Shown here: positions 1 to 64,000 of the stretch, piece after piece
How the letters are laid out: every line of letters begins with the position of its first letter
Numbering within the stretch: position 1 is the first letter of the stretch
From: Ensifer adhaerens
GTDB lineage: Bacteria; Pseudomonadota; Alphaproteobacteria; Rhizobiales; Rhizobiaceae
Direction: 5' to 3'
DNA: 64,000 bases
Assembly (NCBI GenBank): GCA_900215285.1
Contig: OCMG01000003.1
Location: forward strand, 776,001 to 840,000
The notes under the pieces: generated by a model
What the model saw: only the letters and a program-made list of their open reading frames with translations
Databases searched by the model: none
Told to the model about the DNA's origin: nothing
Translations under genes and position numbers: made by a program

Positions 1-1
1 G

Positions 2-1129
2 GCCATCCTGCCGGATCTCATTCGGCAGAATGGCCTGACGCCGACCGAAGCGGCGTGGTTCACCAATGCCGTCCAGCTGGGCTTCGTGGTCGGCGCGCTG
101 CTGACCTCGCTGGTCAATCTTCCCGATCTCGTGCGCATGAACCGGCTGATTGCAGTCTCTGCCGTTCTCGCTGCACTTGCCAATGCCCTCCTGCTGATCG
201 ATCCGCCGCCGCTTCTGGCGATCCTCGCGCGCTTTGCCACGGGCGTGGCGCTTGCCGGTGTCTATCCGCCAGCGCTCAAACTGATGGCGACGTGGTTCGT
301 GAAGGGGAGGGGGCTGGCGCTGGGCTTTCTCATCGGTGCGTTGACGCTCGGGTCTTCCATGCCGCATCTGTTTCGTGCGCTGATGGGCGGTGCTGACTGG
401 CGCACCGTGGTTCTTCTATCGTCCGGCGCCTGTCTGCTGGCCGCCGTGCTTTTCGGGTTGGCCATTTCGGAAGGGCCGTATCCGTTCGGCAAGGCGACTT
501 TCAATCCGGCGCAGATCGTCAAGGTTCTGGGCTCCAAACCCGTCTTTCTCGCCAATCTCGGCTATTTCGGCCACATGTGGGAGCTTTACGCCATGTGGGC
601 GTGGATACTGGCGTTTCTGAACGCTGCTGCCAAGGGGCTGACGTTGATCCCCTTCGGCTCGGTCTCCATGTTCAGCTTCGTCATCGTCGCCTCCGGATTT
701 ATCGGCTGCCTGATCGGCGGTTTTCTATCCGACCGGATCGGCCGCTGCTTCACCACGGCGGGCATGATGGCCGTGTCGGGGCTCTGTGCCGTCCTGATCG
801 GCTTCGTCTTTGCCGGACCGGCCTGGCTTCTCGCGTTGATCGCCATCGTCTGGGGCATAGCAATCATCGGGGACAGCGCACAGTTTTCTGCCGCCGTCAC
901 CGAGCTTTCCGATCAACGCCTTGTCGGCACCGCGCTTGCGATGCAGATGGCGATCGGTTTTGCGCTCACGGTTGTCGCGATCTGGTTGACGCCGCTTTTC
1001 GCAGACGCCATCGGCGGTTGGCAGTGGGCGTTCCTGTTGCTGGTTCCCGGACCGCTCATTGGCATCGCAGCGATGCTGCTCCTTCGACGCTTGCCTGACG
1101 CCGCCAGGCTGGCGCACGGTGCACGCTAA
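2..1129 (+). CDS. MFS transporter, 5' end cut by window
   Basis: The reading frame is open from base 2 to the TAA at 1127-1129, giving about 375 visible residues without a start codon, so the N-terminal one or two membrane segments lie outside the window. The protein is almost entirely hydrophobic helices. An MFS-type loop is visible after the third visible helix (ATWFVKGRGLALGF), and a second conserved loop (GGFLSDRIGR) begins the C-terminal half, as in 12-helix major facilitator permeases. Substrate cannot be read from sequence. It lies just upstream of a GntR regulator on the same strand and may belong to the catabolic island that follows or to another unit to the left. Confidence 0.85.
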   Translation, partial: AILPDLIRQNGLTPTEAAWFTNAVQLGFVVGALLTSLVNLPDLVRMNRLIAVSAVLAALANALLLIDPPPLLAILARFATGVALAGVYPPALKLMATWFVKGRGLALGFLIGALTLGSSMPHLFRALMGGADWRTVVLLSSGACLLAAVLFGLAISEGPYPFGKATFNPAQIVKVLGSKPVFLANLGYFGHMWELYAMWAWILAFLNAAAKGLTLIPFGSVSMFSFVIVASGFIGCLIGGFLSDRIGRCFTTAGMMAVSGLCAVLIGFVFAGPAWLLALIAIVWGIAIIGDSAQFSAAVTELSDQRLVGTALAMQMAIGFALTVVAIWLTPLFADAIGGWQWAFLLLVPGPLIGIAAMLLLRRLPDAARLAHGAR

Positions 1130-1236
1130 CATGCGTTTCACCACAGCTTGAAGTCTTTGTGGGTTCGCTTTAATTCATTCCTCTTGACCTGTATCGTTCC
1201 AGTGCTTCGATCCAGGTGCATTCGCGGGGAGACCAC

Positions 1237-2076
1237 ATGGCGACAGAAATTCTTGAAAAGCGTGGCCGGGGCAGGCCGCGTAACGTCGAGGAAGACAGTC
1301 GCAATGCGGAGCTTCTGGCCGAGATCAGTGCCGCAGGTCTGATCGACCGTGCGAGTTCCACGCCGCTTTGGGTCCAGCTGAAAAATGCGCTCGCGGACAG
1401 GATCGGCCGCAAGCTTTTCTTGCTGGACGATCCTTTGCCCTCCGAGCAGACGATGTGCGAACTTTTCAATGTTTCGCGTCCAGTCGTTCGCGCTGCTCTC
1501 GCGGGCCTCTCGGACGAGGGGCTTGTCACCAAGGTTCCGCGCCGCGGCATTTTCGTTTCGCGGCCACGGATGGAGACGAACTTCCTGACCTCCAACGTTT
1601 CCGTTCATTCGGACCTCGAGGCGCGGGGCCATAAGGTGACTTCGCAGACCTTCGAGTTTCGCCGCGCGGAGCCCGACGAGGAAGAGAAACGGGTCTTTGA
1701 CCTGCCGCCGAACGGAACCGTCATTCGTGTTGGCCGCATCTACCGCTCCGACGGCCGCCCAATCACGCATACGCTGATCTCGCTGCCGGGCCACAAGGTG
1801 CCGGAAATGGAGAATATCGATATCTCCGACCAGTCCATCTTCCAGATCCTGAAGGACCGCTACGGTCTCGTTTCCCAGCGCGCTGAACGCTGGTTCACGG
1901 CAGCCATGCCGGATGAGGATGTGGCACGGCGCCTGGAGATCGCTCCAGGTCAGCCCGTGATTTCCATCGAGTCCATTGCCTACGACAAGAACGATGCGCC
2001 TCTGGAGTTCTATCGCGCCTTTTACAACTCCGCTGTCGCGCGCATCCACGTCTCCACCGGCACCTTCAAGAACTGA
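1237..2076 (+). CDS. GntR family regulator with UTRA domain (HutC type)
   Basis: Predicted 279-residue cytoplasmic repressor. Residues about 40-110 form the GntR winged helix-turn-helix (PLPSEQTMCELFNVSRPVVR, then a wing around KVPRRGIFV). About 125-270 fit a UTRA ligand-binding domain (RVGRIYRSDGRPITH, and a C-terminal segment LEFYRAFYNSAVARIHV). The ATG at 1237 is chosen over the in-frame ATG at 1216 because GGGGAG at 1226-1231 sits five bases before it. The N-terminus carries KRGRGRPRN, an AT-hook-like motif not usual for the family. The gene is followed 15-55 bases downstream by TGGT-type inverted repeats in front of the SDR-aldolase-ABC operon, so control of that operon is likely. The effector is unknown. 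Confidence 0.88.
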   Translation: MATEILEKRGRGRPRNVEEDSRNAELLAEISAAGLIDRASSTPLWVQLKNALADRIGRKLFLLDDPLPSEQTMCELFNVSRPVVRAALAGLSDEGLVTKVPRRGIFVSRPRMETNFLTSNVSVHSDLEARGHKVTSQTFEFRRAEPDEEEKRVFDLPPNGTVIRVGRIYRSDGRPITHTLISLPGHKVPEMENIDISDQSIFQILKDRYGLVSQRAERWFTAAMPDEDVARRLEIAPGQPVISIESIAYDKNDAPLEFYRAFYNSAVARIHVSTGTFKN

Positions 2077-2091
2077 GCTCACTCCTCATTC

Positions 2092-2139
2092 TGGTAATAC
2101 CCAAAAAATTTCCAATTTATGGTAATAACCAGATTGACA
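2092..2139 (+). promoter_or_regulatory. Tandem GntR-type operators and -35 element before SDR operon
   Basis: Two related inverted repeats, TGGTAATACCCA (2092-2103) and TGGTAATAACCA (2120-2131), start 28 bases apart. A consensus -35 hexamer TTGACA follows at 2134-2139. The -10 is weak (CATCGT at 2157-2162, 17-base spacer). The TGGT-N-ACC form fits GntR-family operators. A third copy, TGGTCATACCA, is in the divergent promoter at 14704. Confidence 0.6.
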
Positions 2140-2259
2140 ATGATCGGATGCCACGGCATCGTATGATCAGGGAGGGAGGAAACAGCTCCCACACACATCA
2201 TAAGAGAGAATTTGGAGCTTCGGGCGGCCGATGGGTCACTGTCCGAAGAGGAGGACGTT

Positions 2260-3033
2260 TTGCGCTATTCAACTGCTTTCGACCTGTCCGGTCAGGTCGC
2301 CGTCGTAACGGGCGGCGCAAGCGGCATCGGGCTTGAATCCGCGCGTGCACTCGGTCAGTGCGGCGCCGCAATCGAGCTTGTCGATTTTAATGCCGCGACA
2401 CTGGCCACTGCTGCCGAAACGCTCGGGAAGGATGGCGTCAAGGTTGCGACCAGCGTGGTCGACGTGACGGATCCGAAGCAGGTGAATGCCGCAGCCGAGC
2501 AGATTTTTGCACGGGCAGGTCGTGTTGATACGCTGCTCAATTCGGCCGGCATCGCGAAGCTGCATTCGGCCATCGAGATCAGCGACGAGGACTGGCGGCG
2601 GGTCATGGACGTGAATGTCAACGGCACTTTCTGGTGCTGCCGGGCTTTTGGTGCACGCATGATCGAGGCCGGCGGCGGTTCCGTCGTCAACATGGGTTCC
2701 ATGTCCGGGACGATTATCAACCGCCCGCAATTTGCCTCCAGCTACATGGCCTCCAAGGGTGCAATCCACCAGCTGACCAAGGCGCTGGCGGTGGAGTGGG
2801 CGCAATCCGGCGTACGGGTCAATGCGCTGGCGCCGGGCTATGTCGCGACAGAAATGACGCTCGCGATGCGGGCAAGGCCGGAGCTTTTCAATACCTGGCT
2901 CGACATGACGCCCATGGGGCGGCTCGCCGAGCCTCAGGAGATCGCGTCGCTGGTGGTTTTTCTGGCCTCCGCGGCATCGTCTTACATGACCGGTTCGATC
3001 GTCGCCGTCGATGGCGGCTACACAAGCATATGA
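2260..3033 (+). CDS. Short-chain dehydrogenase/reductase
   Basis: Classical SDR of 257 residues, predicted NAD(P)-dependent alcohol/ketone oxidoreductase. Visible motifs are the dinucleotide-binding TGGASGIG near residue 18, NSAG near 95, the catalytic serine in NMGSMSG and the YMASK catalytic Tyr/Lys pair, and the C-terminal SIVAVDGGYTSI typical of the family. The start is taken as TTG at 2260: AGAGGAGG at 2247-2254 ends five bases before it, whereas the longer frame from 2212 has no ribosome site. The stop overlaps a possible ATG of the aldolase gene, so the two are probably translationally coupled. Likely role: oxidation of a polyol or sugar to a ketose or ketoacid in the island's pathway (inference). 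Confidence 0.9.
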   Translation: MRYSTAFDLSGQVAVVTGGASGIGLESARALGQCGAAIELVDFNAATLATAAETLGKDGVKVATSVVDVTDPKQVNAAAEQIFARAGRVDTLLNSAGIAKLHSAIEISDEDWRRVMDVNVNGTFWCCRAFGARMIEAGGGSVVNMGSMSGTIINRPQFASSYMASKGAIHQLTKALAVEWAQSGVRVNALAPGYVATEMTLAMRARPELFNTWLDMTPMGRLAEPQEIASLVVFLASAASSYMTGSIVAVDGGYTSI

Positions 3034-3044
3034 GTGAGGCAGGC

Positions 3045-3701
3045 ATGAGCAACTTTTCAACCGGTTCGGAGCGGGATATCCGCGAGGCGATCATCGAAGC
3101 CTGCCTCGAAATGAATCGCGTAGGCATCAATCAGGGCACGTCAGGCAATATTTCGGTGCGCTGGAACGACGGCATGCTGATCACGCCGACATCCATGCCT
3201 TACAAGCAGATGAAGGTCGAAGACATTGTCTGGATGGGCTTTGACGGTTCCGTCGCCGGAAATCGGACGCCGTCTTCCGAATGGCGTTTCCATCTCGATA
3301 TCATGCGAACCAAGAGCGATGTCGGAGCAATCGTTCACGCCCATCCCCATGCCTGCACGACATTGTCGATCATGGGCAAGGGCATTCCACCGCTGCACTA
3401 CATGGTTGCCATTGCCGGCGGGCACGACGTGCGCTGCGCGCCCTATGCGACGTTCGGCACGGAAGAACTGTCGCGCAACGCGTTGGCTGCCCTTGCCGAC
3501 CGCGCCGCCTGTCTGCTCGGCCATCACGGGATGATCGCGACGGGAAAGACCCTCGACCGTGCCATGTGGATGGCCGTAGAGATCGAAACTTTGGCCAAGC
3601 AGTATCTCGCGTGTCTGCCCTTTGGAGAGCCGCCGCTGCTCAGTGTTGAAGAAATTGAGAATGTCATCAGCCGCATGAACGGATACGGTCACGCGGGCTG
3701 A
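3045..3701 (+). CDS. Class II aldolase/adducin family protein (fuculose-phosphate aldolase type)
   Basis: Predicted 218-residue zinc aldolase, the usual length for L-fuculose-1-phosphate/ribulose-phosphate aldolases and epimerases. Visible zinc and catalytic candidates are Glu79 (SSEW), His98 and His100 (VHAHPHA) and His161 (GHHGM). Residues 31-40 (GTSGNISVRW) form the usual phosphate-binding loop. ATG 3045 is preferred over ATG 3030 because GAGG at 3036-3039 is five bases upstream. It follows the SDR directly, and a PfkB kinase lies in the same cluster. A kinase plus class II aldolase pair would split a phosphorylated ketose into dihydroxyacetone phosphate and an aldehyde, but decarboxylase members of this family also exist, so the reaction is not certain. 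Confidence 0.87.
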   Translation: MSNFSTGSERDIREAIIEACLEMNRVGINQGTSGNISVRWNDGMLITPTSMPYKQMKVEDIVWMGFDGSVAGNRTPSSEWRFHLDIMRTKSDVGAIVHAHPHACTTLSIMGKGIPPLHYMVAIAGGHDVRCAPYATFGTEELSRNALAALADRAACLLGHHGMIATGKTLDRAMWMAVEIETLAKQYLACLPFGEPPLLSVEEIENVISRMNGYGHAG

Positions 3702-3773
3702 CGACGATTGAACCAATTGGCGTCGAAAGGGAGTTCGATGCCATTGAATTGATGCAAACAGGAGGAGTTCAAA

Positions 3774-4769
3774 ATGCGTCATTCCATGAACATGAGCCGT
3801 CGCACGACGGTGAAAATGGCAGCCCTTGCCGCCGCTCTTGCCGTTGTGCCGATGGCGGCGCACGCGGATGGCGACGAAGGCATGTCTCTGAAGGGCAAGA
3901 CAATCGGCATTTCGGCCGTCGGCACCGACCATAACTGGGACCTCAAGGCCTATCAGGGTCAGATCGACGAACTGAAGCGCCTCGGCGCGGAAGTCATTGC
4001 TCTGGACGCCGGCCGCAACGACCAGACTCAGGTCAGTCAGCTCCAGACGCTGATTTCGCAGAAGCCCGATGCCATTCTCGAGCAGCTCGGTAATCTCGAT
4101 GTCCTCAATCCGTGGCTGAAGAAAATCAAGGAAGCCGGCATTCCGTTGTTCACGGTCGATACCGCCACACCGTATGCCATCAACAACACCACGTCCAACA
4201 ACTACAATATCGGCGCGGAACTGGCGCTTCAGATTGTTCAGGACATGGGTGGCAAGGGCAAGATCGCGGTCTTCAACGGCTTCTATTCGGTGCCGGTCTG
4301 CAAGATCCGTTACGATCAGTTGATGTATGTGCTGAAGTCCTTCCCGGACATTGAAGTCATCAAGCCGGAACTGCGCGACGTCATCCCGAACACGGTGCAA
4401 CAGGCCTATTCGGACACGACCGACGTGTTGACCAAGAACGGCAAGGATAGTGGGCTGAAGGCTATCTGGGCGTGCTGGGACGTGCCGATGGTCGGCGCAA
4501 CCCAGGCGATCCAGGCTGCCGGCCGCACCGACGTGAAGACCTATGGCGTCGATGGCAGCCCGGATTATGTCGAAATGGTTGCCGATCCGAAGTCGCCGGC
4601 AGGCGCGGTTGCGGCACAGCAGCCTTACAAGATCGGTGTCCAGGCTGCCCGCAACGTGGCCGCCTATCTGAACGGCAAGACGGTACCGCCGTTCACCTTC
4701 GTTTCGTCGGTCCTGATCAACAAGGAAAACGCCGCCACCGTTGGCAAGGACTTCCTCCCGAAGAAGTAA
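3774..4769 (+). CDS. Sugar ABC transporter substrate-binding protein (RbsB-like)
   Basis: Predicted periplasmic binding protein of 331 residues. A Sec signal peptide covers about residues 1-32 (basic MRHSMNMSRR, hydrophobic AALAAALAVVPMAA, cleavage near AHA-DGD). The mature part has the Peripla_BP_4 pattern (KTIGISAVGTDHNWD at the start of domain 1, ALDAGRNDQTQVSQLQTLI, a late TYGVDGSPDYVEMV). AGGAGGAG sits just upstream of ATG 3774. It heads the import module of the operon and is followed by a strong hairpin before the ATPase gene. Closest functional analogy is to ribose/xylose/polyol importers; the ligand is unknown. Confidence 0.9.
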   Translation: MRHSMNMSRRTTVKMAALAAALAVVPMAAHADGDEGMSLKGKTIGISAVGTDHNWDLKAYQGQIDELKRLGAEVIALDAGRNDQTQVSQLQTLISQKPDAILEQLGNLDVLNPWLKKIKEAGIPLFTVDTATPYAINNTTSNNYNIGAELALQIVQDMGGKGKIAVFNGFYSVPVCKIRYDQLMYVLKSFPDIEVIKPELRDVIPNTVQQAYSDTTDVLTKNGKDSGLKAIWACWDVPMVGATQAIQAAGRTDVKTYGVDGSPDYVEMVADPKSPAGAVAAQQPYKIGVQAARNVAAYLNGKTVPPFTFVSSVLINKENAATVGKDFLPKK

Positions 4770-4778
4770 GCCGCAAGA

Positions 4779-4813
4779 TGCGCACCGCCTCCTCTTGCGG
4801 GAGGCGGTGCGCA
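4779..4813 (+). terminator. Intercistronic hairpin after binding-protein gene
   Basis: A perfect 14-base-pair stem (TGCGCACCGCCTCC at 4779-4792 with its complement at 4800-4813) with a 7-base loop, followed by ACCTTTTG. It sits between the binding-protein and ATPase genes. It could be a partial terminator or an mRNA 3'-end stabiliser that raises binding-protein expression over the membrane components. Confidence 0.7.
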
Positions 4814-4844
4814 ACCTTTTGACATGCGGAAAGTGGAGTTTGGC

Positions 4845-6359
4845 ATGAGTGAGATCGCCATCGACATGCAAGCGATCAACAAGGCTTTCGGTCCCGTTAA
4901 AGCCCTGGACAGCGCGAACCTGAAGGTTGCGTCAGGAACGATACATGGTCTTGTAGGCCAGAACGGCGCCGGCAAATCGACGATCATCAAGGTTCTTGCC
5001 GGCATCTACGGCCGCGACACCGGTTCTGTTTCCGTTTTCGGCAAGCCGCTGAACGGCATAACGCCTGCCAGCATCGAGGCAGAGGGCGTACACTTCATTC
5101 ACCAGGACCGGCTGCTTGTGCCGACCGCGACGATTGCCGAAGCGATCTTCCTGCGCAACGAGCCGCGCTTCGGACCCTTCATCAATTATGGTGCGATGAA
5201 TCGCCGCGCTGCGGAATTGCTCAAGCGCTATTTTTCGCTGACCATTGATCCCAAGACGCTGATTTCCGAGCTTTCGACCGCCCAGCAGAAGATCGTGCAG
5301 ATCACGCGGGCGCTCGCCAACAATGCGAAGGTGCTGGTGCTGGACGAGCCGACGGCAGCGCTTGTGAAGAAGGAGGTCGACAGCCTCTTTGCCGTGCTGC
5401 ACAGGCTGAAGGCCGAGGGCTTGGCCATTGTTTTCATCTCGCATTACATGTCGGAGATCGAGGAAATCTGCGACACCGTCACGGTGCTTCGCAACGGCAC
5501 CGACGTCGGTGTCGTTGATCCTCGCGCCGTTGGCATCCAGACCATCGTGGACATGATGACGAACCGCGATACCTCGGAAATGTATCCGAGGCGCAGCGTC
5601 GACATCGGCGGACCTGTCCTGGAGGTCAACGGTCTGACGCTGAACGGTCACTTCCGGAACGTCAGCTTTGCGGTTCGCGCCGGCGAAGTCGTTGGGCTGA
5701 CGGGCCTTCTCGGCTCGGGTGACAAGGAATTGCTGCAATGCCTCTTCGGCCAGAAGCAGCCGAATTCGGGCTCTATCAAGGTCGACGGCCGCGAGGTCAA
5801 GTTCCGTGCACCGGTCGATGCGGTCGGTAAGGGCATCGCGATGATCCCCGAGGACCGACGTGCACATGGGGTCGCGGTCGGACTTTCGGTCGGGGAGAAC
5901 ATCTCGCTCGCTTCTCTCGGCGATGTGTCGAACAAGGGTTTTATCAGCAAGAGCAAGGAAGCGAACACCATTGACAGCCTGATCCGGGAGCTCGGCATCA
6001 AGACGCCGAACAGGCACACGCTCGTCCGCAACCTTTCGGGCGGCAACCAGCAGAAGGTGGTCGTGGCGAAATGGCTGTCCTGCAACAGCCGCGTCTATCT
6101 GCTCGATGAACCCACGGTCGCGGTCGACGTCGGGGCCAAGATCGAAATCTACGGGCTTATCAACCGGCTGGCCGCGGAGGGCAAGGCACTGATCTTCGTC
6201 TCGTCCGATCTCGAAGAGATTGCCGAGATGTGTGACCGCGTTCTCGTCATCTATCGCGGCCGCATCATCGATGAGTACCGGCGTGGCGAAATCGACGCCG
6301 ACCAGCTGCTGGCAGCTGCATCGGGCGCCTCGCAGAACGAAATGAGGAAAGCGCAATGA
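4845..6359 (+). CDS. Sugar ABC transporter ATP-binding protein, double-domain (RbsA/XylG type)
   Basis: Predicted 504-residue ATPase made of two fused ABC domains. The N-terminal half has Walker A GQNGAGKST at about 38-46, an atypical signature (LSTAQQKIVQ) and Walker B VLVLDEPTAAL. The C-terminal half has the degenerate P-loop GLLGSGDKE usual for this family, a good signature LSGGNQQKVVVAKWL and YLLDEPTVAVDVGAK. ATG 4845 is chosen because TGGAG at 4834-4838 precedes it; the ATG at 4824 has no clear site. The stop overlaps the start of the first permease by four bases. It energises sugar import with the two permeases and the upstream binding protein. Confidence 0.92.
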   Translation: MSEIAIDMQAINKAFGPVKALDSANLKVASGTIHGLVGQNGAGKSTIIKVLAGIYGRDTGSVSVFGKPLNGITPASIEAEGVHFIHQDRLLVPTATIAEAIFLRNEPRFGPFINYGAMNRRAAELLKRYFSLTIDPKTLISELSTAQQKIVQITRALANNAKVLVLDEPTAALVKKEVDSLFAVLHRLKAEGLAIVFISHYMSEIEEICDTVTVLRNGTDVGVVDPRAVGIQTIVDMMTNRDTSEMYPRRSVDIGGPVLEVNGLTLNGHFRNVSFAVRAGEVVGLTGLLGSGDKELLQCLFGQKQPNSGSIKVDGREVKFRAPVDAVGKGIAMIPEDRRAHGVAVGLSVGENISLASLGDVSNKGFISKSKEANTIDSLIRELGIKTPNRHTLVRNLSGGNQQKVVVAKWLSCNSRVYLLDEPTVAVDVGAKIEIYGLINRLAAEGKALIFVSSDLEEIAEMCDRVLVIYRGRIIDEYRRGEIDADQLLAAASGASQNEMRKAQ

Positions 6360-7357
6360 CCATGGTTGCCGAACAAGCTCCTGTCGTGGCCGAGAGCCGC
6401 ATGAATTCGCGCTTCCTCGTCAAGCTTCTCATCCGTCTCGGCGCGTTTCTGGCCTTCGGCGGGATCATGGTCTATTTCGCCATGACCGCGCGGGGCTTTA
6501 CCAGCCCGTTCAACATCCTGAATGTCATCGAGCAGTCGGCCATTCTGTGCTTCCTGGCCTATGCCATGACGATCGTGTTCATCGGTACGGGCACGGATGT
6601 GCAGCGCGGCGGGATCGATCTCTCGGTTGCTGCCAATGCGGGTCTTTCTGCCGCGATCTACGTGGTCCTGCTTAACCATGGCTATGGTGACGTGCTGGCA
6701 CTTCTCGCAGCGATTGGAACAGGCCTCGCCGTCGGGTTCCTGAATGGCGTTGCTATCGTGTCGCTGAGGATCATGCCGCTGCTGGGCACGCTTGCCGTCA
6801 TGAACATCGCCGGCGGCCTCGAACTGACGATCACGCAGAACACGGTGATTTCTTCGACCTCGCCACTGCTCGATGTCCTCAGTTCCGGACGCTTTCTCGG
6901 TGTGAGTTCGCTTGTCTGGTGCCTTCTCATCGCATCCGCGCTTCTGATCTGGATCGTCCATTTCAGCGCGCTGGGCCTGCGCCTTTATGCGGTGGGCGGG
7001 CATATCGAGGCCGCGCGCGCGGCGGGAATTGCAACGGGTCGCTACATCTATGGCAGCTATATCTTCTCCGGCCTGATGGGCAGCCTCGCGGCGATCCTGA
7101 TCGTGACGCGTCTGTCCTCCTCGACGCCCGGCACGGGGCTGATGCTTCTGCCGGCTCTGGCAGCCGCGTTGCTCGGCACGGTTTTCTCGCGTCGCTTCAT
7201 TCCGACCATCGGCGGCACATTGCTGGCGGCCCTTTTCATCGGCTTCCTGGCCAACGGTTTCCAGCTCCTGGGTGTCTCGTCCTACTGGGTTAGCGGCGTC
7301 CAGGGTGTCCTGATCCTGCTGGTGGTCGCAGTCACGTCCTTCGCGAAAAAGTCCTGA
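6356..7357 (+). CDS. Sugar ABC transporter permease (RbsC-like), first
   Basis: Predicted 333-residue inner-membrane permease of the BPD_transp_2 family. About eight to ten hydrophobic helices are visible after a 30-residue cytoplasmic N-terminus, with the family segment GGIDLSVAANAGLSAAIYV near residue 85 and a conserved C-terminal run (LLPALAAALLGTVFSRR, LLGVSSYWVSGVQGVLILLV). ATG at 6356 overlaps the ATPase stop (ATGA). A second, different permease follows within eight bases, so the channel is probably a heterodimer. Confidence 0.9.
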   Translation: MTMVAEQAPVVAESRMNSRFLVKLLIRLGAFLAFGGIMVYFAMTARGFTSPFNILNVIEQSAILCFLAYAMTIVFIGTGTDVQRGGIDLSVAANAGLSAAIYVVLLNHGYGDVLALLAAIGTGLAVGFLNGVAIVSLRIMPLLGTLAVMNIAGGLELTITQNTVISSTSPLLDVLSSGRFLGVSSLVWCLLIASALLIWIVHFSALGLRLYAVGGHIEAARAAGIATGRYIYGSYIFSGLMGSLAAILIVTRLSSSTPGTGLMLLPALAAALLGTVFSRRFIPTIGGTLLAALFIGFLANGFQLLGVSSYWVSGVQGVLILLVVAVTSFAKKS

Positions 7358-7365
7358 GGCCTGTC

Positions 7366-8337
7366 ATGACAAGCAGAAACGCAACCTTCTCCGTCGAAGC
7401 CTTTTCCAACTATGCCGTGATTGTGGCCTTCGTCGCGGTGATCGTTTTCTTCTCGGTTTTCGCGGATGGCTTCCTGTCGGCGGACAATCTGTTCAACCTG
7501 ATCTCCAACCGCGTCGTGCTCCTGGCCATCGTGGCGCTCGGCATGACGATCGTCATTGCCGCTGGCGGCATCGACCTGTCGGTGGGCGTGGCGATCGACC
7601 TGTCATCCATGGTCTTCATCATGATGATCGCGGCTGGCTATATGGGGCTCTGGGCCGTCTGCGGCGGGCTCGCTGCCGCCTTCTGCGTCGGGCTTCTCAA
7701 CGCTTTCCTCATCAACCGGCTCAAGATCGATGCGTTCCTGGCGACGCTCGGCGTGCTCTTTATCGGCAAGTCGGTGCAGCAGCTTGCCACACAGGGCGGC
7801 AACCCGATCTATCTCACACGGGCGGAATTTGCAGCACCCTTCGATGCCATCACGCGTACCAGTGTTTTCGGCATTCCGACGCCGATGATCGTCCTCGTCG
7901 TCTGCGCCATCGTCGTCTATCTCGCCGTCCACCGCTCGGTTTTCGGCCGCTACATTGCGGCGCTCGGGGCCCAGCCGGGGGTAGCCTGGTATTCGGGCGT
8001 GCGGGTGCCGTTCTATCTGTCCGCGGCCTTCATCGCCTGCTCGGTCCTGTCTGCGGTCACCGGCATCCTCTTGTCTTCGACGGTGCGCTCTTACGTGCCA
8101 TTTTCGGGAGACGCCTTCCTGCTCGACGCCATCGGCGCGACCTTTATCGGCACGGCCGTGAGTTCGGAACGCAGGCCGTCGGTTCTGGGCACTCTGCTCG
8201 GCGTCCTGTTGCTCGCCGTCATGCGCAACGGGTTGCTGCTGATCGGCTGGAACTTTTTCTGGCAGCAGGTGGGCATCGGCGTGCTGGTCTTCCTGGTGCT
8301 CGGCCTTTCCTTCGGCCTTCGCAAGCGTTTTGAATAG
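7366..8337 (+). CDS. Sugar ABC transporter permease (RbsC-like), second
   Basis: Predicted 323-residue permease with the same fold as its upstream neighbour. Characteristic stretches are MTIVIAAGGIDLSVGVAIDL near residue 70, DAFLATLGVLFIGKSVQQL near 120 and GDAFLLDAIGATFIGTAVSS near 245. The gene ends three bases before the kinase reading frame begins, which implies one polycistronic unit. Two non-identical RbsC-like subunits in one operon are known in several alphaproteobacterial importers. Confidence 0.9.
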   Translation: MTSRNATFSVEAFSNYAVIVAFVAVIVFFSVFADGFLSADNLFNLISNRVVLLAIVALGMTIVIAAGGIDLSVGVAIDLSSMVFIMMIAAGYMGLWAVCGGLAAAFCVGLLNAFLINRLKIDAFLATLGVLFIGKSVQQLATQGGNPIYLTRAEFAAPFDAITRTSVFGIPTPMIVLVVCAIVVYLAVHRSVFGRYIAALGAQPGVAWYSGVRVPFYLSAAFIACSVLSAVTGILLSSTVRSYVPFSGDAFLLDAIGATFIGTAVSSERRPSVLGTLLGVLLLAVMRNGLLLIGWNFFWQQVGIGVLVFLVLGLSFGLRKRFE

Positions 8338-8346
8338 GAAATGAAC

Positions 8347-9294
8347 ATGACACGATTTGACGTAAGCGCGGTCGGCTTTGCGGTTCTGGATATCCTGGGC
8401 CGCCCGGTGACGCGGATCCCCGAGGGCGGACGTGCGGATTTCATCGAGGAAATCCGCATGACGGTCGCTGGCACCGCAGCCGCCACCGCGATGGACTGCG
8501 CCATCCTCGGCCTGAAAACCCGTATGGTGACGACCGTCGGCGATGATGACATGGGCGATTTCCTGATCGCCAAGATGCAGCGCTATGGCATGAACACCGA
8601 TCTCGTGCGGCGCGACACAACCGTGCAGACCTCGTCCACCATTCTGCCGGTCCGCCCCAACGGCGAGCGTCCGGCGCTGCATGTGCCGGGGTCGGCCACG
8701 ACCTTCAAGGTGCATGACGAGGATCTGGAGGGGGCGCTCGACGCTCCGATCGTCCATGTCGGCGGGACCGGACTACTGAAATCCTTCGACGGCGATCCGT
8801 CCATTGCCTTCATGCGCAAAGCCAAGGAGATGGGCCGAACGACCACATTCGACCTCATCCAGGCGAATCCGCATACGGTCGAGTTGGTGAAGCCACTTCT
8901 GCCCTATATCGACTATTTCGTGCCCTCCATCGAAGAAGCGGCGGAAATGGCGGGCACCGAAAAGCCGGCTGATGTGGCGCGCTTCTTCAAGGAACGCGGC
9001 GTCAAGAATGCCGTGCTGACGCTCGGCGGCGCCGGCGTTTATGTGTCGCCGGAACATGGCGATGCCTTCACGCTGCCGGCGCATGACATTCAGGTGGTCG
9101 ATACGACCGGCTGCGGCGACAGTTTTACTGCCGGCATCATTGTCGGCCTTTCCAAGGGCTGGGATTTGCGCACCAGCGCACGCTTCGCCACTGCCGTCGC
9201 CGCCAAGGTCGCCATGGGCCTCGGCTCGGACGGCAAGCTTCAATCTTTCGACGACACATACGCGGCCATGAACACGCTGCCGCTCAAGGGCTGA
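8347..9294 (+). CDS. PfkB family carbohydrate kinase
   Basis: Predicted 315-residue ribokinase-family kinase. The N-terminal signature begins VSAVGFAVLDILGR, a GTAAATAMDCAILGL segment forms the substrate/lid region, and the C-terminal ATP/anion-hole motif DTTGCGDSF carries the catalytic base Asp258. ATG 8347 is preferred to ATG 8341 because TAGGA at 8335-8339 would be only one base from the latter but seven from the former. Cytoplasmic; it would phosphorylate the imported sugar or the ketose made by an SDR, feeding the aldolase encoded upstream. Adenosine/ribose/ketohexose kinases share the fold, so substrate is open. Confidence 0.88.
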   Translation: MTRFDVSAVGFAVLDILGRPVTRIPEGGRADFIEEIRMTVAGTAAATAMDCAILGLKTRMVTTVGDDDMGDFLIAKMQRYGMNTDLVRRDTTVQTSSTILPVRPNGERPALHVPGSATTFKVHDEDLEGALDAPIVHVGGTGLLKSFDGDPSIAFMRKAKEMGRTTTFDLIQANPHTVELVKPLLPYIDYFVPSIEEAAEMAGTEKPADVARFFKERGVKNAVLTLGGAGVYVSPEHGDAFTLPAHDIQVVDTTGCGDSFTAGIIVGLSKGWDLRTSARFATAVAAKVAMGLGSDGKLQSFDDTYAAMNTLPLKG

Positions 9295-9304
9295 GGAGAT
9301 CACG

Positions 9305-10063
9305 ATGGGACAACTCGACAACAAGGTCGCTCTGATAACGGGCGCCAGCCGCGGCATTGGCGCTGCACTTGCGGTGGGGCTTGCAAAACACGGCGCCGAT
9401 ATCGCGATTTGCGATCTCGCCCGCCAGGCCGATGCATTGGCCGACGTGAAGAGGCAGGTGGAGGCCGAAGGTCGCCGCTGCTTTGCCCATCATGTCGATG
9501 TGTCGAACATAGCTGAGGTAGAAAGCGCGGTCGCCGACATCACCGCGGAGACAGGAGGCATCGACATACTTGTCAACAATGCCGGTATCCTGAAGCCGTC
9601 GCTTTTGGAAGAACGGCCGGAAGCCGACTGGGACGCGCATTTCAACGTGAATGCCAAGGGCGTCTACCTCATGACCAACGCCGTCCTGCCGCAGATGCGT
9701 GCGCGTAAGAATGGTCGCATCATCAACATCGCCTCCATCGCGGGGCGGCAGGGCGTCGCCACGCAAGGCCATTATGCCGCGACCAAGGCGACCGCCATCA
9801 CGCTGACGCGGGTCTATGCGCAGGAAGTCGGCATGGACGGGATTACCGTCAACGCGATCTGCCCCGGCATTATTCTCACCGAGATGGGCAAGAACAATCT
9901 CGGCTCTGACGAGGCGATCCGTCACTGGCAGGATGTCGCCGCGTTGAAACGGCTCGGCTATCCCGATGACATCGTCGGCCCGACTGTCTTCTTCGCCTCC
10001 GACCTCTCCGCTTTCGTCACGGGACAGGCGCTGAATGTCTGCGGTGGGATTTATTTCCACTAG
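9305..10063 (+). CDS. Short-chain dehydrogenase/reductase
   Basis: Predicted 252-residue classical SDR. Motifs are TGASRGIG (about 13-20), NNAG near 93, catalytic Ser in NIASIAG near 143 and Tyr/Lys in HYAATKA near 156-160, followed by the ICPGII segment and a C-terminal ALNVCGGIYF. It starts ten bases after the kinase stop with GAGGAG upstream, so it belongs to the same transcript. The sequence differs clearly from the SDR at 2260, so the pathway seems to have two oxidoreductase steps. Confidence 0.9.
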   Translation: MGQLDNKVALITGASRGIGAALAVGLAKHGADIAICDLARQADALADVKRQVEAEGRRCFAHHVDVSNIAEVESAVADITAETGGIDILVNNAGILKPSLLEERPEADWDAHFNVNAKGVYLMTNAVLPQMRARKNGRIINIASIAGRQGVATQGHYAATKATAITLTRVYAQEVGMDGITVNAICPGIILTEMGKNNLGSDEAIRHWQDVAALKRLGYPDDIVGPTVFFASDLSAFVTGQALNVCGGIYFH

Positions 10064-10085
10064 GCGGGCCTGATCCGCGACCGTT

Positions 10086-10109
10086 CAACGGCGCTCATAT
10101 GTGCCGTTG
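10086..10109 (+). terminator. Possible terminator hairpin
   Basis: A 7-base-pair perfect stem (CAACGGC / GCCGTTG) with a 10-base loop, 23 bases after the SDR stop. There is no following T run, so termination would have to be weak or Rho-assisted. The remaining 160 bases before the aldehyde dehydrogenase show no gene; the start there has GGGAGG upstream. Confidence 0.35.
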
Positions 10110-10269
10110 AGGCCCATAATCACTCTTGGATTGGATCACGAACCAGGCTGCCACCAAAGGTGGGAGCGGGCGGTCTTGTTGCGCATGCAGATGCCGCAAT
10201 GCTGCTGCGCGAGGACACTGCCCGACATCGGGATAACACTTACCGAACAATCGAAACCGGGAGGTTCGA

Positions 10270-11691
10270 ATGCAAAAGCTCGATCAATTCTTCATCGATG
10301 GCCGCTGGGTCAAGGCGCAGGGAGAGGGACGCCATCCCGTCGTCGATCCGGCGACAGAGGAAGTCATCGGTCATATCGCGATGGCAAACGCCGAGGATGT
10401 GAATGCTGCCGTTGCTGCCGCGCGCGCAGCATTCGACGAGTGGCAGATGACGCCGAAGTCGGAGCGCCTGGCTCTCCTGCGCCGCCTGCTGGAACTCTAT
10501 AACGCACATTACGAGGAAGTCGCGGAACTGATGACGCGGGAAATGGGCACGCCCCTTCATTTCTCACGCTCCGCCCAGGCCTGGGTCGGAACGGCGCATC
10601 TCGAAGCGGCCATCGACGCGCTCGACAAGCTCGAAACAGAGGAGCTGCGCGGCAACACGCTGATTTCGCGCGAACCCGTTGGGGTCTGCGCACTCATCAC
10701 GCCGTGGAACTGGCCGATGAACCAGCTGGTGGTCAAGGCGGCTCCCGCGCTGGCCGCCGGTTGCACCGTTATTGCCAAGCCTTCGGAGTTCTCGCCGCTC
10801 TCGTCCATTCTCTTTGCCGAACTGGTTGAGGAGGCCGGCTTCCCGGCTGGGGTCTATAATCACATCACCGGCTTCGGTTCGGAAGCGGGCGAACTGCTCT
10901 CTCGCCATCCGGACGTGGATATGGTGTCTATCACCGGATCCACCCGCGCCGGCATTGCCGTCGCACGCGCCGCCGCAGATACCGTCAAGCGAGTCACGCA
11001 GGAGCTTGGCGGCAAGTCCGCCAACATCATCCTGCGCGATGCCGATCTCGAAAAGTCGGTCAAGGCCGGCGTCGAGGCCTGCTATGTCAATTGCGGACAG
11101 GCCTGCCGGGCACCGGCGCGGATGCTGGTGCCGTCCGAGCGGATGGAAGAGGCCAAGGCTTATGCCCGCGAGGCAGCCGAGTCTCACAGCGTTGGCAACC
11201 CGATGGGGAATTTTTCGCTGGGACCGGTGGTCAACAAGGCGCAGTTCGATCGAATCCAGATGCTTATTCAAGCGGGCATCGACGAAGGGGCGACACTTGT
11301 GACCGGCGGTGTGGGACGTCCCGACGGGCTGTCTCATGGCTATTACGTCAAGCCGACCGTGTTTGCCGATGTGAAGCCGGGGATGACCATCGAGCGCGAG
11401 GAAATCTTTGGCCCCGTGATCGCGCTGATCGGTTACGAGACCGAAGACGAGGCCGTCGCAATTGCGAACGATACGGTCTACGGGCTATCCGGGTACATCC
11501 AGACCGCCGATATCGAAAAGGCCCGCAAGATCGCCCGCCGCCTGCGCGTGGGTTCTATCTGGATCAACGGTGCCGATTGGGATGCGCGCATGCCTTTCGG
11601 CGGCTACAAGCAGTCCGGTAATGGCCGCGAGCACGGCGAATGGGGTCTGCACGATTATCTGGAAATCAAGTCGACGGCCGGCTGGGCATAA
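10270..11691 (+). CDS. NAD(P)-dependent aldehyde dehydrogenase
   Basis: Predicted 473-residue ALDH of usual length. Visible motifs are the cofactor segment LITPWNWP near 141-148, GSTRAG near 222, the general base Glu245 in QELGGKSAN, and the catalytic Cys279 in NCGQACRAPAR. FGPVIALI and PFGGYKQSGNGRE are near the C-terminus. Cytoplasmic. It follows the kinase/aldolase cluster on the same strand after a 206-base gap and is closed by a strong terminator, so it is the last gene of this group. It would oxidise the aldehyde released by the aldolase (inference); preference for NAD or NADP is not decided. Confidence 0.93.
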   Translation: MQKLDQFFIDGRWVKAQGEGRHPVVDPATEEVIGHIAMANAEDVNAAVAAARAAFDEWQMTPKSERLALLRRLLELYNAHYEEVAELMTREMGTPLHFSRSAQAWVGTAHLEAAIDALDKLETEELRGNTLISREPVGVCALITPWNWPMNQLVVKAAPALAAGCTVIAKPSEFSPLSSILFAELVEEAGFPAGVYNHITGFGSEAGELLSRHPDVDMVSITGSTRAGIAVARAAADTVKRVTQELGGKSANIILRDADLEKSVKAGVEACYVNCGQACRAPARMLVPSERMEEAKAYAREAAESHSVGNPMGNFSLGPVVNKAQFDRIQMLIQAGIDEGATLVTGGVGRPDGLSHGYYVKPTVFADVKPGMTIEREEIFGPVIALIGYETEDEAVAIANDTVYGLSGYIQTADIEKARKIARRLRVGSIWINGADWDARMPFGGYKQSGNGREHGEWGLHDYLEIKSTAGWA

Positions 11692-11723
11692 GCACCCGGG
11701 GCCGCACAGCCTGGACATCAAAG

Positions 11724-11758
11724 AACCCGCCATGCCCGGCATGGCGGGTTTCTCTTTT
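11724..11758 (+). terminator. Rho-independent terminator between convergent genes
   Basis: A perfect 12-base-pair stem (AACCCGCCATGC, loop CCG, complement to 11750) followed by TCTCTTTT. It lies between the aldehyde dehydrogenase stop (11691) and the stop of the convergent GMC gene (11775) and could act in both directions, since the reverse strand reads GGGTTCTTTG after the stem. Confidence 0.85.
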
Positions 11759-11774
11759 CCTATTCAGCTTCGAT

Positions 11775-13484
11775 TCAGGCCGCCAGAGACGGGTTGCCGG
11801 CCCTGGCGCGGGCCTTGATCAGATCGGCTGCCTTTTCGGCCACGGCAACAGTTGGAGCAAACGTGTTGCCGGAGATGACCGCCGGCATGACGGAGGCGTC
11901 GACGATGGCCAGGTTTTCCAGCCCGTGCACCAGAAGCGTTGCCGGCGACACGACAGCCATGGGATCTGTCCCCATCTTGCAGGTGCTGGTCGGATGATAC
12001 ATCGTCATGCAGTTCTGCCGGATATAGGCAGCGATGTCGTCATCAGTCTCCACATGCGGGCCGGGCGCGACCTCCTCGCCGCGATGTCCATCAAACGGCT
12101 TCTGGTCGGCGATCTTGCGCATGATCTTCATGCCGCGCACGAGGATTTCCATGTCGTAGGGATCGTCGAAGAAATTCGGCGCGATCAGCGGTGCCTCATA
12201 GGCGCTGGCGCTTTTCAATCCGACATGGCCGATGCTCTTCGGCCTTAGCAGGCAGGCATGCATCGCCCAGCCATGGCCCCAGAAACTGTCGGCGGCCTGC
12301 GCCGAGGCCATGGTCGTGCAGAAGAAGAGCTGCAGATCCGGCCGGTCGACATCCGGCCCGGACTTGACGAAGCCGCCGGCCTCGCCAGTATTCGAAGTGA
12401 ACATGCCACGGCGCGCGGAAAACCATTTCAGCACATGCATCGCGTTCGTATGCATCGTTCCCCAAGAAATACCATAGGTCTTGTTGGTGAGCGCGCGCTG
12501 CTTCGTCCAGGTGTCGATGTGATCCTGGAGGTTGCGGCCGACGCCGGCGAGCTCGTGCTTGACCTCGATCCCCTGCGCCGTCAGTTCGCGCGGCGACCCG
12601 ATGCCTGAGAGCATGAGAAGCTGCGGCGAAATGAATGCTCCGGTGGCCAGCACGACTTCACGGCGGGCGCGGATCTGCTTCGTCTCCCCATGGACGTCAT
12701 AGGACACCCCCAGCGCGCGTTTGCCTTCCATGATAATACCGAGCGCACGCGCCTCGGTGATGATCTTGAGATTGGGTCGCGACATGGCGGGGCCGGCATA
12801 GCTGCTTTCCGCGCCCCAACGCTCGCCGTCCTTCTGCGTCAACCAATGGTAACCGATGCCTTCCTGATCCTCGCCGTTGAAATCGGCGTTGAGCTTGTAG
12901 CCGGCTTGCACGGCGGCATCGAAATACGTCTGGCACATGCTATTGGGGGAACGTGGCGGGGATACGCTGACCGGGCCACCGCGCCCGTGATAGCGCATGT
13001 CGATCTGGTCGCGGACGGACTTGCCGCCGAGGGTGAAGTTTCGCGTGGCGTCGGGGTTGTCCGCCAGCACGAAATTTTCGGACTTCTTGAAATAGGGAAG
13101 AAGATCGTCATAGCCCCAGCCGGGATTGCCCAGATCGCGCCAGTCGTCATAGTCCTGCCTCTGACCGCGAATGTAGATCATGCCGTTGACCATGGAGCTG
13201 CCGCCGAGCGCCTTGCCGCGCGGCAGGATCATCCTTGTGTTCCCGAGCCCGCGCGAGGGTTCGGCTTCGAAGAGATACATCATCTTCGTGCCGCCCAGAA
13301 AAGCGAGGTTGGGCATCATGAAGGTGACCATGCCGAGCGGCATGCGGACGATCTGGCGCTTGTTGTTGCCGGCAGTTCCAAACTCCAGCAGAGCGACCTT
13401 CACATTCGGGTCTTCCGTCAGCCGGTTTGCCACGACGCAGCCCGCGACTCCGCCGCCGACGATGACGTAATCGAATTCATCCAT
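11775..13484 (-). CDS. GMC family FAD-dependent oxidoreductase (choline dehydrogenase-like)
   Basis: Predicted 569-residue flavoenzyme. The FAD Rossmann motif VGGGVAGCVVANRL begins at about residue 8, the GMC signature 1 (RGKALGGSSMVNGMIYIRG) follows near 85, and signature 2 (TGAFISPQLLMLSGIG) is near 270. The catalytic His is expected in MYHPTSTCKMG near 505. ATG 13484 is used because GGGAGGAGC lies upstream; the in-frame ATG at 13505 overlaps this site. No signal peptide is apparent, so it acts in the cytoplasm or on the inner face of the membrane. It is downstream of the dehydratase in a two-gene unit and probably oxidises an alcohol group of the same compound class. Confidence 0.9.
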   Translation of the reverse strand: MDEFDYVIVGGGVAGCVVANRLTEDPNVKVALLEFGTAGNNKRQIVRMPLGMVTFMMPNLAFLGGTKMMYLFEAEPSRGLGNTRMILPRGKALGGSSMVNGMIYIRGQRQDYDDWRDLGNPGWGYDDLLPYFKKSENFVLADNPDATRNFTLGGKSVRDQIDMRYHGRGGPVSVSPPRSPNSMCQTYFDAAVQAGYKLNADFNGEDQEGIGYHWLTQKDGERWGAESSYAGPAMSRPNLKIITEARALGIIMEGKRALGVSYDVHGETKQIRARREVVLATGAFISPQLLMLSGIGSPRELTAQGIEVKHELAGVGRNLQDHIDTWTKQRALTNKTYGISWGTMHTNAMHVLKWFSARRGMFTSNTGEAGGFVKSGPDVDRPDLQLFFCTTMASAQAADSFWGHGWAMHACLLRPKSIGHVGLKSASAYEAPLIAPNFFDDPYDMEILVRGMKIMRKIADQKPFDGHRGEEVAPGPHVETDDDIAAYIRQNCMTMYHPTSTCKMGTDPMAVVSPATLLVHGLENLAIVDASVMPAVISGNTFAPTVAVAEKAADLIKARARAGNPSLAA

Positions 13485-13508
13485 GATCCTTGCTCCTCCC
13501 TGCATATC

Positions 13509-14627
13509 CTATAGCCGGATTGTTGCCGATTGAATGGCAGACATGTTCAATTCAATTCCCAAGCCCGGCCCGTCAGGCACGCGCACGACCCCGTTCGCAA
13601 CCTCGAAGGGGACCTTCAGCACATCACCGCGCAAAGGCACGGGCGCCTCGTCGCGCAGCATGATCGAAAAGTTTGGCCTGCTCGCAGCCAGATGGAGCGC
13701 CGCGGCAAAGCCGATATCCGAACCGTAATGATGCGGCGAGAAGGGTATGCCGCGCTCTGCCGCCGCCTCGCACATGCGCGTTGCCGTGGTCATGCCGCCA
13801 GAGCGGCAGGGGTCGGGCATGACGAACTGAACTGCATCCTCTGCCGTGAAGTCCCGGTGATCCGAAAGGCGAAAGGCATTTTCGCCCCAGGCAAGCGGGA
13901 TTTTCGGAAATTCCCGGCGAAGCGCGAGATAGCCTTCAATATCATCGGAAAGCAGCGGCTCCTCGAGCCAGAAAAGGTCCAGTGCTTCCAACTCCCGCAT
14001 GACGCGTCGCGCCCGTGGCAGGTCGAAGGCCTGGTTGGCATCGATCATCATGCCGAAATCGGAGCCCACGGCCTCCCGCATCGCCTTCGCTTTCCGGATA
14101 TCGACGGCATCGTCGAAGCCGATCCGCATCTTCGCATGCGTGTAGCCTCGTGCCTTCATGTCCAGGGCGCCGGCGCCCGGGTCGACCGCATTGAAGCCCA
14201 CGGCATAGCAGGCAATCTCTTCGCGGTAGCGCCCGCCGAGCAGTTGCCAGATCGGCACGCCGTAAAACTTGCCGGCAATGTCCCAGAGCGCAATGTCTAC
14301 GCCGGAAATCGCCTGCGCGATGGCGCCTTCGGCCCACATGCGGGTAAAGGCGCGGGTCGCATTGACCATCTTGTCGTGAAGGCGGCCGACATCGAGCGGA
14401 TTTTCGCCCATCAGCAGCGTGGCCAATCCATCTTCTATCGTCGCGCGCCGCTCATGCACGCACCAGGGCGGGAAGTTGACGGAGGTTTCGCCGATCCCGG
14501 TGATGCCTGCGTCCGTTTCAACGAACACGAGACCGAAGTTGCGATGCGTCAGGCTTCCGCAAGAGAGCGGAATAGGTGTCGGCAGCGCGTAGCCGCAGAG
14601 AACGAAGCGGATTTGCGTAATCTTCAA
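13509..14627 (-). CDS. Mandelate racemase/muconate lactonizing enzyme family (sugar-acid dehydratase-like)
   Basis: Predicted 372-residue enolase-superfamily enzyme. The barrel shows KMR in HAKMRIG (where many relatives have KxK), metal ligands Asp in IDANQAF, Glu in WLEEPL and Glu in WGENAF, then PDPCRSGG and a His in PHHYGSDIG that can act as base. This pattern is typical of acid-sugar dehydratases. The start is a TTG at 14627: GGGAGGA is six bases upstream, while the ATG codons further out overlap that site. It precedes the GMC gene with a 24-base gap and is divergent from the cupin operon. Substrate is likely an aldonate-type acid, but this is inference. Confidence 0.88.
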   Translation of the reverse strand: MKITQIRFVLCGYALPTPIPLSCGSLTHRNFGLVFVETDAGITGIGETSVNFPPWCVHERRATIEDGLATLLMGENPLDVGRLHDKMVNATRAFTRMWAEGAIAQAISGVDIALWDIAGKFYGVPIWQLLGGRYREEIACYAVGFNAVDPGAGALDMKARGYTHAKMRIGFDDAVDIRKAKAMREAVGSDFGMMIDANQAFDLPRARRVMRELEALDLFWLEEPLLSDDIEGYLALRREFPKIPLAWGENAFRLSDHRDFTAEDAVQFVMPDPCRSGGMTTATRMCEAAAERGIPFSPHHYGSDIGFAAALHLAASRPNFSIMLRDEAPVPLRGDVLKVPFEVANGVVRVPDGPGLGIELNMSAIQSATIRL

Positions 14628-14703
14628 CGAATTTCCTCCCATCACCTGCGAATGCTCGGCTGCGAGACCGTGTTGACAAGTGAGCAGATATATACCTATC
14701 TTA

Positions 14704-14714
14704 TGGTCATACCA
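14704..14714. promoter_or_regulatory. GntR/FadR-type operator in divergent promoter
   Basis: TGGTCATACCA is a perfect inverted repeat with a 3-base centre. It lies between the divergent dehydratase (start 14627) and cupin (start 14792) genes and matches the TNGTNNNACNA pattern of FadR-subfamily regulators. The bisC-like operon on the right ends with such a regulator. Similar sites occur at 2092 and 2120. Confidence 0.55.
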
Positions 14715-14791
14715 GTTGTCCAGATGGCATGCCCGATTTTTGGGAGAGCTTTGAACAACGAGGGCAAGCGATCATCAGGAGGAGATCACCC

Positions 14792-15238
14792 ATGAACGAC
14801 ATGTCGAGCGCGAAGACCGTTACCATCGGACCGCAGGAAATTCTGGACGGCGCGCCGATGCAGCAGGAGCATGGCGGTGTGCGCGACCTCAAGCTCGTCT
14901 ATCCGGAAACGGGGCTCGATGCCCGCACGCTCTGCATGGGGCTGGTCGAGATCGATCCAGGCCATAGCTCGCCGATGCACCGCCACAACTGCGAGGAAGT
15001 CTATTACGTGCTGCAGGGCAAGGGCGAGTTGGAACTGGAAGGCAAGCGGTATCCGCTCATCGCCGGCGGCTGCTCGCTGCAGCGTCCCAACGATATTCAT
15101 CGTGTTCACAATACCGGCCAGGAAACCCTGCGGCTTCTGGTGATCGCCGGCATCATGCTCGTACCGCTCTGGCCCAAATGGCCGACCGAAACGCCTTACG
15201 AGGTTTTCGAAGGCTCGACGAAAAACGCGGCGGCTTGA
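14792..15238 (+). CDS. Cupin domain protein
   Basis: Predicted 148-residue single-domain cupin. The metal-binding motif 1 is visible as HRHNCEEVYYVLQGKGELE (two His and a Glu) and motif 2 as LQRPNDIHRVHNTG (His). AGGAGGAG at 14777-14784 fixes the ATG at 14792. It is the first gene of the rightward unit and is separated from the molybdoenzyme by 23 bases. Members of this family include isomerases, lyases and simple binding proteins; with a dehydratase and oxidoreductases divergently encoded, an isomerase or lactonase-like role on a sugar acid is conceivable but unproven. Confidence 0.83.
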   Translation: MNDMSSAKTVTIGPQEILDGAPMQQEHGGVRDLKLVYPETGLDARTLCMGLVEIDPGHSSPMHRHNCEEVYYVLQGKGELELEGKRYPLIAGGCSLQRPNDIHRVHNTGQETLRLLVIAGIMLVPLWPKWPTETPYEVFEGSTKNAAA

Positions 15239-15261
15239 GCCTCAGGGCGGCGGAGGCTTTC

Positions 15262-17601
15262 ATGTCGGGACTGTCGGCAACCCATTGGGGGTTTGCGGAC
15301 GTGGAGGTTCGCGCGGGCAAGATAGTCCGCGCCGAGCCTTTTCAGCGTGACGAAAACCCGTCGCCCTTGCTCCAAGGGCTGCCGGACGCCGTTCATGCGC
15401 CGACACGTGTTCTCTCTCCTGCCATTCGCGAAGGCTGGCTTGCAGGAGATCGGCAGCGCCGCGGGCGGGATCGTTTTGTCGAGGTAGACTGGCCGACGGC
15501 CTATGACCACATCGAGCGCAAGTTGCGCACGACGCTGGATGAGGCGGGCAACGAGGCCATCTTTGCGGGCTCCTACGGCTGGGGCTCGGCCGGCCGCTTC
15601 CACCATGCCGCCACGCATCTGAAACGGTTTCTGAATACCATTGGCGGCTTCGTCGATCAGAAGCAGACCTATTCCTTTGCTGCGGGGCAGATCATCTGCC
15701 CGCATGTTGTCGGCGATAACCGCATTCTTTTTGGCGGCGAGACGACGACCTGGCCGGCCATTCTCGACAATGCGCGTATCATCGTCTTTTTCGGTGGCAT
15801 CAATATCTCGAATGCGCAAATCGCAGCCGGCGGGCTTGGAAACCACGCCACCCTTGGCTGGCTGAACAAGGCCGCAGAGCGGGGGATCGAGATTGTCTGC
15901 ATCAGCCCACGGCGCGATGACGATCCGCGCCTGCCGCCTCATCGCTGGTTGCCGATCCGGCCGGGCAGCGACACGGCTCTCATGTTGGCGCTGGCTTACG
16001 AAATCGTCCGCATGGGCCGGGTCGATCGCGCCTTTCTCGCCTCGCACGCGACGGGCTACGACCGGTTCGAACCTTACCTGCTCGGCGCGGAAGACGGGCG
16101 TCCTAAGAATGCGGCCTGGGCCGCCGAACTGACCGGAATTCCCGAAGACACAATCCTTGAACTTGCGACGAAGCTCGCTGGCCTGCCGAGCTTTCTCACT
16201 GCGGCCTGGGCCTTGCAGCGACAGGAAAACGGGGAGCAGCCACTCTGGATGCTGATCGTGCTTTCCGCCATGCTGGGCGAGTTCGGCAAGCCGGGCAGGG
16301 GCGTGTCCTTCGGCTACGGCTCCATCGGCAATCGCGGCGATCCGCGGCCCATCGTGTCCTCGCCCGGCTTTTCCGCCGGACGCAATCCGCTCGGCCGCTT
16401 CATACCGGTAGCCCGCGTCGCCGACATGCTGCTCGGTCCTGGCGAGACCGTTCTCTTCGACGGGCAGAAGATTGTTTACCCGAAGATCGACGTCGTCTGG
16501 TGGGCGGGCGGCAATCCTTTTCATCATCATCAGGACCTGAACAGGCTCGTCGCCGCATTTCAGCAGCCTGGAACGGTGATCGTCAACGAAATCTGGTGGA
16601 CGGCGACGGCGCGACATGCCGATATCGTGTTGCCTGCAACGTCTGCCTTCGAACGAAACGACCTGTCCGGCTCGCCGACCGACCGCTTTACCGCCGGCAT
16701 GCGAAAACAGATCGAGCCGCTCGGGCTGGCACGCAGCGAATTTGATATCTTTTCTGGCCTCGCCGAACGCTTCGGCACGCTTTCAGCTTACGCCGAGGGC
16801 CTGGACGAGATGGGCTGGCTCAGACGCATTTACGAAGAGTTCCGAGCCCGTGCAGCCGATGTCGGAGCGGAATTGCCAAGCTTTGACGCCTTCTGGGAGG
16901 CTGGTTATACCGAGCTGCCGATGCCGAATAGAGCGTACACCTTGTTTGAGGATTTTCATCGCGACCCGGCTGGGCACCCGCTGAAGACGCCGTCCGGCAA
17001 GATCGAAATCTGGTCATCAATCATTGCAGCTTCGCCCCATAAGGACATAGCCCCGCATCCTTTCTGGGCACCGCCTGTCGAGTGGCTGGGATGTGCGGCG
17101 GATGGCGAACTGCACATGATTTCGCCACAGCCGGCGACGCGGCTCCATTCCCAGCTTGACGGCGTCGGCGTCAGTCTCGAAAGCAAGATAGAGGGCCGGG
17201 AACCCATCCTGATCAATCCCGGGGACGCCGAGGCTCGGAGCATCGTTGACGGAGACTGCGTTCGGGTCTGGAATGATCGTGGACAGTGCCTGGCTGCAGC
17301 CAGGCTGTCCGAAGCGATCATGGCGGGTGTCGTTGCGCTTGCAACAGGTGCGTGGTTTTCGCCCGGCAAGGATGGCGAGCGGCAAACTCTCGAGCGAAAC
17401 GGAAACCCGAACGTGCTCACCGGAAACCGCCCGTCGAGCTCCTTATCACAAGCACCCGCCCAGCAATCGGTGCTTGTGCGAATCGAAAAATACGCTGGTG
17501 CCGATCCTGCTGACGACCCTGCAACATTGCCACAGGGTGTCGGAAGCAGTATTCATTCCGCTACGTCAAGGGGACGTCAGCATAATCTGGAATCAGAATG
17601 A
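15262..17601 (+). CDS. Molybdopterin oxidoreductase, biotin sulfoxide/TMAO reductase-like
   Basis: Predicted 779-residue DMSO-reductase-family enzyme carrying bis-MGD. The N-terminal THWGFADVEV, the segment GSYGWGSAGRFHH with Ser109 at the expected molybdenum-ligand position, and a cofactor-binding C-terminal domain (MISPQPATRLHSQL, then GNPNVLTGNRPSS) all match BisC/TorA/DorA enzymes. No twin-arginine signal or iron-sulfur cysteine cluster is present, pointing to a cytoplasmic BisC-like enzyme. ATG 15262 follows GGAGG at 15252-15256 and avoids overlap with the cupin. Near the C-terminus the usual T-S-x-L-A-Q-G is altered (SSSLSQAPAQQS). The substrate may be an S- or N-oxide, for example methionine sulfoxide. 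Confidence 0.88.
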   Translation: MSGLSATHWGFADVEVRAGKIVRAEPFQRDENPSPLLQGLPDAVHAPTRVLSPAIREGWLAGDRQRRGRDRFVEVDWPTAYDHIERKLRTTLDEAGNEAIFAGSYGWGSAGRFHHAATHLKRFLNTIGGFVDQKQTYSFAAGQIICPHVVGDNRILFGGETTTWPAILDNARIIVFFGGINISNAQIAAGGLGNHATLGWLNKAAERGIEIVCISPRRDDDPRLPPHRWLPIRPGSDTALMLALAYEIVRMGRVDRAFLASHATGYDRFEPYLLGAEDGRPKNAAWAAELTGIPEDTILELATKLAGLPSFLTAAWALQRQENGEQPLWMLIVLSAMLGEFGKPGRGVSFGYGSIGNRGDPRPIVSSPGFSAGRNPLGRFIPVARVADMLLGPGETVLFDGQKIVYPKIDVVWWAGGNPFHHHQDLNRLVAAFQQPGTVIVNEIWWTATARHADIVLPATSAFERNDLSGSPTDRFTAGMRKQIEPLGLARSEFDIFSGLAERFGTLSAYAEGLDEMGWLRRIYEEFRARAADVGAELPSFDAFWEAGYTELPMPNRAYTLFEDFHRDPAGHPLKTPSGKIEIWSSIIAASPHKDIAPHPFWAPPVEWLGCAADGELHMISPQPATRLHSQLDGVGVSLESKIEGREPILINPGDAEARSIVDGDCVRVWNDRGQCLAAARLSEAIMAGVVALATGAWFSPGKDGERQTLERNGNPNVLTGNRPSSSLSQAPAQQSVLVRIEKYAGADPADDPATLPQGVGSSIHSATSRGRQHNLESE

Positions 17602-18290
17602 CCGAACTGTTTGCGGCCATAGAACGAAGGTCCATCTGGCAGGATGTCGCTGGCCAGGTCCGCAAGATGATCGAGGACGGCACGCTGGGCGCCGGTCAGA
17701 AACTGCCGAGCGAACGGGACATGTGCCAGCAGTTTGGCGTCAGCCGCATCAGTGTGCGCGAGGCGCTCCGGGCGCTGGAGCGTGAAGGTTTTATCGAGGT
17801 CCAGGCTGGCCGCGGCGCCTTTGTCCGCGCCCATTTCGACCGCGAGCGCCATGTGCTGGAAACGCTGATCGGCTTTAACCGCGAAAGCGCCGAGAAGGTC
17901 TTCGAACTCAGGATGCTGTTCGAACCCAACCTTGCCGGGTTGGCAGCGCGCAGCATTTCGTCTGAAAATCTGGAACGGCTGCGCGAGACGGTCGAGCGCA
18001 TGCGCAATCACGTTGAAAATCCGGAGGCGGCCATTGAGGCAGACTCTGATTTTCATCGTGTGCTCGGCGAAAGCACCGGCAATCCGCTGGTGGAAAGCCT
18101 CGTTCGGTTTGTCATGACCGCGACGGGATCGGAAAGGCTCATAACCCTCAACACCCGAAAAGGCGTAGAACGTGCGCTCTTGGGTCATGAACGCATCCTG
18201 GAATGTGTGGCTGCGGGAGACGAAGACCGTGCCACAGCAGCCATGAAGGAGCATTTGCAGGACGCAGTTGCCTTCGCGAGGCGTTTCTAG
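17598..18290 (+). CDS. FadR-type GntR transcriptional regulator (FCD domain)
   Basis: Predicted 230-residue regulator. The winged HTH occupies about residues 10-75 (KLPSERDMCQQFGVSRISVR, EVQAGRGAFV); the helical FCD domain about 85-220 carries ligand/metal residues such as ELRMLFEP, DSDFHRVL and a late HERILECVAAGDEDRATAAM. ATG 17598 overlaps the molybdoenzyme stop, so it is translationally coupled to that gene. FadR-subfamily operators have the form TNGTNNNACNA; such a site lies in the promoter that heads its own operon (14704), so autoregulation and control of the divergent dehydratase genes are likely. Confidence 0.9.
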   Translation: MTELFAAIERRSIWQDVAGQVRKMIEDGTLGAGQKLPSERDMCQQFGVSRISVREALRALEREGFIEVQAGRGAFVRAHFDRERHVLETLIGFNRESAEKVFELRMLFEPNLAGLAARSISSENLERLRETVERMRNHVENPEAAIEADSDFHRVLGESTGNPLVESLVRFVMTATGSERLITLNTRKGVERALLGHERILECVAAGDEDRATAAMKEHLQDAVAFARRF

Positions 18291-18382
18291 CAGCTCTTAG
18301 TCAGGAAAATCCAACGCCTGCGGTCCGATTCCGCGGGGCAAGCACGTCAATGGGCGTTCGATACTTCCGGCCGCGACGTTGA

Positions 18383-18505
18383 TCAGCGTCTGTCGAGCAA
18401 TTTGTTCTGAAAATCCTCCCAGTGCTCCTCAAATGCCTCCTGTGCCGTTTCACAGTGGCGGTTCCTCAAACTGCTGATGAGCCGTTCGTGTTCTTCTGCC
18501 ATAAA
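18383..18505 (-). pseudogene. Remnant of a GntR (FCD) regulator, C-terminal end only
   Basis: On the minus strand about 40 codons ending at a stop at 18383-18385 read as the last helix region of a FadR-type regulator: an EHERLISSL segment, then AQEAFEEHW, then FQNKLLDRR. This matches the FCD family's terminal EH-x-I-x-x-A-L ... A ... M-x-x-H pattern. Upstream the similarity stops at the LacI operators, and no HTH or ribosome site is found. It looks like a gene truncated when the LacI-ABC cluster was joined here. The 92 bases from 18291 to 18382 hold nothing recognisable. Confidence 0.5.
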
Positions 18506-18509
18506 TTTT

Positions 18510-18560
18510 TGAGAAAACGTTTTCTCATATTGACTCCAAACGTGAGAAAAGGTTTTCTCG
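18510..18560. promoter_or_regulatory. Two LacI-type operators upstream of lacI-like gene
   Basis: TGAGAAAACGTTTTCTCA (18510-18527) is an 18-base perfect palindrome with the central CG typical of LacI-family operators. A second copy TGAGAAAAGGTTTTCTCG (18543-18560) differs at the centre and one flank. Centres are 33 bases apart, close to three helical turns, on the same DNA face. They precede the LacI gene and its transporter operon, so autoregulation is expected. Confidence 0.85.
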
Positions 18561-18585
18561 CGCCAGCAAGCGATGGGAGGCACCG

Positions 18586-19602
18586 CTGACAAAGGAACCG
18601 AAAAGCTCTCGGACGACGATTCATGATCTGGCCCGGGCGGCCGGAGTCAGCGTGTCGACCGTGTCCAAGGCTTTGAACGATACGGGGCGGATGGGTGAGG
18701 AGACGCGGACGCGGATCAAGCGCATCGCGTCGGAAATAGGCTTTCGGCCAAATGCGCTGGCGCGCGGTCTCTTGTCGCGGCGGTCCTTCACCATCGGGCT
18801 TTTGACGAACGACACCTACGGCCGCTTCACGCTGCCGCTGATGGCTGGCGTGTCGGAAGCTCTGGTCGACAAGGGCGTGTCGGTTTTCCTTTGCGCCATT
18901 GAGGACGATCCGGCGCAGGCGCGGGTCCATGTCGAGGCAATGCTCGACAAGCAGGTGGACGGCATTATCGCGACGGGCAAGCGCACCGACCGCGCGTTGC
19001 CGGTTGATCTGTCCGATCTGCCGGTGCCGGTGGTCTATGCCTTCACGGCCGGGCCGCCGGATAGCATCACCTATGCCTCAGACGATGTGCACGGGGCCGA
19101 GGTGGCGGTGACGCATCTGCTCGCGCTCGGACGCAAGCGGCTCGCGCATATCACCGGGCCGGATGCCTTCATTGCCGCACTCGAACGTGCGTCTGCCTTT
19201 CGGCGGCTCGCGGGCAGCGATGCCCCGGTGCTGCATGGGCAGTGGACGGAATCCTTCGGGCGGGAAGCCATTCTTGATCTCTGGAAGTCCGGCGAGCGGC
19301 CGGACGGCATATTCTGCGGCAACGACATGATTGCCCGCGGAGTCATCGACGGTTTGCGCGAGCTTGGCGTCTCTGTGCCGGGAGAGGTCTCGGTGGTCGG
19401 CTTCGACAACTGGGAAATCGTCGCCGCCCAGTCGCGCCCGCCGCTGACGACGGTGGACATGAACCTGAAGGAGCTGGGCCGGCAGGCGGGGCTCACGGTA
19501 CTCGCCCTGGGAGAGGGCGAGAAACTCGAACCGGGCTGGCGCAAGCTGCCCTGCACACTGGTGGTGCGCGGCTCCTGCGGCGGCGCGCCGAACGATCCAT
19601 AG
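18586..19602 (+). CDS. LacI family transcriptional regulator
   Basis: Predicted 338-residue repressor. The N-terminal HTH reads TTIHDLARAAGVSVSTVSKA with the hinge region RPNALARGLLSRRS, followed by a periplasmic-binding-protein-like effector domain (IGLLTNDTYGRFTLPLMAGV to about residue 330). The only start that keeps the whole HTH is CTG at 18586: an in-frame stop lies at 18502-18504, no ATG/GTG/TTG occurs between, and GGGAGG at 18575-18580 is five bases upstream. A first ATG at 18664 or GTG at 18652 would remove half of the HTH. It leads the arabinofuranosidase operon and is preceded by two palindromic operators. Confidence 0.85.
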   Translation: MTKEPKSSRTTIHDLARAAGVSVSTVSKALNDTGRMGEETRTRIKRIASEIGFRPNALARGLLSRRSFTIGLLTNDTYGRFTLPLMAGVSEALVDKGVSVFLCAIEDDPAQARVHVEAMLDKQVDGIIATGKRTDRALPVDLSDLPVPVVYAFTAGPPDSITYASDDVHGAEVAVTHLLALGRKRLAHITGPDAFIAALERASAFRRLAGSDAPVLHGQWTESFGREAILDLWKSGERPDGIFCGNDMIARGVIDGLRELGVSVPGEVSVVGFDNWEIVAAQSRPPLTTVDMNLKELGRQAGLTVLALGEGEKLEPGWRKLPCTLVVRGSCGGAPNDP

Positions 19603-19614
19603 ACAGAAGTTTCA

Positions 19615-19634
19615 GGGCTGAGGAGAGCCCTTTT
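19615..19634 (+). terminator. Short hairpin with T run before binding-protein gene
   Basis: Stem GGGCT/AGCCC with a 6-base loop followed by TTTT, directly in front of the GGGAGG ribosome site of the binding-protein gene. A weak terminator or attenuator between the regulator and transporter genes; only five base pairs. Confidence 0.4.
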
Positions 19635-19647
19635 GGGAGGAAGTACG

Positions 19648-20877
19648 ATGAAAAAATTGCTTGCCACGACAACGCTTGCCGCGATGTTGATCGCGCCGGC
19701 CGCCTGGGCGGATACGATCCAGATGTGGGTCCGGTCCGGCATCGGCGACAGCTTCAAGGAAACGGTCAAGGCCTATAACGCAGGTCACAAGGACAAGGTC
19801 GAACTGACCGAGGTGCCGCAGACCGATCTGGTGCAGAAATATGCAACCGCCATCGCCGGCGGCCAGGCGCCCGACGCGCTGTCGATGGACCTGATCTATA
19901 CGCCGTCCTTTGCCGCCTCCGGCCAGCTTGAGGACCTGACGAGCTGGGCTAAATCCCTGCCCTATTTCAAGTCGCTTTCGCCCTCGCACGTCCGCCTTGG
20001 CACCTACGAAGGTCATATCTACGGTTTGCCGCTGTCGGTCGAGACCTCGATCTTCGCCTGGAACAAGGACCTTTACAAGAAGGCCGGCCTTGATCCCGAC
20101 AAGGCGCCGAAGACCTGGGAGGAAATCACCGCCAATGCCGAAAAGATCCGGGCGCTGGGCAAGGATACCTATGGATTCTACTTCTCCGGCGGCGGCTGTG
20201 GCGGCTGCATGATCTTCACCTTCACGCCGCTCGTCTGGGGCGCGGGCGCCGATATCCTGTCTGCGGACGGGAAGAAGGCGACGCTCGATACGCCGCAGAT
20301 GCGCAAGGCCGTCGAGATTTATCGCAACATGGTCAAGAAGGACCTCGTGCCTGCCGGGGCCGAGAGCGATAACGGCGCGAACTTCCTGTCGATCCAGAGC
20401 GGGAAGATCGGCCAGCAGACGCTCGGCGCCTTTGCCATCGGAACGCTGATCACCCAGCATCCAGAGCTTAATTTCGGCGTTACGCTCATCCCAAGCGTCG
20501 ACGGCAAACCCTCGTCCTTTGCCGGCGGCGACAATTTCGTCGTGACCAAGGGCACGAAGAAGCTCGACGCGGTCAAGGGGTTCCTTGAATATGTCTACTC
20601 GCTGGAAGGCCAGAAGATCATGGCCAAGTATGGCAGCCTGCCGACGCGGGGCGATCTCGCCGATCAGGTTCTGGCCGGTCTCGACCCGCGCATGAAGGTC
20701 GGCGTCGACGCGATCGCGGTCGCCAAGACCCCCTATACGCTGCAGTTCAACGACCTGATCAACAGCGCCAACGGTCCCTGGGCCGCCTTCACCCACGCCG
20801 CCATCTATGGCGACGAGAACAAGGCCTTCGCGGATGCCCAGGCGCAGATGCAGCAGATCATCGACGACGCGCAATAA
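19648..20877 (+). CDS. Sugar ABC transporter substrate-binding protein (family 1, MalE/UgpB-like)
   Basis: Predicted 409-residue periplasmic binding protein. The Sec signal is short and clear (MKKLLATTTLAAMLIAPAAWA, cleavage near residue 21). The mature part has the family-1 features IAGGQAPDALSMDL near residue 75 and YGLPLSVETSIFAWNKDLYKKAGL near 125-150, and a GGDNFVVTKGTKK hinge late in the sequence. GGGAGG at 19635-19640 sets ATG 19648. A Cys pair in the GGGCGGCM stretch near residue 190 is unusual. It should deliver a short oligosaccharide, plausibly beta-arabinosides given the GH127 gene in the operon. Confidence 0.9.
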   Translation: MKKLLATTTLAAMLIAPAAWADTIQMWVRSGIGDSFKETVKAYNAGHKDKVELTEVPQTDLVQKYATAIAGGQAPDALSMDLIYTPSFAASGQLEDLTSWAKSLPYFKSLSPSHVRLGTYEGHIYGLPLSVETSIFAWNKDLYKKAGLDPDKAPKTWEEITANAEKIRALGKDTYGFYFSGGGCGGCMIFTFTPLVWGAGADILSADGKKATLDTPQMRKAVEIYRNMVKKDLVPAGAESDNGANFLSIQSGKIGQQTLGAFAIGTLITQHPELNFGVTLIPSVDGKPSSFAGGDNFVVTKGTKKLDAVKGFLEYVYSLEGQKIMAKYGSLPTRGDLADQVLAGLDPRMKVGVDAIAVAKTPYTLQFNDLINSANGPWAAFTHAAIYGDENKAFADAQAQMQQIIDDAQ

Positions 20878-20882
20878 GGCTT

Positions 20883-20924
20883 GGTCCTCCCGGGGCGATC
20901 CCGCGTCCCAGCGGGGGCCGGACC
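20883..20924 (+). terminator. Intercistronic hairpin after binding-protein gene
   Basis: Nested stems: GGTCC at 20883-20887 pairs with GGACC at 20920-20924, and CCCGC (20900-20904) with GCGGG (20911-20915). No T run. It separates the binding-protein gene from the permease genes, as in the other transporter operons here. Confidence 0.5.
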
Positions 20925-20976
20925 GATATGTTCGGCTCCCGCATCGATACAGACGACATGCGAACGAGTTCAAGCC

Positions 20977-21921
20977 ATGACAGCCACAAGCTCATCCGCG
21001 CCCTTGCGGACACGGACGCACAAGCCGAATGGGCGCAGGCCCAACCGGCGCAGGAAGGAAGCCCTGAAGGGTCTTCTCTTCGTCGCCCCCGCCATGATCA
21101 TGGTCCTGGTGTTCTTCGTCTTCCCTGTGATGTTCACGGCCTGGATGAGCCTGCACAAATGGCCGCTGCTCGGGGCGCCGACCTGGATAGGCCTTCGGAA
21201 TTACACCCGCATGTTTTCCGACGAACGTTTCTATAGCGCACTCGGCTTCACAGCTTATTACACGGCCATCGTGACGGTCGTCATCTTCGCCTTCGCCTTC
21301 CCGATGGCCATGCTGGTTGAACAGAAGCGCCGCGCAGTGCCGGTCTACCGAACCTTCTTCTTCCTGCCGGTCGTGGTGGGGCTCGCCTCAGCCTCGCTGC
21401 TCTGGACCTGGCTTGCCAATATCGACAGCGGTTTTTTCTCGCCGCTCATGGAGCGACTGGGGCTGACGAACGGTCGCATCAATCTGCTCGCCACCTTCGA
21501 TCTCGCCTTCTGGACCATCATCGCCATGGTCGTCTGGAAGATCGCCGGCTTCACCATGATCATTCTCCTGACTGGCCTGCAGTCGATCCCGGCGGAACTC
21601 GTTGAAGCGAGCCGCATCGACGGGGCGAAACGCCTGCAGCGCTTCCGCTATCTGACGCTTCCGCTGATGCGCAAGCCACTCGCGCTGGCGCTCGTGCTCT
21701 CCGTCACCGGCTCGATCCTCGCCTTCGACCAGTTCTACATCATGACCAGCGGCGGGCCGCAGAACCGGATGATCACCATCGTCTATTACATCGTCAACCA
21801 GTCCTTCGTGTCGTTCAATCTCGGCTATGGCGCGGCGCTCTCCATCGCTGTTCTCGTCATCCTGCTGGTCTTGAGCGTCGCCCAGCTCTGGCTGCTCCGC
21901 GACAAGGGAGAACAGGCATGA
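20977..21921 (+). CDS. Sugar ABC transporter permease (MalF/UgpA type)
   Basis: Predicted 314-residue permease with a basic N-terminus (about 30 residues) and six hydrophobic helices. The EAA loop characteristic of binding-protein-dependent permeases is visible as EASRIDGAKRLQRFRYLTLP near residue 210. ATG 20977 is the best start; the ribosome site (GAACGAG) is weak, and upstream in-frame sequence is non-conserved leader. Its stop overlaps the next gene's ATG by four bases. It forms a heterodimer with the MalG-type subunit downstream. Confidence 0.9.
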   Translation: MTATSSSAPLRTRTHKPNGRRPNRRRKEALKGLLFVAPAMIMVLVFFVFPVMFTAWMSLHKWPLLGAPTWIGLRNYTRMFSDERFYSALGFTAYYTAIVTVVIFAFAFPMAMLVEQKRRAVPVYRTFFFLPVVVGLASASLLWTWLANIDSGFFSPLMERLGLTNGRINLLATFDLAFWTIIAMVVWKIAGFTMIILLTGLQSIPAELVEASRIDGAKRLQRFRYLTLPLMRKPLALALVLSVTGSILAFDQFYIMTSGGPQNRMITIVYYIVNQSFVSFNLGYGAALSIAVLVILLVLSVAQLWLLRDKGEQA

Positions 21922-22781
21922 CCAGCGCACGCAAGGGCTTTCAACGCCGGCGCTTTATCAGTAACTTCGCGTTCCACGGGAGCGCCTCGATCCTGTCGCT
22001 GCTGTTCCTCACGCCCTTTGTCGTCGCCTTCCTCGCCTCGTTCCGGCATGGACCTGAGGCATCGAGCCCGCCCGTGCCGCCATGGCCGATGAACGGAATC
22101 TCCTTCGACGCCTATCGCATGCTCGATACGTTCGGCTCCGGCATCTGGCAGCACATGCTGAACTCCCTGATCGTGTCGCTGGGTACGGTGGTGCTGACGG
22201 TCGTCATCAGCCTGCTCGCCGGCTACGGCTTCTCGCGCTACCGGTTCCCGCTGAAGAACGTGCTCTTCGTGCTCCTGATGGCGACGCTGATGATCCCGTT
22301 CCAGTCGATCCTGACGCCGCTCTTCATCATGTTCGCAAAGCTCGGCCTCAACAATTCGCTGTTCGGGCTGGTCCTCATCTACGTGACGCTGCAGCTGCCC
22401 TTCTCGGTCTTCATGATGCGCAATGCATTTGATGCCGTGCCGAAGGAAATTGAAGAGGCGGCACGGGTCGATGGCGTGCATGATATCCGCCTGCTGACGC
22501 GCGTGCTTTTGCCGCTTGTCATGCCGGGCGTGGCGACGGTGGCGATCTTCGCCTTCCTCAATGCCTGGAACGAGTTCCTGGCCGCACTCATCCTGCTGTC
22601 GAGCAACGACAAGTTCACGCTCCCTATCCTGATGACGGCGGTGCGCGCCGGGCGGTTGGGGTCGATCAACTGGGGTGCGCTGCAGGCGGGCGTGGTGGTC
22701 ATGATCATTCCCTGCATCGTCGTCTTCCTCCTCCTGCAACGCTACTACATGCGCGGCCTGACGGCCGGCGCCGTAAAATAA
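21918..22781 (+). CDS. Sugar ABC transporter permease (MalG/UgpE type)
   Basis: Predicted 287-residue permease with about six transmembrane helices. The EAA loop reads EEAARVDGVHDIRLLTRVLLP near residue 185, and FAFLNAWNEFLAALILLSS is the conserved penultimate helix. Translation is coupled to the upstream permease (ATGA overlap). The GH127 gene starts 17 bases downstream. Confidence 0.92.
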   Translation: MTSARKGFQRRRFISNFAFHGSASILSLLFLTPFVVAFLASFRHGPEASSPPVPPWPMNGISFDAYRMLDTFGSGIWQHMLNSLIVSLGTVVLTVVISLLAGYGFSRYRFPLKNVLFVLLMATLMIPFQSILTPLFIMFAKLGLNNSLFGLVLIYVTLQLPFSVFMMRNAFDAVPKEIEEAARVDGVHDIRLLTRVLLPLVMPGVATVAIFAFLNAWNEFLAALILLSSNDKFTLPILMTAVRAGRLGSINWGALQAGVVVMIIPCIVVFLLLQRYYMRGLTAGAVK

Positions 22782-22798
22782 CCCGAAGGATATCCCCG

Positions 22799-24745
22799 AT
22801 GACTAACAGTCAAAAACAATTCCGCCCCGTCGCCGTGCCGGCCGTTTCCGTCGGAGGCTTCTGGGGCAAATGGCAGGATGCCGTCTGCGACGAGACCGCC
22901 TCGATCCTGCTCGACCGCTGCATTGCAGCCGGCATGCTGCAGGCGATCGATCCCGACCAGCCGAGCCCCGGCGTCGTGATCCCCTTCCACAGCATGAGCC
23001 CGACCATGCCGGAGACCGAACAGAAGGCTCGCGTGTCGACACAGATGTTCTGGGACAGCGATTTCGCCAAGTCGATCGAAACGATTGCCTATGCGCTCTA
23101 CCGCAAGCCGAACCCCGAACTCGAACGCCGCGCCGACGAGATCATCGATCTCTACGAAAAGCTGCAGCAGGAGGACGGCTATGTGAATTCCTGGTTCCAG
23201 CGGATTCGGCCCGGCCGCCGCTGGACAAACCTGCGCGACCATCACGAGCTTTATTGCGCCGGCCACATGATCGAAGCGGCGGTTGCCTACTTTCAGGCGA
23301 CCGGCAAGCGCAAGTTCCTCGACATCATGTGCCGTTATGTCGATTACATGCTGACCGTCTTCGGCCACGGACCGGATCAGTTGCCCGGCTATTGCGGCCA
23401 TCCGGAAATCGAGCTGGCGCTGGTCAAGCTCGCCCGCGTGACGGGCAAGCGCAAATATATGGACCTGTCGAAGTTCTTCGTCGACGAGCGTGGCACGCAA
23501 CCGCATTTCTTCGATGAAGAGGCGCTTCGCGACGGACGCCAGCCCAGAACCTATGTCTTTGGCAGTTACGAATACAGTCAGTCGCATCTGCCCGTTCGCG
23601 AGCAGAAGAAGGTCGTCGGCCATGCCGTACGCGCCATGTATCTCTATTCCGGCATGGCGGACCTCGCGACCGAATATCACGACGACAGCCTGACATCGGC
23701 CCTGGAAACACTCTGGGACGACCTGACGACGAAGCAGATGTATGTGACCGGCGGCATCGGCCCGGCGGCGAGCAACGAGGGTTTCACCGACTATTACGAC
23801 CTGCCGAACGAGACGGCCTATGCCGAGACATGCGCGTCCGTCGCGCTCGTTTTCTGGGCGAGCCGCATGCTGGGGCGCGGACCGAACCGCCGCTTCGCCG
23901 ACATCATGGAACAGGCGCTCTACAACGGCGCACTGACCGGTCTTGCCATGGACGGCAAGACCTTCTTCTACGACAACCCGCTGGAATCGACCGGCAAGCA
24001 TCATCGGTGGAAGTGGCACCATTGCCCCTGCTGCCCGCCGAATATCGCCCGCCTTGTGGCCTCCGTCGGTTCCTACATGTATGCGGCGTCAGATAATGAG
24101 ATCGCCGTGCATCTCTATGGCGAGAACAAGGCCCGCTTCGAGCTTATCGGCAGCGCGAAGGTGGAGCTCACCCAGAAGACGGCCTATCCGTATGAGGGCA
24201 GCATTTACCTGTCCCTCGGTCTGGCTGCCCCCACGCGCTTCACGTTATCGCTACGAATTCCGGAATGGTCAGAAGGTGCTACGCTGGCTCTAAACGGTGA
24301 ACGCATCGATCTGAAGTCGGTCGAAGAAGACGGCTATGCGCGGATCGAGCGGGAATGGGCCGATGGCGACGCGGTGGTGCTCGACCTGCCACTCGCACTT
24401 CGACCGCTCTATGCCCATCCTAAGGTCCGGCAGGATGCGGGACGCGTCTCGCTGATGCGCGGTCCGCTCGTCTATTGCGCCGAGGAAGTCGATAACGGTG
24501 CCGATCTCAGCACATTCCGCATCGGCGAAACCCCGAATGTCGCTAGCATGACGGTTCTGGATGAGCTGAACGGCGCCGTGGCGCTCGATCTCGACGTCCA
24601 ACGCAACTCGACCGAAGATTGGGGCAACGCGCTTTATCGCAGCACGCCGCCTGAGGCGGAGCCGGCCAAGATGCGGCTCGTGCCCTATCACCTGTGGGAT
24701 AATCGCGAGCCAGGCGCGATGCTCGTCTGGTTCCCGGCGAAATGA
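22799..24745 (+). CDS. Glycoside hydrolase family 127, beta-L-arabinofuranosidase
   Basis: Predicted 648-residue enzyme without a signal peptide, hence cytoplasmic. Family 127 enzymes release L-arabinofuranose from beta-linked arabino-oligosaccharides using a zinc-bound cysteine nucleophile. All key residues of the Bifidobacterium HypBA1 prototype have counterparts: acid/base Glu327 (in SNEGF), zinc ligands Glu343 and Cys345 (YAETCAS), and adjacent Cys411-Cys412 in CPCCPPN, the second being the expected nucleophile. The catalytic alpha/alpha barrel spans about residues 10-420, with beta domains after it. Together with the importer it suggests uptake of di- or oligosaccharides from plant hydroxyproline-rich glycoproteins and cleavage inside the cell. 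Confidence 0.9.
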   Translation: MTNSQKQFRPVAVPAVSVGGFWGKWQDAVCDETASILLDRCIAAGMLQAIDPDQPSPGVVIPFHSMSPTMPETEQKARVSTQMFWDSDFAKSIETIAYALYRKPNPELERRADEIIDLYEKLQQEDGYVNSWFQRIRPGRRWTNLRDHHELYCAGHMIEAAVAYFQATGKRKFLDIMCRYVDYMLTVFGHGPDQLPGYCGHPEIELALVKLARVTGKRKYMDLSKFFVDERGTQPHFFDEEALRDGRQPRTYVFGSYEYSQSHLPVREQKKVVGHAVRAMYLYSGMADLATEYHDDSLTSALETLWDDLTTKQMYVTGGIGPAASNEGFTDYYDLPNETAYAETCASVALVFWASRMLGRGPNRRFADIMEQALYNGALTGLAMDGKTFFYDNPLESTGKHHRWKWHHCPCCPPNIARLVASVGSYMYAASDNEIAVHLYGENKARFELIGSAKVELTQKTAYPYEGSIYLSLGLAAPTRFTLSLRIPEWSEGATLALNGERIDLKSVEEDGYARIEREWADGDAVVLDLPLALRPLYAHPKVRQDAGRVSLMRGPLVYCAEEVDNGADLSTFRIGETPNVASMTVLDELNGAVALDLDVQRNSTEDWGNALYRSTPPEAEPAKMRLVPYHLWDNREPGAMLVWFPAK

Positions 24746-24756
24746 TGGAGGCCCCG

Positions 24757-25845
24757 ATGAAAGCCACCGAACGCACCGGCGCGGGCGTGCGGCTCGAAAA
24801 CATCCGCAAGACATTCGGCGCGCTGGATGTCATACACGGCATCGATCTGGAGATCAGGGGCGGCGAGTTCATCGTCTTCGTCGGCCCGTCCGGCTGCGGA
24901 AAGTCGACGCTCTTGCGCATGATCGCCGGCCTCGAAGATGTGACCGATGGAGAAATCTCGATCGGCGACCGGGACGTGACCTATCTCGATCCGTCCGAGC
25001 GCGGTATTGCCATGGTCTTCCAGTCCTACGCTCTCTACCCGCACATGACCGTGCGGGAAAATCTGGGCTTCGGGCTCAAGATGGCCGGCACACCGGCAGA
25101 CGAGATCGCCCGGCGGGTGGATGCGGCGGCGGACATCCTCAAGATCACCCATTTGCAGGACCGTCGCCCTGGCCAGCTCTCCGGCGGACAACGCCAGCGC
25201 GTCGCCATCGGCCGCGCCATCGTGCGCGAGCCGGATGTGTTCCTCTTCGACGAGCCGCTGTCCAACCTCGATGCGGAACTGCGCGTTTCCATGCGCGTCG
25301 AGATCGCCAAGCTGCATCGCACGCTCGGCAACACGATGATCTATGTGACACATGACCAGACAGAGGCGATGACGCTGGCCAGCCGCATCGTCATTCTGCG
25401 CGACGGCCGCATCGAGCAGGTCGGCACGCCGCGCGAGGTCTATGAGGATCCGGACAACATCTTCGTTGCAGGCTTCATAGGCTCGCCCCGCATCAATCTG
25501 ATCGAGGGGATCTGGCAGGCAGATGGCACCGCCGTGTTTGGAAACGCCACTATCGTGACCGCATTGACAACTGCCGAATGCCGCCCGGGAGAAAAAGTCA
25601 TCTTGGGAATTCGCGCAGAAAACATCGTGGTCTCTGGCACGCCCGGCGACTCCGTGAAAGCCGTCATCGACTTCACCGAATATCTCGGTGGGACACATTA
25701 CCTCTACTGTGTGCTCGAACACGGACAGGTCTTGGTCATCGAGGAGCGTAACAATCGGGACTTCGCCAGTGGCCAATCGATCTATCTCAAATACCCGGCA
25801 GACAAGATTTTCCTTTTTGACGGCAATGGCATGCGCCTGAGGTAG
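24757..25845 (+). CDS. ABC transporter ATP-binding protein (UgpC/MalK type)
   Basis: Predicted 362-residue ATPase. Walker A is GPSGCGKST near residue 47, the Q-loop is in VFQSYALYPHM, the signature is LSGGQRQRVAIGRAI near 142, and Walker B is VFLFDEPLSNLDAELR. A C-terminal regulatory TOBE domain occupies about 245-360. GGAGG at 24747-24751 sets ATG 24757; the ATG at 24742 overlaps the GH127 stop. It energises the importer encoded by the permeases just upstream and ends the operon. No terminator with a T run is evident in the 129 bases before the convergent LysR gene. Confidence 0.92.
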   Translation: MKATERTGAGVRLENIRKTFGALDVIHGIDLEIRGGEFIVFVGPSGCGKSTLLRMIAGLEDVTDGEISIGDRDVTYLDPSERGIAMVFQSYALYPHMTVRENLGFGLKMAGTPADEIARRVDAAADILKITHLQDRRPGQLSGGQRQRVAIGRAIVREPDVFLFDEPLSNLDAELRVSMRVEIAKLHRTLGNTMIYVTHDQTEAMTLASRIVILRDGRIEQVGTPREVYEDPDNIFVAGFIGSPRINLIEGIWQADGTAVFGNATIVTALTTAECRPGEKVILGIRAENIVVSGTPGDSVKAVIDFTEYLGGTHYLYCVLEHGQVLVIEERNNRDFASGQSIYLKYPADKIFLFDGNGMRLR

Positions 25846-25974
25846 CTCCCGAGGGCAGCTGAATCATGTTCCCACGGAAAGTGAGCCCATGTTTCCGCGG
25901 GCCGGATGGCGTTCGCAAAGGAATTGGGAAAGACGGGGGCGGCTGAGAAAAATCCGGTCTCAACGAAACCACGA

Positions 25975-26925
25975 CTACCCGCCCCAGACGACAGCCTGTT
26001 CATGCCGTTTGATCAGATGCTTCAACTCTTCAAAGCGGCGCGCGATGTGACTGGCGAAATTTTCGACGGCGGGCATGCGTGGCGCATCCTTATGCCGCAT
26101 GAGAACCAGCGCGCGTTCCGGATGGGGGATCTGAATTGGCAGGGCCGTAATGGATCGGTCGTTGCGCATCGAGAACACGGTCGAATGGGGAAGCACGGTC
26201 AATGCATCAGATCCCTTGAGGTAGTTCACCACATTCATCAGCGAGCCGCCCGAATAGCGAATCCTGGCTTCCGTCGCCCCCAGCGACAAAAGCAGGCTGT
26301 GCAGGTCTGCGAGGAGCGGACTGGTCGGCGGCGGCGCAACCCAGGGATAGTCCATCAATGCGGCTGGCCGCAGCTTGAGGCTCATCAGCAAAGGATGCGT
26401 CACCCGGCAGGCTATCACGTTGCGACCGGGCAGGATTTCCTGAGCCACGAGACCCGATCCCTCGTCCAGAAGGTCGATCGGACAAATGGCGAGATCCAGT
26501 TGACCTGATGTCAGACCCGACTTCAAGTCATTGATATAGCCATAGCTTTGCTCAATACGAACATCGGGATGGGTGGCCTGGAAATCGGCCGCCATTCCCG
26601 CGATCAGGCCGTCCATGAAATAGGGTGTGCCACCAACACGCACCATGCCGCTACGGCCGAGACGGAAACTGTCGATCGCTTCCGACGCCTTCCGGGAGGC
26701 CGCGATGACGGCCATTCCGTGTTGCGCCAGCTCGCGACCGAGAGGTGTCGGCTGAAGGGGACGCCGCCCCTTGACGAAAAGCGGCTCGCCGACACGCTTT
26801 TCCAGCAGCGCCAACGTCCGGGATACTGCCGGTTGGGTCAGCCCCAGCAGCGTCGCGCCTTCCACCACGCCGCCTGCCTTCACCACCGCCGCCAATTGCA
26901 CGAGATGTTTCTCATCGATCTTCAT
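25975..26925 (-). CDS. LysR family transcriptional regulator
   Basis: Predicted 316-residue LysR regulator. The HTH is residues about 5-65 (LAAVVKAGGVVEGATLLGLTQPAVSRTLALLEKRVGEPLF), followed by an effector domain with the usual two-lobe pattern (RVGGTPYFMDGLIAGMAADF, LAICPIDLLDEGSGL). It is divergent from the hydroxyquinol gene cluster with a 92-base intergenic region, the standard arrangement for LysR activators of aromatic degradation. A pathway intermediate would be the inducer (inference). Confidence 0.92.
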   Translation of the reverse strand: MKIDEKHLVQLAAVVKAGGVVEGATLLGLTQPAVSRTLALLEKRVGEPLFVKGRRPLQPTPLGRELAQHGMAVIAASRKASEAIDSFRLGRSGMVRVGGTPYFMDGLIAGMAADFQATHPDVRIEQSYGYINDLKSGLTSGQLDLAICPIDLLDEGSGLVAQEILPGRNVIACRVTHPLLMSLKLRPAALMDYPWVAPPPTSPLLADLHSLLLSLGATEARIRYSGGSLMNVVNYLKGSDALTVLPHSTVFSMRNDRSITALPIQIPHPERALVLMRHKDAPRMPAVENFASHIARRFEELKHLIKRHEQAVVWGG

Positions 26926-26927
26926 AA

Positions 26928-26969
26928 CAAATGCTTATATTATTTTAGAAAGAAGTCATCAAATGCATT
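26928..26969. promoter_or_regulatory. Candidate LysR binding region (direct CAAATGC repeats)
   Basis: CAAATGC occurs at 26928-26934 and again at 26959-26965, 31 bases apart (three helical turns). The second lies at a 10-base palindrome AAATGCATTT (26960-26969). The stretch is AT-rich in a GC-rich genome and sits between divergent LysR and dioxygenase genes. Confidence 0.45.
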
Positions 26970-27017
26970 TTACGATCTGCTAGCTTCATCTTGGGAAGAG
27001 TTCGGGAGGAGCATTCC

Positions 27018-27881
27018 ATGACGTTAGCGCGCAACCGGGCGGGTGCCGGAGCGGCCATCACACCGGATGTTTTCGCTGACCGTTTCGGCGACCGTCAGAG
27101 CGACAAGCTGCCGGCAACGCTCATCGCGTTTGCATCGCATCTGCAGGCGCTGGTGATCGAACTGCGTCCCTCGCGCGATGAATGGCGCGCCTTCCTGAAC
27201 CTCCTGGTCGATATCGGTGACTATAGCGATGCGCGGCGTGACGAGTGGATGCTGATTTCCGATCTTTTCGGCATCTCGGCGCTCGTCGAACAGCTCAATG
27301 ACCGCCGCCCTCCGGCCGCAACGCCCAATACCGCGCGCGGACCCTTCTATCGTGAAGACACGCCGGAGCGTCCGCTCGGGGAGACCATCAGTCTCGACGG
27401 CAAGGGTGAGCCGCTGAGCGTGTCCGGCCGGGTGCTGGACCTCGACGGACGGCCGGTCCCCGGCGCGCGGGTGACGACCTGGCAGGCCAATTCCGAAGGT
27501 TTCTACGAAAACCAGCAGCCGGATCACCAGCCGGAATTCAACCTGCGTGGCCGCTTTACCACGGACGCCGAAGGCAGGTTCCACTACCGGACTGTCATGC
27601 CGGCAGGCTACCCGGTGCCGCTCGACGGCCCCGCAGGCGCCTTGCTCAAGCGCGCCGGTTTCCCGCCGCGCCGTCCGGCCCATCTGCAGTTTCACATCGC
27701 TGCCGAAGGCTTCGAGACCATCACCACGCATATCTTTGATGCCGATGATCCCGCGCTTGGCTCCGATCCGCTTTTTGCGGTGAAGCCGGAACTGATCAAG
27801 CGCTTCCGGACAGGCTCGAAGCGCTGCGAACTCGATTGCACCTTTGTCATGGTGCGGACACGACAGGAGGGACTGCGATGA
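27018..27881 (+). CDS. Intradiol dioxygenase, hydroxyquinol 1,2-dioxygenase-like, with Gln at an iron-ligand position
   Basis: Predicted 287-residue non-heme Fe(III) dioxygenase. Residues about 1-100 form the helical linker domain of catechol/hydroxyquinol dioxygenases. The catalytic beta-sandwich has the iron-ligand tyrosines Tyr163 (EGFYENQ) and Tyr198 (AGYPVPLDGP) and His222 in RPAHLQFHI. The fourth ligand, normally the second His of H-x-H, is Gln224. GGGAGGAG at 27004-27011 sets ATG 27018. The stop overlaps the maleylacetate reductase start. A second gene at 35467 encodes a paralogue with all four ligands. This copy may be inactive, use the nearby His226, or act on a different catechol. 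Confidence 0.85.
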   Translation: MTLARNRAGAGAAITPDVFADRFGDRQSDKLPATLIAFASHLQALVIELRPSRDEWRAFLNLLVDIGDYSDARRDEWMLISDLFGISALVEQLNDRRPPAATPNTARGPFYREDTPERPLGETISLDGKGEPLSVSGRVLDLDGRPVPGARVTTWQANSEGFYENQQPDHQPEFNLRGRFTTDAEGRFHYRTVMPAGYPVPLDGPAGALLKRAGFPPRRPAHLQFHIAAEGFETITTHIFDADDPALGSDPLFAVKPELIKRFRTGSKRCELDCTFVMVRTRQEGLR

Positions 27882-28939
27882 GCCGTGATTTCGTCTATCA
27901 GACCAATCGGGCCACGGTGGTCTTTGGCGCAGGCAAGCGCCGCGACGCGGGCGAATGGGTCGGCAAGCTCGGAAAATCGCGGGCGCTGGTGCTGTCCACG
28001 CCGCATCAGGCAAAGGATGCCGAACACCTGTCCGGCGAACTCGGGGCTTTGAGCGCCGGAACCTTTGCAGGCGCCGTCATGCACACGCCGGTCAACGTAA
28101 CGGAAGACGCGGTCGCAGCCCTTCAGCGTGCCGACGCGGATTGCGTCATCTCCTTCGGCGGCGGTTCGACCACGGGGCTGGGCAAGGCGATCGCGCTGCG
28201 CACCGGCGTGCCGCAGATCACGATCCCGACAACCTATGCCGGTTCGGAAGTCACGCCGATCCTTGGCCAGACCGAGAACGGCAGGAAGACCACGATCCGC
28301 GATATCGCCATCCTGCCGGATGTGGTGATCTACGATCCCGAACTGACGGTGGGTCTTCCAAAACAGATGACGATCGTCAGCGCACTCAACGCGCTCGCGC
28401 ACGCTATGGAAGGTCTTTACGCCAAGGATCGCAATCCGATCTCGACCATGATGGCGGTTGAGTCCTTCCGCAGCTTCAAGGCGTCGTTGCCGGGTCTCAT
28501 CGAAAGGCCCGGCGATCTCGATCTGCGCGCCGAAGCGCAATATGCCTGCTGGCTGGCCGGCACGGTGCTCGGCACGGTCGGCATGGCGCTGCATCACAAG
28601 ATCTGCCACACGCTGGGCGGCAGCTTCGACACGCCGCATGCCGAGACGCATGCGATCATGCTGCCATATACGACGGCCTACAATGCCGTTGCCGTTCCGG
28701 AACTGCTTGCGCCGATCGCAGAGATTTTTGGCGCGGCACCGGGCGCGGCACTGCACGATTTCTCGCGGTCGCTGGGCGCGCCGCTGTCGCTGAAGGACAT
28801 CGGCTTCGAGGAAGCCAATCTCGACCGCGCCGCCGATATCGCGGCTGAAAACCCCTACTGGAATCCCCGGCCTATCGACCGTGCGTCGATCCGGGCTCTC
28901 CTGCAGGCCGCCTGGGAGGGCGACCGGCCGGAGACTTGA
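27878..28939 (+). CDS. Maleylacetate reductase (iron-containing alcohol dehydrogenase family)
   Basis: Predicted 353-residue NAD(P)H-dependent reductase converting maleylacetate to 3-oxoadipate, the step after hydroxyquinol ring cleavage. Visible motifs are the nucleotide-binding GGGSTTGLGKAIA near residue 96, PTTYAGSEVTPILG near 118, and metal-site histidines in LAHAMEGLYA, HHKICHTLGG and HAIMLP. ATG 27878 overlaps the dioxygenase stop (ATGA), so the two are made together. The length and the P-T-T-Y-A-G-S-E motif match maleylacetate reductases rather than general Fe-ADHs. Confidence 0.92.
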   Translation: MSRDFVYQTNRATVVFGAGKRRDAGEWVGKLGKSRALVLSTPHQAKDAEHLSGELGALSAGTFAGAVMHTPVNVTEDAVAALQRADADCVISFGGGSTTGLGKAIALRTGVPQITIPTTYAGSEVTPILGQTENGRKTTIRDIAILPDVVIYDPELTVGLPKQMTIVSALNALAHAMEGLYAKDRNPISTMMAVESFRSFKASLPGLIERPGDLDLRAEAQYACWLAGTVLGTVGMALHHKICHTLGGSFDTPHAETHAIMLPYTTAYNAVAVPELLAPIAEIFGAAPGAALHDFSRSLGAPLSLKDIGFEEANLDRAADIAAENPYWNPRPIDRASIRALLQAAWEGDRPET

Positions 28940-28983
28940 GCAGACGCAATGACACTCAAATCATGCAACAGGGAGTGAGATGC

Positions 28984-30255
28984 ATGTTTACGAGACGCGA
29001 TTTTCTGAAGACCACCGCAGCCGCCGGCGCTTTGGCCGGAACTGCGGGACTGGCAATGCCCGCACTTGCAAAGGGCGGCAAGATCAAGCTGGGCTATGTG
29101 AGCCCGCAGACGGGGCCGCTGGCGGGTTTTGGCGAGGCTGACAAGTTTGTCATCGACACGTTCCTGAAATCCTTCGGCGACAAGTTCGAGGTCGTCGTCA
29201 AGGACAGCCAGTCGAACCCGAACCGCGCGGCGGAAGTTGCCAAGGAACTGATCGTCAACGACAAGATCGACCTGATGCTGGTCGCCTCGACACCGGAGAC
29301 CACCAATCCGGTTTCCACCACCTGCGAGAGCGAGGAAGTGCCCTGCATCTCGACGGTCGCGCCGTGGCAGCCCTGGTTCATCGGCCAGCAGGGCAATCCC
29401 GGCGACCCGAAGAGCTGGAAGCCCTTCAACTTCGCCTATCATTTCTTCTGGGGTCTTGAAGACGTCATCGCCGTCTATACCGGCATGTGGTCGCAGATCG
29501 CGACCAACAAGCAGGTCGGCGGGCTCTTCCCCAATGACGGCGACGGCAATGCCTGGGGCGATCCGAATGTCGGCTTCCCGCCGGTTCTCAAGGAGAAGGG
29601 CTATACGCTCACCGATCCGGGCCGTTACCAGAACATGACGGACGACTTCTCGGCGCAGATCTCCGCCTTCAAGAAGGCCAATTGCGAGATCCTGACTGGC
29701 GTCATGATCCCTCCGGATCTGACGACGTTCTGGAATCAGGCCAAGCAGCAGGGCCTGAAGCCGAAGATCGCATCGATCGGCAAGGCCATGCTGTTCCCGC
29801 AGGCGGTGGAAGCGCTCGGCAAGGGCGGCCACAACCTGTCGACGGAAGTCTGGTGGACGCCGACGCATCCGTTCAAGTCCTCGCTCACGGGCCAGTCGTC
29901 CGCGGAAGTCGCCGCCGAATTCACCAAGGTGACCAACCGGCCCTGGACGCAGCCGATCGGCTTCGCACACGCGCTCTTCGAACTCGCCGTTGACGTCATG
30001 AAGCGTGCCGAGGATCCGACCGACGGCGAAGCGGTTGCGGCCGAAATCGGCAAGACCAAGCTTGATACGCTGGTCGGGCCGGTGGCCTGGGGCAGCGACA
30101 AGCTGCCGCCGTTTGCGCAGAAGAACATTGCCAAGACCCCGCTTGTGGGTGGCCAGTGGCGCCTCAAGGATGGCGGTTCCTATGAACTCGTCGTCGTTGA
30201 AAATTCGACAGCGCCGCAGGTTCCGCTCGGCGGCAAGATGGAAGCGCTGAGCTGA
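28984..30255 (+). CDS. ABC transporter substrate-binding protein (branched-chain amino acid/aromatic acid type), Tat signal
   Basis: Predicted 423-residue periplasmic protein of the Peripla_BP_6 family. The N-terminus carries a twin-arginine motif (TRRDFLK) before a hydrophobic core ending PALA near residue 27. The mature protein begins IKLGYVSPQTGPLAGFGEAD, the usual ligand-binding entry. Encoded between aromatic-degradation genes, the ligand is more likely an aromatic acid such as a resorcylate than an amino acid (inference). ATG 28984 is chosen because it directly precedes the Tat motif; upstream in-frame codons overlap no ribosome site of note. Confidence 0.88.
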   Translation: MFTRRDFLKTTAAAGALAGTAGLAMPALAKGGKIKLGYVSPQTGPLAGFGEADKFVIDTFLKSFGDKFEVVVKDSQSNPNRAAEVAKELIVNDKIDLMLVASTPETTNPVSTTCESEEVPCISTVAPWQPWFIGQQGNPGDPKSWKPFNFAYHFFWGLEDVIAVYTGMWSQIATNKQVGGLFPNDGDGNAWGDPNVGFPPVLKEKGYTLTDPGRYQNMTDDFSAQISAFKKANCEILTGVMIPPDLTTFWNQAKQQGLKPKIASIGKAMLFPQAVEALGKGGHNLSTEVWWTPTHPFKSSLTGQSSAEVAAEFTKVTNRPWTQPIGFAHALFELAVDVMKRAEDPTDGEAVAAEIGKTKLDTLVGPVAWGSDKLPPFAQKNIAKTPLVGGQWRLKDGGSYELVVVENSTAPQVPLGGKMEALS

Positions 30256-30269
30256 TGGTTCATTGCCGG

Positions 30270-30287
30270 CCGGCGGCTTGCCGCCGG
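30270..30287 (+). terminator. Intercistronic hairpin after binding-protein gene
   Basis: Stem CCGGCGG/CCGCCGG with loop CTTG, 15 bases after the binding-protein stop and before the first ATPase gene. No T run. Confidence 0.55.
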
Positions 30288-30313
30288 TCTCGCATGTCCT
30301 TGGGGTACGGGTA

Positions 30314-31033
30314 ATGACACTTCTGCAACTTGACGGGATTTCCAAATCCTTCGGAGCACTGACGGTGGCCGATGGCATCACCTTTTCGGTTTCCGAAGGT
30401 GAGGCGCTGGGCATTATCGGTCCGAATGGCGCCGGCAAGTCCACGCTCTTCAACCTGATCACGGGCACGATCGGCGCCGACAAGGGCTCGATCCGCTTCC
30501 TCGGCGAAGACGTCACGCGCGTAAGCCCGATGCAGCGCTGTCTCTCGGGGATCGGCCGGACATTCCAGATCCCGCAACCCTTCGAGAAGCTGACCGTCTT
30601 CGAAAATCTCCTCGTGGCCGGCGCGTTCGGCCAGCAGAGGGGCGAGCGCGAGGTGGCGTCCGAATGCGCCGAAATTCTCGTCGAAACCGGTCTGATTGCC
30701 GAGGCAAACAAGCCGGCCGGAAGTCTCTCGCTCCTGCAGCGTAAGCGGCTCGAGCTGGCGCGTGCGCTGGCCACCAAGCCGAAGCTGTTGCTGCTTGACG
30801 AAATCGCTGGCGGTCTGACCGAGGGCGAATGTGCAGTGCTCGTGGAGACCATTCGCGCCGTTCACCGCCGCGGGGTCACCGTCATCTGGATCGAACATGT
30901 TCTTCATGCGCTGAATTCGGTGGTCGACCGCCTGCTGGTCCTGCATTTCGGCCGCGTTCTCGGGCTCGGCGCGCCGCAGGACATGATGAATTCGCAGGAA
31001 GTGCGCGAAATCTATCTGGGGATGGAGGTGTGA
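30314..31033 (+). CDS. ABC transporter ATP-binding protein (LivG type)
   Basis: Predicted 239-residue ATPase with Walker A GPNGAGKST near residue 37, the Q-loop in GRTFQIPQPF, a modified signature (SLLQRKRLELARAL) and Walker B LLLLDEIAGGL. The glutamate-to-isoleucine style ending (DEIAGG) and length fit LivG. ATG 30314 is the first in-frame ATG at the conserved N-terminus. Its stop overlaps the next gene's ATG by one base (TGATG). Confidence 0.9.
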   Translation: MTLLQLDGISKSFGALTVADGITFSVSEGEALGIIGPNGAGKSTLFNLITGTIGADKGSIRFLGEDVTRVSPMQRCLSGIGRTFQIPQPFEKLTVFENLLVAGAFGQQRGEREVASECAEILVETGLIAEANKPAGSLSLLQRKRLELARALATKPKLLLLDEIAGGLTEGECAVLVETIRAVHRRGVTVIWIEHVLHALNSVVDRLLVLHFGRVLGLGAPQDMMNSQEVREIYLGMEV

Positions 31034-31752
31034 TGACGCTGCTGCAGACACATGCGCTCACCGCGCGCTATGGCGACTTCCAGGCGCTTTTCGGCATCGA
31101 CATCACGCTCGAGGCCGGCGAGACCGTGGCCGTCATCGGCGCGAATGGCGCCGGCAAGACCACGCTGATGCGGGCGATCTCCGGCGTGCTCGCCAGCGCG
31201 CCCGAGCAGATCCTGTTCGAGGGCCAGCCGATCGGTGCGCTCGCATCGCCCGAGATCGTCACGCGCGGCATCGCCATGGTGCCGGAAGGCCGCAAGCTTT
31301 TCCCCTCGCTGACCGTCGAGGAAAATCTGCTGATCGGGGCCTATGGGACGAAGGGCAGCGGGGCGTGGAACCTCGCCCGCATCTACGATCTCTTTCCGAT
31401 CCTGAAGGAACGGCGCCATTCGCCGGGCACGGCGCTGTCCGGCGGCCAGCAGCAGATGGTGGCCATCGGGCGGGCGCTCATGTCCAATCCGAAGGTTCTG
31501 CTTTGCGACGAAATCAGCCTCGGGCTCGCGCCCGTGGTCATCAAGGATATCTACGCGGCGTTTCCGCAGATCAAAGCGTCCGGCGCCTCCATCGTCATCG
31601 TCGAGCAGGACATCGGCCACGCGCTGAAGGTCGCGGATCGGGTCTACTGCATGATGGAAGGCCGCATCACATTGTCTGGCCGGTCGTCGGAGGTCTCGCG
31701 CGAGGCGATCCACGCGGCCTATTTCGGAGCAGGCGTCCATGAACATCATTGA
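31033..31752 (+). CDS. ABC transporter ATP-binding protein (LivF type)
   Basis: Predicted 239-residue ATPase with Walker A GANGAGKTT near 37, RGIAMVPEGRKLFPSLTVEENL (the LivF Q-loop region), signature LSGGQQQMVAIGRAL and Walker B VLLCDEISLGLAP. It forms the ATPase heterodimer with the LivG-like protein. ATG 31033 is preceded by GGAGGTG and is coupled to the upstream stop. Its 3' end overlaps the first permease gene by 14 bases. Confidence 0.92.
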   Translation: MTLLQTHALTARYGDFQALFGIDITLEAGETVAVIGANGAGKTTLMRAISGVLASAPEQILFEGQPIGALASPEIVTRGIAMVPEGRKLFPSLTVEENLLIGAYGTKGSGAWNLARIYDLFPILKERRHSPGTALSGGQQQMVAIGRALMSNPKVLLCDEISLGLAPVVIKDIYAAFPQIKASGASIVIVEQDIGHALKVADRVYCMMEGRITLSGRSSEVSREAIHAAYFGAGVHEHH

Positions 31753-32602
31753 TACGCTGGTCCAGGGCATCCTGCTCGGCGGTCTCTACGCGCTTTTTGC
31801 CGCGGGACTCAGCATCGTGTTCGGCATCATGCGGCTGGTGAACCTCGCCCATGGCGATCTCATCATCTTCGCCGCCTTCGCGATCCTGACCATCACCTCG
31901 ATGCTCGGTCTCAACCCGTTCGTCTCGGCGCTGATTGCAGCACCGCTGATGTTCTGTGCCGGCTGGCTGCTGCAATATTTCCTCCTCAACCGGACGCTCG
32001 GCAAGGATATCCTGCCGCCGCTTCTGGTCACGTTCGGGCTGTCGATCATCATCCAGAACGGGCTGCTGCAAGGCTTCGCCGCCGACAGCCGGCGCGTGCC
32101 GCTGGGCTCGCTGGAGGCCGCGACCATTCCGCTCGGCGCGATCAATATCGGCGTCATGCCGCTCCTGACCTTCCTCTCGGCGATTGTGGTCATCGTCGGC
32201 CTCAACACGCTGATCTACCGCGCCCCGATCGGCCGCGCCTTCCGCGCAACCTCGGACGATCCGGTCACGGCGGGCCTGATGGGCATCCGTCCACAGCGCA
32301 TCTTTGCGACCGCGACGGGTCTTGCCATGGTGGTCGTGACGGTTGCCGCCCTCTATCTCGGCACCCGCGCCAATTTCGATCCCTCCGCCGGTCCCTCGCG
32401 TCTCATCTACGCCTTCGAGGCGGTGATCATCGGCGGGCTCGGTTCGCTCTGGGGCACGCTCGCCGGCGGTGTCGTGCTGGGCGTTGCCCAGACGATCGGC
32501 GCGACGATCAACCCGGAATGGCAGATTCTCGCAGGTCACATCGCTTTCCTGGCCGTGCTGGCCTTCAAGCCGCGCGGCTTCTTCCCGCGCGCAGTCGATT
32601 GA
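31739..32602 (+). CDS. ABC transporter permease (LivH type)
   Basis: Predicted 287-residue membrane permease with about eight helices. The LivH start pattern is seen (QGILLGGLYALFAAGLSIVFGIMRLVNLAHGD), as is the C-terminal GGLGSLWGTLAGGVVLGVAQ. The gene starts inside the end of the LivF-like gene, so translation is coupled. Confidence 0.92.
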   Translation: MNIIDTLVQGILLGGLYALFAAGLSIVFGIMRLVNLAHGDLIIFAAFAILTITSMLGLNPFVSALIAAPLMFCAGWLLQYFLLNRTLGKDILPPLLVTFGLSIIIQNGLLQGFAADSRRVPLGSLEAATIPLGAINIGVMPLLTFLSAIVVIVGLNTLIYRAPIGRAFRATSDDPVTAGLMGIRPQRIFATATGLAMVVVTVAALYLGTRANFDPSAGPSRLIYAFEAVIIGGLGSLWGTLAGGVVLGVAQTIGATINPEWQILAGHIAFLAVLAFKPRGFFPRAVD

Positions 32603-32611
32603 GGTGATGCG

Positions 32612-33709
32612 ATGAGTTCAACAGCTCAGACCTGGACGACGAAAACCGGAACGCGTGCCTCGGGCCTGTTCGGCGTGGCCGCGATCCTGGTGGTCGTCGT
32701 TGCCGCCGCAGCACCCTTCTTCGTCTCCCGCGACATCGTGCAGGACCTCTTCTTCATTCTGACCATGCTCGTGCTGGCGCAGAACTGGAACCTGCTGGCC
32801 GGCTATGCCGGGCTGCTGTCCATCGGGCAGCAGGCTTTCGTCGGTTTCGGCGCCTATTCCATGTTCGGCATGGTGATCCTTCTCGGCGTCGATCCGCTTC
32901 TGGCAACGCTGCTGGCGGGGTTTTTTGCCGTGCTGCTCGCCATTCCCGCAGGCTTCTTCTCCTTCCGCCTGCAGGGTGCCTATTTCGGCGTCGGCACCTG
33001 GGTGATCGCGGAAGCCGTCCGTCTGGTCGTCGCACAATGGAAGGCGCTGGGCGGCGGCACGGGAACCTCGCTTCCCGGCGAAGCGCGCAAGGCCATGTTC
33101 GGCGTCGACTTCCTCAAGGACACGTTTGACATGAAGACATCGCAGGCGAGCGACACCATCGCCTACTGGTTCGCGCTGCTTCTGGCGGCTGCGACCGTGC
33201 TGCTCTTCTACCGCATCCTGCGCACCCGCCAGGGTCTCGGCCTTGCCGCCGTGCGCGACAACGAAACGGCCGCCCGCGCTCTCGGCGTGAACGCCCAGCG
33301 CATGAAGGTTTTTGTCTACCTGACCACGGCCTTCGTGACCGGCATCACCGGTGCGCTGATCTATCTGCAGAAGGCGCGCATCTCGCCGGATGCGGCCTTC
33401 TCGGTGACCGACTGGACTGCCTATGTGCTCTTCATCGTGGTCATCGGCGGCATCGGCACCATCGAGGGGCCGATCGTCGGGATGATCGTCTTCTTCGTGC
33501 TGCAGAAGACCCTTTCCGACTTTGGCTCGGTCTATCTTCTCATTCTGGGCTTTATCGGGATCGCCACCATGATCTTCGCGCCCGCCGGGCTCTGGGGGCT
33601 TTTTTCGGCCCGCACCGGCATCCAGCTTTTCCCGGTCCGGCGCAGGCTTGTCCTGAACGGTTCGGATCAAACTCTTCAAGATACTCGCAAGGGAGGTTTC
33701 AATGGCTAA
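32612..33709 (+). CDS. ABC transporter permease (LivM type)
   Basis: Predicted 365-residue permease. Diagnostic LivM segments are QNWNLLAGYAGLLSIGQQAFVGFGAY near residue 50, LGLAAVRDNETAARALGVN near 210 and GGIGTIEGPIVGMIVFFVLQ near 290. The stop lies eight bases inside the following monooxygenase gene, so the transporter and the aromatic hydroxylase are on one transcript, which is the main argument that the importer carries an aromatic substrate. Confidence 0.92.
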   Translation: MSSTAQTWTTKTGTRASGLFGVAAILVVVVAAAAPFFVSRDIVQDLFFILTMLVLAQNWNLLAGYAGLLSIGQQAFVGFGAYSMFGMVILLGVDPLLATLLAGFFAVLLAIPAGFFSFRLQGAYFGVGTWVIAEAVRLVVAQWKALGGGTGTSLPGEARKAMFGVDFLKDTFDMKTSQASDTIAYWFALLLAAATVLLFYRILRTRQGLGLAAVRDNETAARALGVNAQRMKVFVYLTTAFVTGITGALIYLQKARISPDAAFSVTDWTAYVLFIVVIGGIGTIEGPIVGMIVFFVLQKTLSDFGSVYLLILGFIGIATMIFAPAGLWGLFSARTGIQLFPVRRRLVLNGSDQTLQDTRKGGFNG

Positions 33710-35456
33710 CTATTCAACTGACGTTCTGATTGTCGGCATGGGTCCGGCGGGCGGGGCGACGGCGGCGCTGCTGTCGAGCTACGGCATCGAGAACATGGCG
33801 ATCAACCGCTACCGCTGGCTCGCCAATACGCCGCGCGCGCATATTACCAACCAGCGCACGATGGAGGTCATCCGCGATCTCGGGCTTGAGGTCGAGCAGG
33901 AGGCCTATCTCTACGCCACGGCGCAGGAATATCTCGGCAACAACGTTTTCTGCACGTCGATCGCCGGCGAGGAAATCGGCCGCATGTACAGCTGGGGCAC
34001 GCATCCGAAGTCCAAAGCGGAGCATCTCCTGTCGTCGCCGAGCCTGATGAACGACCTGCCGCAGACCTATTTCGAGCCGATCCTGCTCAACACCGCCTGT
34101 TCGCGCGGCACCCAGCCGCGCATGTCGACGGAATATGTCTCGCATGTCCAGGATGCCGATGGGGTCACCACCACCTGCCGCGACCGGCTGACGGGCGCCG
34201 AATTCACCGTGCGCTCGAAGTTCCTGATCGGCGCCGACGGCAGCAACTCCAAGGTTGCCGAACATGCCGGCCTTCCCTTCGAGGGCAAGATGGGCGTGGC
34301 CGGTTCCATGAACATCGTCTTCAAGGCGGATCTCACCAAATATGTCGCCCACCGTCCGTCCGTTCTCTACTGGGTCATGCAGCCGGGCGCCGATGTCGGC
34401 GGCATCGGCATGGGCCTCGTGCGCATGGTGCGCCCGTGGAACGAATGGCTGATCAACTGGGGCTATGACATCAACCAGCCCGCGCCGCAGGTCGACGACG
34501 CCTTCGCCACCAAGGTCGCTCGCGACCTGATCGGCGACCCGGATATCCCGATCGAAATCACCTCGACGAGCACCTGGACGGTGAACAACATGTTCGCCAC
34601 GCATCTGCAGAAGGACCGCGTCTTCATCATGGGCGATGCCGCGCATCGTCATCCGCCGTCGAACGGTCTCGGCTCCAATACCTCGATCCAGGATGCCTTC
34701 AACCTGGCCTGGAAGGTGGCCATGGTCGTCAAGGGCGAGGCCGGCATGGGCCTGCTCGAAAGCTACAGCGCCGAACGTGCGCCGGTCGCGCGTCAGATCG
34801 TCACCCGCGCCAACAAGTCGATCGACGAGTTCGGTCCGATCTTCAAGTCGCTCGGTCTGCTCGACTCCGTCGATCCGGTGAAGATGCAGGAAAACATGGA
34901 CGCCCGTTGCGGCACGACGCCGGAAGCCGAGGCGCAACGCAACGCCATCCGCGAGGCCATCGCCAACAAGGTCTACGAATTCGACGCGCACGGCGTGGAA
35001 ATGAACCAGCGCTACAAGTCGAACGCCGTCGAGACCGACGGCCAGCCCGAGCCTCCATTCACTGAGGATGCCGACCTGCACTTCCAGCAGACGAGCTGGC
35101 CGGGCGCACGCATTCCCCATGCCTGGCTCTTCTCGGACGCCGGTGCGAAGGCTTCGACGCTCGATCTTTGCGGCCACGGCAAGTTCAGCCTTCTCACCGG
35201 GCCGGGCGGCGCCGGCTGGGCCAAGGCGGCTGCAGCCGTCGGCGCGGAACTTGGCCTGGAGATCAATGTCCACATCATCGGTCCCCGCCGTCCATGGCAG
35301 GACTTCACCGGCGATTGGGCACGGATCAGCGAGATTTCCGATAGCGGCGCGCTTCTCGTGCGTCCCGACCACCATGTCGCATGGCGCTCGGCCAATGGTG
35401 TGGCCGACCCGGCTGCCGAACTGCGCCGTGTGTTGAAAACTGTGTTGTCCAGATAA
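33702..35456 (+). CDS. FAD-dependent aromatic monooxygenase (phenol/resorcinol hydroxylase-like)
   Basis: Predicted 584-residue flavoprotein hydroxylase. FAD motif GMGPAGGATAALLSSYGIE begins near residue 12; the DG motif is in FLIGADGSNSKVAEHAG near 175; the second FAD motif is RVFIMGDAAHRHPPSNGLGSNTS near 310. The C-terminal 200 residues form the thioredoxin-like domain of phenol hydroxylase/TfdB relatives. Cytoplasmic and NAD(P)H-dependent. Followed after ten bases by a hydroxyquinol dioxygenase, it would hydroxylate resorcinol (or a resorcylate product) to hydroxyquinol. It overlaps the LivM-like gene by eight bases. Confidence 0.9.
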   Translation: MANYSTDVLIVGMGPAGGATAALLSSYGIENMAINRYRWLANTPRAHITNQRTMEVIRDLGLEVEQEAYLYATAQEYLGNNVFCTSIAGEEIGRMYSWGTHPKSKAEHLLSSPSLMNDLPQTYFEPILLNTACSRGTQPRMSTEYVSHVQDADGVTTTCRDRLTGAEFTVRSKFLIGADGSNSKVAEHAGLPFEGKMGVAGSMNIVFKADLTKYVAHRPSVLYWVMQPGADVGGIGMGLVRMVRPWNEWLINWGYDINQPAPQVDDAFATKVARDLIGDPDIPIEITSTSTWTVNNMFATHLQKDRVFIMGDAAHRHPPSNGLGSNTSIQDAFNLAWKVAMVVKGEAGMGLLESYSAERAPVARQIVTRANKSIDEFGPIFKSLGLLDSVDPVKMQENMDARCGTTPEAEAQRNAIREAIANKVYEFDAHGVEMNQRYKSNAVETDGQPEPPFTEDADLHFQQTSWPGARIPHAWLFSDAGAKASTLDLCGHGKFSLLTGPGGAGWAKAAAAVGAELGLEINVHIIGPRRPWQDFTGDWARISEISDSGALLVRPDHHVAWRSANGVADPAAELRRVLKTVLSR

Positions 35457-35466
35457 GGAGACGACG

Positions 35467-36348
35467 ATGGAAGCGCATGAGAAAGGCTTTTTCTCCGAAG
35501 AGAACTCTGTCGAGGTCGTAACGGGGCGAAACGCGAAGGCTGAAAATCCGCGTCTCAAGCAGGTGATGGAGGTCATCACCCGCAAGCTGCATGAGGCGGT
35601 GAAGGAACTGGAGCCGACCCAGGACGAATGGTTCGAGGCCATCATGTTCCTGACGAAGACCGGCCAGATCTGCAACGAATGGCGGCAGGAATATATTCTC
35701 CTGTCCGACATTCTCGGCGTCTCGATGCTGGTGGATGCGATCAACAACCGCAAGCCGTCGGGTGCCTCGGAATCGACCGTGCTCGGTCCCTTCCACGTCG
35801 ATGGCGCGCCCATGATGGAGATGGGCGCCAATATTTGCCTCGACCAGAAGGGCGAGGACATGTACATCGAAGGCCGCATCCTCGACACGAAGGGCAACCC
35901 GATCGAAGGGGCGGTCATCGATGTCTGGCAGGCCAATGACGAAGGCTTCTATGACGTCCAGCAGAAGGGCCTGCAGCCCGACTTCAACCTGCGCGGCATG
36001 TTCACGACGGGTGCGGACGGCCGCTACTGGTTCCGGGCCGTGAAGCCAAAATTCTATCCGATCCCCAATGACGGCCCGGTCGGCCAGCTGCTGGTGGCAC
36101 TCGGCCGCCATCCCTATCGTCCGGCGCACCTGCACTACATCATCAAGGCCGACGGTTTCGAGACCCTGACGACGCATATCTTCGATCCGGATGATCCGTA
36201 TATCAACTCGGATGCGGTCTTCGGGGTGAAGGAAAGCCTGCTGGCGAAGTTCGACAAGACGAACGACCCGGCAAGGGCGCAGACCTATGGCTTCGACGGT
36301 GAATTCTGGGATGTAAAGCACGATTTCGTTCTGGCACCGAAGGGGTAA
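35467..36348 (+). CDS. Hydroxyquinol 1,2-dioxygenase
   Basis: Predicted 293-residue intradiol ring-cleavage enzyme producing maleylacetate from hydroxyquinol. The N-terminal linker domain (about 1-100) is followed by the catalytic domain with iron ligands Tyr in DEGFYDVQ, Tyr in PKFYPIPNDGPVG, and His221 and His223 in RPAHLHYII. The length and ligand spacing match the characterised Nocardioides enzyme. AAGGAGACGACG upstream of ATG 35467 supplies the ribosome site. It is the last gene of the cluster, and the maleylacetate reductase that would use its product is at the other end of the same gene set. Confidence 0.93.
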   Translation: MEAHEKGFFSEENSVEVVTGRNAKAENPRLKQVMEVITRKLHEAVKELEPTQDEWFEAIMFLTKTGQICNEWRQEYILLSDILGVSMLVDAINNRKPSGASESTVLGPFHVDGAPMMEMGANICLDQKGEDMYIEGRILDTKGNPIEGAVIDVWQANDEGFYDVQQKGLQPDFNLRGMFTTGADGRYWFRAVKPKFYPIPNDGPVGQLLVALGRHPYRPAHLHYIIKADGFETLTTHIFDPDDPYINSDAVFGVKESLLAKFDKTNDPARAQTYGFDGEFWDVKHDFVLAPKG

Positions 36349-36362
36349 AGCCGAACCGTGTC

Positions 36363-36384
36363 GGCCGGGAACTCGTGCCCGGCC
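36363..36384 (+). terminator. Probable terminator hairpin of aromatic operon
   Basis: Perfect stem GGCCGGG/CCCGGCC with an 8-base loop, 15 bases after the dioxygenase stop. No T run follows. The next 145 bases up to 36529 contain no recognised gene. Confidence 0.45.
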
Positions 36385-36529
36385 CATAACTCAGTGCCAG
36401 CAACTGGCGCTGATTTGGCCTCACTGCGATCAACACGTTACAAACAGAGAGCAGACTCCAGTTTATGCGGCCTGCTCTTTCAGTCTTCAGTTCTTCAGGC
36501 GCCGAAAGCCAATTTTCAAAGCGTCCGTT

Positions 36530-36676
36530 TCACTTCACGGCAGCTTCCAGCGCCACGCTCTGCTGACGCGCCTGGAAGAAGAGAAAAGTCGCAGCCACGA
36601 CAAAGAAACAGATCGCGTAACCGATGGCGATGATGCGACTTTCAACCAGACTCGACAACATGAAAGAGCGCGCCAT
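36530..36676 (-). CDS. Small single-pass membrane protein, unknown
   Basis: Predicted 48-residue protein beginning MARSFMLSSL, with one hydrophobic helix of about 22 residues (IIAIGYAICFFVVAATFLFF) flanked by short charged ends. GGGAGGG is four bases upstream of the ATG on the minus strand, an unusually good ribosome site for a spurious frame. It is 14 bases downstream of another small gene on the same strand. No family recognised. Confidence 0.55.
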   Translation of the reverse strand: MARSFMLSSLVESRIIAIGYAICFFVVAATFLFFQARQQSVALEAAVK

Positions 36677-36690
36677 TCCACCCTCCCGTT

Positions 36691-36921
36691 TCAGTTGTCC
36701 ACACTCGTCTCGGTCCGATGGGCTGCCCGATCGTCCCATCCCAGTTCACGGCATTTCTGCTCGCCAGCAGCGATCGCCGCGTCCTGGCTTTCGAAGGGTC
36801 CGGATAGACTGAAAACGCGGCCCCGGAAAATGATTGTGGTGCCTTTACCAATGACGTCGAAGAAGATCTGCATTCCAGGTTCATAGCGCATGGGAAGTCC
36901 TAGCCCGATTCCGTCATCCAC
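36691..36921 (-). CDS. Small protein, unknown
   Basis: Predicted 76 residues (66 if the ATG at 36891 is used, which has AGGA eight bases upstream). The core IFFDVIGKGTTIIFRGRVFSL followed by SQDAAIAAGEQKCRELGWDD looks like a small soluble alpha/beta domain with a DUF-like surface. Its position 14 bases before the small membrane protein suggests a two-gene unit. It follows the CLC transporter gene on the same strand, separated by a palindrome. Function unknown. Confidence 0.5.
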   Translation of the reverse strand: MDDGIGLGLPMRYEPGMQIFFDVIGKGTTIIFRGRVFSLSGPFESQDAAIAAGEQKCRELGWDDRAAHRTETSVDN

Positions 36922-36926
36922 CCGGC

Positions 36927-36944
36927 AATGCGCCGCGGCGCATT
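36927..36944. terminator. Perfect palindrome downstream of CLC gene
   Basis: AATGCGCCGCGGCGCATT is an 18-base perfect palindrome about 80 bases after the CLC stop (minus-strand direction), able to form a 7-base-pair hairpin with a CGCG loop. No T run. It may end the CLC transcript or be a protein site for the small genes. Confidence 0.4.
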
Positions 36945-37023
36945 CGCGTCTGCAGATTCATGAAGCCGCCTTGCGTTCTTTTCGGTCCGCTGAAGTCGAC
37001 GCTGACGTTACTGTCGACCGCCT

Positions 37024-38841
37024 TCACGATGCGACCATCTTAAGGCCCTCGTCGGCGAGAATACGCTGACCGCTGACATCCCAATGCTCGATATGCTTGT
37101 AGATGATGACTTTCTGCTTCAACAGACCGCTATGGGTCCGGCAGAAATCTTCCAGCTTGTCGCGCTCGGCGATCAGTTCCACACACATGGTGAGTTCCGG
37201 GTTGGGCATTTCGAAGCCCTCATCCTGAACCTTGCCATGGTTCGAGTAGCCGAAATGCGTGTGATGGGCGATGGCGTTCATGATGCCGTGAGCCTTGGCC
37301 TGCATGACAAGCTCCCGGTAAAGCGGCTTGGCAGAGAACCATGAGCCCTTGCCCGGCGTCTTCTCGCGCGGTTTCATGTAAATGCGGACCATGCCGATTT
37401 CGCGCGAGGAAAGCAGGGTTTGCGTCATGGTTTGAGACCTTTCGAGTGTGTTGACGGAAGAGGTGACGGCGCTGAGGCGAATGCTTCCGATGAAGTCGCC
37501 CAGCCCCGGGCCCTTGATGTCGCGCACATGCCGGAGCGCGATATCAGGCGGGATGTCATTGGCGGCGGCCGATTTGGGGACGCCGATGCGCTGCGACAGG
37601 TAGATGCCGGAATGCCCGCTGAAGAGATAGGCGACGAAGCAGGCAACGGCGATGTAGACGGAATGCGTCGCGCCGAAGAGTTCGATGCCCATGATCATGC
37701 AGGCAAGCGGCGTGTTGGTCGCGCCTGCAAAGACGGCGACGAAGCCAAGACCCGCCATCAGGTCCGGTGGCGCGCCGAGAACGCCCGCCAGAGCGCTGCC
37801 GAGTGCCGCCCCAATGAAAAAGAGCGGGGTGACCTCGCCTCCCTTGAAGCCTGCGCTCAAGGTGATGATGGTGAAAAGCCCCTTCCACGCCCAACTCCAA
37901 TAGTCGATATGATCCGGGCGGAAGAAACTGAGGATCGTCACGTCGTTCGGGTTGGGGGACCATACGCCGAGGCCGAGATATTCCCGGGTTCCAAGCGCAT
38001 AGGTCAGTCCAATCAATATGACGCTCGCAAGGACAGGCCGAAGCGGGGCATAGGAAAGGATTGCCTTGTATCCGGCCGAGGCAAGATGCGAGAGTTCGGC
38101 GAACAGGTGGGCGGCCACACCGAAAGCAACACCTGCGATTGCGACCTTGACCATCAGCAATGCATCAAGATGAAATCCGACGCCCTCTCCAGCCCCGCCG
38201 AGATAGGAAATCGGATAGTGAACGTGGCTGATCCCCCAGGCGTGGCACGTCCAGTCCGCTATAACAGCGGCCAGAAGCGCAGGCAGCAGCGCCTCGTATT
38301 GCATACGGCCGATCGTCAGAACTTCGAGCGCAAACACGGCGCCCGCAATGGGCGTGCCGAAGACAGCCCCGAAGCCCGCCGCAATCCCCGCCATGAGGAG
38401 AATGCGGGTGTCTGCCGGCGTCAGCTTGAACAGCTTCCCGAAAGCGCTCGCAAGGCTGCCGCCAAGTTGCACGGCTGTCCCCTCCCGTCCGGCTGAGCCG
38501 CCAACGAGATGCGTGAGGACCGTGGTGATGACAATGAACGGGGCCATGCGGAGCGGGACGCCGCCGCCCGGTTCGTGGATCTGGTCGACGATCAGATTAT
38601 TGCCACCCTCGGCGGACTTGCCGAAGCGGCCATAAGCCCAGACCATGGCAAAACCAGCGATCGGCATGCAGAAGATCAGCCAGGGAAAGGTGAAACGCAG
38701 TTCCGTTGCCCGATCAAGGCTCCAGAGAAACAGGGCGACAAGCGACCCCACGACAGCCGCCATCGGAACGACGACGCCCACCCATTTCACAAGGCTCCGG
38801 GCCTGTTGAAGACGAAGGCCAAACAAGGATTCGGGCGTCAT
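37024..38841 (-). CDS. CLC-type anion transporter (fluoride-specific EriC/CLC-F-like) fused to DUF190 domain
   Basis: Predicted 605-residue membrane protein. Residues about 20-430 are a CLC channel/antiporter with some ten helices. Motif [18 protein letters not shown] contains the gating-type Glu120, and the preceding [15 protein letters not shown] segment resembles bacterial fluoride-exporting CLC-F proteins rather than chloride CLCs. Residues about 484-585 ([31 protein letters not shown], then [16 protein letters not shown]) form a DUF190 domain, a PII-like fold usually encoded as a separate gene next to fluoride exporters. A fluoride riboswitch lies in its leader. The ribosome site before ATG 38841 (GGAGCG) is weak and rather distant. 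Role: fluoride efflux (inference from riboswitch and family). Confidence 0.88.
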
Positions 38842-38900
38842 GCGAAAGACGCTCCGTCAAGGGTCGAATGTGAGGAAAAGGCAGGAACATTTCTGGACAC

Positions 38901-38939
38901 GACTCTACTCCTTCGCGTGGTTCGCGTTGAGTAGGAGTC
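38901..38939 (-). promoter_or_regulatory. Expression-platform hairpin of fluoride riboswitch
   Basis: On the minus strand GACT/AGTC, CTACTC/GAGTAG and CGCG/CGCG can stack into a long hairpin around loop AACCA. Its left arm re-uses the aptamer's conserved CTCCTAC end, so aptamer and hairpin exclude each other. It is 60 bases before the start codon and no T run follows directly, so the output mode is unclear. Confidence 0.6.
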
Positions 38940-38998
38940 ATCAGCTTCGTCAAGGAAGCGGTTCGGCTTGATGCCCGGCAGAATCCATTACCGTACCT
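38931..38998 (-). promoter_or_regulatory. Fluoride riboswitch (crcB motif) aptamer
   Basis: Read on the minus strand, the leader contains CGGTAATGGATTCTGCCG (first stem-loop with the conserved ATGG), then AACC, then the stem GCTTC/GAAGC with loop CTTGAC, then TGATGACTCCTAC. This order and the AACCGC...CTGATGACTCCTAC strings match the crcB RNA consensus. A small GGC/GCC insert (GGCATCAAGCC) lies between the two main elements. It directly precedes a CLC-F-like gene, a known target class. Basis: consensus recalled, structure drawn by eye. Confidence 0.85.
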
Positions 38999-39000
38999 CG

Positions 39001-39030
39001 CCTATAATTGACGAACTGCACTGCTGTCAA
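39001..39030 (-). promoter_or_regulatory. Sigma-70-type promoter for riboswitch-CLC transcript
   Basis: On the minus strand TTGACA (39030-39025) and TATAGG (39006-39001) are 18 bases apart. Predicted start about 38994, at the first nucleotides of the aptamer. Confidence 0.6.
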
Positions 39031-39117
39031 TCATGGGACGGAGCGGATCTTTTCCGGCTGACCAGCAAGGGCCCTGCCTGCGAGGTTCATCGGCATGGGT
39101 ATGGGGTGGCTGGCCGA

Positions 39118-39367
39118 CCGCGCTTTCCGATGCGATCACGCCGATCAACGATCCGAAGTCGACGCGTGTTGAAAAGCTGGTGGCCCTTCGTCTCGCCTTT
39201 TTGCCAAGGGCAACGATCCTAGTGCATGGCTGTACGGCTGGCATGCGGACGTCACGAAAAGCCAGCGGGCGGCCGGCAAGTTGACCGACCGTAAGGACTG
39301 GTGGGCTGGTGGCACCGCGCCGATGCTCGATTTGCAGGCGGGAAACGTGAAGAATCGAGATGACTGA
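39118..39367 (+). pseudogene. Degenerate gene fragment, unidentified
   Basis: Two adjoining frames read like one protein broken by a single-base shift near 39200. The first gives SDAITPINDPKSTRVEKLVA and on to LRLAFLP; the second continues with NDPSAWLYGWHADVTKSQ, then AAGKLTDRKDWWAGG, then MLDLQAGNVKNRDD before a stop at 39365-39367. Amino-acid composition is protein-like in both and the join is natural (LPKGNDPS). No start codon with a ribosome site was found and I do not recognise the family. Confidence 0.4.
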
Positions 39368-39625
39368 GCATCAAACGCTGAGACTGGATGCGGAAGATTT
39401 CGTTGACGATGGCGTCGTCGCGTCGCGAGACCGCGAACGCGCGAGGCACAATTCTTGATCCCGGACGCCGCCGTATTTGCGGCGAATAGGTCTGCAGATG
39501 TCCGGGAAGCAGTTGAACTGCCCAGGGCAGCATAGTCGCTCGCCGAAGCAGGGCAGCGCTCGTTCAGAGCCTCCCATATCGAGTAACGACCGGTGCATAC
39601 CGCAGACCCTATCGATTGGCGTCTC
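39368..39625. other. Intergenic DNA without recognised gene
   Basis: Open frames here (both strands) have arginine/serine-rich, low-information translations typical of non-coding GC-rich DNA, and no ribosome sites or RNA motifs were seen. It separates the degenerate fragment from the convergent alpha/beta hydrolase gene. Confidence 0.5.
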
Positions 39626-41554
39626 CTACTGGAATGTCTGCTCACTCGCCTCTTTGGCTTTCTTGAGGACAAACCCGGTATCCGCTGGAAGCATGAGTTT
39701 GCCCTCTACCAGAGAGTTCGCGGCCTTTGCCACCGCATCGAGATAGGCGTCCCGGTTGGCATAGCGATCCTTGATCGACTTGCGGCCGTCCGCGTCGCCG
39801 GACTTGGCGAAGGGCACGAAGAGGCCGGACAGGCTGCAAAGCTCGCCTTCCGCATAGCCGTCGGCGCGCAGGTTCCAGCCGGCATAGGTGCCGAGCGGTG
39901 CTGCAACGTAAGGCAGATCGACGCCGCCCTCCGGATTGCCGTTCCCGTCCAGCTTCGGCACGAAGGCCGGATATTCCTTGCCGCGCACCGGCGGGTTCTG
40001 GGAGTAATCCATGACGGCCAGATGGTTGTAGGCGGGCTTCGGCGCCGTGCCGTCGAGCTTGACCATCTTGAAGTCGGCAAGCGGCTCCAGCGTGCCGTCC
40101 GAAAGGCTCGGATAGCGGCTGGCCGGCGGCGCCTTCCCCGCGGTGACCCAATCTGCCATCGCGACATAGAGCGCCCGCATGATCGGCGAGGCGCTCAGCG
40201 GATTGGTCGGATAGGTGCAGACCGGGTCCTTCTTCGAGGTGGTGGCCCAGCCGTTGAAATGCGGCGCGCCGGCGATGAAATAGAGCCGCACATTGTCCGG
40301 CATGGTCAGCGGCTTGTCGTCGGTCGAGGTCGAGACCAGCGAGGCGCGCGCCTGCCAGAATTCCGTTGACGTGTCGGTATGCATGATCTTCGGGCAGGTG
40401 TCGTTCGCCTCACATTTGTCGAGGATGGAGCCTTCCTTGCCGGTCAGCCCATCCTTGGTTTTCGCATAGGTGAAGGGGAACTGGTCGCCCGGAAAATCAT
40501 GATCCTCGTGCTGGCGCGAGAAACGGCCGGGCTGGGCAAAGGCATAGTTGGTGAAGGTCTTGCGCGAACCGGCGATATGGGCCATCGCCCCGTCGAAGAC
40601 CTTGGCGCCCTTTTCGTCGGCGTTGAAGCCCTGATAGATGAGGTCGCGCAGGAAGCGGCCGGATTGCGAAATCCCGAGCGCCACCGTGTGCTTGATGCCG
40701 GTAAGCGGGCTCTTGGCGTCATGGCCGACATTGCCCCGAAGAAACGAGTTGAGGTCGCTGGTCGCCACGAAGGCGAGGCCCGCAGGCACAGCGTCCTTTG
40801 CCGTATAGACGAAGTCGTAGATCGCGCCGGCATCCATGTTGGCCGGACGGTTGATCTCGATTTCCGTCGGGCTGACGAACTTGAAGGAAAGTCCTTCCGG
40901 CGTGGAAGGTGCGTCGCCCTCCTTCTCGCGCACCGTCAGCTTGGCGCTTGCCGGGTCCATGGACGCCGCCGGATAGGTGAGCGTGCCCTTGCCGGTCGCG
41001 CCGGGCTTGTCGAAGATGAACTGTTCGCGCGAGATGCCTGTAACATCGGGCAGCTTCGGCAGGTCGAGATTGAGAAGATCTGCGGGAAGATCCGTCTGCC
41101 AGCCCGACCAGACAACGGTGTCGCCACGATCCATCAGGAAACCGTCGCCGGCGTCTGCGGCCTTTGAGGGCATGCCGACTGTGTCGGCAAGGTTCAACAG
41201 AGTGAAGCTCAGGTTGCGGCCGCGATTGGGCACTTCATAGAGCATGAGGCCGGAGCCATGCGTAGCGTCGGTCGGGCGAAGGATCGTGACTTCAGTGCTG
41301 AATTCCACTTCGCCCGCCTTGTTGACCGGCGCTTTGTCGAGATCGACAATGCCGGAAAGGCGAGGGGATTTGGGGTCGACGGCAAAGCTCGCCTTGGCGT
41401 CGATGCGCTCATAGGTGCCGATCTTGCCGAAGCTCTTTCCGTCAAAGACCGGCTTTTGCGACAGGATTTCGAAAGACGTCACACGCGCAAGCGCCGTCGT
41501 GGAGACCAGTGCGGTTGCCAGCGCCGCCGTGACTGCAAGTTTGGTCCGAAGCAT
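39626..41554 (-). CDS. Secreted alpha/beta hydrolase domain protein
   Basis: Predicted 642-residue exported protein with a Sec signal (MLRTKLAVTAALATALVSTTALA, cleavage near residue 23). A beta-rich N-terminal region is followed by an alpha/beta hydrolase-like part with a nucleophile-elbow pattern GISQSG (about residue 295) and a late HFNGWATT segment that may carry the His. The overall layout matches the large 'alpha/beta hydrolase domain' proteins of proteobacteria, whose substrates are mostly unknown esters. GGGAGGAATAA precedes ATG 41554. It is downstream of the malonate operon on the same strand but separated by a hairpin and 112 bases, so it is probably independent. Confidence 0.8.
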   Translation of the reverse strand: MLRTKLAVTAALATALVSTTALARVTSFEILSQKPVFDGKSFGKIGTYERIDAKASFAVDPKSPRLSGIVDLDKAPVNKAGEVEFSTEVTILRPTDATHGSGLMLYEVPNRGRNLSFTLLNLADTVGMPSKAADAGDGFLMDRGDTVVWSGWQTDLPADLLNLDLPKLPDVTGISREQFIFDKPGATGKGTLTYPAASMDPASAKLTVREKEGDAPSTPEGLSFKFVSPTEIEINRPANMDAGAIYDFVYTAKDAVPAGLAFVATSDLNSFLRGNVGHDAKSPLTGIKHTVALGISQSGRFLRDLIYQGFNADEKGAKVFDGAMAHIAGSRKTFTNYAFAQPGRFSRQHEDHDFPGDQFPFTYAKTKDGLTGKEGSILDKCEANDTCPKIMHTDTSTEFWQARASLVSTSTDDKPLTMPDNVRLYFIAGAPHFNGWATTSKKDPVCTYPTNPLSASPIMRALYVAMADWVTAGKAPPASRYPSLSDGTLEPLADFKMVKLDGTAPKPAYNHLAVMDYSQNPPVRGKEYPAFVPKLDGNGNPEGGVDLPYVAAPLGTYAGWNLRADGYAEGELCSLSGLFVPFAKSGDADGRKSIKDRYANRDAYLDAVAKAANSLVEGKLMLPADTGFVLKKAKEASEQTFQ

Positions 41555-41634
41555 TTATTCCTCCCATTTGAACATACGGTTGCTGCTGCGCCAGCTCCTC
41601 CTCCGAGATGGCGCATTCGATAAAACGCGAATGT

Positions 41635-41656
41635 CACGAAGCGGCCTGTCGGCCGC
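41635..41656 (-). terminator. Hairpin at end of malonate operon
   Basis: On the minus strand GCGGCC-GACA-GGCCGC forms a 6-base-pair stem about 10 bases after the malonyl-CoA synthetase stop, followed by TTCGTG. Moderate terminator candidate. Confidence 0.45.
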
Positions 41657-41666
41657 CCGTCATGCC

Positions 41667-43178
41667 CTACGCCTGATAGAGGTCGGCGTAGGTCTGGCGC
41701 AGGATGTTCTTCTGCACCTTGCCCATCGTGTTTCGCGGCAGGTCGTCGACGAAGATGACGCGCTTGGGTTGTTTGTAGCGGGCAAGCCGATCGTTGAGCG
41801 CGGCAAGCACCTCGGCTTCCGTCAGCGAAGCGCCGGGTTTCATCACGACGGCGGCGGTCACCCCTTCGCCGAAATCCGGATGCGCCACACCGATGACGGC
41901 GCTTTCGAAGACGCCAGGCAACTGGTCGATCTCGGTTTCGACTTCCTTCGGATAGATGTTGTAGCCGCCGGAGATCACCAGGTCCTTGCCGCGCCCGACA
42001 ATATGGACATAGCCGTGCTCGTCGATCATCCCGAGGTCACCGGTGATGAAGAAACCATCGGGGCGGAATTCGCTCGCCGTCTTTTCCGGCATGCGCCAAT
42101 AGCCCTTGAAGACGTTCGGGCCCTTTACCTCGATCATGCCGGTCTCGCCATCGGCGATCGGCTTGCCGGTCTCGGGATCTGTGACACGCAGCGACACGCC
42201 CGGCAACGGGAAGCCCACCGTGCCGGCAACACGGTCGCCGTCGTAAGGGTTGGACGTGTTCATGTTGGTCTCTGTCATGCCGTAGCGCTCGAGAATGCGA
42301 TGCCCGGTCATGGCCTCGAACTGGCGATGCGTTTCGGCCAAGAGCGGGGCCGAACCGGAGACGAAGAGCCGCATGTTGGCGGTTTTTTCCGGCGTGAGCG
42401 CCGGGCTCTGGACGAGCCGGACATAGAAGGTCGGCACGCCCATCATGACGGTCGCCTTGTCCATCAGTGAAAGTACCTGGTCGGCGTCGAATTTCGGCAG
42501 GAAGACCATCGACGCGCCGGAGAGCAGGATGACGTTGGAGGCGACGAACAGACCGTGCGTATGGAAGATCGGCAACGCATGGATCAGCCGGTCGGCGCTC
42601 GTAAAGCGCCAGTACTCGCACAGCGTCTTCGCGTTGGAGAGCAGGTTGTCATGGGACAGCATCGCGCCCTTGGAGCGGCCCGTCGTGCCGGATGTGTAGA
42701 GGATCGCGGCCAGATCGTCCGGACCGCGCGCCACGTCCTCGAAGCTCACCGGCACGCCCTCCGCTGCCGCCATCAGGCTTCCGGCGCCCGTTTCGTCCAT
42801 GGTTTCGACGCGCGCACCCTTCGCCGTCGCAATCGGCTCCAGCCCGGCCTTTGCCTGTGGCGTGCAGACGACGAGGCGCGGCTCGGCATCGCCGATGAAA
42901 TATTCGAGCTCGTTGAGCGTGTAGGCGGTGTTCAGCGGCAGATAGATCGCGCCAGCCCGCACGCAGGCGAGATAGAGCATCAGCGCCTCGGCGCTCTTTT
43001 CCACCTGCACGGCCACGCGGTCGCCGGGGGTGACGCCGAGCTTCACCAGCGTTCCGGCAAGCCGGCCTGAAATCGCCAGCATGTCGCCATAGGTCCACGC
43101 TTCGCCGCTGGCCGTCTCGATGAACGGCGCCTCCGGCGTGATGCCGGCGCGGATGGCGTCGAAGAGATGGTTGCTCAT
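41667..43178 (-). CDS. matB: Malonyl-CoA synthetase
   Basis: Predicted 503-residue adenylate-forming ligase making malonyl-CoA from malonate, ATP and CoA. The P-loop YTSGTTGRSKGAMLSHDNL is near residue 160, the A5/A7 segments GMTETN and TGDLGMIDEHGYV are near 298 and 385, and GRGKDLVISGGYNIYPKEVE and the catalytic Lys in PRNTMGKVQK are near the C-terminus. The gene overlaps the decarboxylase stop/start by four bases and ends the operon. The TRAP importer upstream supplies malonate. Confidence 0.93.
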   Translation of the reverse strand: MSNHLFDAIRAGITPEAPFIETASGEAWTYGDMLAISGRLAGTLVKLGVTPGDRVAVQVEKSAEALMLYLACVRAGAIYLPLNTAYTLNELEYFIGDAEPRLVVCTPQAKAGLEPIATAKGARVETMDETGAGSLMAAAEGVPVSFEDVARGPDDLAAILYTSGTTGRSKGAMLSHDNLLSNAKTLCEYWRFTSADRLIHALPIFHTHGLFVASNVILLSGASMVFLPKFDADQVLSLMDKATVMMGVPTFYVRLVQSPALTPEKTANMRLFVSGSAPLLAETHRQFEAMTGHRILERYGMTETNMNTSNPYDGDRVAGTVGFPLPGVSLRVTDPETGKPIADGETGMIEVKGPNVFKGYWRMPEKTASEFRPDGFFITGDLGMIDEHGYVHIVGRGKDLVISGGYNIYPKEVETEIDQLPGVFESAVIGVAHPDFGEGVTAAVVMKPGASLTEAEVLAALNDRLARYKQPKRVIFVDDLPRNTMGKVQKNILRQTYADLYQA

Positions 43179-44596
43179 GCGCTGAACTCCTTGTTCTTTT
43201 TGTCTTTCTGGTCTTCCGCAGCGCCACCCGCCGCAAGCGCAAGCAGGCTGCGGCCGGGGCGTTCGGTGGGAACCAGTTTCCTGATCTGCGAGGCGGCGGC
43301 GACTTCATTGCGCGCCGCAAACGCCTCGTGATTCTTCTCGATGTCGTCGTGCTTGTAGAGATAGTTGACCATCAGCCCATGGGACTGTTTGAGCGCGCGC
43401 GGCGACCGGTCGCCGAGGAAATTGATCCGCTCCAGCCGCGCGCCGTTGCCGAGATGGAAGCGGGCGACGGGATCGATGACGCGGCCGCGTCCGTCGCGGC
43501 CTTTCAGGAAATACCAGGCCGCCGCTGCCGTGACGATCGGCTGCAGCCGGGCGGCGTTTTCCGTGTCATCCGCCCAGCCGGGCGTGTCCAATGCTTCCAG
43601 TTTCGCGCGGTCGGCAGGCGCAAGCCATTCCGAGGCTTCGTTACGGCGCTCGGCATCGAGCCAGCGGGCGAAGCCCGGTACCGGCGATAGCGTCACGAAT
43701 GTGTCGAGCTTCGGAAGGTCGCGCTTCAGGTCCTCGACCACCTGCTTGATGAGGAAATTGCCGAAGGAGACGCCGCGCAACCCGTCCTGGCAATTGGAAA
43801 TCGAATAGAAGACTGCAGTCGTCGCCTCCTCGGCGCGGATCGGCACCCGATCTTCCTTCAGAAGATCGGCGATATTGGCCGGCATGTCGCGGGTCAACGC
43901 CACCTCGACGAAGATCAGCGGATCATCGGCGAGCTGCGGATGGAAGAAGGCGAAGCAGCGCCGGTCCTCGGGCGCGAGCCTAAGCCTGAGTTCGTCCCAG
44001 CCGCCGATGTGGTGCACGGCCTCGTAGCGGATGATCTTTTCCAGAATGTCGGCCGGCGTCGACCAGCTGATCGGCTTCAGCATCAGAAAGCCGCGATTGA
44101 ACCAGGAGGAGAAGAGATGCGCGAAATCGGCATCTACCGCCTCGAGGTCCGGGGCCTCTTCCTTGAGCTTCAGCAGGGTCTCGCGCATCCTGACCAGCGT
44201 CGCGATCCCGTTCGGCGCGAGATTGAACCGCCGGATCAGCTCCTGCCGGCGCGGTTCGGCGGCGACATGCAGTTCCAGAAGCGCCTTCGGCGTCGGCTCC
44301 TTGCGATAGGCGTCTATCGCCTTTCCCAGCCTTTCGCTATTTGCGCCGAAGCGCTGCAACAGCATCAGCATGAATTCGCGCTGGCGATCCGCGTCGAGCC
44401 GTCGCCAGTCGGTCAGGATATCGTTGGCGAGCGCCATCCCGGAGGCCTCGCCCCGGCTGGATAACAGGGCTTCGCACAGCGTTGCCATCGCGCCGACCGG
44501 ATCGGCGCTGTCGGCGCGCGTGGTCGTCGACAGAAGCTTGCGTCCGCGCTCGGCGATCGTCTGCAACATGTCGCCAAAGAAGGAGGTGGTATTCAT
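43175..44596 (-). CDS. matA: Malonyl-CoA decarboxylase
   Basis: Predicted 473-residue enzyme converting malonyl-CoA to acetyl-CoA and CO2. The N-terminal helical domain (about 1-190) leads to a GNAT-like catalytic domain with FATAL-type core TLSPVPGFARWLDAE near 275 and the conserved HGLMVNYLYKHDDIEKNHEAF near 420, where the catalytic His lies. ATG 44596 is used: GGGAG is upstream, and the long frame to 44704 is out of register with the operon. The start shares one base with the TRAP permease stop, and its own stop overlaps the synthetase start. Confidence 0.92.
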   Translation of the reverse strand: MNTTSFFGDMLQTIAERGRKLLSTTTRADSADPVGAMATLCEALLSSRGEASGMALANDILTDWRRLDADRQREFMLMLLQRFGANSERLGKAIDAYRKEPTPKALLELHVAAEPRRQELIRRFNLAPNGIATLVRMRETLLKLKEEAPDLEAVDADFAHLFSSWFNRGFLMLKPISWSTPADILEKIIRYEAVHHIGGWDELRLRLAPEDRRCFAFFHPQLADDPLIFVEVALTRDMPANIADLLKEDRVPIRAEEATTAVFYSISNCQDGLRGVSFGNFLIKQVVEDLKRDLPKLDTFVTLSPVPGFARWLDAERRNEASEWLAPADRAKLEALDTPGWADDTENAARLQPIVTAAAAWYFLKGRDGRGRVIDPVARFHLGNGARLERINFLGDRSPRALKQSHGLMVNYLYKHDDIEKNHEAFAARNEVAAASQIRKLVPTERPGRSLLALAAGGAAEDQKDKKNKEFSA

Positions 44597-45909
44597 CAGG
44601 GGGCTCCCAGCATTTGGTTGGGCAGCCAGGTGGCAATGCCCGGGAAGATGCACAGGATCAATATGGCGATGAACATGACGATGACATAGGGCAGGGCCCC
44701 CCACAGAATGTCGCGGGTGGGAATTTTCGGCGCTATCGCGTTAATGACGAAAAGGTTGAGCCCGATCGGCGGCGTGATCAGCCCCACCTCCATGTTGATG
44801 GTCAGGATGATGGCGAACCAGTAGGGGTCGAAGCCGGCCTGGGTGATGATCGGGAAGAGCATCGGCGCGGTCATGACGATGACGGCGACGGGCGGCAGGA
44901 ACATGCCGCAGACGAGCAGGAAGACATTGATGATCGCCAGCAGAACCCAGCGATTGACCTCAAGGTCCGCGATGAAGGTGGCGATCGACTGTGTTATGTA
45001 GAGCGAGGACAGCGCGAAGGCGAAAAGCTCGGCCGCCGCCATGATCATCATGATCATCACGCTCTCGCGCATCGCCGAGGAGAAGATATGGGCGACCGGT
45101 TTGAACTTGAACAGTCGGTAGGCGATGACGACGACCAGAAGCGTCAGCATGGCGCCGGCGCCGGCGGCTTCCGAGGGTGTGGCAATGCCGCCGTAGAGCA
45201 CATAGAGCGTGCCGGCGATGATGACCAGGAAGGGCAGGATGCGCGGCAGCGTGGCCAAGCGCTCCTTCATCGTGTAGCGCAGGCCCGCAGCGTCGAAGAC
45301 ATAGCCCTTGCGTTTGCAGTCGAAGACCGCCCAGGCCATGAACATCGCCGTCAGCATGACGCCGGGAATGACGCCAGCCATGAAGAGCCGTCCGATCGAG
45401 GTCTCGGTCGAAATGCCGTAAACGATCAGCGTGACGGAGGGCGGAATGAGGATGCCGAGCGTGCCGCCGGCTGCGATCGATCCCGTCGCCACTGAATTCG
45501 GATAGCCGCGATTGATCATCTCCGGAATGCCCATCTTGCCGATGGCGGCACAGGTTGCGGGCGACGAACCGGTCATGCCCGAAAAGATCGCGCAAGCCCC
45601 GATATTCGAAAGAACCAGGCCGCCGGGAACACGGTTCAGCCAGCGGTCGAGCGCAGTGTAAAGGTCCGAGCCCGCAGGTGAGGAGGCAACCGCCGCCCCC
45701 ATCAGCACGAACATCGGGATCGACACATAGGCGAGATTGGCTATGCCCGAAAACATCGTGTCGCCAAGCACATAGAATATGTCCATGCCGCTTTGCAGGA
45801 AGAGGGCGGCAACGGCCGCGAGACCCAGCGCGAAGGCGATCGGCATGCCGGTGCCGAGCAGCACGAACAGCGAGAGAATCATCAGGATTCCGGCAATCGT
45901 CGGGCTCAT
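44596..45909 (-). CDS. matM: TRAP transporter large permease (DctM type), malonate
   Basis: Predicted 437-residue membrane protein with about 12 helices. DctM hallmarks are GMPIAFALGLAA near residue 20, VSIPMFVLMGAAVASS near 65, SPATCAAIGKMGIPEMINRGY near 115 and GGTLGILIPPSVTLIVYG near 147. It is coupled to the small permease upstream and to the decarboxylase downstream by overlapping start/stop codons. Sodium-driven uptake with the binding protein. Confidence 0.93.
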   Translation of the reverse strand: MSPTIAGILMILSLFVLLGTGMPIAFALGLAAVAALFLQSGMDIFYVLGDTMFSGIANLAYVSIPMFVLMGAAVASSPAGSDLYTALDRWLNRVPGGLVLSNIGACAIFSGMTGSSPATCAAIGKMGIPEMINRGYPNSVATGSIAAGGTLGILIPPSVTLIVYGISTETSIGRLFMAGVIPGVMLTAMFMAWAVFDCKRKGYVFDAAGLRYTMKERLATLPRILPFLVIIAGTLYVLYGGIATPSEAAGAGAMLTLLVVVIAYRLFKFKPVAHIFSSAMRESVMIMMIMAAAELFAFALSSLYITQSIATFIADLEVNRWVLLAIINVFLLVCGMFLPPVAVIVMTAPMLFPIITQAGFDPYWFAIILTINMEVGLITPPIGLNLFVINAIAPKIPTRDILWGALPYVIVMFIAILILCIFPGIATWLPNQMLGAP

Positions 45910-46463
45910 GGCAGGCTCTCCCTGGCGCTGGCGGCATCAGTTGGCTGGACGGAATGGCTTTCAGGCGCGGGCCCAACGGCAAGGCCGGTCAGGTCGGCGA
46001 GGATCTTCGCCACATATTGCAGGCACAGAAGCCCGAAGCCGATCGGCAGCGTCAGCAGCGGCACCCAGAGCGGCGGCGCCCAGACGCTCGAATGTTTCCA
46101 GTTACCCTCCCAGGCGTCGTAGAACTGGATCCAGCCGGCGACCAGCATGATCAGACAGAAGAAGAGGCCGAAAAGGCTGCCGACGATGCGCAGGCGCTTC
46201 CTGGCCTCGTCGCCGACCATCATTTCAATGACGTCGACGCCGACATGTCCGCCGGTCAGGAGGACATAGGGCGCGCCAAGGAAGATGGCGGCGGTGGCCG
46301 AAAAGACCACGAAATCCGTCTGCCAGATCGTCGGCCACGCAAACACGTAGCGCAGCAGGATCATCTGGCAGACCACCAGCATGGAAGCGATGAGCAATCC
46401 GGTCGAGATCAGGGCGAGCAGCTTCGACAGCTGGCCGATGGCCCGGATATAGGCCTTTACCAT
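45906..46463 (-). CDS. matQ: TRAP transporter small permease (DctQ type), malonate
   Basis: Predicted 185-residue protein with four hydrophobic helices (starting about residues 15, 50, 90 and 140), the DctQ layout. It follows the binding-protein gene after a 60-base gap that holds a hairpin, and overlaps the large permease start by four bases. Forms the membrane complex with the DctM-type subunit. Confidence 0.9.
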   Translation of the reverse strand: MVKAYIRAIGQLSKLLALISTGLLIASMLVVCQMILLRYVFAWPTIWQTDFVVFSATAAIFLGAPYVLLTGGHVGVDVIEMMVGDEARKRLRIVGSLFGLFFCLIMLVAGWIQFYDAWEGNWKHSSVWAPPLWVPLLTLPIGFGLLCLQYVAKILADLTGLAVGPAPESHSVQPTDAASARESLP

Positions 46464-46490
46464 TTGTGCAACCCCAGCTTCTGGAAGAGT

Positions 46491-46511
46491 GGGCGGCCGC
46501 TCGGGCCGCCC
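46491..46511 (-). terminator. Intercistronic hairpin after TRAP binding-protein gene
   Basis: Perfect 8-base-pair stem GGGCGGCC/GGCCGCCC with a 5-base loop, between the matP-like stop (46524) and the small permease start (46463). No T run. Same placement as in the ABC operons of this window. Confidence 0.6.
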
Positions 46512-46523
46512 GTGATGACCGCA

Positions 46524-47528
46524 TCACTTCACGGCAAGCGCCTCGTCGATCAGTTTCTGACCGTTCGGCACCTTGGCTGCGAAGTTCTTGTAAGCCGACT
46601 GCTTTGCGATTTCGAGCCAGGCGTCGTAATCCTCCTTCGACATTTCGACGACCTTGACGCCCGCCTTCTTGTAGGTGTCGATCATCAGCTGGTCGCCCTT
46701 GCGGACTTCCGTGTTGAAGAAGGCTTCGGCCTTCTTGCCAGCCTCGAGAATGGCCTTCTGCTGCTCGGGCGTCAGCTTGTCATAGGTCTTCTTGGAGATC
46801 AGAACCGGCTCGTACATGAACCAGAGCGCGTTCTGGCCCGGCGCCGTCAGGCATTTCGCCTGTTCGTAAAGCCGGTAGGACACGAAACTTGCCGACGAAG
46901 TGTTGGCGGCGTCCAGCACGCCCGTCTGCATGCCGCTGTAGATTTCGGACGACGGCATGGAGGCAATGGAAGCCCCCGCCGCGGCCAGCATTTCCTCGAA
47001 TGCCGGGCCAGCAGCGCGGATCACCTGTCCCTTGATCGTCGGCGGCGCCGTGATGCAATCCTTTTTGGAGGCGAAGGCGCCTGAGAGCCAGGCATCGGAA
47101 ATCACCATTGCGCCCTGGTCCTCAATGATCTTCTTGATGTCCTGCATGAAGGGCGACGAATTGAGCCGCATGGCGCGGTCGAAATTGCCGACGAGCCCCG
47201 GCATCAGCGTCGCGGAAAATTCCGGGTGGCGCCCCGAAGCGTAGTCCAGCGGGAAAGACGTCATGTCGAGCAGCCCGCGCGTTAGCGCGTTCCACTGGTC
47301 GTTGGGCTTATAGAGAGACGATCCGGGAAAGACCTGGATGGTCAGCCCGACATTGGCCGCCGCGACGTCGCGTGCGATCATCTGCACCATCTCGTCGCGA
47401 ATGTCACCCTTGCCTCCGGGAAACTGGTGCGACGCCTTCAGGACGGTCTCGGCATGGGCAGCGACTGCCCCGAGCGAGCCGGCTGCGACGATTGCGCCGA
47501 GCCGCAGCATGCGCTTAAGCTTTTTCAT
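46524..47528 (-). CDS. matP: TRAP transporter substrate-binding protein (DctP type), malonate
   Basis: Predicted 334-residue periplasmic protein with a Sec signal (MKKLKRMLRLGAIVAAGSLGAVAAHA, cleavage near residue 26). DctP features are AETVLKASHQFPGGKGDIRDEMVQ at the mature start, a conserved region around KGQVIRAAGPAFEEMLAAAGA near 170 and a SEIYSGMQTGVLDAANT motif near 190, which in this family helps hold the ligand carboxylate. AGGAGGAAATCC precedes the ATG. First gene of the leftward malonate operon and divergent from MatR. Confidence 0.92.
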   Translation of the reverse strand: MKKLKRMLRLGAIVAAGSLGAVAAHAETVLKASHQFPGGKGDIRDEMVQMIARDVAAANVGLTIQVFPGSSLYKPNDQWNALTRGLLDMTSFPLDYASGRHPEFSATLMPGLVGNFDRAMRLNSSPFMQDIKKIIEDQGAMVISDAWLSGAFASKKDCITAPPTIKGQVIRAAGPAFEEMLAAAGASIASMPSSEIYSGMQTGVLDAANTSSASFVSYRLYEQAKCLTAPGQNALWFMYEPVLISKKTYDKLTPEQQKAILEAGKKAEAFFNTEVRKGDQLMIDTYKKAGVKVVEMSKEDYDAWLEIAKQSAYKNFAAKVPNGQKLIDEALAVK

Positions 47529-47581
47529 GGATTTCCTCCTAGCGACCGGCCTCCCCGCCGGACAGGGGGAAAGTTGAAGTC

Positions 47582-47617
47582 ATCTTGCGTACAATGTCAA
47601 CAATCTTGTATACAAGA
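47582..47617. promoter_or_regulatory. MatR operator region
   Basis: TCTTGTATACAAGA (47604-47617) is a perfect 14-base palindrome, essentially the operator reported for Rhizobium MatR. A diverged copy TCTTGCGTACAATG begins at 47583, about two helical turns away. Both lie between matP (start 47528) and matR (start 47645), so one repressor can control both directions. Confidence 0.85.
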
Positions 47618-47644
47618 ATTCATAACCTGTACGCGGAGAGCGGT

Positions 47645-48322
47645 GTGAACGACAGGAATACGTTTCAAAAACTGCGCGATCAGATCGAAAACGGCATCGT
47701 GACAGGTGAATACGAGCCGGGTGAGCGTCTTGATGAAACACAGCTTGCCAACCGCTACGGCGTGTCGCGCACACCGATCCGTGAAGCACTGATGCAATTG
47801 AGCGCCATTGGCCTTGTCGAGATCCGGCCACGGCGCGGCGCGATCGTCGTTGATCCGGGGCCGCAATATGTGCTGGAAATGTTCGAGGTCATGGCAGAGC
47901 TTGAAGGCATGGCCGGGGCGTTTGCTGCGCGGAGGCATTCAAACGAGGACCGTCAACTTCTCACCGCTGCACATCAGCGATGCGGCGAAGCAGCGCTCAG
48001 CGAGGACACGGACGGCTACTACTATGAGAACGAGGTGTTCCACCACGTCATCTACCAGGCGAGCCACAGCAGCTTCCTGAAGGACCAGTGCGTCGCACTG
48101 CATCGGCGGCTCAGACCCTACCGGCGGCTCCAGTTGCGGGTACGCAATCGCATGAAGGTTTCGTTCGAAGAACACAAGATGATCGTGGACGCGATCATCG
48201 GCGGCGACGAAGATGCGGCGCGCGAGCACCTGAAGCGGCATGTGAACGTGCAGGGAGATCGGTTCAGCGATCTCATCGCTGGCTTGGATCGGCTCAAAGC
48301 GCCCCGCTCCAATTCAACCTGA
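47645..48322 (+). CDS. matR: GntR family malonate operon regulator (FCD type)
   Basis: Predicted 225-residue regulator. The winged HTH spans about 5-75 (GERLDETQLANRYGVSRTPIREALMQL, RPRRGAIV) and the FCD effector domain about 80-215 (FEVMAELEGMAGAFAARR, NEVFHHVIYQASHSSFL, HKMIVDAIIGGDEDAAREHLKRHV). The start is set at GTG 47645 because GGAGAG at 47635-47640 precedes it; the longer frame from 47585 would run through the operator. In rhizobia MatR senses malonate (or malonyl-CoA) and controls matABC or matPQMAB genes. Its place, divergent from the malonate genes with the palindrome between, agrees. Confidence 0.9.
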   Translation: MNDRNTFQKLRDQIENGIVTGEYEPGERLDETQLANRYGVSRTPIREALMQLSAIGLVEIRPRRGAIVVDPGPQYVLEMFEVMAELEGMAGAFAARRHSNEDRQLLTAAHQRCGEAALSEDTDGYYYENEVFHHVIYQASHSSFLKDQCVALHRRLRPYRRLQLRVRNRMKVSFEEHKMIVDAIIGGDEDAAREHLKRHVNVQGDRFSDLIAGLDRLKAPRSNST

Positions 48323-48370
48323 TTCGATGTGGCCCCGTCTATGGCTCGCTCGATCTTATGAGTCGGTCAC

Positions 48371-49501
48371 CTAGGCAAGGTGCTGGCGAAACAGGTCGAC
48401 GACACTTGCGGGGGACTCGGGACCGAAGAACAGGCTCAGGTTTCGAGCGGTCAGACCTGCGATCCGCGCACTTCGCGGAAACAGGTCCTGCTCATAGACC
48501 GTGAGCGCCGCTTCGGGATCATTCGGCAACGAGATGAGCGCCTCGGCCAATTGGAACCCGTCATACAAGGCCAGATTTGCGCCTTCGCCGGCAAAGGGAG
48601 ACATGAGATGCGCCGCATCGCCCAGTAACGTCACCCCCGACCTGCGCGTCCAGCGGTGCTCGACCGGCAATGCGTATATCGGACGGAACAGGGGCACGGT
48701 GTCGCTCCGGGTCACCAACGCAAGCAGGGGCGCGCCCCAATCTTCGAATTCGGCGGCGATCTGAGCCAAGGCCGCCCTGGAATCGCTCACGTCCATGGAT
48801 TTCAGCCATTCTTCGGGTTTGCGCAGGGCAATATAGGTGTGAAGCGTCCCATTCACATGCCGATGGGCGAGGATGCCCTGACCGGGCGAGACCGCCATGA
48901 GCGTACCTTTGCCAATGAATTCAGCGCTCGCATGAAACCGCTTGTCGCCATCAAACAGTATCGTTTCAATGAATGAAATTCCGCTGTAAACGGGCTCGGC
49001 ATCGGAAAGAATGGGGCGAACCTTCGACCACGCACCGTCCGCCCCCACGAGGATATCGGTCTCCACGCTTACCGCATTTGCAAATGTTGCTCGATAGCGC
49101 CTGCCCGCAAGAGGCGCAATAGACGCCAGTTTGTGCCCCCACTTGATCGCGTTCGCGGGGATGGAATTGATGAGTATCCTGCGCAGATCGCCCCGCTTGA
49201 TTTCCGGGCGTGTGGTAGATCCATGTCCGGGATGATCGAACAGAAGCGCGCCGTTTCGATCGACAATGCGCTTGGCATCTTCTCCGGGGCGGACCAGGTC
49301 GAGGAATGCTTCATAAAGCCCCGCAGCCTTCAGGGCTATCTGACCGTCGTCATCGTGAATGTCCAGCAAGCCACCCTGCGGACGGGCGCTCGCGGACGGC
49401 TCGGCTTCGTAAATGGTGGCCGGAATGGAGTGAAGATGAAGAATGCGTGCGAGGGTCAGACCGGCAAGGCCGGCACCGATAATCGTGATGGAATGACGCA
49501 T
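48371..49501 (-). CDS. FAD-dependent monooxygenase, TetX-like
   Basis: Predicted 376-residue group A flavin monooxygenase. FAD motif IIGAGLAGLTLARIL is at about 6-20, then ARPQGGLLDIHDDDGQIALKAAGL and RPEIKRGDLRRILINSIP, both close to the arrangement in TetX, with DG motif VGADGAWSKVRP near 150 and GDAAHLMSPFAGEGANLALYD near 300. Related enzymes hydroxylate many aromatic or antibiotic substrates, so tetracycline inactivation cannot be inferred. It starts with a short upstream site and is convergent to MatR; it appears to be a single-gene unit. Confidence 0.85.
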   Translation of the reverse strand: MRHSITIIGAGLAGLTLARILHLHSIPATIYEAEPSASARPQGGLLDIHDDDGQIALKAAGLYEAFLDLVRPGEDAKRIVDRNGALLFDHPGHGSTTRPEIKRGDLRRILINSIPANAIKWGHKLASIAPLAGRRYRATFANAVSVETDILVGADGAWSKVRPILSDAEPVYSGISFIETILFDGDKRFHASAEFIGKGTLMAVSPGQGILAHRHVNGTLHTYIALRKPEEWLKSMDVSDSRAALAQIAAEFEDWGAPLLALVTRSDTVPLFRPIYALPVEHRWTRRSGVTLLGDAAHLMSPFAGEGANLALYDGFQLAEALISLPNDPEAALTVYEQDLFPRSARIAGLTARNLSLFFGPESPASVVDLFRQHLA

Positions 49502-49829
49502 GCAAGCGCTCCTGCAAATTGATCTTGCTTCGGGAGACGCTGGTGCAGCCAGAAAAGTGTCCTGGCAGACTTATCTGCGACCGCCTGAACCGGCAGTCGA
49601 TTTTCGCGACGGATGGAAGCTTATATAAGCTGGCCGGATCATGCAATCCTTCGTGGGCTCTGGCAGCTGAAAGGCGACCCGGCCTGAGTGGAACGCCCAG
49701 GCCCTAACCATCAGCCTTCTCATACGGCAGGCGCGTTTTACCGAGGCCATTTTCCGACAGTTTCGCCCACGCGCGGGTCCGCCCACGACCGTCGTGCGGG
49801 AAGACCGAGCGGTCTCGTGCCTGGCAGCC
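49502..49829. other. Intergenic stretch, no gene recognised
   Basis: 328 bases between the TetX-like gene and the SDR gene. Reading frames have poor composition. One frame near 49712-49810 gives a protein-like run (RQARFTEAIFRQFRPRAG) but with no start, ribosome site or recognisable family. No terminator with a T run was seen. Confidence 0.4.
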
Positions 49830-50819
49830 TCAGGGTTGGCCACTCCCGCCTGCGGCGCCATAGATCTGGCCGGTGGCATAACTGGCGCTTGGATCCGCAA
49901 GCTGAACGTAGATGGACGCCAACTCCGCGGGCTGGCCCGGTCGACCCAGCGGCGTCTTGCCGCCAAACTGGACGAGTTTTTCCATCGTCGCCCCGCCGGA
50001 CACCTGCAGCGGCGTCCAGATGGGGCCGGGTGCCACGCCGTTGACCCTGATACCTTTCGGTCCCAGCTGCTTGGCCATTGACTTCACGAAGTTCATTCCA
50101 GCGGCCTTTGTCATCGCATAATCGACCAGATCTGCCGACGGATCGTAGGCCTGTTCCGATGTCGTCACGATGATCGCAGACCCCGGCTCAAGATGCTTCA
50201 GCGCAGTCCTTGTCAGCCAGAACATCGCGTAAACGTTCGTCTTGATTGTCGCGTCAAAGGCCTCGGTCGTAATGTCCGTCAGTTTCCCGGCTTCTTGCTG
50301 CCGCCCGGCATTGCTGACCAGGATATCAAGGCCGCCAAGCGCCGACACGGCGTCCTCGATCAGCTTTTCGCAGAACGCCTCATCGCGGAGGTCTCCCGGA
50401 AGCGCGATCCCCTTTCGGCCCTCCTTTTCGATCAGGGCAATGATTTCCTTCGCGTCCGCCTCTTCGTCAGGCAGGTAGTTGATCGCGACGTCGGCACCCT
50501 CGCGTGCGTATGCAATGGCCGCTGCACGGCCCATGCCGGAATCTCCGCCGGTGATCAGCGCCTTTCGACCCGCGAGCCGCCCGGAACCTTTGTAGGAAGT
50601 CTCTCCGTGATCAGGCTTGGGGTTCATCTTGTTTGCGAGGCCAGGGAATGGCTGCTTCTGCTTTTCGAATGGTGGCTTGGGATATTTGGTGGTGGGATCT
50701 TGCATGGCGACCTTTCCCTTCAATGCCGGCTGAACTGATGCAGGAAACACGGATGATGCCAGCGTCGCGGTCGCTGCGGCGAGGACCGATCGACGAGTGA
50801 AGTATAATGGCTGGCGCAT
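49830..50819 (-). CDS. SDR family oxidoreductase, stress-associated, with twin-arginine leader
   Basis: Predicted 329 residues from ATG 50819. A leader with FTRRSVLAAA and a hydrophobic run to SVQPA resembles a twin-arginine signal. The core begins MQDPTTKYPKPPFEKQ, the usual start of the YhxC/YhdF-type stress SDRs, and has TGGDSGMG, SNAG, catalytic Ser in VTTSEQAY and YAMTKAA. An alternative start at 50705 (with AAAGG five bases upstream) would give a cytosolic protein. A general-stress promoter lies at 50845-50869, which favours the long form. Divergent from the other stress genes; substrate unknown (glucose/ribitol-type SDRs are related). Confidence 0.85.
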   Translation of the reverse strand: MRQPLYFTRRSVLAAATATLASSVFPASVQPALKGKVAMQDPTTKYPKPPFEKQKQPFPGLANKMNPKPDHGETSYKGSGRLAGRKALITGGDSGMGRAAAIAYAREGADVAINYLPDEEADAKEIIALIEKEGRKGIALPGDLRDEAFCEKLIEDAVSALGGLDILVSNAGRQQEAGKLTDITTEAFDATIKTNVYAMFWLTRTALKHLEPGSAIIVTTSEQAYDPSADLVDYAMTKAAGMNFVKSMAKQLGPKGIRVNGVAPGPIWTPLQVSGGATMEKLVQFGGKTPLGRPGQPAELASIYVQLADPSASYATGQIYGAAGGSGQP

Positions 50820-50844
50820 CGCGTTTTCCCTGTGATGACGCCTG

Positions 50845-50869
50845 AACTTCCGACGCCGCCGAGTGTTCC
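50845..50869 (-). promoter_or_regulatory. EcfG-type general stress promoter (SDR gene)
   Basis: Minus strand reads GGAAC (50869-50865), 17 bases, GTT (50847-50845), agreeing with the alphaproteobacterial EcfG pattern GGAAC-N16/17-(C)GTT. Predicted start lies about 20 bases before ATG 50819. Confidence 0.6.
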
Positions 50870-51053
50870 ATCTGCCGTCAACGATCAATGTCCGGCTGAA
50901 TGCGTCGCGAATTGATGCGCGGAGGCTCCGCCATGAATGCGGCGAGACCGACGCGGGCGTAGCTCGTCGAATGATCGATGACGGTCGCATCGGTCGCACG
51001 CGGCGGTGCAGGCGCGGATGCTTTCAAGCCTAGCGGTCAACAAAGAAATCCCC

Positions 51054-51078
51054 GGAACAAAACACATTTTTGAATGTT
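51054..51078 (+). promoter_or_regulatory. EcfG-type general stress promoter (rightward genes)
   Basis: GGAAC at 51054-51058, 16-base spacer, TGTT at 51075-51078, consistent with the EcfG pattern. It drives the PepSY-like gene at 51105 and probably the following two genes. Confidence 0.6.
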
Positions 51079-51104
51079 GCGACTGTGCTTAATCGGAGAA
51101 CACC

Positions 51105-51419
51105 ATGATGAATAAAATCACCGTCCTCTCTGCCGGTCTTCTGCTGGCCGCATCAGGCGCCTTTGCCCAGAGCCAAACGCCCAGCACAACGCAGACCACG
51201 CCCGCCATCAAGACCGAACAAAATCCTGGCGCCCCGGTTGCGGGTAAGAACAGCTTTACCGAAGGACAGGCGAAATCCCGCATCGAGGACGCCGGCTACA
51301 AGAACCTGACCGGTCTCAAGCTTGATGGACAGGGCGTTTGGCGCGGTACCGCGATGAAGGACGGTAAGAAAGCCGGCGTCTCCTTGGATTATCAGGGCAA
51401 TGTGAAAATGGCCAAGTGA
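51105..51419 (+). CDS. Small secreted PepSY-like protein
   Basis: Predicted 104 residues with a Sec signal (MMNKITVLSAGLLLAASGAFA, cleavage before QSQTP). After a Thr/Pro-rich linker, residues about 50-104 (FTEGQAKSRIEDAGYKNLTGLKLDGQGVWRGTA and on) resemble a PepSY-type small domain. The ATG at 51108 is equally possible; GGAGAA at 51095-51100 is upstream of both. It follows an EcfG-type promoter and is 20 bases before the next gene, so both are likely stress-induced. Periplasmic; function unknown. Confidence 0.75.
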   Translation: MMNKITVLSAGLLLAASGAFAQSQTPSTTQTTPAIKTEQNPGAPVAGKNSFTEGQAKSRIEDAGYKNLTGLKLDGQGVWRGTAMKDGKKAGVSLDYQGNVKMAK

Positions 51420-51439
51420 ACGAAAACGAGGAGCAACCT

Positions 51440-52048
51440 ATGAGAACCGTAACCGGACTTTACGACGGCTATGACGATGCCAAGGCGGCTGTTGAAGCGC
51501 TTGAGGACACGGGCGTGCCCTCTGACGACATCAGCATCGTCACGCACGATTCTGACGGTGTCGATGTCGAGGGCCAGGGCAACCGTGCTGCTGAAGGCGC
51601 CGGCTCCGGTGCTGGCGTCGGCGCAGTGGCAGGCGGGGCGGGCGGTCTACTGGCGGGCCTGGGGATGCTTGCCATTCCCGGCGTCGGCCCGGTCGTCGCA
51701 GCTGGCTGGCTCGCCGCAACTGCAGCAGGCGCAGTTGCCGGGGCTGTGGCCGGCGGTGCCGTGGGAGGGATCGTCGGCGCGATGGTCGAATCCGGCGTTC
51801 CGGATGAGGATGCCGAACTCTACGCAGAGGGGATACGTCGTGGTGCGTCTCTCGTGATCGCGCGCGTCGACGAAAAGGATTTCGCATCGGCGGAAGCCAC
51901 TCTGAACAGGTCACCACGCGTCGATCTTGCTGCCCGTCGCGCCAGCTATGCGGAACAGGGCTGGACTGGCTTTGATGAAAATGCGGAGCCGTATACGCCG
52001 ACGCAGATCGCAGCCGAGCGGGAACGGTATCGCACGCTCCGAATGTAG
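51440..52048 (+). CDS. General stress protein 17M-like, glycine-zipper protein
   Basis: Predicted 202 residues. The N-terminal ferredoxin-like part (VTGLYDGYDDAKAAVEALEDTGVPSDDISIV) matches the general stress protein 17M family. The centre (about 55-120) is a Gly/Ala-rich glycine-zipper-like hydrophobic stretch (GAGVGAVAGGAGGLLAGLGML and on), able to insert in membranes. The C-terminus is charged. AGGAG at 51429-51433 precedes ATG 51440. Same transcript as the PepSY-like gene. Confidence 0.8.
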   Translation: MRTVTGLYDGYDDAKAAVEALEDTGVPSDDISIVTHDSDGVDVEGQGNRAAEGAGSGAGVGAVAGGAGGLLAGLGMLAIPGVGPVVAAGWLAATAAGAVAGAVAGGAVGGIVGAMVESGVPDEDAELYAEGIRRGASLVIARVDEKDFASAEATLNRSPRVDLAARRASYAEQGWTGFDENAEPYTPTQIAAERERYRTLRM

Positions 52049-52144
52049 GGAGCAGAAGCGCAATTCGGGGGCCGCGCGCGCACCTGCGCCGCGGCTTCCG
52101 GCCACCTCCGCAATACATCCGATCACCTCTTTCAGGAGCTAGCC

Positions 52145-54289
52145 ATGGCCAAAACATCAACCCGGGAGACCAAGCCGCACAAGCTCGGCACCGCCAAGAT
52201 ACACGACCAGAACATGCAGCGCGGCCAGGGTGGCGAGTTGCATCAGGTCGCAGAGGGCGATGCGCTTGTGCTGACGACAGCACAGGGCGGTCCCGTCGCC
52301 GACGATCAGAATTCGCTTCGGGTCGGGTCGCGCGGCCCGCTCGTCGTGGACGACTTCCACTTCCGCGAAAAGATTTTTCACTTCGACCACGAGCGCATTC
52401 CCGAGCGGGTGGTTCATGCCCGTGGCTATGGCGCGCATGGCTATTTCGAGACCTACAAGTCGTTGGCCAAATACACCAAGGCCGATATCTTCCAGCGTGC
52501 CGGTGAGAAGACCGAGGCTTTCGTCCGGTTTTCAACCGTTGCCGGCAACAAGGGGTCGGCCGATCTGGCGCGCGATGTGCGCGGATTTGCTGTGAAGCTC
52601 TATACCAAGGAGGGGAACTGGGACCTCGTCGGTAACAATATCCCGGTCTTCTTCATCCAGGATGCCATCAAATTCCCGGACCTGATCCACGCCGCCAAGC
52701 AGGAGCCCGACCGGGCCTTCCCCCAGGCTCAGACTGCCCACGACAACTTCTGGGACTTTATCAGCCTGACGCCGGAAAGCATGAACATGGTCATGTGGAT
52801 CATGTCCGATCGCACCATTCCCCGTTCCTTCCGGTTCATGGAGGGCTTCGGGGTGCATACTTTCCGGTTCGTCAACGCCAAGGCTGAATCCACCTTCGTG
52901 AAGTTTCACTGGAAGCCGAAGTTGGGTCTGCAGTCGGTTGCCTGGAACGAGGCTGTCAAGATCAATGGCGCCGACCCAGATTTCCATCGTCGCGATCTCT
53001 GGCAATCCATCCAGTCCGGGAACTTCCCGGAATGGGAATTGCAGGTGCAGCTCTTCGATCAGGAATTCGCCGACAATTTCGATTTCGACGTGCTCGATCC
53101 GACGAAGATCATTCCCGAAGAAATCCTCGCTCCGGTCCCGATCGGACGCCTGGTGCTTGACCGCATGCCCGACAATTTCTTTGCCGAGACCGAGCAGGTT
53201 GCGTTCATGACGCAGAACGTGCCGCCGGGCATCGATTTCAGCAACGATCCGCTGCTGCAGGGTCGCAATTTCTCCTATCTCGATACGCAGCTCAAGCGCC
53301 TGGGCGGACCGAATTTCACCCACCTGCCGATCAATGCGCCAAGATGTCCCTTTGCGAATTTCCAGCAGGATGGACACATGGCGATGCGCAATCCCGTCGG
53401 CAGGGCCAATTATCAACCCAACTCATTCGGCGAAGGTCCGCGGGAATCGCCGGAGCGCGGCTTCAGGCCTTTCCCGGCCGAAGAGCAGGGGACTAAGGCC
53501 CGCCTGCGGCCCGAAAGTTTCGCCGACCACTACAGCCAGGCGCGACAGTTTTACCTCAGCCAGACACCCCCCGAGCAGCGCCATATTGCTGCCGCTCTCA
53601 CTTTTGAGCTGAGCAAGGTTGAGACCGCTGTGATCCGCGAACGCATGGTGTCACATCTCCTGAATATAGACGAGACCCTGGCGCAGACGGTTGCCCATAA
53701 GCTTGGCATCCAGTCGATGCCGAAAGCAGCGGACGCCGCAATCGCGCCGCGTCAGGATCTTGAGCCCGCGCCCTCGCTCAGCATCGTGGAGCGAGGGCCC
53801 CAACGCTTCGAAGGCCGCAAATTGGGCATCCTGATCACTGATGGCGTCGACGCGAAACTGCTCGACGGCCTGACGAAGGCGATCAGCAAGGAAAAGGCAG
53901 TGTTTGAGCTGGTTGCCCCCAAGGTCGGCGGCGTCCAGGCGTCGGACGGAAGCTGGATCGAGGCTCATCACATGATCGACGGCGGACCTTCGGTTCTGTT
54001 TGACGCGATTGCGTTGCTGACCTCAACGGCAGCGATCGAGGATCTCGTCCAGGAGGCAACCGCACGTGACTTTGTTGCCGACGCCTTCCAGCATTGCAAG
54101 TTCATCGGCTACGACCAGTCGGCGATGCCGCTGCTGGAAAAGGCAGGCATTGCGGATGCCCTTGATGAAGGGGTCATCACTTTGCCCGGCGAAGAAGGCC
54201 TGGCGAGCTTCGTTTCGGCACTCGGTAAATTACGGGTCTGGGGACGGGAACCCTCGGTCAAGATAGGCCAGGCCTCGGTCACGCAGTAG
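52145..54289 (+). CDS. katE: Large-subunit monofunctional catalase (HPII/KatE clade)
   Basis: Predicted 714-residue heme catalase. Distal His91 in [11 protein letters not shown], the distal Asn in [15 protein letters not shown] and the proximal heme Tyr378 in [12 protein letters not shown] are visible. Residues about 565-714 form the extra flavodoxin/DJ-1-like C-terminal domain of clade 2 catalases. AGGAG at 52133-52137 precedes the ATG. It lies 96 bases after the 17M-like gene without an obvious own promoter, so it may be read through from the EcfG-type promoter. Converts hydrogen peroxide to water and oxygen in the cytoplasm. Confidence 0.95.
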
Positions 54290-54870
54290 GCTTAGGACAC
54301 AATCCGGGACCGGCGGCGGCGGAGAACCATCGCCCGCCGGCACCTCGCCTTATCAAGTTGAAGGCTTGCTTCGCGGCGACCGAGCCCCGTGAGATCCGAG
54401 CTCCAGTTTCTCTCGGACCGATCGGCACATGAAGCCAATCTTGAGAGCGGCTCATGACAATGTTGCAGATATTCGAATAACCGGAACCTTTATGGTTCCA
54501 GCAGCGCCTGCACCGGCTGTTGCAGTTCGTTCCCGCCATGGATCGCCCGTGTCAGCGTCCGGCTGCGCGTGATCTGCTGCAAATCCGGCGGGCTCCAAAC
54601 CCATTGGCGAAAAGGCCAGGTGTAGAAGGGCGGACTTGGCCTTCAATGCCATCGATGACGTTTCGAAGACCAAGTCCGTCGAGCAGAGCGTCGATAGGCC
54701 GATTGTTCCCCACATCAACCGGTTGCAGAAAATTGCGCGCGAACGTGTGAGCTTCTCGAGCTTTTCCTGATCATTTTTATCTGCGGTGATGATTCCTTGA
54801 GCACGTCATGCCCGCCAATTTCTCAATTGGCGCGCGAGATCGAGCGGAAATGGCCTATTTTGCGCTATGA
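54290..54870. other. Intergenic region, no gene recognised
   Basis: About 580 bases between katE and the guanidine operon promoter. It holds a loose GC-rich inverted repeat after katE (CCGGCGG at 54310 with CCGCCGG at 54334), a perfect 8-base-pair inverted repeat CGCCAATT/AATTGGCG (54813-54832), and a short protein-like frame (LAFNAIDDVSKTKSVEQSVD near 54630-54690) without start or ribosome site. Enhancer sites for the sigma-54 promoter would be expected here but none is convincing. Confidence 0.4.
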
Positions 54871-54875
54871 CCGAC

Positions 54876-54893
54876 TTGGCACGGTGATTGCTT
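54876..54893 (+). promoter_or_regulatory. Sigma-54 (RpoN) promoter of guanidine operon
   Basis: TTGGCACGGTGATTGCTT matches the sigma-54 consensus YTGGCACG-N4-TTGCW: GG at 54878-54879 and GC at 54890-54891 with exactly ten bases between. Predicted start near 54903, ten bases before the riboswitch. Implies nitrogen-status control through an enhancer-binding protein such as NtrC. Confidence 0.85.
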
Positions 54894-54913
54894 CCTTGTC
54901 ATCAGAGTTTGGA

Positions 54914-55025
54914 CGCTAGGGTTCCGGCACCTTGTTGGGTGCGGCTGGTCCGAGAGCATCCACCGGCGTGGGGAGACATCCCGCCGGGTGCACGGCGGGA
55001 CAAAAGCCCGGGAGACCTCGTTAGC
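54914..55025 (+). promoter_or_regulatory. Guanidine-I riboswitch (ykkC/yxkD class)
   Basis: The leader carries the conserved strings CTAGGGTTCCGG, GGTCCGAGAG, then a GC-rich stem, CACGG, and GGACAAAAGCCCGGGAGACC in the order of the ykkC guanidine-I aptamer. The 5' GCTA and 3' TAGC ends pair as P1. A terminator follows immediately, sharing its neighbourhood with the 3' strand of P1. Ligand: free guanidinium. Basis: consensus recognised by eye, and the downstream genes are known targets. Confidence 0.93.
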
Positions 55026-55026
55026 C

Positions 55027-55064
55027 AAGGGATTGGCGGCGCTGGTCATTGCCGATCCCTTTTT
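55027..55064 (+). terminator. Riboswitch-controlled intrinsic terminator
   Basis: AAGGGAT (55027-55033) pairs with ATCCCTT (55055-55061), continued by GGC/GCC, and the stem ends in TTTTT (55060-55064). It lies between the guanidine aptamer and the first gene, so ligand binding probably prevents termination. Confidence 0.8.
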
Positions 55065-55088
55065 GGAAACAACAAAAGGGGAATGCCA

Positions 55089-56162
55089 ATGCAGACTTTC
55101 AAGAAAATCCTCTCCATCACCGCAATTGCCGCGTCTCTTCTTCTGCCTGCCATGAGCGGTGCGGAAGCGGCGCCGAAGAAGGAATTCAAGGTCGCCTGGT
55201 CTATCTATGTCGGCTGGATGCCCTGGGGCTATGCGGCCGACCATGGCATCGTGAAGAAATGGGCCGACAAATACGGCATCAAGATCGATGTCACGCAGTT
55301 CAACGACTATGTCGAGTCCATGAACCAGTATACGGCCGGTGCTTTCGACGCGGTCACGCTGACCAACATGGACGGCCTTTCCATCCCCGCCGCCGGCGGC
55401 GTCGACACGACGGCCGTCATTGTCGGCGACTTCTCCAACGGTAATGACGCGATCATCCTGAAGAACAAGGACAAGCTGGCCGACATCAAGGGCCAGAACG
55501 TTAACCTGGTCGAATTCTCAGTTTCCGAATATCTGCTGGTGCGCGCGCTGGAAAGCGCCGGCATGACCGAAAAGGACGTCAAGGTGGTCAACACCTCAGA
55601 TGCCGACATGGTCGCCGCCTACAAGACCAAGGATGTGACGGCGGTCGTGACCTGGAACCCGCTCGTTTCCACCATCATGCAGGAGCCGGACGCCAAGAAG
55701 GTCTTCGACAGCTCGAAAATCCCCGGCGAGATCATCGACCTCATGGTCGCCAATTCCGCCACGCTCAAGGACAATCCCGATTTCGGCAAGGCGCTGGCCG
55801 GCATCTGGTATGACACGATGAAGCTGATGACCGCCGATAGCGACGAGGGCAAGGCCGCGCGCACGGCGATGGGGCAGGCCTCCGGCACGGACCTCAAGGG
55901 CTTCGAAGCCCAGATGGCGGCCACCAAGCTTTTCGACAAGCCCGCCGAAGCGGTTGCCTTCGCCAAGTCGCCTGACCTGCCGAAGACGATGGACCATGTC
56001 CGTAATTTCCTCTTCTCCAAGGGGCTCCTCGGCAATGGCGCGCCCTCGGCCGACGTCATCGGCATTGAAATGCCTGACGGCTCGGTGCTCGGCGACAAGG
56101 GCAATGTGAAGCTGCGCTTTGCCACGACCTACATGGATGCCGCCGCCAAGGGCGCGCTCTGA
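55089..56162 (+). CDS. ABC transporter substrate-binding protein (NMT1/taurine-type), probable guanidine
   Basis: Predicted 357-residue periplasmic protein. The Sec signal is MQTFKKILSITAIAASLLLP followed by cleavage near SGAEA (about residue 27). The mature part matches NMT1/SsuA-type binding proteins (FKVAWSIYVGWMPWGYAADHGIVKKW, then SMNQYTAGAFDAVTLTNMDGLSIPAAG, VVTWNPLV). GGGGA at 55078-55082 sets ATG 55089; a longer open frame upstream runs through the riboswitch and is rejected. First gene of the operon under guanidine riboswitch control, so the ligand is likely guanidine or a guanidine-releasing compound. Confidence 0.9.
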   Translation: MQTFKKILSITAIAASLLLPAMSGAEAAPKKEFKVAWSIYVGWMPWGYAADHGIVKKWADKYGIKIDVTQFNDYVESMNQYTAGAFDAVTLTNMDGLSIPAAGGVDTTAVIVGDFSNGNDAIILKNKDKLADIKGQNVNLVEFSVSEYLLVRALESAGMTEKDVKVVNTSDADMVAAYKTKDVTAVVTWNPLVSTIMQEPDAKKVFDSSKIPGEIIDLMVANSATLKDNPDFGKALAGIWYDTMKLMTADSDEGKAARTAMGQASGTDLKGFEAQMAATKLFDKPAEAVAFAKSPDLPKTMDHVRNFLFSKGLLGNGAPSADVIGIEMPDGSVLGDKGNVKLRFATTYMDAAAKGAL

Positions 56163-56178
56163 TCAACGGTCCGGTCAC

Positions 56179-56200
56179 CGCCGGGCGCTATCGCCCGGCG
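56179..56200 (+). terminator. Intercistronic hairpin after binding-protein gene
   Basis: Perfect 9-base-pair stem CGCCGGGCG/CGCCCGGCG with loop CTAT, 17 bases after the binding-protein stop and before the permease gene. No T run. Confidence 0.65.
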
Positions 56201-56232
56201 GGCCTTCACTCCTTTCGCGAACGGAGACAGCC

Positions 56233-57051
56233 ATGCGCTGGATCAATGTGAGACCGTCGAGCGGAATGCGGCTGACGCTGGCCGTCGCGCCGTTTCTGAT
56301 CGTGCTGGCGGCCTATGTGGCAGGGTCTGCGGCGCGGCTTGCCGACAATGCCAATGACAAGCTTCTGCCGGGCCTGTCGTCTTTCGTCGATGCCATCAAC
56401 CGCATGGCCGTCGTGCCTGATGGCCGGACAGGCCAAATCCTGCTCTGGGCCGATACGGCGGCCAGCCTGACGCGGCTCTTTTCCGGCCTCGGCATTGCCG
56501 TCGCCATCGCACTGGTCATCGGTATGTTGATCGGCATGTTGCCGACGATGCGGGCCCTTCTGGCGCCTTTCGTTGCAGCCATCTCCATGGTGCCACCGCT
56601 GGCGCTTCTGCCCATCCTCTTCATCGTGATGGGACTCGGAGAGGCGTCTAAAATCGCGCTGATTGCTATCGGCGTGACTCCGATCATGATCCGAGACCTC
56701 GCGCTGACGGCCACCACGCTGCCGCGCGAACAGATCATCAAGGCGGAGACGCTGGGCGGCTCGTCCTGGCAGATCGCGCTGCGCGTCGTGCTGCCGCAGA
56801 TCCTGCCGCGCCTCATCGACACGCTGCGCCTGCAGATCGGCCCGGCTTGGCTGTTCTTGATTGCGGCGGAAGCGATCTCCTCGGAAGCGGGTCTTGGCTA
56901 CCGCATCTTCCTCGTCCGCCGCTATCTCGCGATGGATGTCATCTTTCCCTACGTGCTGTGGATCACGCTTCTCGCCGTCGCCACGGATTACATCCTCAAC
57001 CGCCTGCGCATCGCGATCTTCCCCTGGTCCGAACTGGAGAAGAACACATGA
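56233..57051 (+). CDS. ABC transporter permease (SsuC/TauC type)
   Basis: Predicted 272-residue inner-membrane permease with about six helices. The EAA loop is visible as KAETLGGSSWQIALRVVLPQILP near residue 178. ATG 56233 has CGGAGA five bases upstream; the frame upstream of it is non-conserved. It ends overlapping the ATPase ATG by four bases. Works with the binding protein and ATPase in guanidine uptake (inference). Confidence 0.9.
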   Translation: MRWINVRPSSGMRLTLAVAPFLIVLAAYVAGSAARLADNANDKLLPGLSSFVDAINRMAVVPDGRTGQILLWADTAASLTRLFSGLGIAVAIALVIGMLIGMLPTMRALLAPFVAAISMVPPLALLPILFIVMGLGEASKIALIAIGVTPIMIRDLALTATTLPREQIIKAETLGGSSWQIALRVVLPQILPRLIDTLRLQIGPAWLFLIAAEAISSEAGLGYRIFLVRRYLAMDVIFPYVLWITLLAVATDYILNRLRIAIFPWSELEKNT

Positions 57052-57833
57052 GCGCCATCACCATCGACAAGGTCTGGAAGGAATATGGCGACCAGATCGT
57101 TCTGGAAGACATTTCCATCGAGATCGAAGACCGCGCATTCGTCGCGCTTGTCGGTCCGTCCGGCTGCGGCAAGACCACGTTTCTGCGCATGCTGCTCGGA
57201 CAGGAGCAGGCCACGCGCGGCACGATCCTTCTGGACAGCACGCCGCTGCCGCCGGAGCCGGGCCCGGATCGCGGCGTCGTCTTCCAGCGCTATTCGGTGT
57301 TTCCGCATCTGACCGTGCTCGGCAATGTGCTGATCGGCAAGGAGATGACGGTCGCGCGCTATTCCGGCCGGCTGTTCGGGGCTGCTCGCAAGGCGGCGAT
57401 CGAGGAGGCCAGAGCGCTGATTGCCGAAGTCGGCCTTTCGCATGCACTCGACAAATATCCCGCCCAGCTGTCCGGCGGCATGCAGCAGCGGCTGGCGTTG
57501 GCCCAGGCGCTGATCATGAAGCCGAAAGTGCTGCTGCTGGACGAACCCTTCGGGGCGCTCGATCCGGGCATCCGCGCCGAAATCCATACGCTGATGAAAC
57601 GGCTCTGGCATGAAAACCCGATGACGGTTGTGATGGTCACGCATGACATGCGCGAGGCCTTCACGCTCGCCACCCGCGTCGTCGCTTTCGAGCGGTTGCG
57701 CGATCGGCCCGAGGAAAAACTGCGCTACGGCGCAACCATCAGCCGCGACATTCCGATCTGGCCGCCGCGCCGGGCCGGAGAGCCATCTCTCATTCGACCA
57801 GACCGGGACGGCCCGGTTCAAAAAGGTCAATAG
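57048..57833 (+). CDS. ABC transporter ATP-binding protein (SsuB/TauB type)
   Basis: Predicted 261-residue ATPase with Walker A GPSGCGKTT near residue 37, the Q-loop in VFQRYSVFPHLTVLGN, the signature LSGGMQQRLALAQAL and Walker B VLLLDEPFGALDPGIRAE. About 25 residues near 105-125 (EMTVARYSGRLFGAARKAA) form an insertion in the helical domain compared with SsuB. It is the last gene of the transporter module; the DUF1989 gene begins 38 bases later. Confidence 0.92.
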   Translation: MSAITIDKVWKEYGDQIVLEDISIEIEDRAFVALVGPSGCGKTTFLRMLLGQEQATRGTILLDSTPLPPEPGPDRGVVFQRYSVFPHLTVLGNVLIGKEMTVARYSGRLFGAARKAAIEEARALIAEVGLSHALDKYPAQLSGGMQQRLALAQALIMKPKVLLLDEPFGALDPGIRAEIHTLMKRLWHENPMTVVMVTHDMREAFTLATRVVAFERLRDRPEEKLRYGATISRDIPIWPPRRAGEPSLIRPDRDGPVQKGQ

Positions 57834-57871
57834 CCGGGACGACCCGGCCTAACTTGATGAGGAGTGCGACC

Positions 57872-58690
57872 ATGCATATCCGACGTTCTGCCGAAGAAAT
57901 CGCCGCCAACCGCGCGCGTTATGAAGAACACCAGAAGAAGGGGCTGGAATTTGCCCCCAAAGCCCTGCCGGGCAAGAGCCCGCTGCCGGCCACAGAGATT
58001 GCCGCTGAAAGCGTCGTGCACCGGGAGGTCATTCCCGGCGGCTGGTACTGGTGGACAAGCGTAAAGAAGAATGAAGTTCTGCGCGTGAGCCTCGATCATG
58101 GCTTCTCGACCGTCGCGCTCATCGCCTGGAATGCGGCTGATCGGACCGAGCGGCTGAACCTGCCCGATACGGTGAAGCTGCAATGGACGACAGGTCTCTC
58201 AAAGGGCCGCGTGATCTTTTCCGACATGGGCCGCGTGATGTTCTCGATCGTCGAGGATACATCCGGCGCGCATGACTGCCTCGTCGGCGGCTCGACGCTG
58301 GCCTCCGTCTCGGCGAAATACGGCGTACCCTATGCCCGCAACACGCGGGACAATTTCGTGATCGCAGCGACCAAGCTCGGCCTCGACAAGCGCGACATTC
58401 CGGCAGCCCTTTCGCTCTTCGCGCCGGTGCGCGTGGTTGCGGACGGACAGTTCTTCTGGAATGCCGATCTCCTGAATGGCGCGGACTATATCGAGTTGCG
58501 CGCCGAGATGGACATGCAGGTTGCCTTTTCGAACGCTCCGCATCCGCTCGACCCGAACCCCGTCTACGCCTCGAACCCGGTGACCGTCACCCGTATCGCG
58601 GCGGTTGAGCCCGCCGCAGATGATCTCTGCCGCACTGCGACCGCCGAGGCCGTGCGCGGCTTCGAAAACAACGCTTTTGCAGCGCTTTGA
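57872..58690 (+). CDS. DUF1989 / urea carboxylase-associated protein 2, carboxyguanidine deiminase subunit family
   Basis: Predicted 272-residue cytoplasmic protein. An N-terminal helical part (RRSAEEIAANRARYEEHQKK) precedes the DUF1989 fold starting at VIPGGWYWWTSVKKNEVLRV; SKGRVIFSDMGRVMFSIVEDTSGAHDCLVGGST and TRDNFVIAATKLGLDKRDIP are the conserved core. Such proteins occur in pairs next to biotin carboxylases of guanidine operons; the pair (CgdA/CgdB) deiminates carboxyguanidine to allophanate. Which subunit this one is cannot be fixed here. TGAGGAG at 57858-57864 supports ATG 57872. Confidence 0.87.
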   Translation: MHIRRSAEEIAANRARYEEHQKKGLEFAPKALPGKSPLPATEIAAESVVHREVIPGGWYWWTSVKKNEVLRVSLDHGFSTVALIAWNAADRTERLNLPDTVKLQWTTGLSKGRVIFSDMGRVMFSIVEDTSGAHDCLVGGSTLASVSAKYGVPYARNTRDNFVIAATKLGLDKRDIPAALSLFAPVRVVADGQFFWNADLLNGADYIELRAEMDMQVAFSNAPHPLDPNPVYASNPVTVTRIAAVEPAADDLCRTATAEAVRGFENNAFAAL

Positions 58691-58703
58691 GGGGGAGACG
58701 ATC

Positions 58704-59354
58704 ATGACGAATTTCATTCAGACTTCGCCGGCCCGCACTGTCGAGGCTGCCGTTCAGGACCATTACATCCCGGCCGAAGCGCCGTTCTCGACCGTCATCC
58801 GCAAGGGGCAGATCGTGCGCATCGAGGACAGCTACGGTCAGCAGGCCGTCGACACGCTGTTCTACAATGCTCAGGATTTCTCCGAGCGCTATTCCAACCA
58901 GGATACGATGCGCGAGCAGGGCGCTGCCTATATCTCGACCGGCACGAAGATCATGTCGAACGAAGGCCGCGTCATGCTCAAGATGACGGCCGACAGTTGC
59001 GGCCGGCATGACACCTCGGCGGGTGCCTGCTCCTGCGAGAGCAACACGGTCCGCTTCGGCCACGGCACGAAATATCTGCATGCCTGCCGCGACAATTTCG
59101 TGATCGAAGTTTCGAAGCACGGCATGAGCAAGCGCGACGTCCCGCCGAACATCAACTTCTTCATGAACGTGCCGATTGCGCCCGATGCGACCATGACCAT
59201 CGTCGACGGCATTTCCGCGCCCGGCGACTATGTGGAGCTGCAGGCGGAGATGGATGTCCTGATGGTCATCTCCAATTGCCCGCAGATCAACAATCCGTGC
59301 AACGGTTTCGACCCGACGCCGATCCGCGTCCTCGTCTGGAACGACGAGCGTTGA
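58704..59354 (+). CDS. DUF1989 / urea carboxylase-associated protein 1, carboxyguanidine deiminase subunit family
   Basis: Predicted 216-residue protein, second of the DUF1989 pair. Conserved elements are [23 protein letters not shown], the segment around [16 protein letters not shown], the Cys/His-rich [17 protein letters not shown] that may bind a metal, and [34 protein letters not shown] is upstream of ATG 58704, 13 bases after its partner. With the partner it should remove an amino group from carboxyguanidine. Confidence 0.88.
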
Positions 59355-59367
59355 ACGGAGCCGCATC

Positions 59368-62300
59368 ATGTTCAAGAAAATCCTGATCGCCAATCGCGGC
59401 GAAATCGCCGTGCGGATCATCCGGACCTGTAAGCAACTCGGCATTGCCTCCGTCGCCGTCTATTCGGACGCGGATCGTTTTTCCAATGCGGTTCGGATGG
59501 CGGATGAAGCCGTGCGCCTCGGTCCGGCCCCGGCAACTGAAAGCTACCTGAATGTCGAGGCCGTGGTCGCTGCCTGCAAGGCGACGGGCGCGCAAGCCGT
59601 GCATCCGGGCTATGGCTTCCTCTCCGAGAATATCGGCTTTGCAGTCCGTCTCGCGGAAGAGGGCATCGCCTTCATCGGCCCGACGCCGGAGAATATCGCA
59701 GCCTTCGGCCTCAAGCATACGGCGCGCGAATTGGCGCGCGACAGCGGCGTACCTTTGCTGCCGGGCAGCGGACTTCTCGAAAGCGTGGACGAGGCGCTGA
59801 CCAAAGCGGAACGCATCGGCTATCCCGTCATGCTGAAATCCACCGCCGGCGGCGGCGGCATCGGCATGCAGCTTTGCGAGGATGCGGGCGCGCTGAAGGC
59901 GGCCTTCGAGACCGTGCAGCGCACGGCGCGCGCCAGTTTCGGCGATGCGCGCGTCTATCTGGAGCGCTTCGTCGCCAGGGCCCGCCATGTCGAGGTCCAG
60001 ATTTTCGGCGACGGCAAGGGCCGGGTCATTTCGCTCGGCGAGCGCGATTGCTCGCTGCAGCGGCGGAACCAGAAGGTGATCGAGGAGACGCCTGCGCCGG
60101 GCCTGTCTGAGACTGTCCGCAACAGCCTCCACGCCGCCGCCGTCGCGCTCGGCCGTCAGGCGAACTATGCTTCGGCCGGCACGGTGGAATTCATCTACGA
60201 TCCGAAGCGCGAGGAGTTCTACTTTCTCGAGGTCAACACCCGCCTGCAGGTCGAGCACCCGGTGACCGAAGCCGTCTTCGGCGTCGATCTTGTCGAATGG
60301 ATGATCCGGCAGGCGGCTGGCGAGGATGTTCTGGCGGGCAATGAGGATCTTGTGCCAAAGGGCGCGGCCATCGAAGCGCGCGTCTATGCTGAAATGCCCC
60401 ATGCCGGATTCCGGCCGAGCGCCGGGCTGCTGACGGAGGTCGTGTTTCCCGAAGGCGTTCGCGTCGATGGCTGGATCGAAACGGGGACGGAGGTCACGCC
60501 CTTGTACGACCCCATGCTCGCCAAGGTGATCGTGGCAGCGGACGACCGCGATGCGGCGATTGCGGCATTGCAAAGGGCGCTCGACGGCACGGCGATTTCC
60601 GGCATCGAGACCAATCTCGACTATCTCAAGGCCATTGCCGCCTCTGATCTCTTCGCCAGCGGCGATGTCGCGACGACGGCGCTGAAGGACTTTGCGTTCG
60701 TGCCGGATGTGGTCGAGGTGATCGCGCCGGGTGCGCAGTCGAGTTTGCAGGAGCTGCCTGGCCGGCTCGGCCTCTGGCATGTCGGCGTTCCGCCGTCGGG
60801 TCCGATGGACGATTATTCTTTCCGCCACGCCAACCGATTGGTGGGCAATGCCGATGAGACTGCCGCGCTGGAGCTGACGGTGTCCGGCCCGGTGCTCAAG
60901 TTCTTCTCCGATGTCACCGTGGCGCTGTCCGGCGCGCGAATGCCGATGACGCTGGACGGCGCGCCGGTGGCGCATGACTCACCAGTTGCCGTCAAGGCCG
61001 GGCAGATGCTCACCATCGGCCAGATCGAAGGTGCGGGGCAGCGATCCTACCTCGCAGTCTCCGGTGGCTTTGCGGCCCCCATCGTGCTCGGCTCGCGCGC
61101 CACGTTCGGCCTTGGCCAGTTCGGTGGCCATGCGACCGGAACGCTGCGCGCCGGTCATGTGCTGCGGCTTGCCCGCACACCGCAAGCCGGCGTGAAGCCC
61201 GCCGGAGAACCCGCGCCCCTGACGCGCGAATGGTCGGTCGGCGTTCTCTATGGTCCGCATGGCGCGCCCGATTTCTTCCTCGAAAAAGATATCGAGACGC
61301 TGTTCTCGACCGCCTACGAGGTGCACTACAATTCCGCCCGCACGGGTGTGCGCCTCATCGGTCCTGCGCCGCAATGGGCGCGCGCCGATGGCGGGGAGGC
61401 GGGACTGCATCCCTCCAATCTGCATGACAATGCCTATGCGATCGGGGCGATCGACTTCACCGGCGATATGCCGATCATTCTCGGACCCGATGGCCCGAGC
61501 CTCGGCGGTTTCGTCTGCCCGGTGGTGATTGCGGGCGACGAGCAGTGGAAGATGGGCCAGTTCAAGCCCGGCGACACGATCCGCTTCCATGCGGTTCGGC
61601 GCGAGGAGGACCCGGTCGCGGGGCCAACCGTCATCGGTCTCGGCGAGAAGGCCGGCTCGCCAATTCTTGCGCGCCGCGATGATACGCCGGTTCCGGTCGT
61701 CTATCGCCGACAGGGCGATGACAATCTGCTGGTCGAATATGGACCGATGCAACTCGATATCGGCCTGCGCCTGCGCGCCCATCTTCTGATGCAGGCGCTG
61801 GAAGCCGAGAAGCTGCCGGGGCTGATCGATCTCACGCCCGGCATCCGCTCGCTGCAGGTGCATTACGATGGCGCGGCGCTGAAGCGTTCGACGATTCTTG
61901 GCTTGCTGGACGAGATCGAAGCTTCGCTGCCGGACATTGCGAGCGTCAAGGTTCCGAGCCGCACGGTCTGGCTGCCGCTGTCGTGGAACGATCCGGAGGC
62001 TGAGCTTGCCATGCGCAAGTATCAGGAACTGGTGCGCCCCAATGCGCCCTGGTGCCCGTCGAACATCGAGTTCATTCGCCGCATCAACGGCTTGGGGGAT
62101 GAGCAAGCGGTGAAGGACACGATCTTCAACGCCTCCTATCTGGTCATGGGCCTCGGCGACGTCTATCTCGGCGCGCCGGTGGCCACGCCGCTGGATCCGC
62201 GCCAGCGGCTGGTGACGACGAAGTATAATCCGGCACGCACCTGGACCCCGGAAAACGCCGTCGGCATTGGCGGAGCCTATATGTGCATCTACGGCATGGA

Positions 62301-62904
62301 AGGGCCGGGCGGCTACCAGCTCTTCGGCCGCACGATCCAGATGTGGAACACATGGCGGCAAACGCAGGTGTTTTCCAAGGACAAGCCGTGGCTGCTCGAT
62401 TTCTTCGATCAGGTCCGTTTCTTCCCGGTGACGCATGACGAGCTGACCGAGGCGCGCGCCGCGTTTCCGCATGGTGGCTATCCCGTGCGCATCGAGGAGG
62501 GCGCGTTCTCCTATGCCGCCTACGAAGCGGACCTTGCGGCCAATGCCGGGGCCATTGCCGCGTTCAAGCAGGGCCAGCAATCCGCCTTCGAGGCGGAGCG
62601 ACGGCGCTGGAAGGAAGAGGGCCTCGACACGTTCTCCGCCGATGATGGTGCCGGTCAGGCGATGGCGGGCGATATTCCGGACGGCTGCATCGGCATCGAA
62701 AGCGCCGTTCCCGGCAATGTCTGGAAGGTGCTCGTGGAGCCCGGCGCACGGGTGAAGGCGGGCGACACGCTCGCCATCATCGAATCCATGAAGATGGAAA
62801 TCGCGATCTCCGCCCATGCCGACGGGCGGGTTGGCGAAGTTCGCGCCAGCCCCGGCCGCTCTGTGCGCGCCGGCGATGTGCTCGTCGTTCTGGAGAAGGC
62901 TTGA
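59368..62904 (+). CDS. Biotin-dependent guanidine (urea-type) carboxylase
   Basis: Predicted 1178 residues. Order of domains: biotin carboxylase N-domain (1-110), ATP-grasp (about 115-320, with [14 protein letters not shown] as glycine loop), biotin carboxylase C-domain (330-445), two carboxyltransferase-type parts resembling KipA- and KipI-like proteins (about 460-1000), and a biotinyl carrier domain (about 1110-1178) with the biotin lysine Lys1142 in ESMKM. This is the urea carboxylase architecture. Because a guanidine riboswitch and DUF1989 genes lie in the same transcript, guanidine rather than urea is the probable physiological substrate. Starts 13 bases after the DUF1989 gene. Confidence 0.92.
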
Positions 62905-62961
62905 GCCCATGACACGTCTTCTCCATCAAGTAATTGACCCATGCATAGAAAAGGGTGCCTG

Positions 62962-64000
62962 ATGTTCCCCGCGTTTCTCGACCTTTCATCCCTCAAGGCT
63001 GCCTATTCCAACGGCCTCACCCCGCTCGATCTCGTCGAAGAGGTGCTGTCCCGCATCGCAGCCTCCGAAGATCCGGCGATCTTCATCACCAAGGCCCCGG
63101 TAGACGATCTGAGGGCTGCCGCGCGCGACCTCATGGCCCGCGCGCCGGAGCCGAACAGCCTGCCGCTCTGGGGTATCCCCTTCGCGGTGAAGGACAATAT
63201 CGATGTGGCCGGCCTGCCGACCACGGCGGCCTGCCCGGCCTTTGCCTATCATCCGCAGAAAGACGCGACCGTCGTTGCCCGGCTGAAGGCGGCGGGCGCG
63301 CTGGTCATCGGCAAGACCAATCTCGACCAGTTCGCCACCGGACTTAACGGCACCCGCTCGCCGCATGGTGCGCCGCGCTCTGTGTTCGACAGCGCCTATG
63401 TCTCGGGCGGTTCGTCCTCCGGCTCGGCCATTGCCGTGGCGTCGGGGCTCGCAAGCTTTGCGTTGGGTACGGATACGGCAGGCTCCGGCCGCGTGCCGGC
63501 GGCGTTCAATAATCTCGTCGGCATCAAGCCCACACCGGGTCTGGTGCCGAATGTCGGCGTGGTGCCGGCCTGCCGTTCGGTCGATGTGGTGACGGTTTTT
63601 GCCGGAACGGTGGGCGATGGTGTTGCGATCCGTCAGATCATGGATGGCTACGATGCCGCCGATCCGTTCTCCAGAACCGCAAAGCCTGCAGCCTTGCCCG
63701 CCTCGGACCTCAGGATCGGCGTGCTGGCCGGCGCGGAGCGCGAATTCTACGGCAACACCGCCTATGAAGCCCTTTACGATGCGGCCATCGAGCGGGCGAG
63801 GGCGCTGGGGGCGGAGATCATTGCCTTCGACTATGCGCCGTTCCGGCAGGCAGCGGAACTGCTTTACAACGGCCCCTGGGTCGCCGAGCGTCTGGCCGCG
63901 GTCAAGGACTTCATCGCCTCCAACGCCCACGATTTCGATCCGACTGTGCACACCATCATCTCTGGTGCTGCGAAATACGATGCCGTGGACGCCTTCGAGG
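62962..64000 (+). CDS. Allophanate hydrolase (amidase signature), 3' end outside window
   Basis: Visible 346 residues of the amidase half. The Ser-cisSer-Lys triad is complete: Lys77 (FAVKDNI), Ser151 (GGSSSGSA) and Ser175 (DTAGSGR), with the standard 24-residue spacing between the serines. AAGGG at 62951-62955 precedes ATG 62962; ATG 62941 is in frame but has no ribosome site. It would split allophanate to CO2 and ammonia, completing the pathway of the operon. The C-terminal domain and any following genes lie beyond base 64000. Confidence 0.92.
   Translation, partial: MFPAFLDLSSLKAAYSNGLTPLDLVEEVLSRIAASEDPAIFITKAPVDDLRAAARDLMARAPEPNSLPLWGIPFAVKDNIDVAGLPTTAACPAFAYHPQKDATVVARLKAAGALVIGKTNLDQFATGLNGTRSPHGAPRSVFDSAYVSGGSSSGSAIAVASGLASFALGTDTAGSGRVPAAFNNLVGIKPTPGLVPNVGVVPACRSVDVVTVFAGTVGDGVAIRQIMDGYDAADPFSRTAKPAALPASDLRIGVLAGAEREFYGNTAYEALYDAAIERARALGAEIIAFDYAPFRQAAELLYNGPWVAERLAAVKDFIASNAHDFDPTVHTIISGAAKYDAVDAFE

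Follow-up and report, generated by a model that had tools for sequence, protein, structure and literature searches.

Fluoride riboswitches of the crcB motif (RF01734) precede fluoride exporters, and the re-reading of EriC/CLC genes behind such a riboswitch as fluoride exporters is established, according to the available portion of PMC7266159, which cites Baker 2012 and Stockbridge 2012. In the accessible sections of a survey of 1901 fluoride riboswitch sequences (PMC13273304), terminator-type platforms were modelled in which the pseudoknot strand is exchanged into a hairpin (their P4); the survey covers platforms of that type, and the terms 'CLC' and 'Shine-Dalgarno' have no occurrences in its main text. 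Control through a short upstream ORF has been described for riboswitches of other ligands. In the M. tuberculosis B12 riboswitch-uPPE2-ppe2 system, as presented in the available part of PMC11260477, the AUGA overlap of a short ORF passes translation to the downstream gene by termination-reinitiation, and the M. tuberculosis Mg2+ Mbox is, by the title of PMC12810186, a translational platform that targets a small ORF, itself conserved, upstream of the gene.

The locus described here lies on the minus strand of the window, i.e. the whole 64,000-nucleotide stretch of DNA that was analysed, and consists of a fluoride aptamer, a short leader ORF and clcF, which encodes a CLC-type protein. In common with the crcB motif it has helices P1 and P3, the AACC and GAUG elements, a 3' pseudoknot strand that also takes part in an anti-aptamer hairpin (the same strand exchange as in the PMC13273304 model) and a position ahead of a fluoride exporter, but it differs in having an extra helix (Px), one pseudoknot pair that is never paired and a hairpin associated with a start site instead of a terminator. 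With the riboswitch-controlled CLC-F antiporters, as cited in the available portion of PMC7266159, it shares the placement of an aptamer before an EriC/CLC exporter, whereas the C-terminal DUF190 fusion and the relay ORF are features of the present locus; given the established re-reading of such genes, the reassignment of this protein to fluoride export is not new. The resemblance in layout to uPPE2-ppe2 is the start of the upstream ORF behind the switching hairpin and the stop overlapping the gene start, seen in the window and in 50 of 72 further loci. Conversely, uPPE2-ppe2 is an OFF switch responding to B12 and described for one gene, whereas the present arrangement would be an ON switch and recurs in many genera of two phyla; the ligand likewise differs from that of the Mbox. 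Riboswitch-to-uORF relays are already in print for B12 and Mg2+ in mycobacteria, and no report of a fluoride relay was found in the open-licence literature searched, which did not include Baker 2012 and Stockbridge 2012; within that literature the proposed fluoride relay would be new.

The aptamer was compared with RF01734 and with a covariance model, R1, built from six leaders including that of the window, the training sequences of which include the start codon. Helix pairing and covariation were counted in 50 leaders aligned to R1; as this alignment is fitted to the structure, the pairing percentages below lean towards it, slid controls reaching at most 58% and at most 47%. The features of the aptamer and its promoter region are as follows.

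38925..39001, minus strand: fluoride (crcB) aptamer, RF01734, 44.2 bits against a cut-off of 34
39025..39030, minus strand: TTGACA, a -35-like box that would place the transcription start close to the first base of the aptamer
38977..38992, minus strand: helix P1 (GGUA/UGCC) with loop AUGGAUUC, 100% of cells paired in 50 sequences, both-side changes at 2 of 4 pairs
38965..38975, minus strand: extra helix Px (GGC/GCC), inserted before AACC, 100% of cells paired, both-side changes at 3 of 3 pairs
38944..38959, minus strand: helix P3 (GCUUC/GAAGC), 94.3% paired, both-side changes at 4 of 5 pairs
38982..38986, minus strand: 5' pseudoknot strand GGAUU, with U 38983 opposite C 38937 and unpaired
38934..38938, minus strand: ACUCC, the 3' strand of the pseudoknot, which is also used by the 5' arm of the anti-aptamer hairpin

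The RF01734 match in an Rfam cmscan is full length (1-64), with an E-value of 5.5e-9 for the 64 kb window and a score above the gathering score of 34. The elements that the first-pass annotation had read on the minus-strand leader, namely the ATGG loop, AACC, the 5-bp stem (GCTTC/GAAGC) and CTGATGACTCCTAC, are all present, and the covariance model match that it had proposed as a check was obtained. Alignment to RF01734 revealed a 10-nt insert ahead of AACC that is not in the Rfam consensus, and four of the five pseudoknot pairs between the P1 loop and the 3' strand can form in the window, the Rfam structure line being without pseudoknot pairs. A TTGACA-like -35 element (at most one mismatch), located 27-32 nt 5' of the aptamer, is kept in 70 of 70 leaders (the window plus 69 named loci, obtained from the 72 that have a leader by leaving out L087, L104 and L105), compared with 13% of shuffled upstream stretches. 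The promoter proposed in the same annotation thus has comparative support in its -35 box, but a strict sigma-70 scan of 38700-39200 returned no promoter. No intrinsic terminator was found in the same interval, and such a terminator was consequently rejected as the control element. The genome carries another fluoride riboswitch (L001, G000:C3:491057-491129), located before a Fluc/CrcB-like ORF and with normal pseudoknot pairing; the same cell thus has two fluoride switches that differ in subtype, one before clcF and one before Fluc.

The gene behind the leader has the following features.

37024..38841, minus strand: clcF, CLC-F-type fluoride/proton antiporter with a C-terminal DUF190, 605 aa, from its domains and PDB relatives
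37618..38655, minus strand: Voltage_CLC domain, residues 63-408 (PF00654, 227 bits)
37090..37338, minus strand: DUF190 domain, residues 502-584 (PF02641, 33.3 bits, cut-off 23.4)

The closest solved relatives of the protein are 6d0j, 6d0k and 6d0n, which are CLC-type fluoride/proton antiporters, with an E-value of 5.5e-54 for 6d0j compared with 7.7e-6 for the best other CLC, 1kpl. The methionine of the GMNLV motif in 6d0j, a position that is presumably connected with fluoride selectivity, faces asparagine in clcF (GNNLI). The gating glutamate E120 (GREG) and the inner glutamate E336 (GGEVTP) both align with glutamates of 6d0j which, by our own reading of the numbering, correspond to E118 and E318 in the abstract of PMC12035849. 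Since the Rfam match, the CLC-F-type relatives and the two aligned glutamates point the same way, the earlier reading of a fluoride riboswitch before a fluoride exporter, together with an overlapping hairpin, is supported. What goes beyond it is the leader ORF, by which the hairpin would become a gate on translation, the overlap between the stop of this ORF and the clcF start, a second hairpin covering that start, DUF190 and the aptamer subtype with its extra helix and unpaired pseudoknot position.

DUF190 was considered as a constant companion of clcF and rejected in that role: among the best 80 of 109 clcF loci it is fused in 24 and encoded in a separate adjoining or overlapping frame in nine, and 47 have no match in the fetched stretch. 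Sequence searches of the PDB with the domain gave weak matches only, to the hypothetical proteins TM0021 and PH1503 (E-values of 0.055 and 0.086, respectively). In the open-licence literature no paper was found that combines DUF190 with a fluoride riboswitch, and those combining DUF190 with fluoride are, by title, unrelated. At L052/L007/L008 and at L098 the CLC and DUF190 portions lie in different overlapping frames as opposed to one fused ORF, representing either split genes or a frameshift.

Between the aptamer and clcF, the following elements were identified.

38901..38939, minus strand: anti-aptamer hairpin P4 (gate 1), -16.9 kcal/mol, covering part of the leader-ORF ribosome site
38908..38913, minus strand: Shine-Dalgarno-like AAGGAG within the P4 3' arm, 7 nt ahead of GTG
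38838..38900, minus strand: leader (relay) ORF of 20 codons with a GTG start (38900), the TGA of which overlaps the clcF ATG (ATGA at 38841-38838)
38852..38855, minus strand: GGAG, Shine-Dalgarno-like by sequence, ahead of clcF
38832..38856, minus strand: second hairpin over the clcF Shine-Dalgarno sequence and start codon (gate 2), z of -2.7 in the window

The hairpin that had been placed at 38901-38939 in the first-pass annotation is exact, and does re-use the 3' pseudoknot strand of the aptamer; 94.4% of P4 cells are paired in the 50 aligned sequences, with both-side changes at four of ten pairs. The stem of the second hairpin in the window is formed between the clcF GGAG with the bases after it and the G of AUG with codons 2-4. 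Since P4 abuts the start codon, the stop of the leader ORF overlaps the clcF start and the peptide is not conserved (see below), fluoride most likely opens initiation on the relay ORF, and the locus as a whole is quite probably a fluoride ON riboswitch acting on translation by way of that ORF. Without fluoride, P4 would tie up the 3' pseudoknot strand and cover part of AAGGAG and the stretch up to the GTG, such that nothing would be translated, with the second hairpin also holding the clcF Shine-Dalgarno sequence and start codon and ribosome loading there being poor. With fluoride, the aptamer would claim the 3' pseudoknot strand and P4 would lose its lower half, allowing ribosomes to start at the GTG, read 20 codons and open the second hairpin en route, before terminating at the TGA, in the overlap with the clcF ATG, and re-initiating to make the antiporter. 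Sequence and comparison provide the aptamer, P4, the leader ORF and the geometry of its coupling, the downstream fluoride-antiporter relative and, in Rhizobiales, the second hairpin; given these features, the subtype would bind fluoride, the leader ORF would be translated, re-initiation would follow and control would run in the ON direction.

The effect of releasing the pseudoknot strand from P4 was examined by folding. When that strand is removed in the window, an upper hairpin of -9.8 kcal/mol still covers part of the Shine-Dalgarno sequence, the corresponding remainder in three Verrucomicrobia leaders amounting to just -0.3 to -1.4 kcal/mol. When the pseudoknot strands were blocked, which is a crude stand-in for the bound state, mean accessibility from the Shine-Dalgarno sequence to the start increased in 12 of 12 other leaders, by 0.04 to 0.32, while in the window it moved from 0.25 to 0.26 and that of the start codon fell from 0.31 to 0.03. 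Since accessibility is not raised in the window, the bound state in rhizobia may free start-adjacent bases rather than the whole Shine-Dalgarno sequence, or the simple model may be incomplete.

The first four clcF relatives found in the family (L021, L022, L023 and L032) have the same leader geometry as the window. In the named loci, which are the best 80 of 109 and were those fetched, R1 matches precede the clcF start in 72, including L104, where the match is cut by the contig end, and L105, where it stands before a second clcF copy; the window itself, a training sequence, scored 119.6 bits. No fluoride aptamer at the Rfam cut-off was found in the fetched stretch of the other eight (L054, L090, L097, L101, L103, L107, L108 and L112). 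Among these best 80 of 109, 65 of the 72 loci have a start codon directly abutting the hairpin (GTG in 52, ATG in 12 and TTG in one), and 50 of the 72 have a leader ORF of 14-30 codons with a stop overlapping the clcF start, the leader start being taken as the abutting codon or a start codon at most 9 nt away. A further 16 of the 72 have a start behind the hairpin that is in frame with clcF; in 14 of these it is clcF's own start, located behind a AAGGAGGA-like sequence (13 are titled sphingomonad and one, L104, is titled Arthrobacter), and in L084 and L092 the in-frame start gives an N-terminal extension of clcF. L087 was kept apart, having a plain aptamer and then terminator-like sequence, though it is tallied in frame elsewhere. 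Five of the 72 break the pattern: in L064 the leader frame runs past the clcF start, L115 has no start codon at the hairpin and an in-frame ATG 14 nt further on, and the remainder are L113, L114 and L116. The last three are Komagataeibacter loci in which GTG-TAG stands behind the hairpin, some 115 nt ahead of the point where the match to clcF begins, and this start-stop pair is either a minimal ORF or a decayed relay. At L106 and L109, in sphingomonads, two clcF copies lie about 2 kb apart, each with its own subtype leader.

Leader ORFs were found in Rhizobiales, Nitrospirillum, Azospirillum, a metagenome-assembled genome titled only Alphaproteobacteria (L043) and Verrucomicrobia (L057, L086 and L091). 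Clustering of 52 of them (the 50, the window and L064) at 80% spacer identity gave 29 clusters, and as these were chosen for an open leader frame, the openness of that frame is not evidence by itself; from shuffles, 15.5 of the 29 would be expected to have an open leader frame, and of the two remaining frames one is open in just 18 clusters and the other in just 15. With L064 set apart, spacers vary from 41 to 89 nt and the frame relation is kept throughout, related loci not being independent. Substitutions between close relatives number 186, 214 and 143 at codon positions 1, 2 and 3, respectively (46 non-independent pairs), indicating that it is the act of translation, as opposed to the peptide, that seems to be kept. 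A leader peptide with a conserved function of its own was rejected as the main idea, since the sequences diverge and all codon positions are substituted alike. Should the proposed reading be correct, the relay ORF would mean that riboswitch-to-uORF coupling is no longer confined to isolated cases in mycobacteria but is a conserved design of wide occurrence, of which natural variants (own start, relay, in-frame extension and start-stop) are available for testing translational coupling.

Folding around the gene start was compared between clusters also. The 40 nt centred on the clcF start fold better than shuffled sequence, with a mean z of -1.42 (p of 2e-5), in 23 Rhizobiales clusters, L043 included, with 14 of the 23 below -1, compared with values of 0.23, -0.44 and 0.14 for control stretches 45, 90 and 135 nt downstream in the same clusters. 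The second hairpin was not seen in five clusters from Verrucomicrobia or Azospirillales (mean z of 0.00). A ribosome finishing the leader ORF would open this hairpin, which fits translational coupling and argues against direct loading at clcF in Rhizobiales.

The leader also occurs before genes of the other exporter family. In one genus of the same family, R1 matches were obtained in 9 of 33 species, with ten leaders before Fluc genes; an eleventh match, L139 at 31 bits, is probably due to chance. The leader stop overlaps the Fluc start or lies within 15 nt of it in four of the ten (L130, L131, L132 and L136), three are in frame (L133, L137 and L138, the latter two of which look degenerate) and three are uncoupled (L134, L135 and L208, which is the same as L129). 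This mixed coupling, set against the clcF pattern, indicates a relay that is kept strictly at clcF and only loosely at Fluc genes.

The unpaired pseudoknot position and the extra helix recur together in a subtype of the aptamer. In the 50 aligned leaders, pair 4 of the pseudoknot, counted from the 5' side, is never formed (U.C in 30, U.U in 17 and A.C in three) and the other four pairs are invariant. A wider set comprised 140 distinct parsed aptamers, together with 12 unparsed ones of which two are of the subtype (L115, which by eye has the mismatch, and L137, by eye degenerate). Pair 4 is unpaired in 69 of the 140 (U.C in 45, U.U in 20, A.C in three and C.C in one), all with an insert of at least 7 nt, and paired in 71. 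The latter include all 58 aptamers whose insert is shorter than this, and the other 13, which came from the phylum search, have inserts of 7-48 nt; because these 13 pair normally, the Px insert was rejected as the cause of the mismatch. With the subtype defined by an R1 score of at least 34 bits, none of the 68 distinct subtype aptamers that were parsed forms pair 4, which is paired in 71 of the 72 other parsed ones, the normally paired aptamers examined having R1 scores of at most 31.4 bits. L198 (G791), before a clcF-like ORF, has the same mismatch (GGAUU/AUUCC) and a 27-nt insert, but falls outside the subtype as defined because its R1 score is only 14.9 bits; the mismatch may therefore reach beyond the subtype. 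An alignment-free test of Px found a stem of at least three pairs in 47 of 49 stretches, with a median P of 0.21 against shuffles; single stretches are too short to beat shuffles, so that Px rests on the both-side changes in the alignment.

The 3' base of pair 4 covaries with its partner in the apo hairpin (C-G in 30, U-A in 12, U-G in four and others in four), indicating that its variation tracks the OFF structure and not the pseudoknot. By a nearest-neighbour estimate, the mismatch costs the isolated pseudoknot helix about 4-6 kcal/mol. In the available part of PMC11077080, pseudoknot pairing is reported to affect switching by the fluoride riboswitch strongly and a weaker pair was tried at its position 3, which by our own alignment would correspond to pair 4; the word 'mismatch' is absent from the main text of that source. 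It is conceivable, and put forward here tentatively, that these aptamers form a distinct and old subclass of fluoride riboswitch common to Alphaproteobacteria and Verrucomicrobia, whose pseudoknot is held open at one position by selection (the facing bases vary between U.C, U.U, A.C and C.C and never form a pair). The balance would thereby shift towards OFF and the switch would open at high fluoride only, the extra helix would compensate when fluoride is bound, and output through the relay ORF would constitute a two-gate translational switch, with a set-point for clcF differing from that of the canonical Fluc switch of the same genome. A natural lineage in which one pseudoknot pair is kept broken would provide a ready test of set-point evolution.

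The same weakening of the pseudoknot helix could be taken to mean that the aptamer is a chance or degenerate match that no longer binds fluoride. This seems highly improbable, since the mismatch is kept in every subtype aptamer parsed, which argues against decay, and, at the loci of at least 34 bits that were read, P4 and the rest of the aptamer show compensatory changes that preserve them ahead of clcF or Fluc. Control at the level of transcription is another proposal: the apo fold would expose an untranslated leader to Rho, or P4 would pause the polymerase, with fluoride relieving either effect and changes in translation being secondary. Many crcB RNAs overlap terminators, according to the portion of PMC2864571 available, an untranslated leader is a natural Rho target, and the M. 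tuberculosis metE B12 switch likely combines both modes, as described in the accessible text of PMC11260477. Nevertheless, no intrinsic terminator was found in the interval 38700-39200, and termination does not need a conserved start codon right behind the hairpin, making such control quite improbable as the principal mode.

A plain translational riboswitch, in which P4 blocks loading on the leader, clcF starts from its own GGAG and the short ORF is a by-product of the purine-rich arm, would account for a GGAG positioned 10 nt ahead of the ATG, for an AAGGAG arm that is partly dictated by pairing with CTACTCC, and for the lack of coupling at three of the ten Fluc loci. It accounts less readily for a frame and stop-start overlap kept in 50 of 72 clcF loci across spacers of 41-89 nt, from Rhizobiales to Verrucomicrobia. 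In sphingomonads, moreover, the same position is the clcF start, and in Rhizobiales a hairpin conceals the start of clcF. This simpler arrangement is accordingly considered unlikely, and translation through the relay ORF, opened by fluoride, remains the preferred reading of the locus.

The leader is present in three of six genomes of the window's own genus, and genome searches gave few matches, in 3 of 385 (class-wide) and 7 of 397 (order-wide) genomes, some of them weak. In one genome of the same family (G131, contigs C17 and C13; L126, L127, L128 and L203-L207) there are ten fluoride riboswitch matches, nine of them within 30 kb and one below the cut-off, together with two cobalamin riboswitches within the same 40 kb. 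The neighbouring ORFs, read by eye, resemble enolase, MutS-like ATPases, subunits of a membrane hydrogenase or complex I and a universal stress protein, among others, and this riboswitch-rich region is apparently a fluoride-resistance island. The window itself contains two guanidine riboswitches on the plus strand, Guanidine-I at 54905-55016 (86.9 bits) and Guanidine-II at 57800-57847 (38.1 bits), located 2.8 kb apart and followed by ORFs that, judged from their translations, resemble an ABC transporter set, two urea-carboxylase-associated proteins and a carboxylase of 1178 aa.
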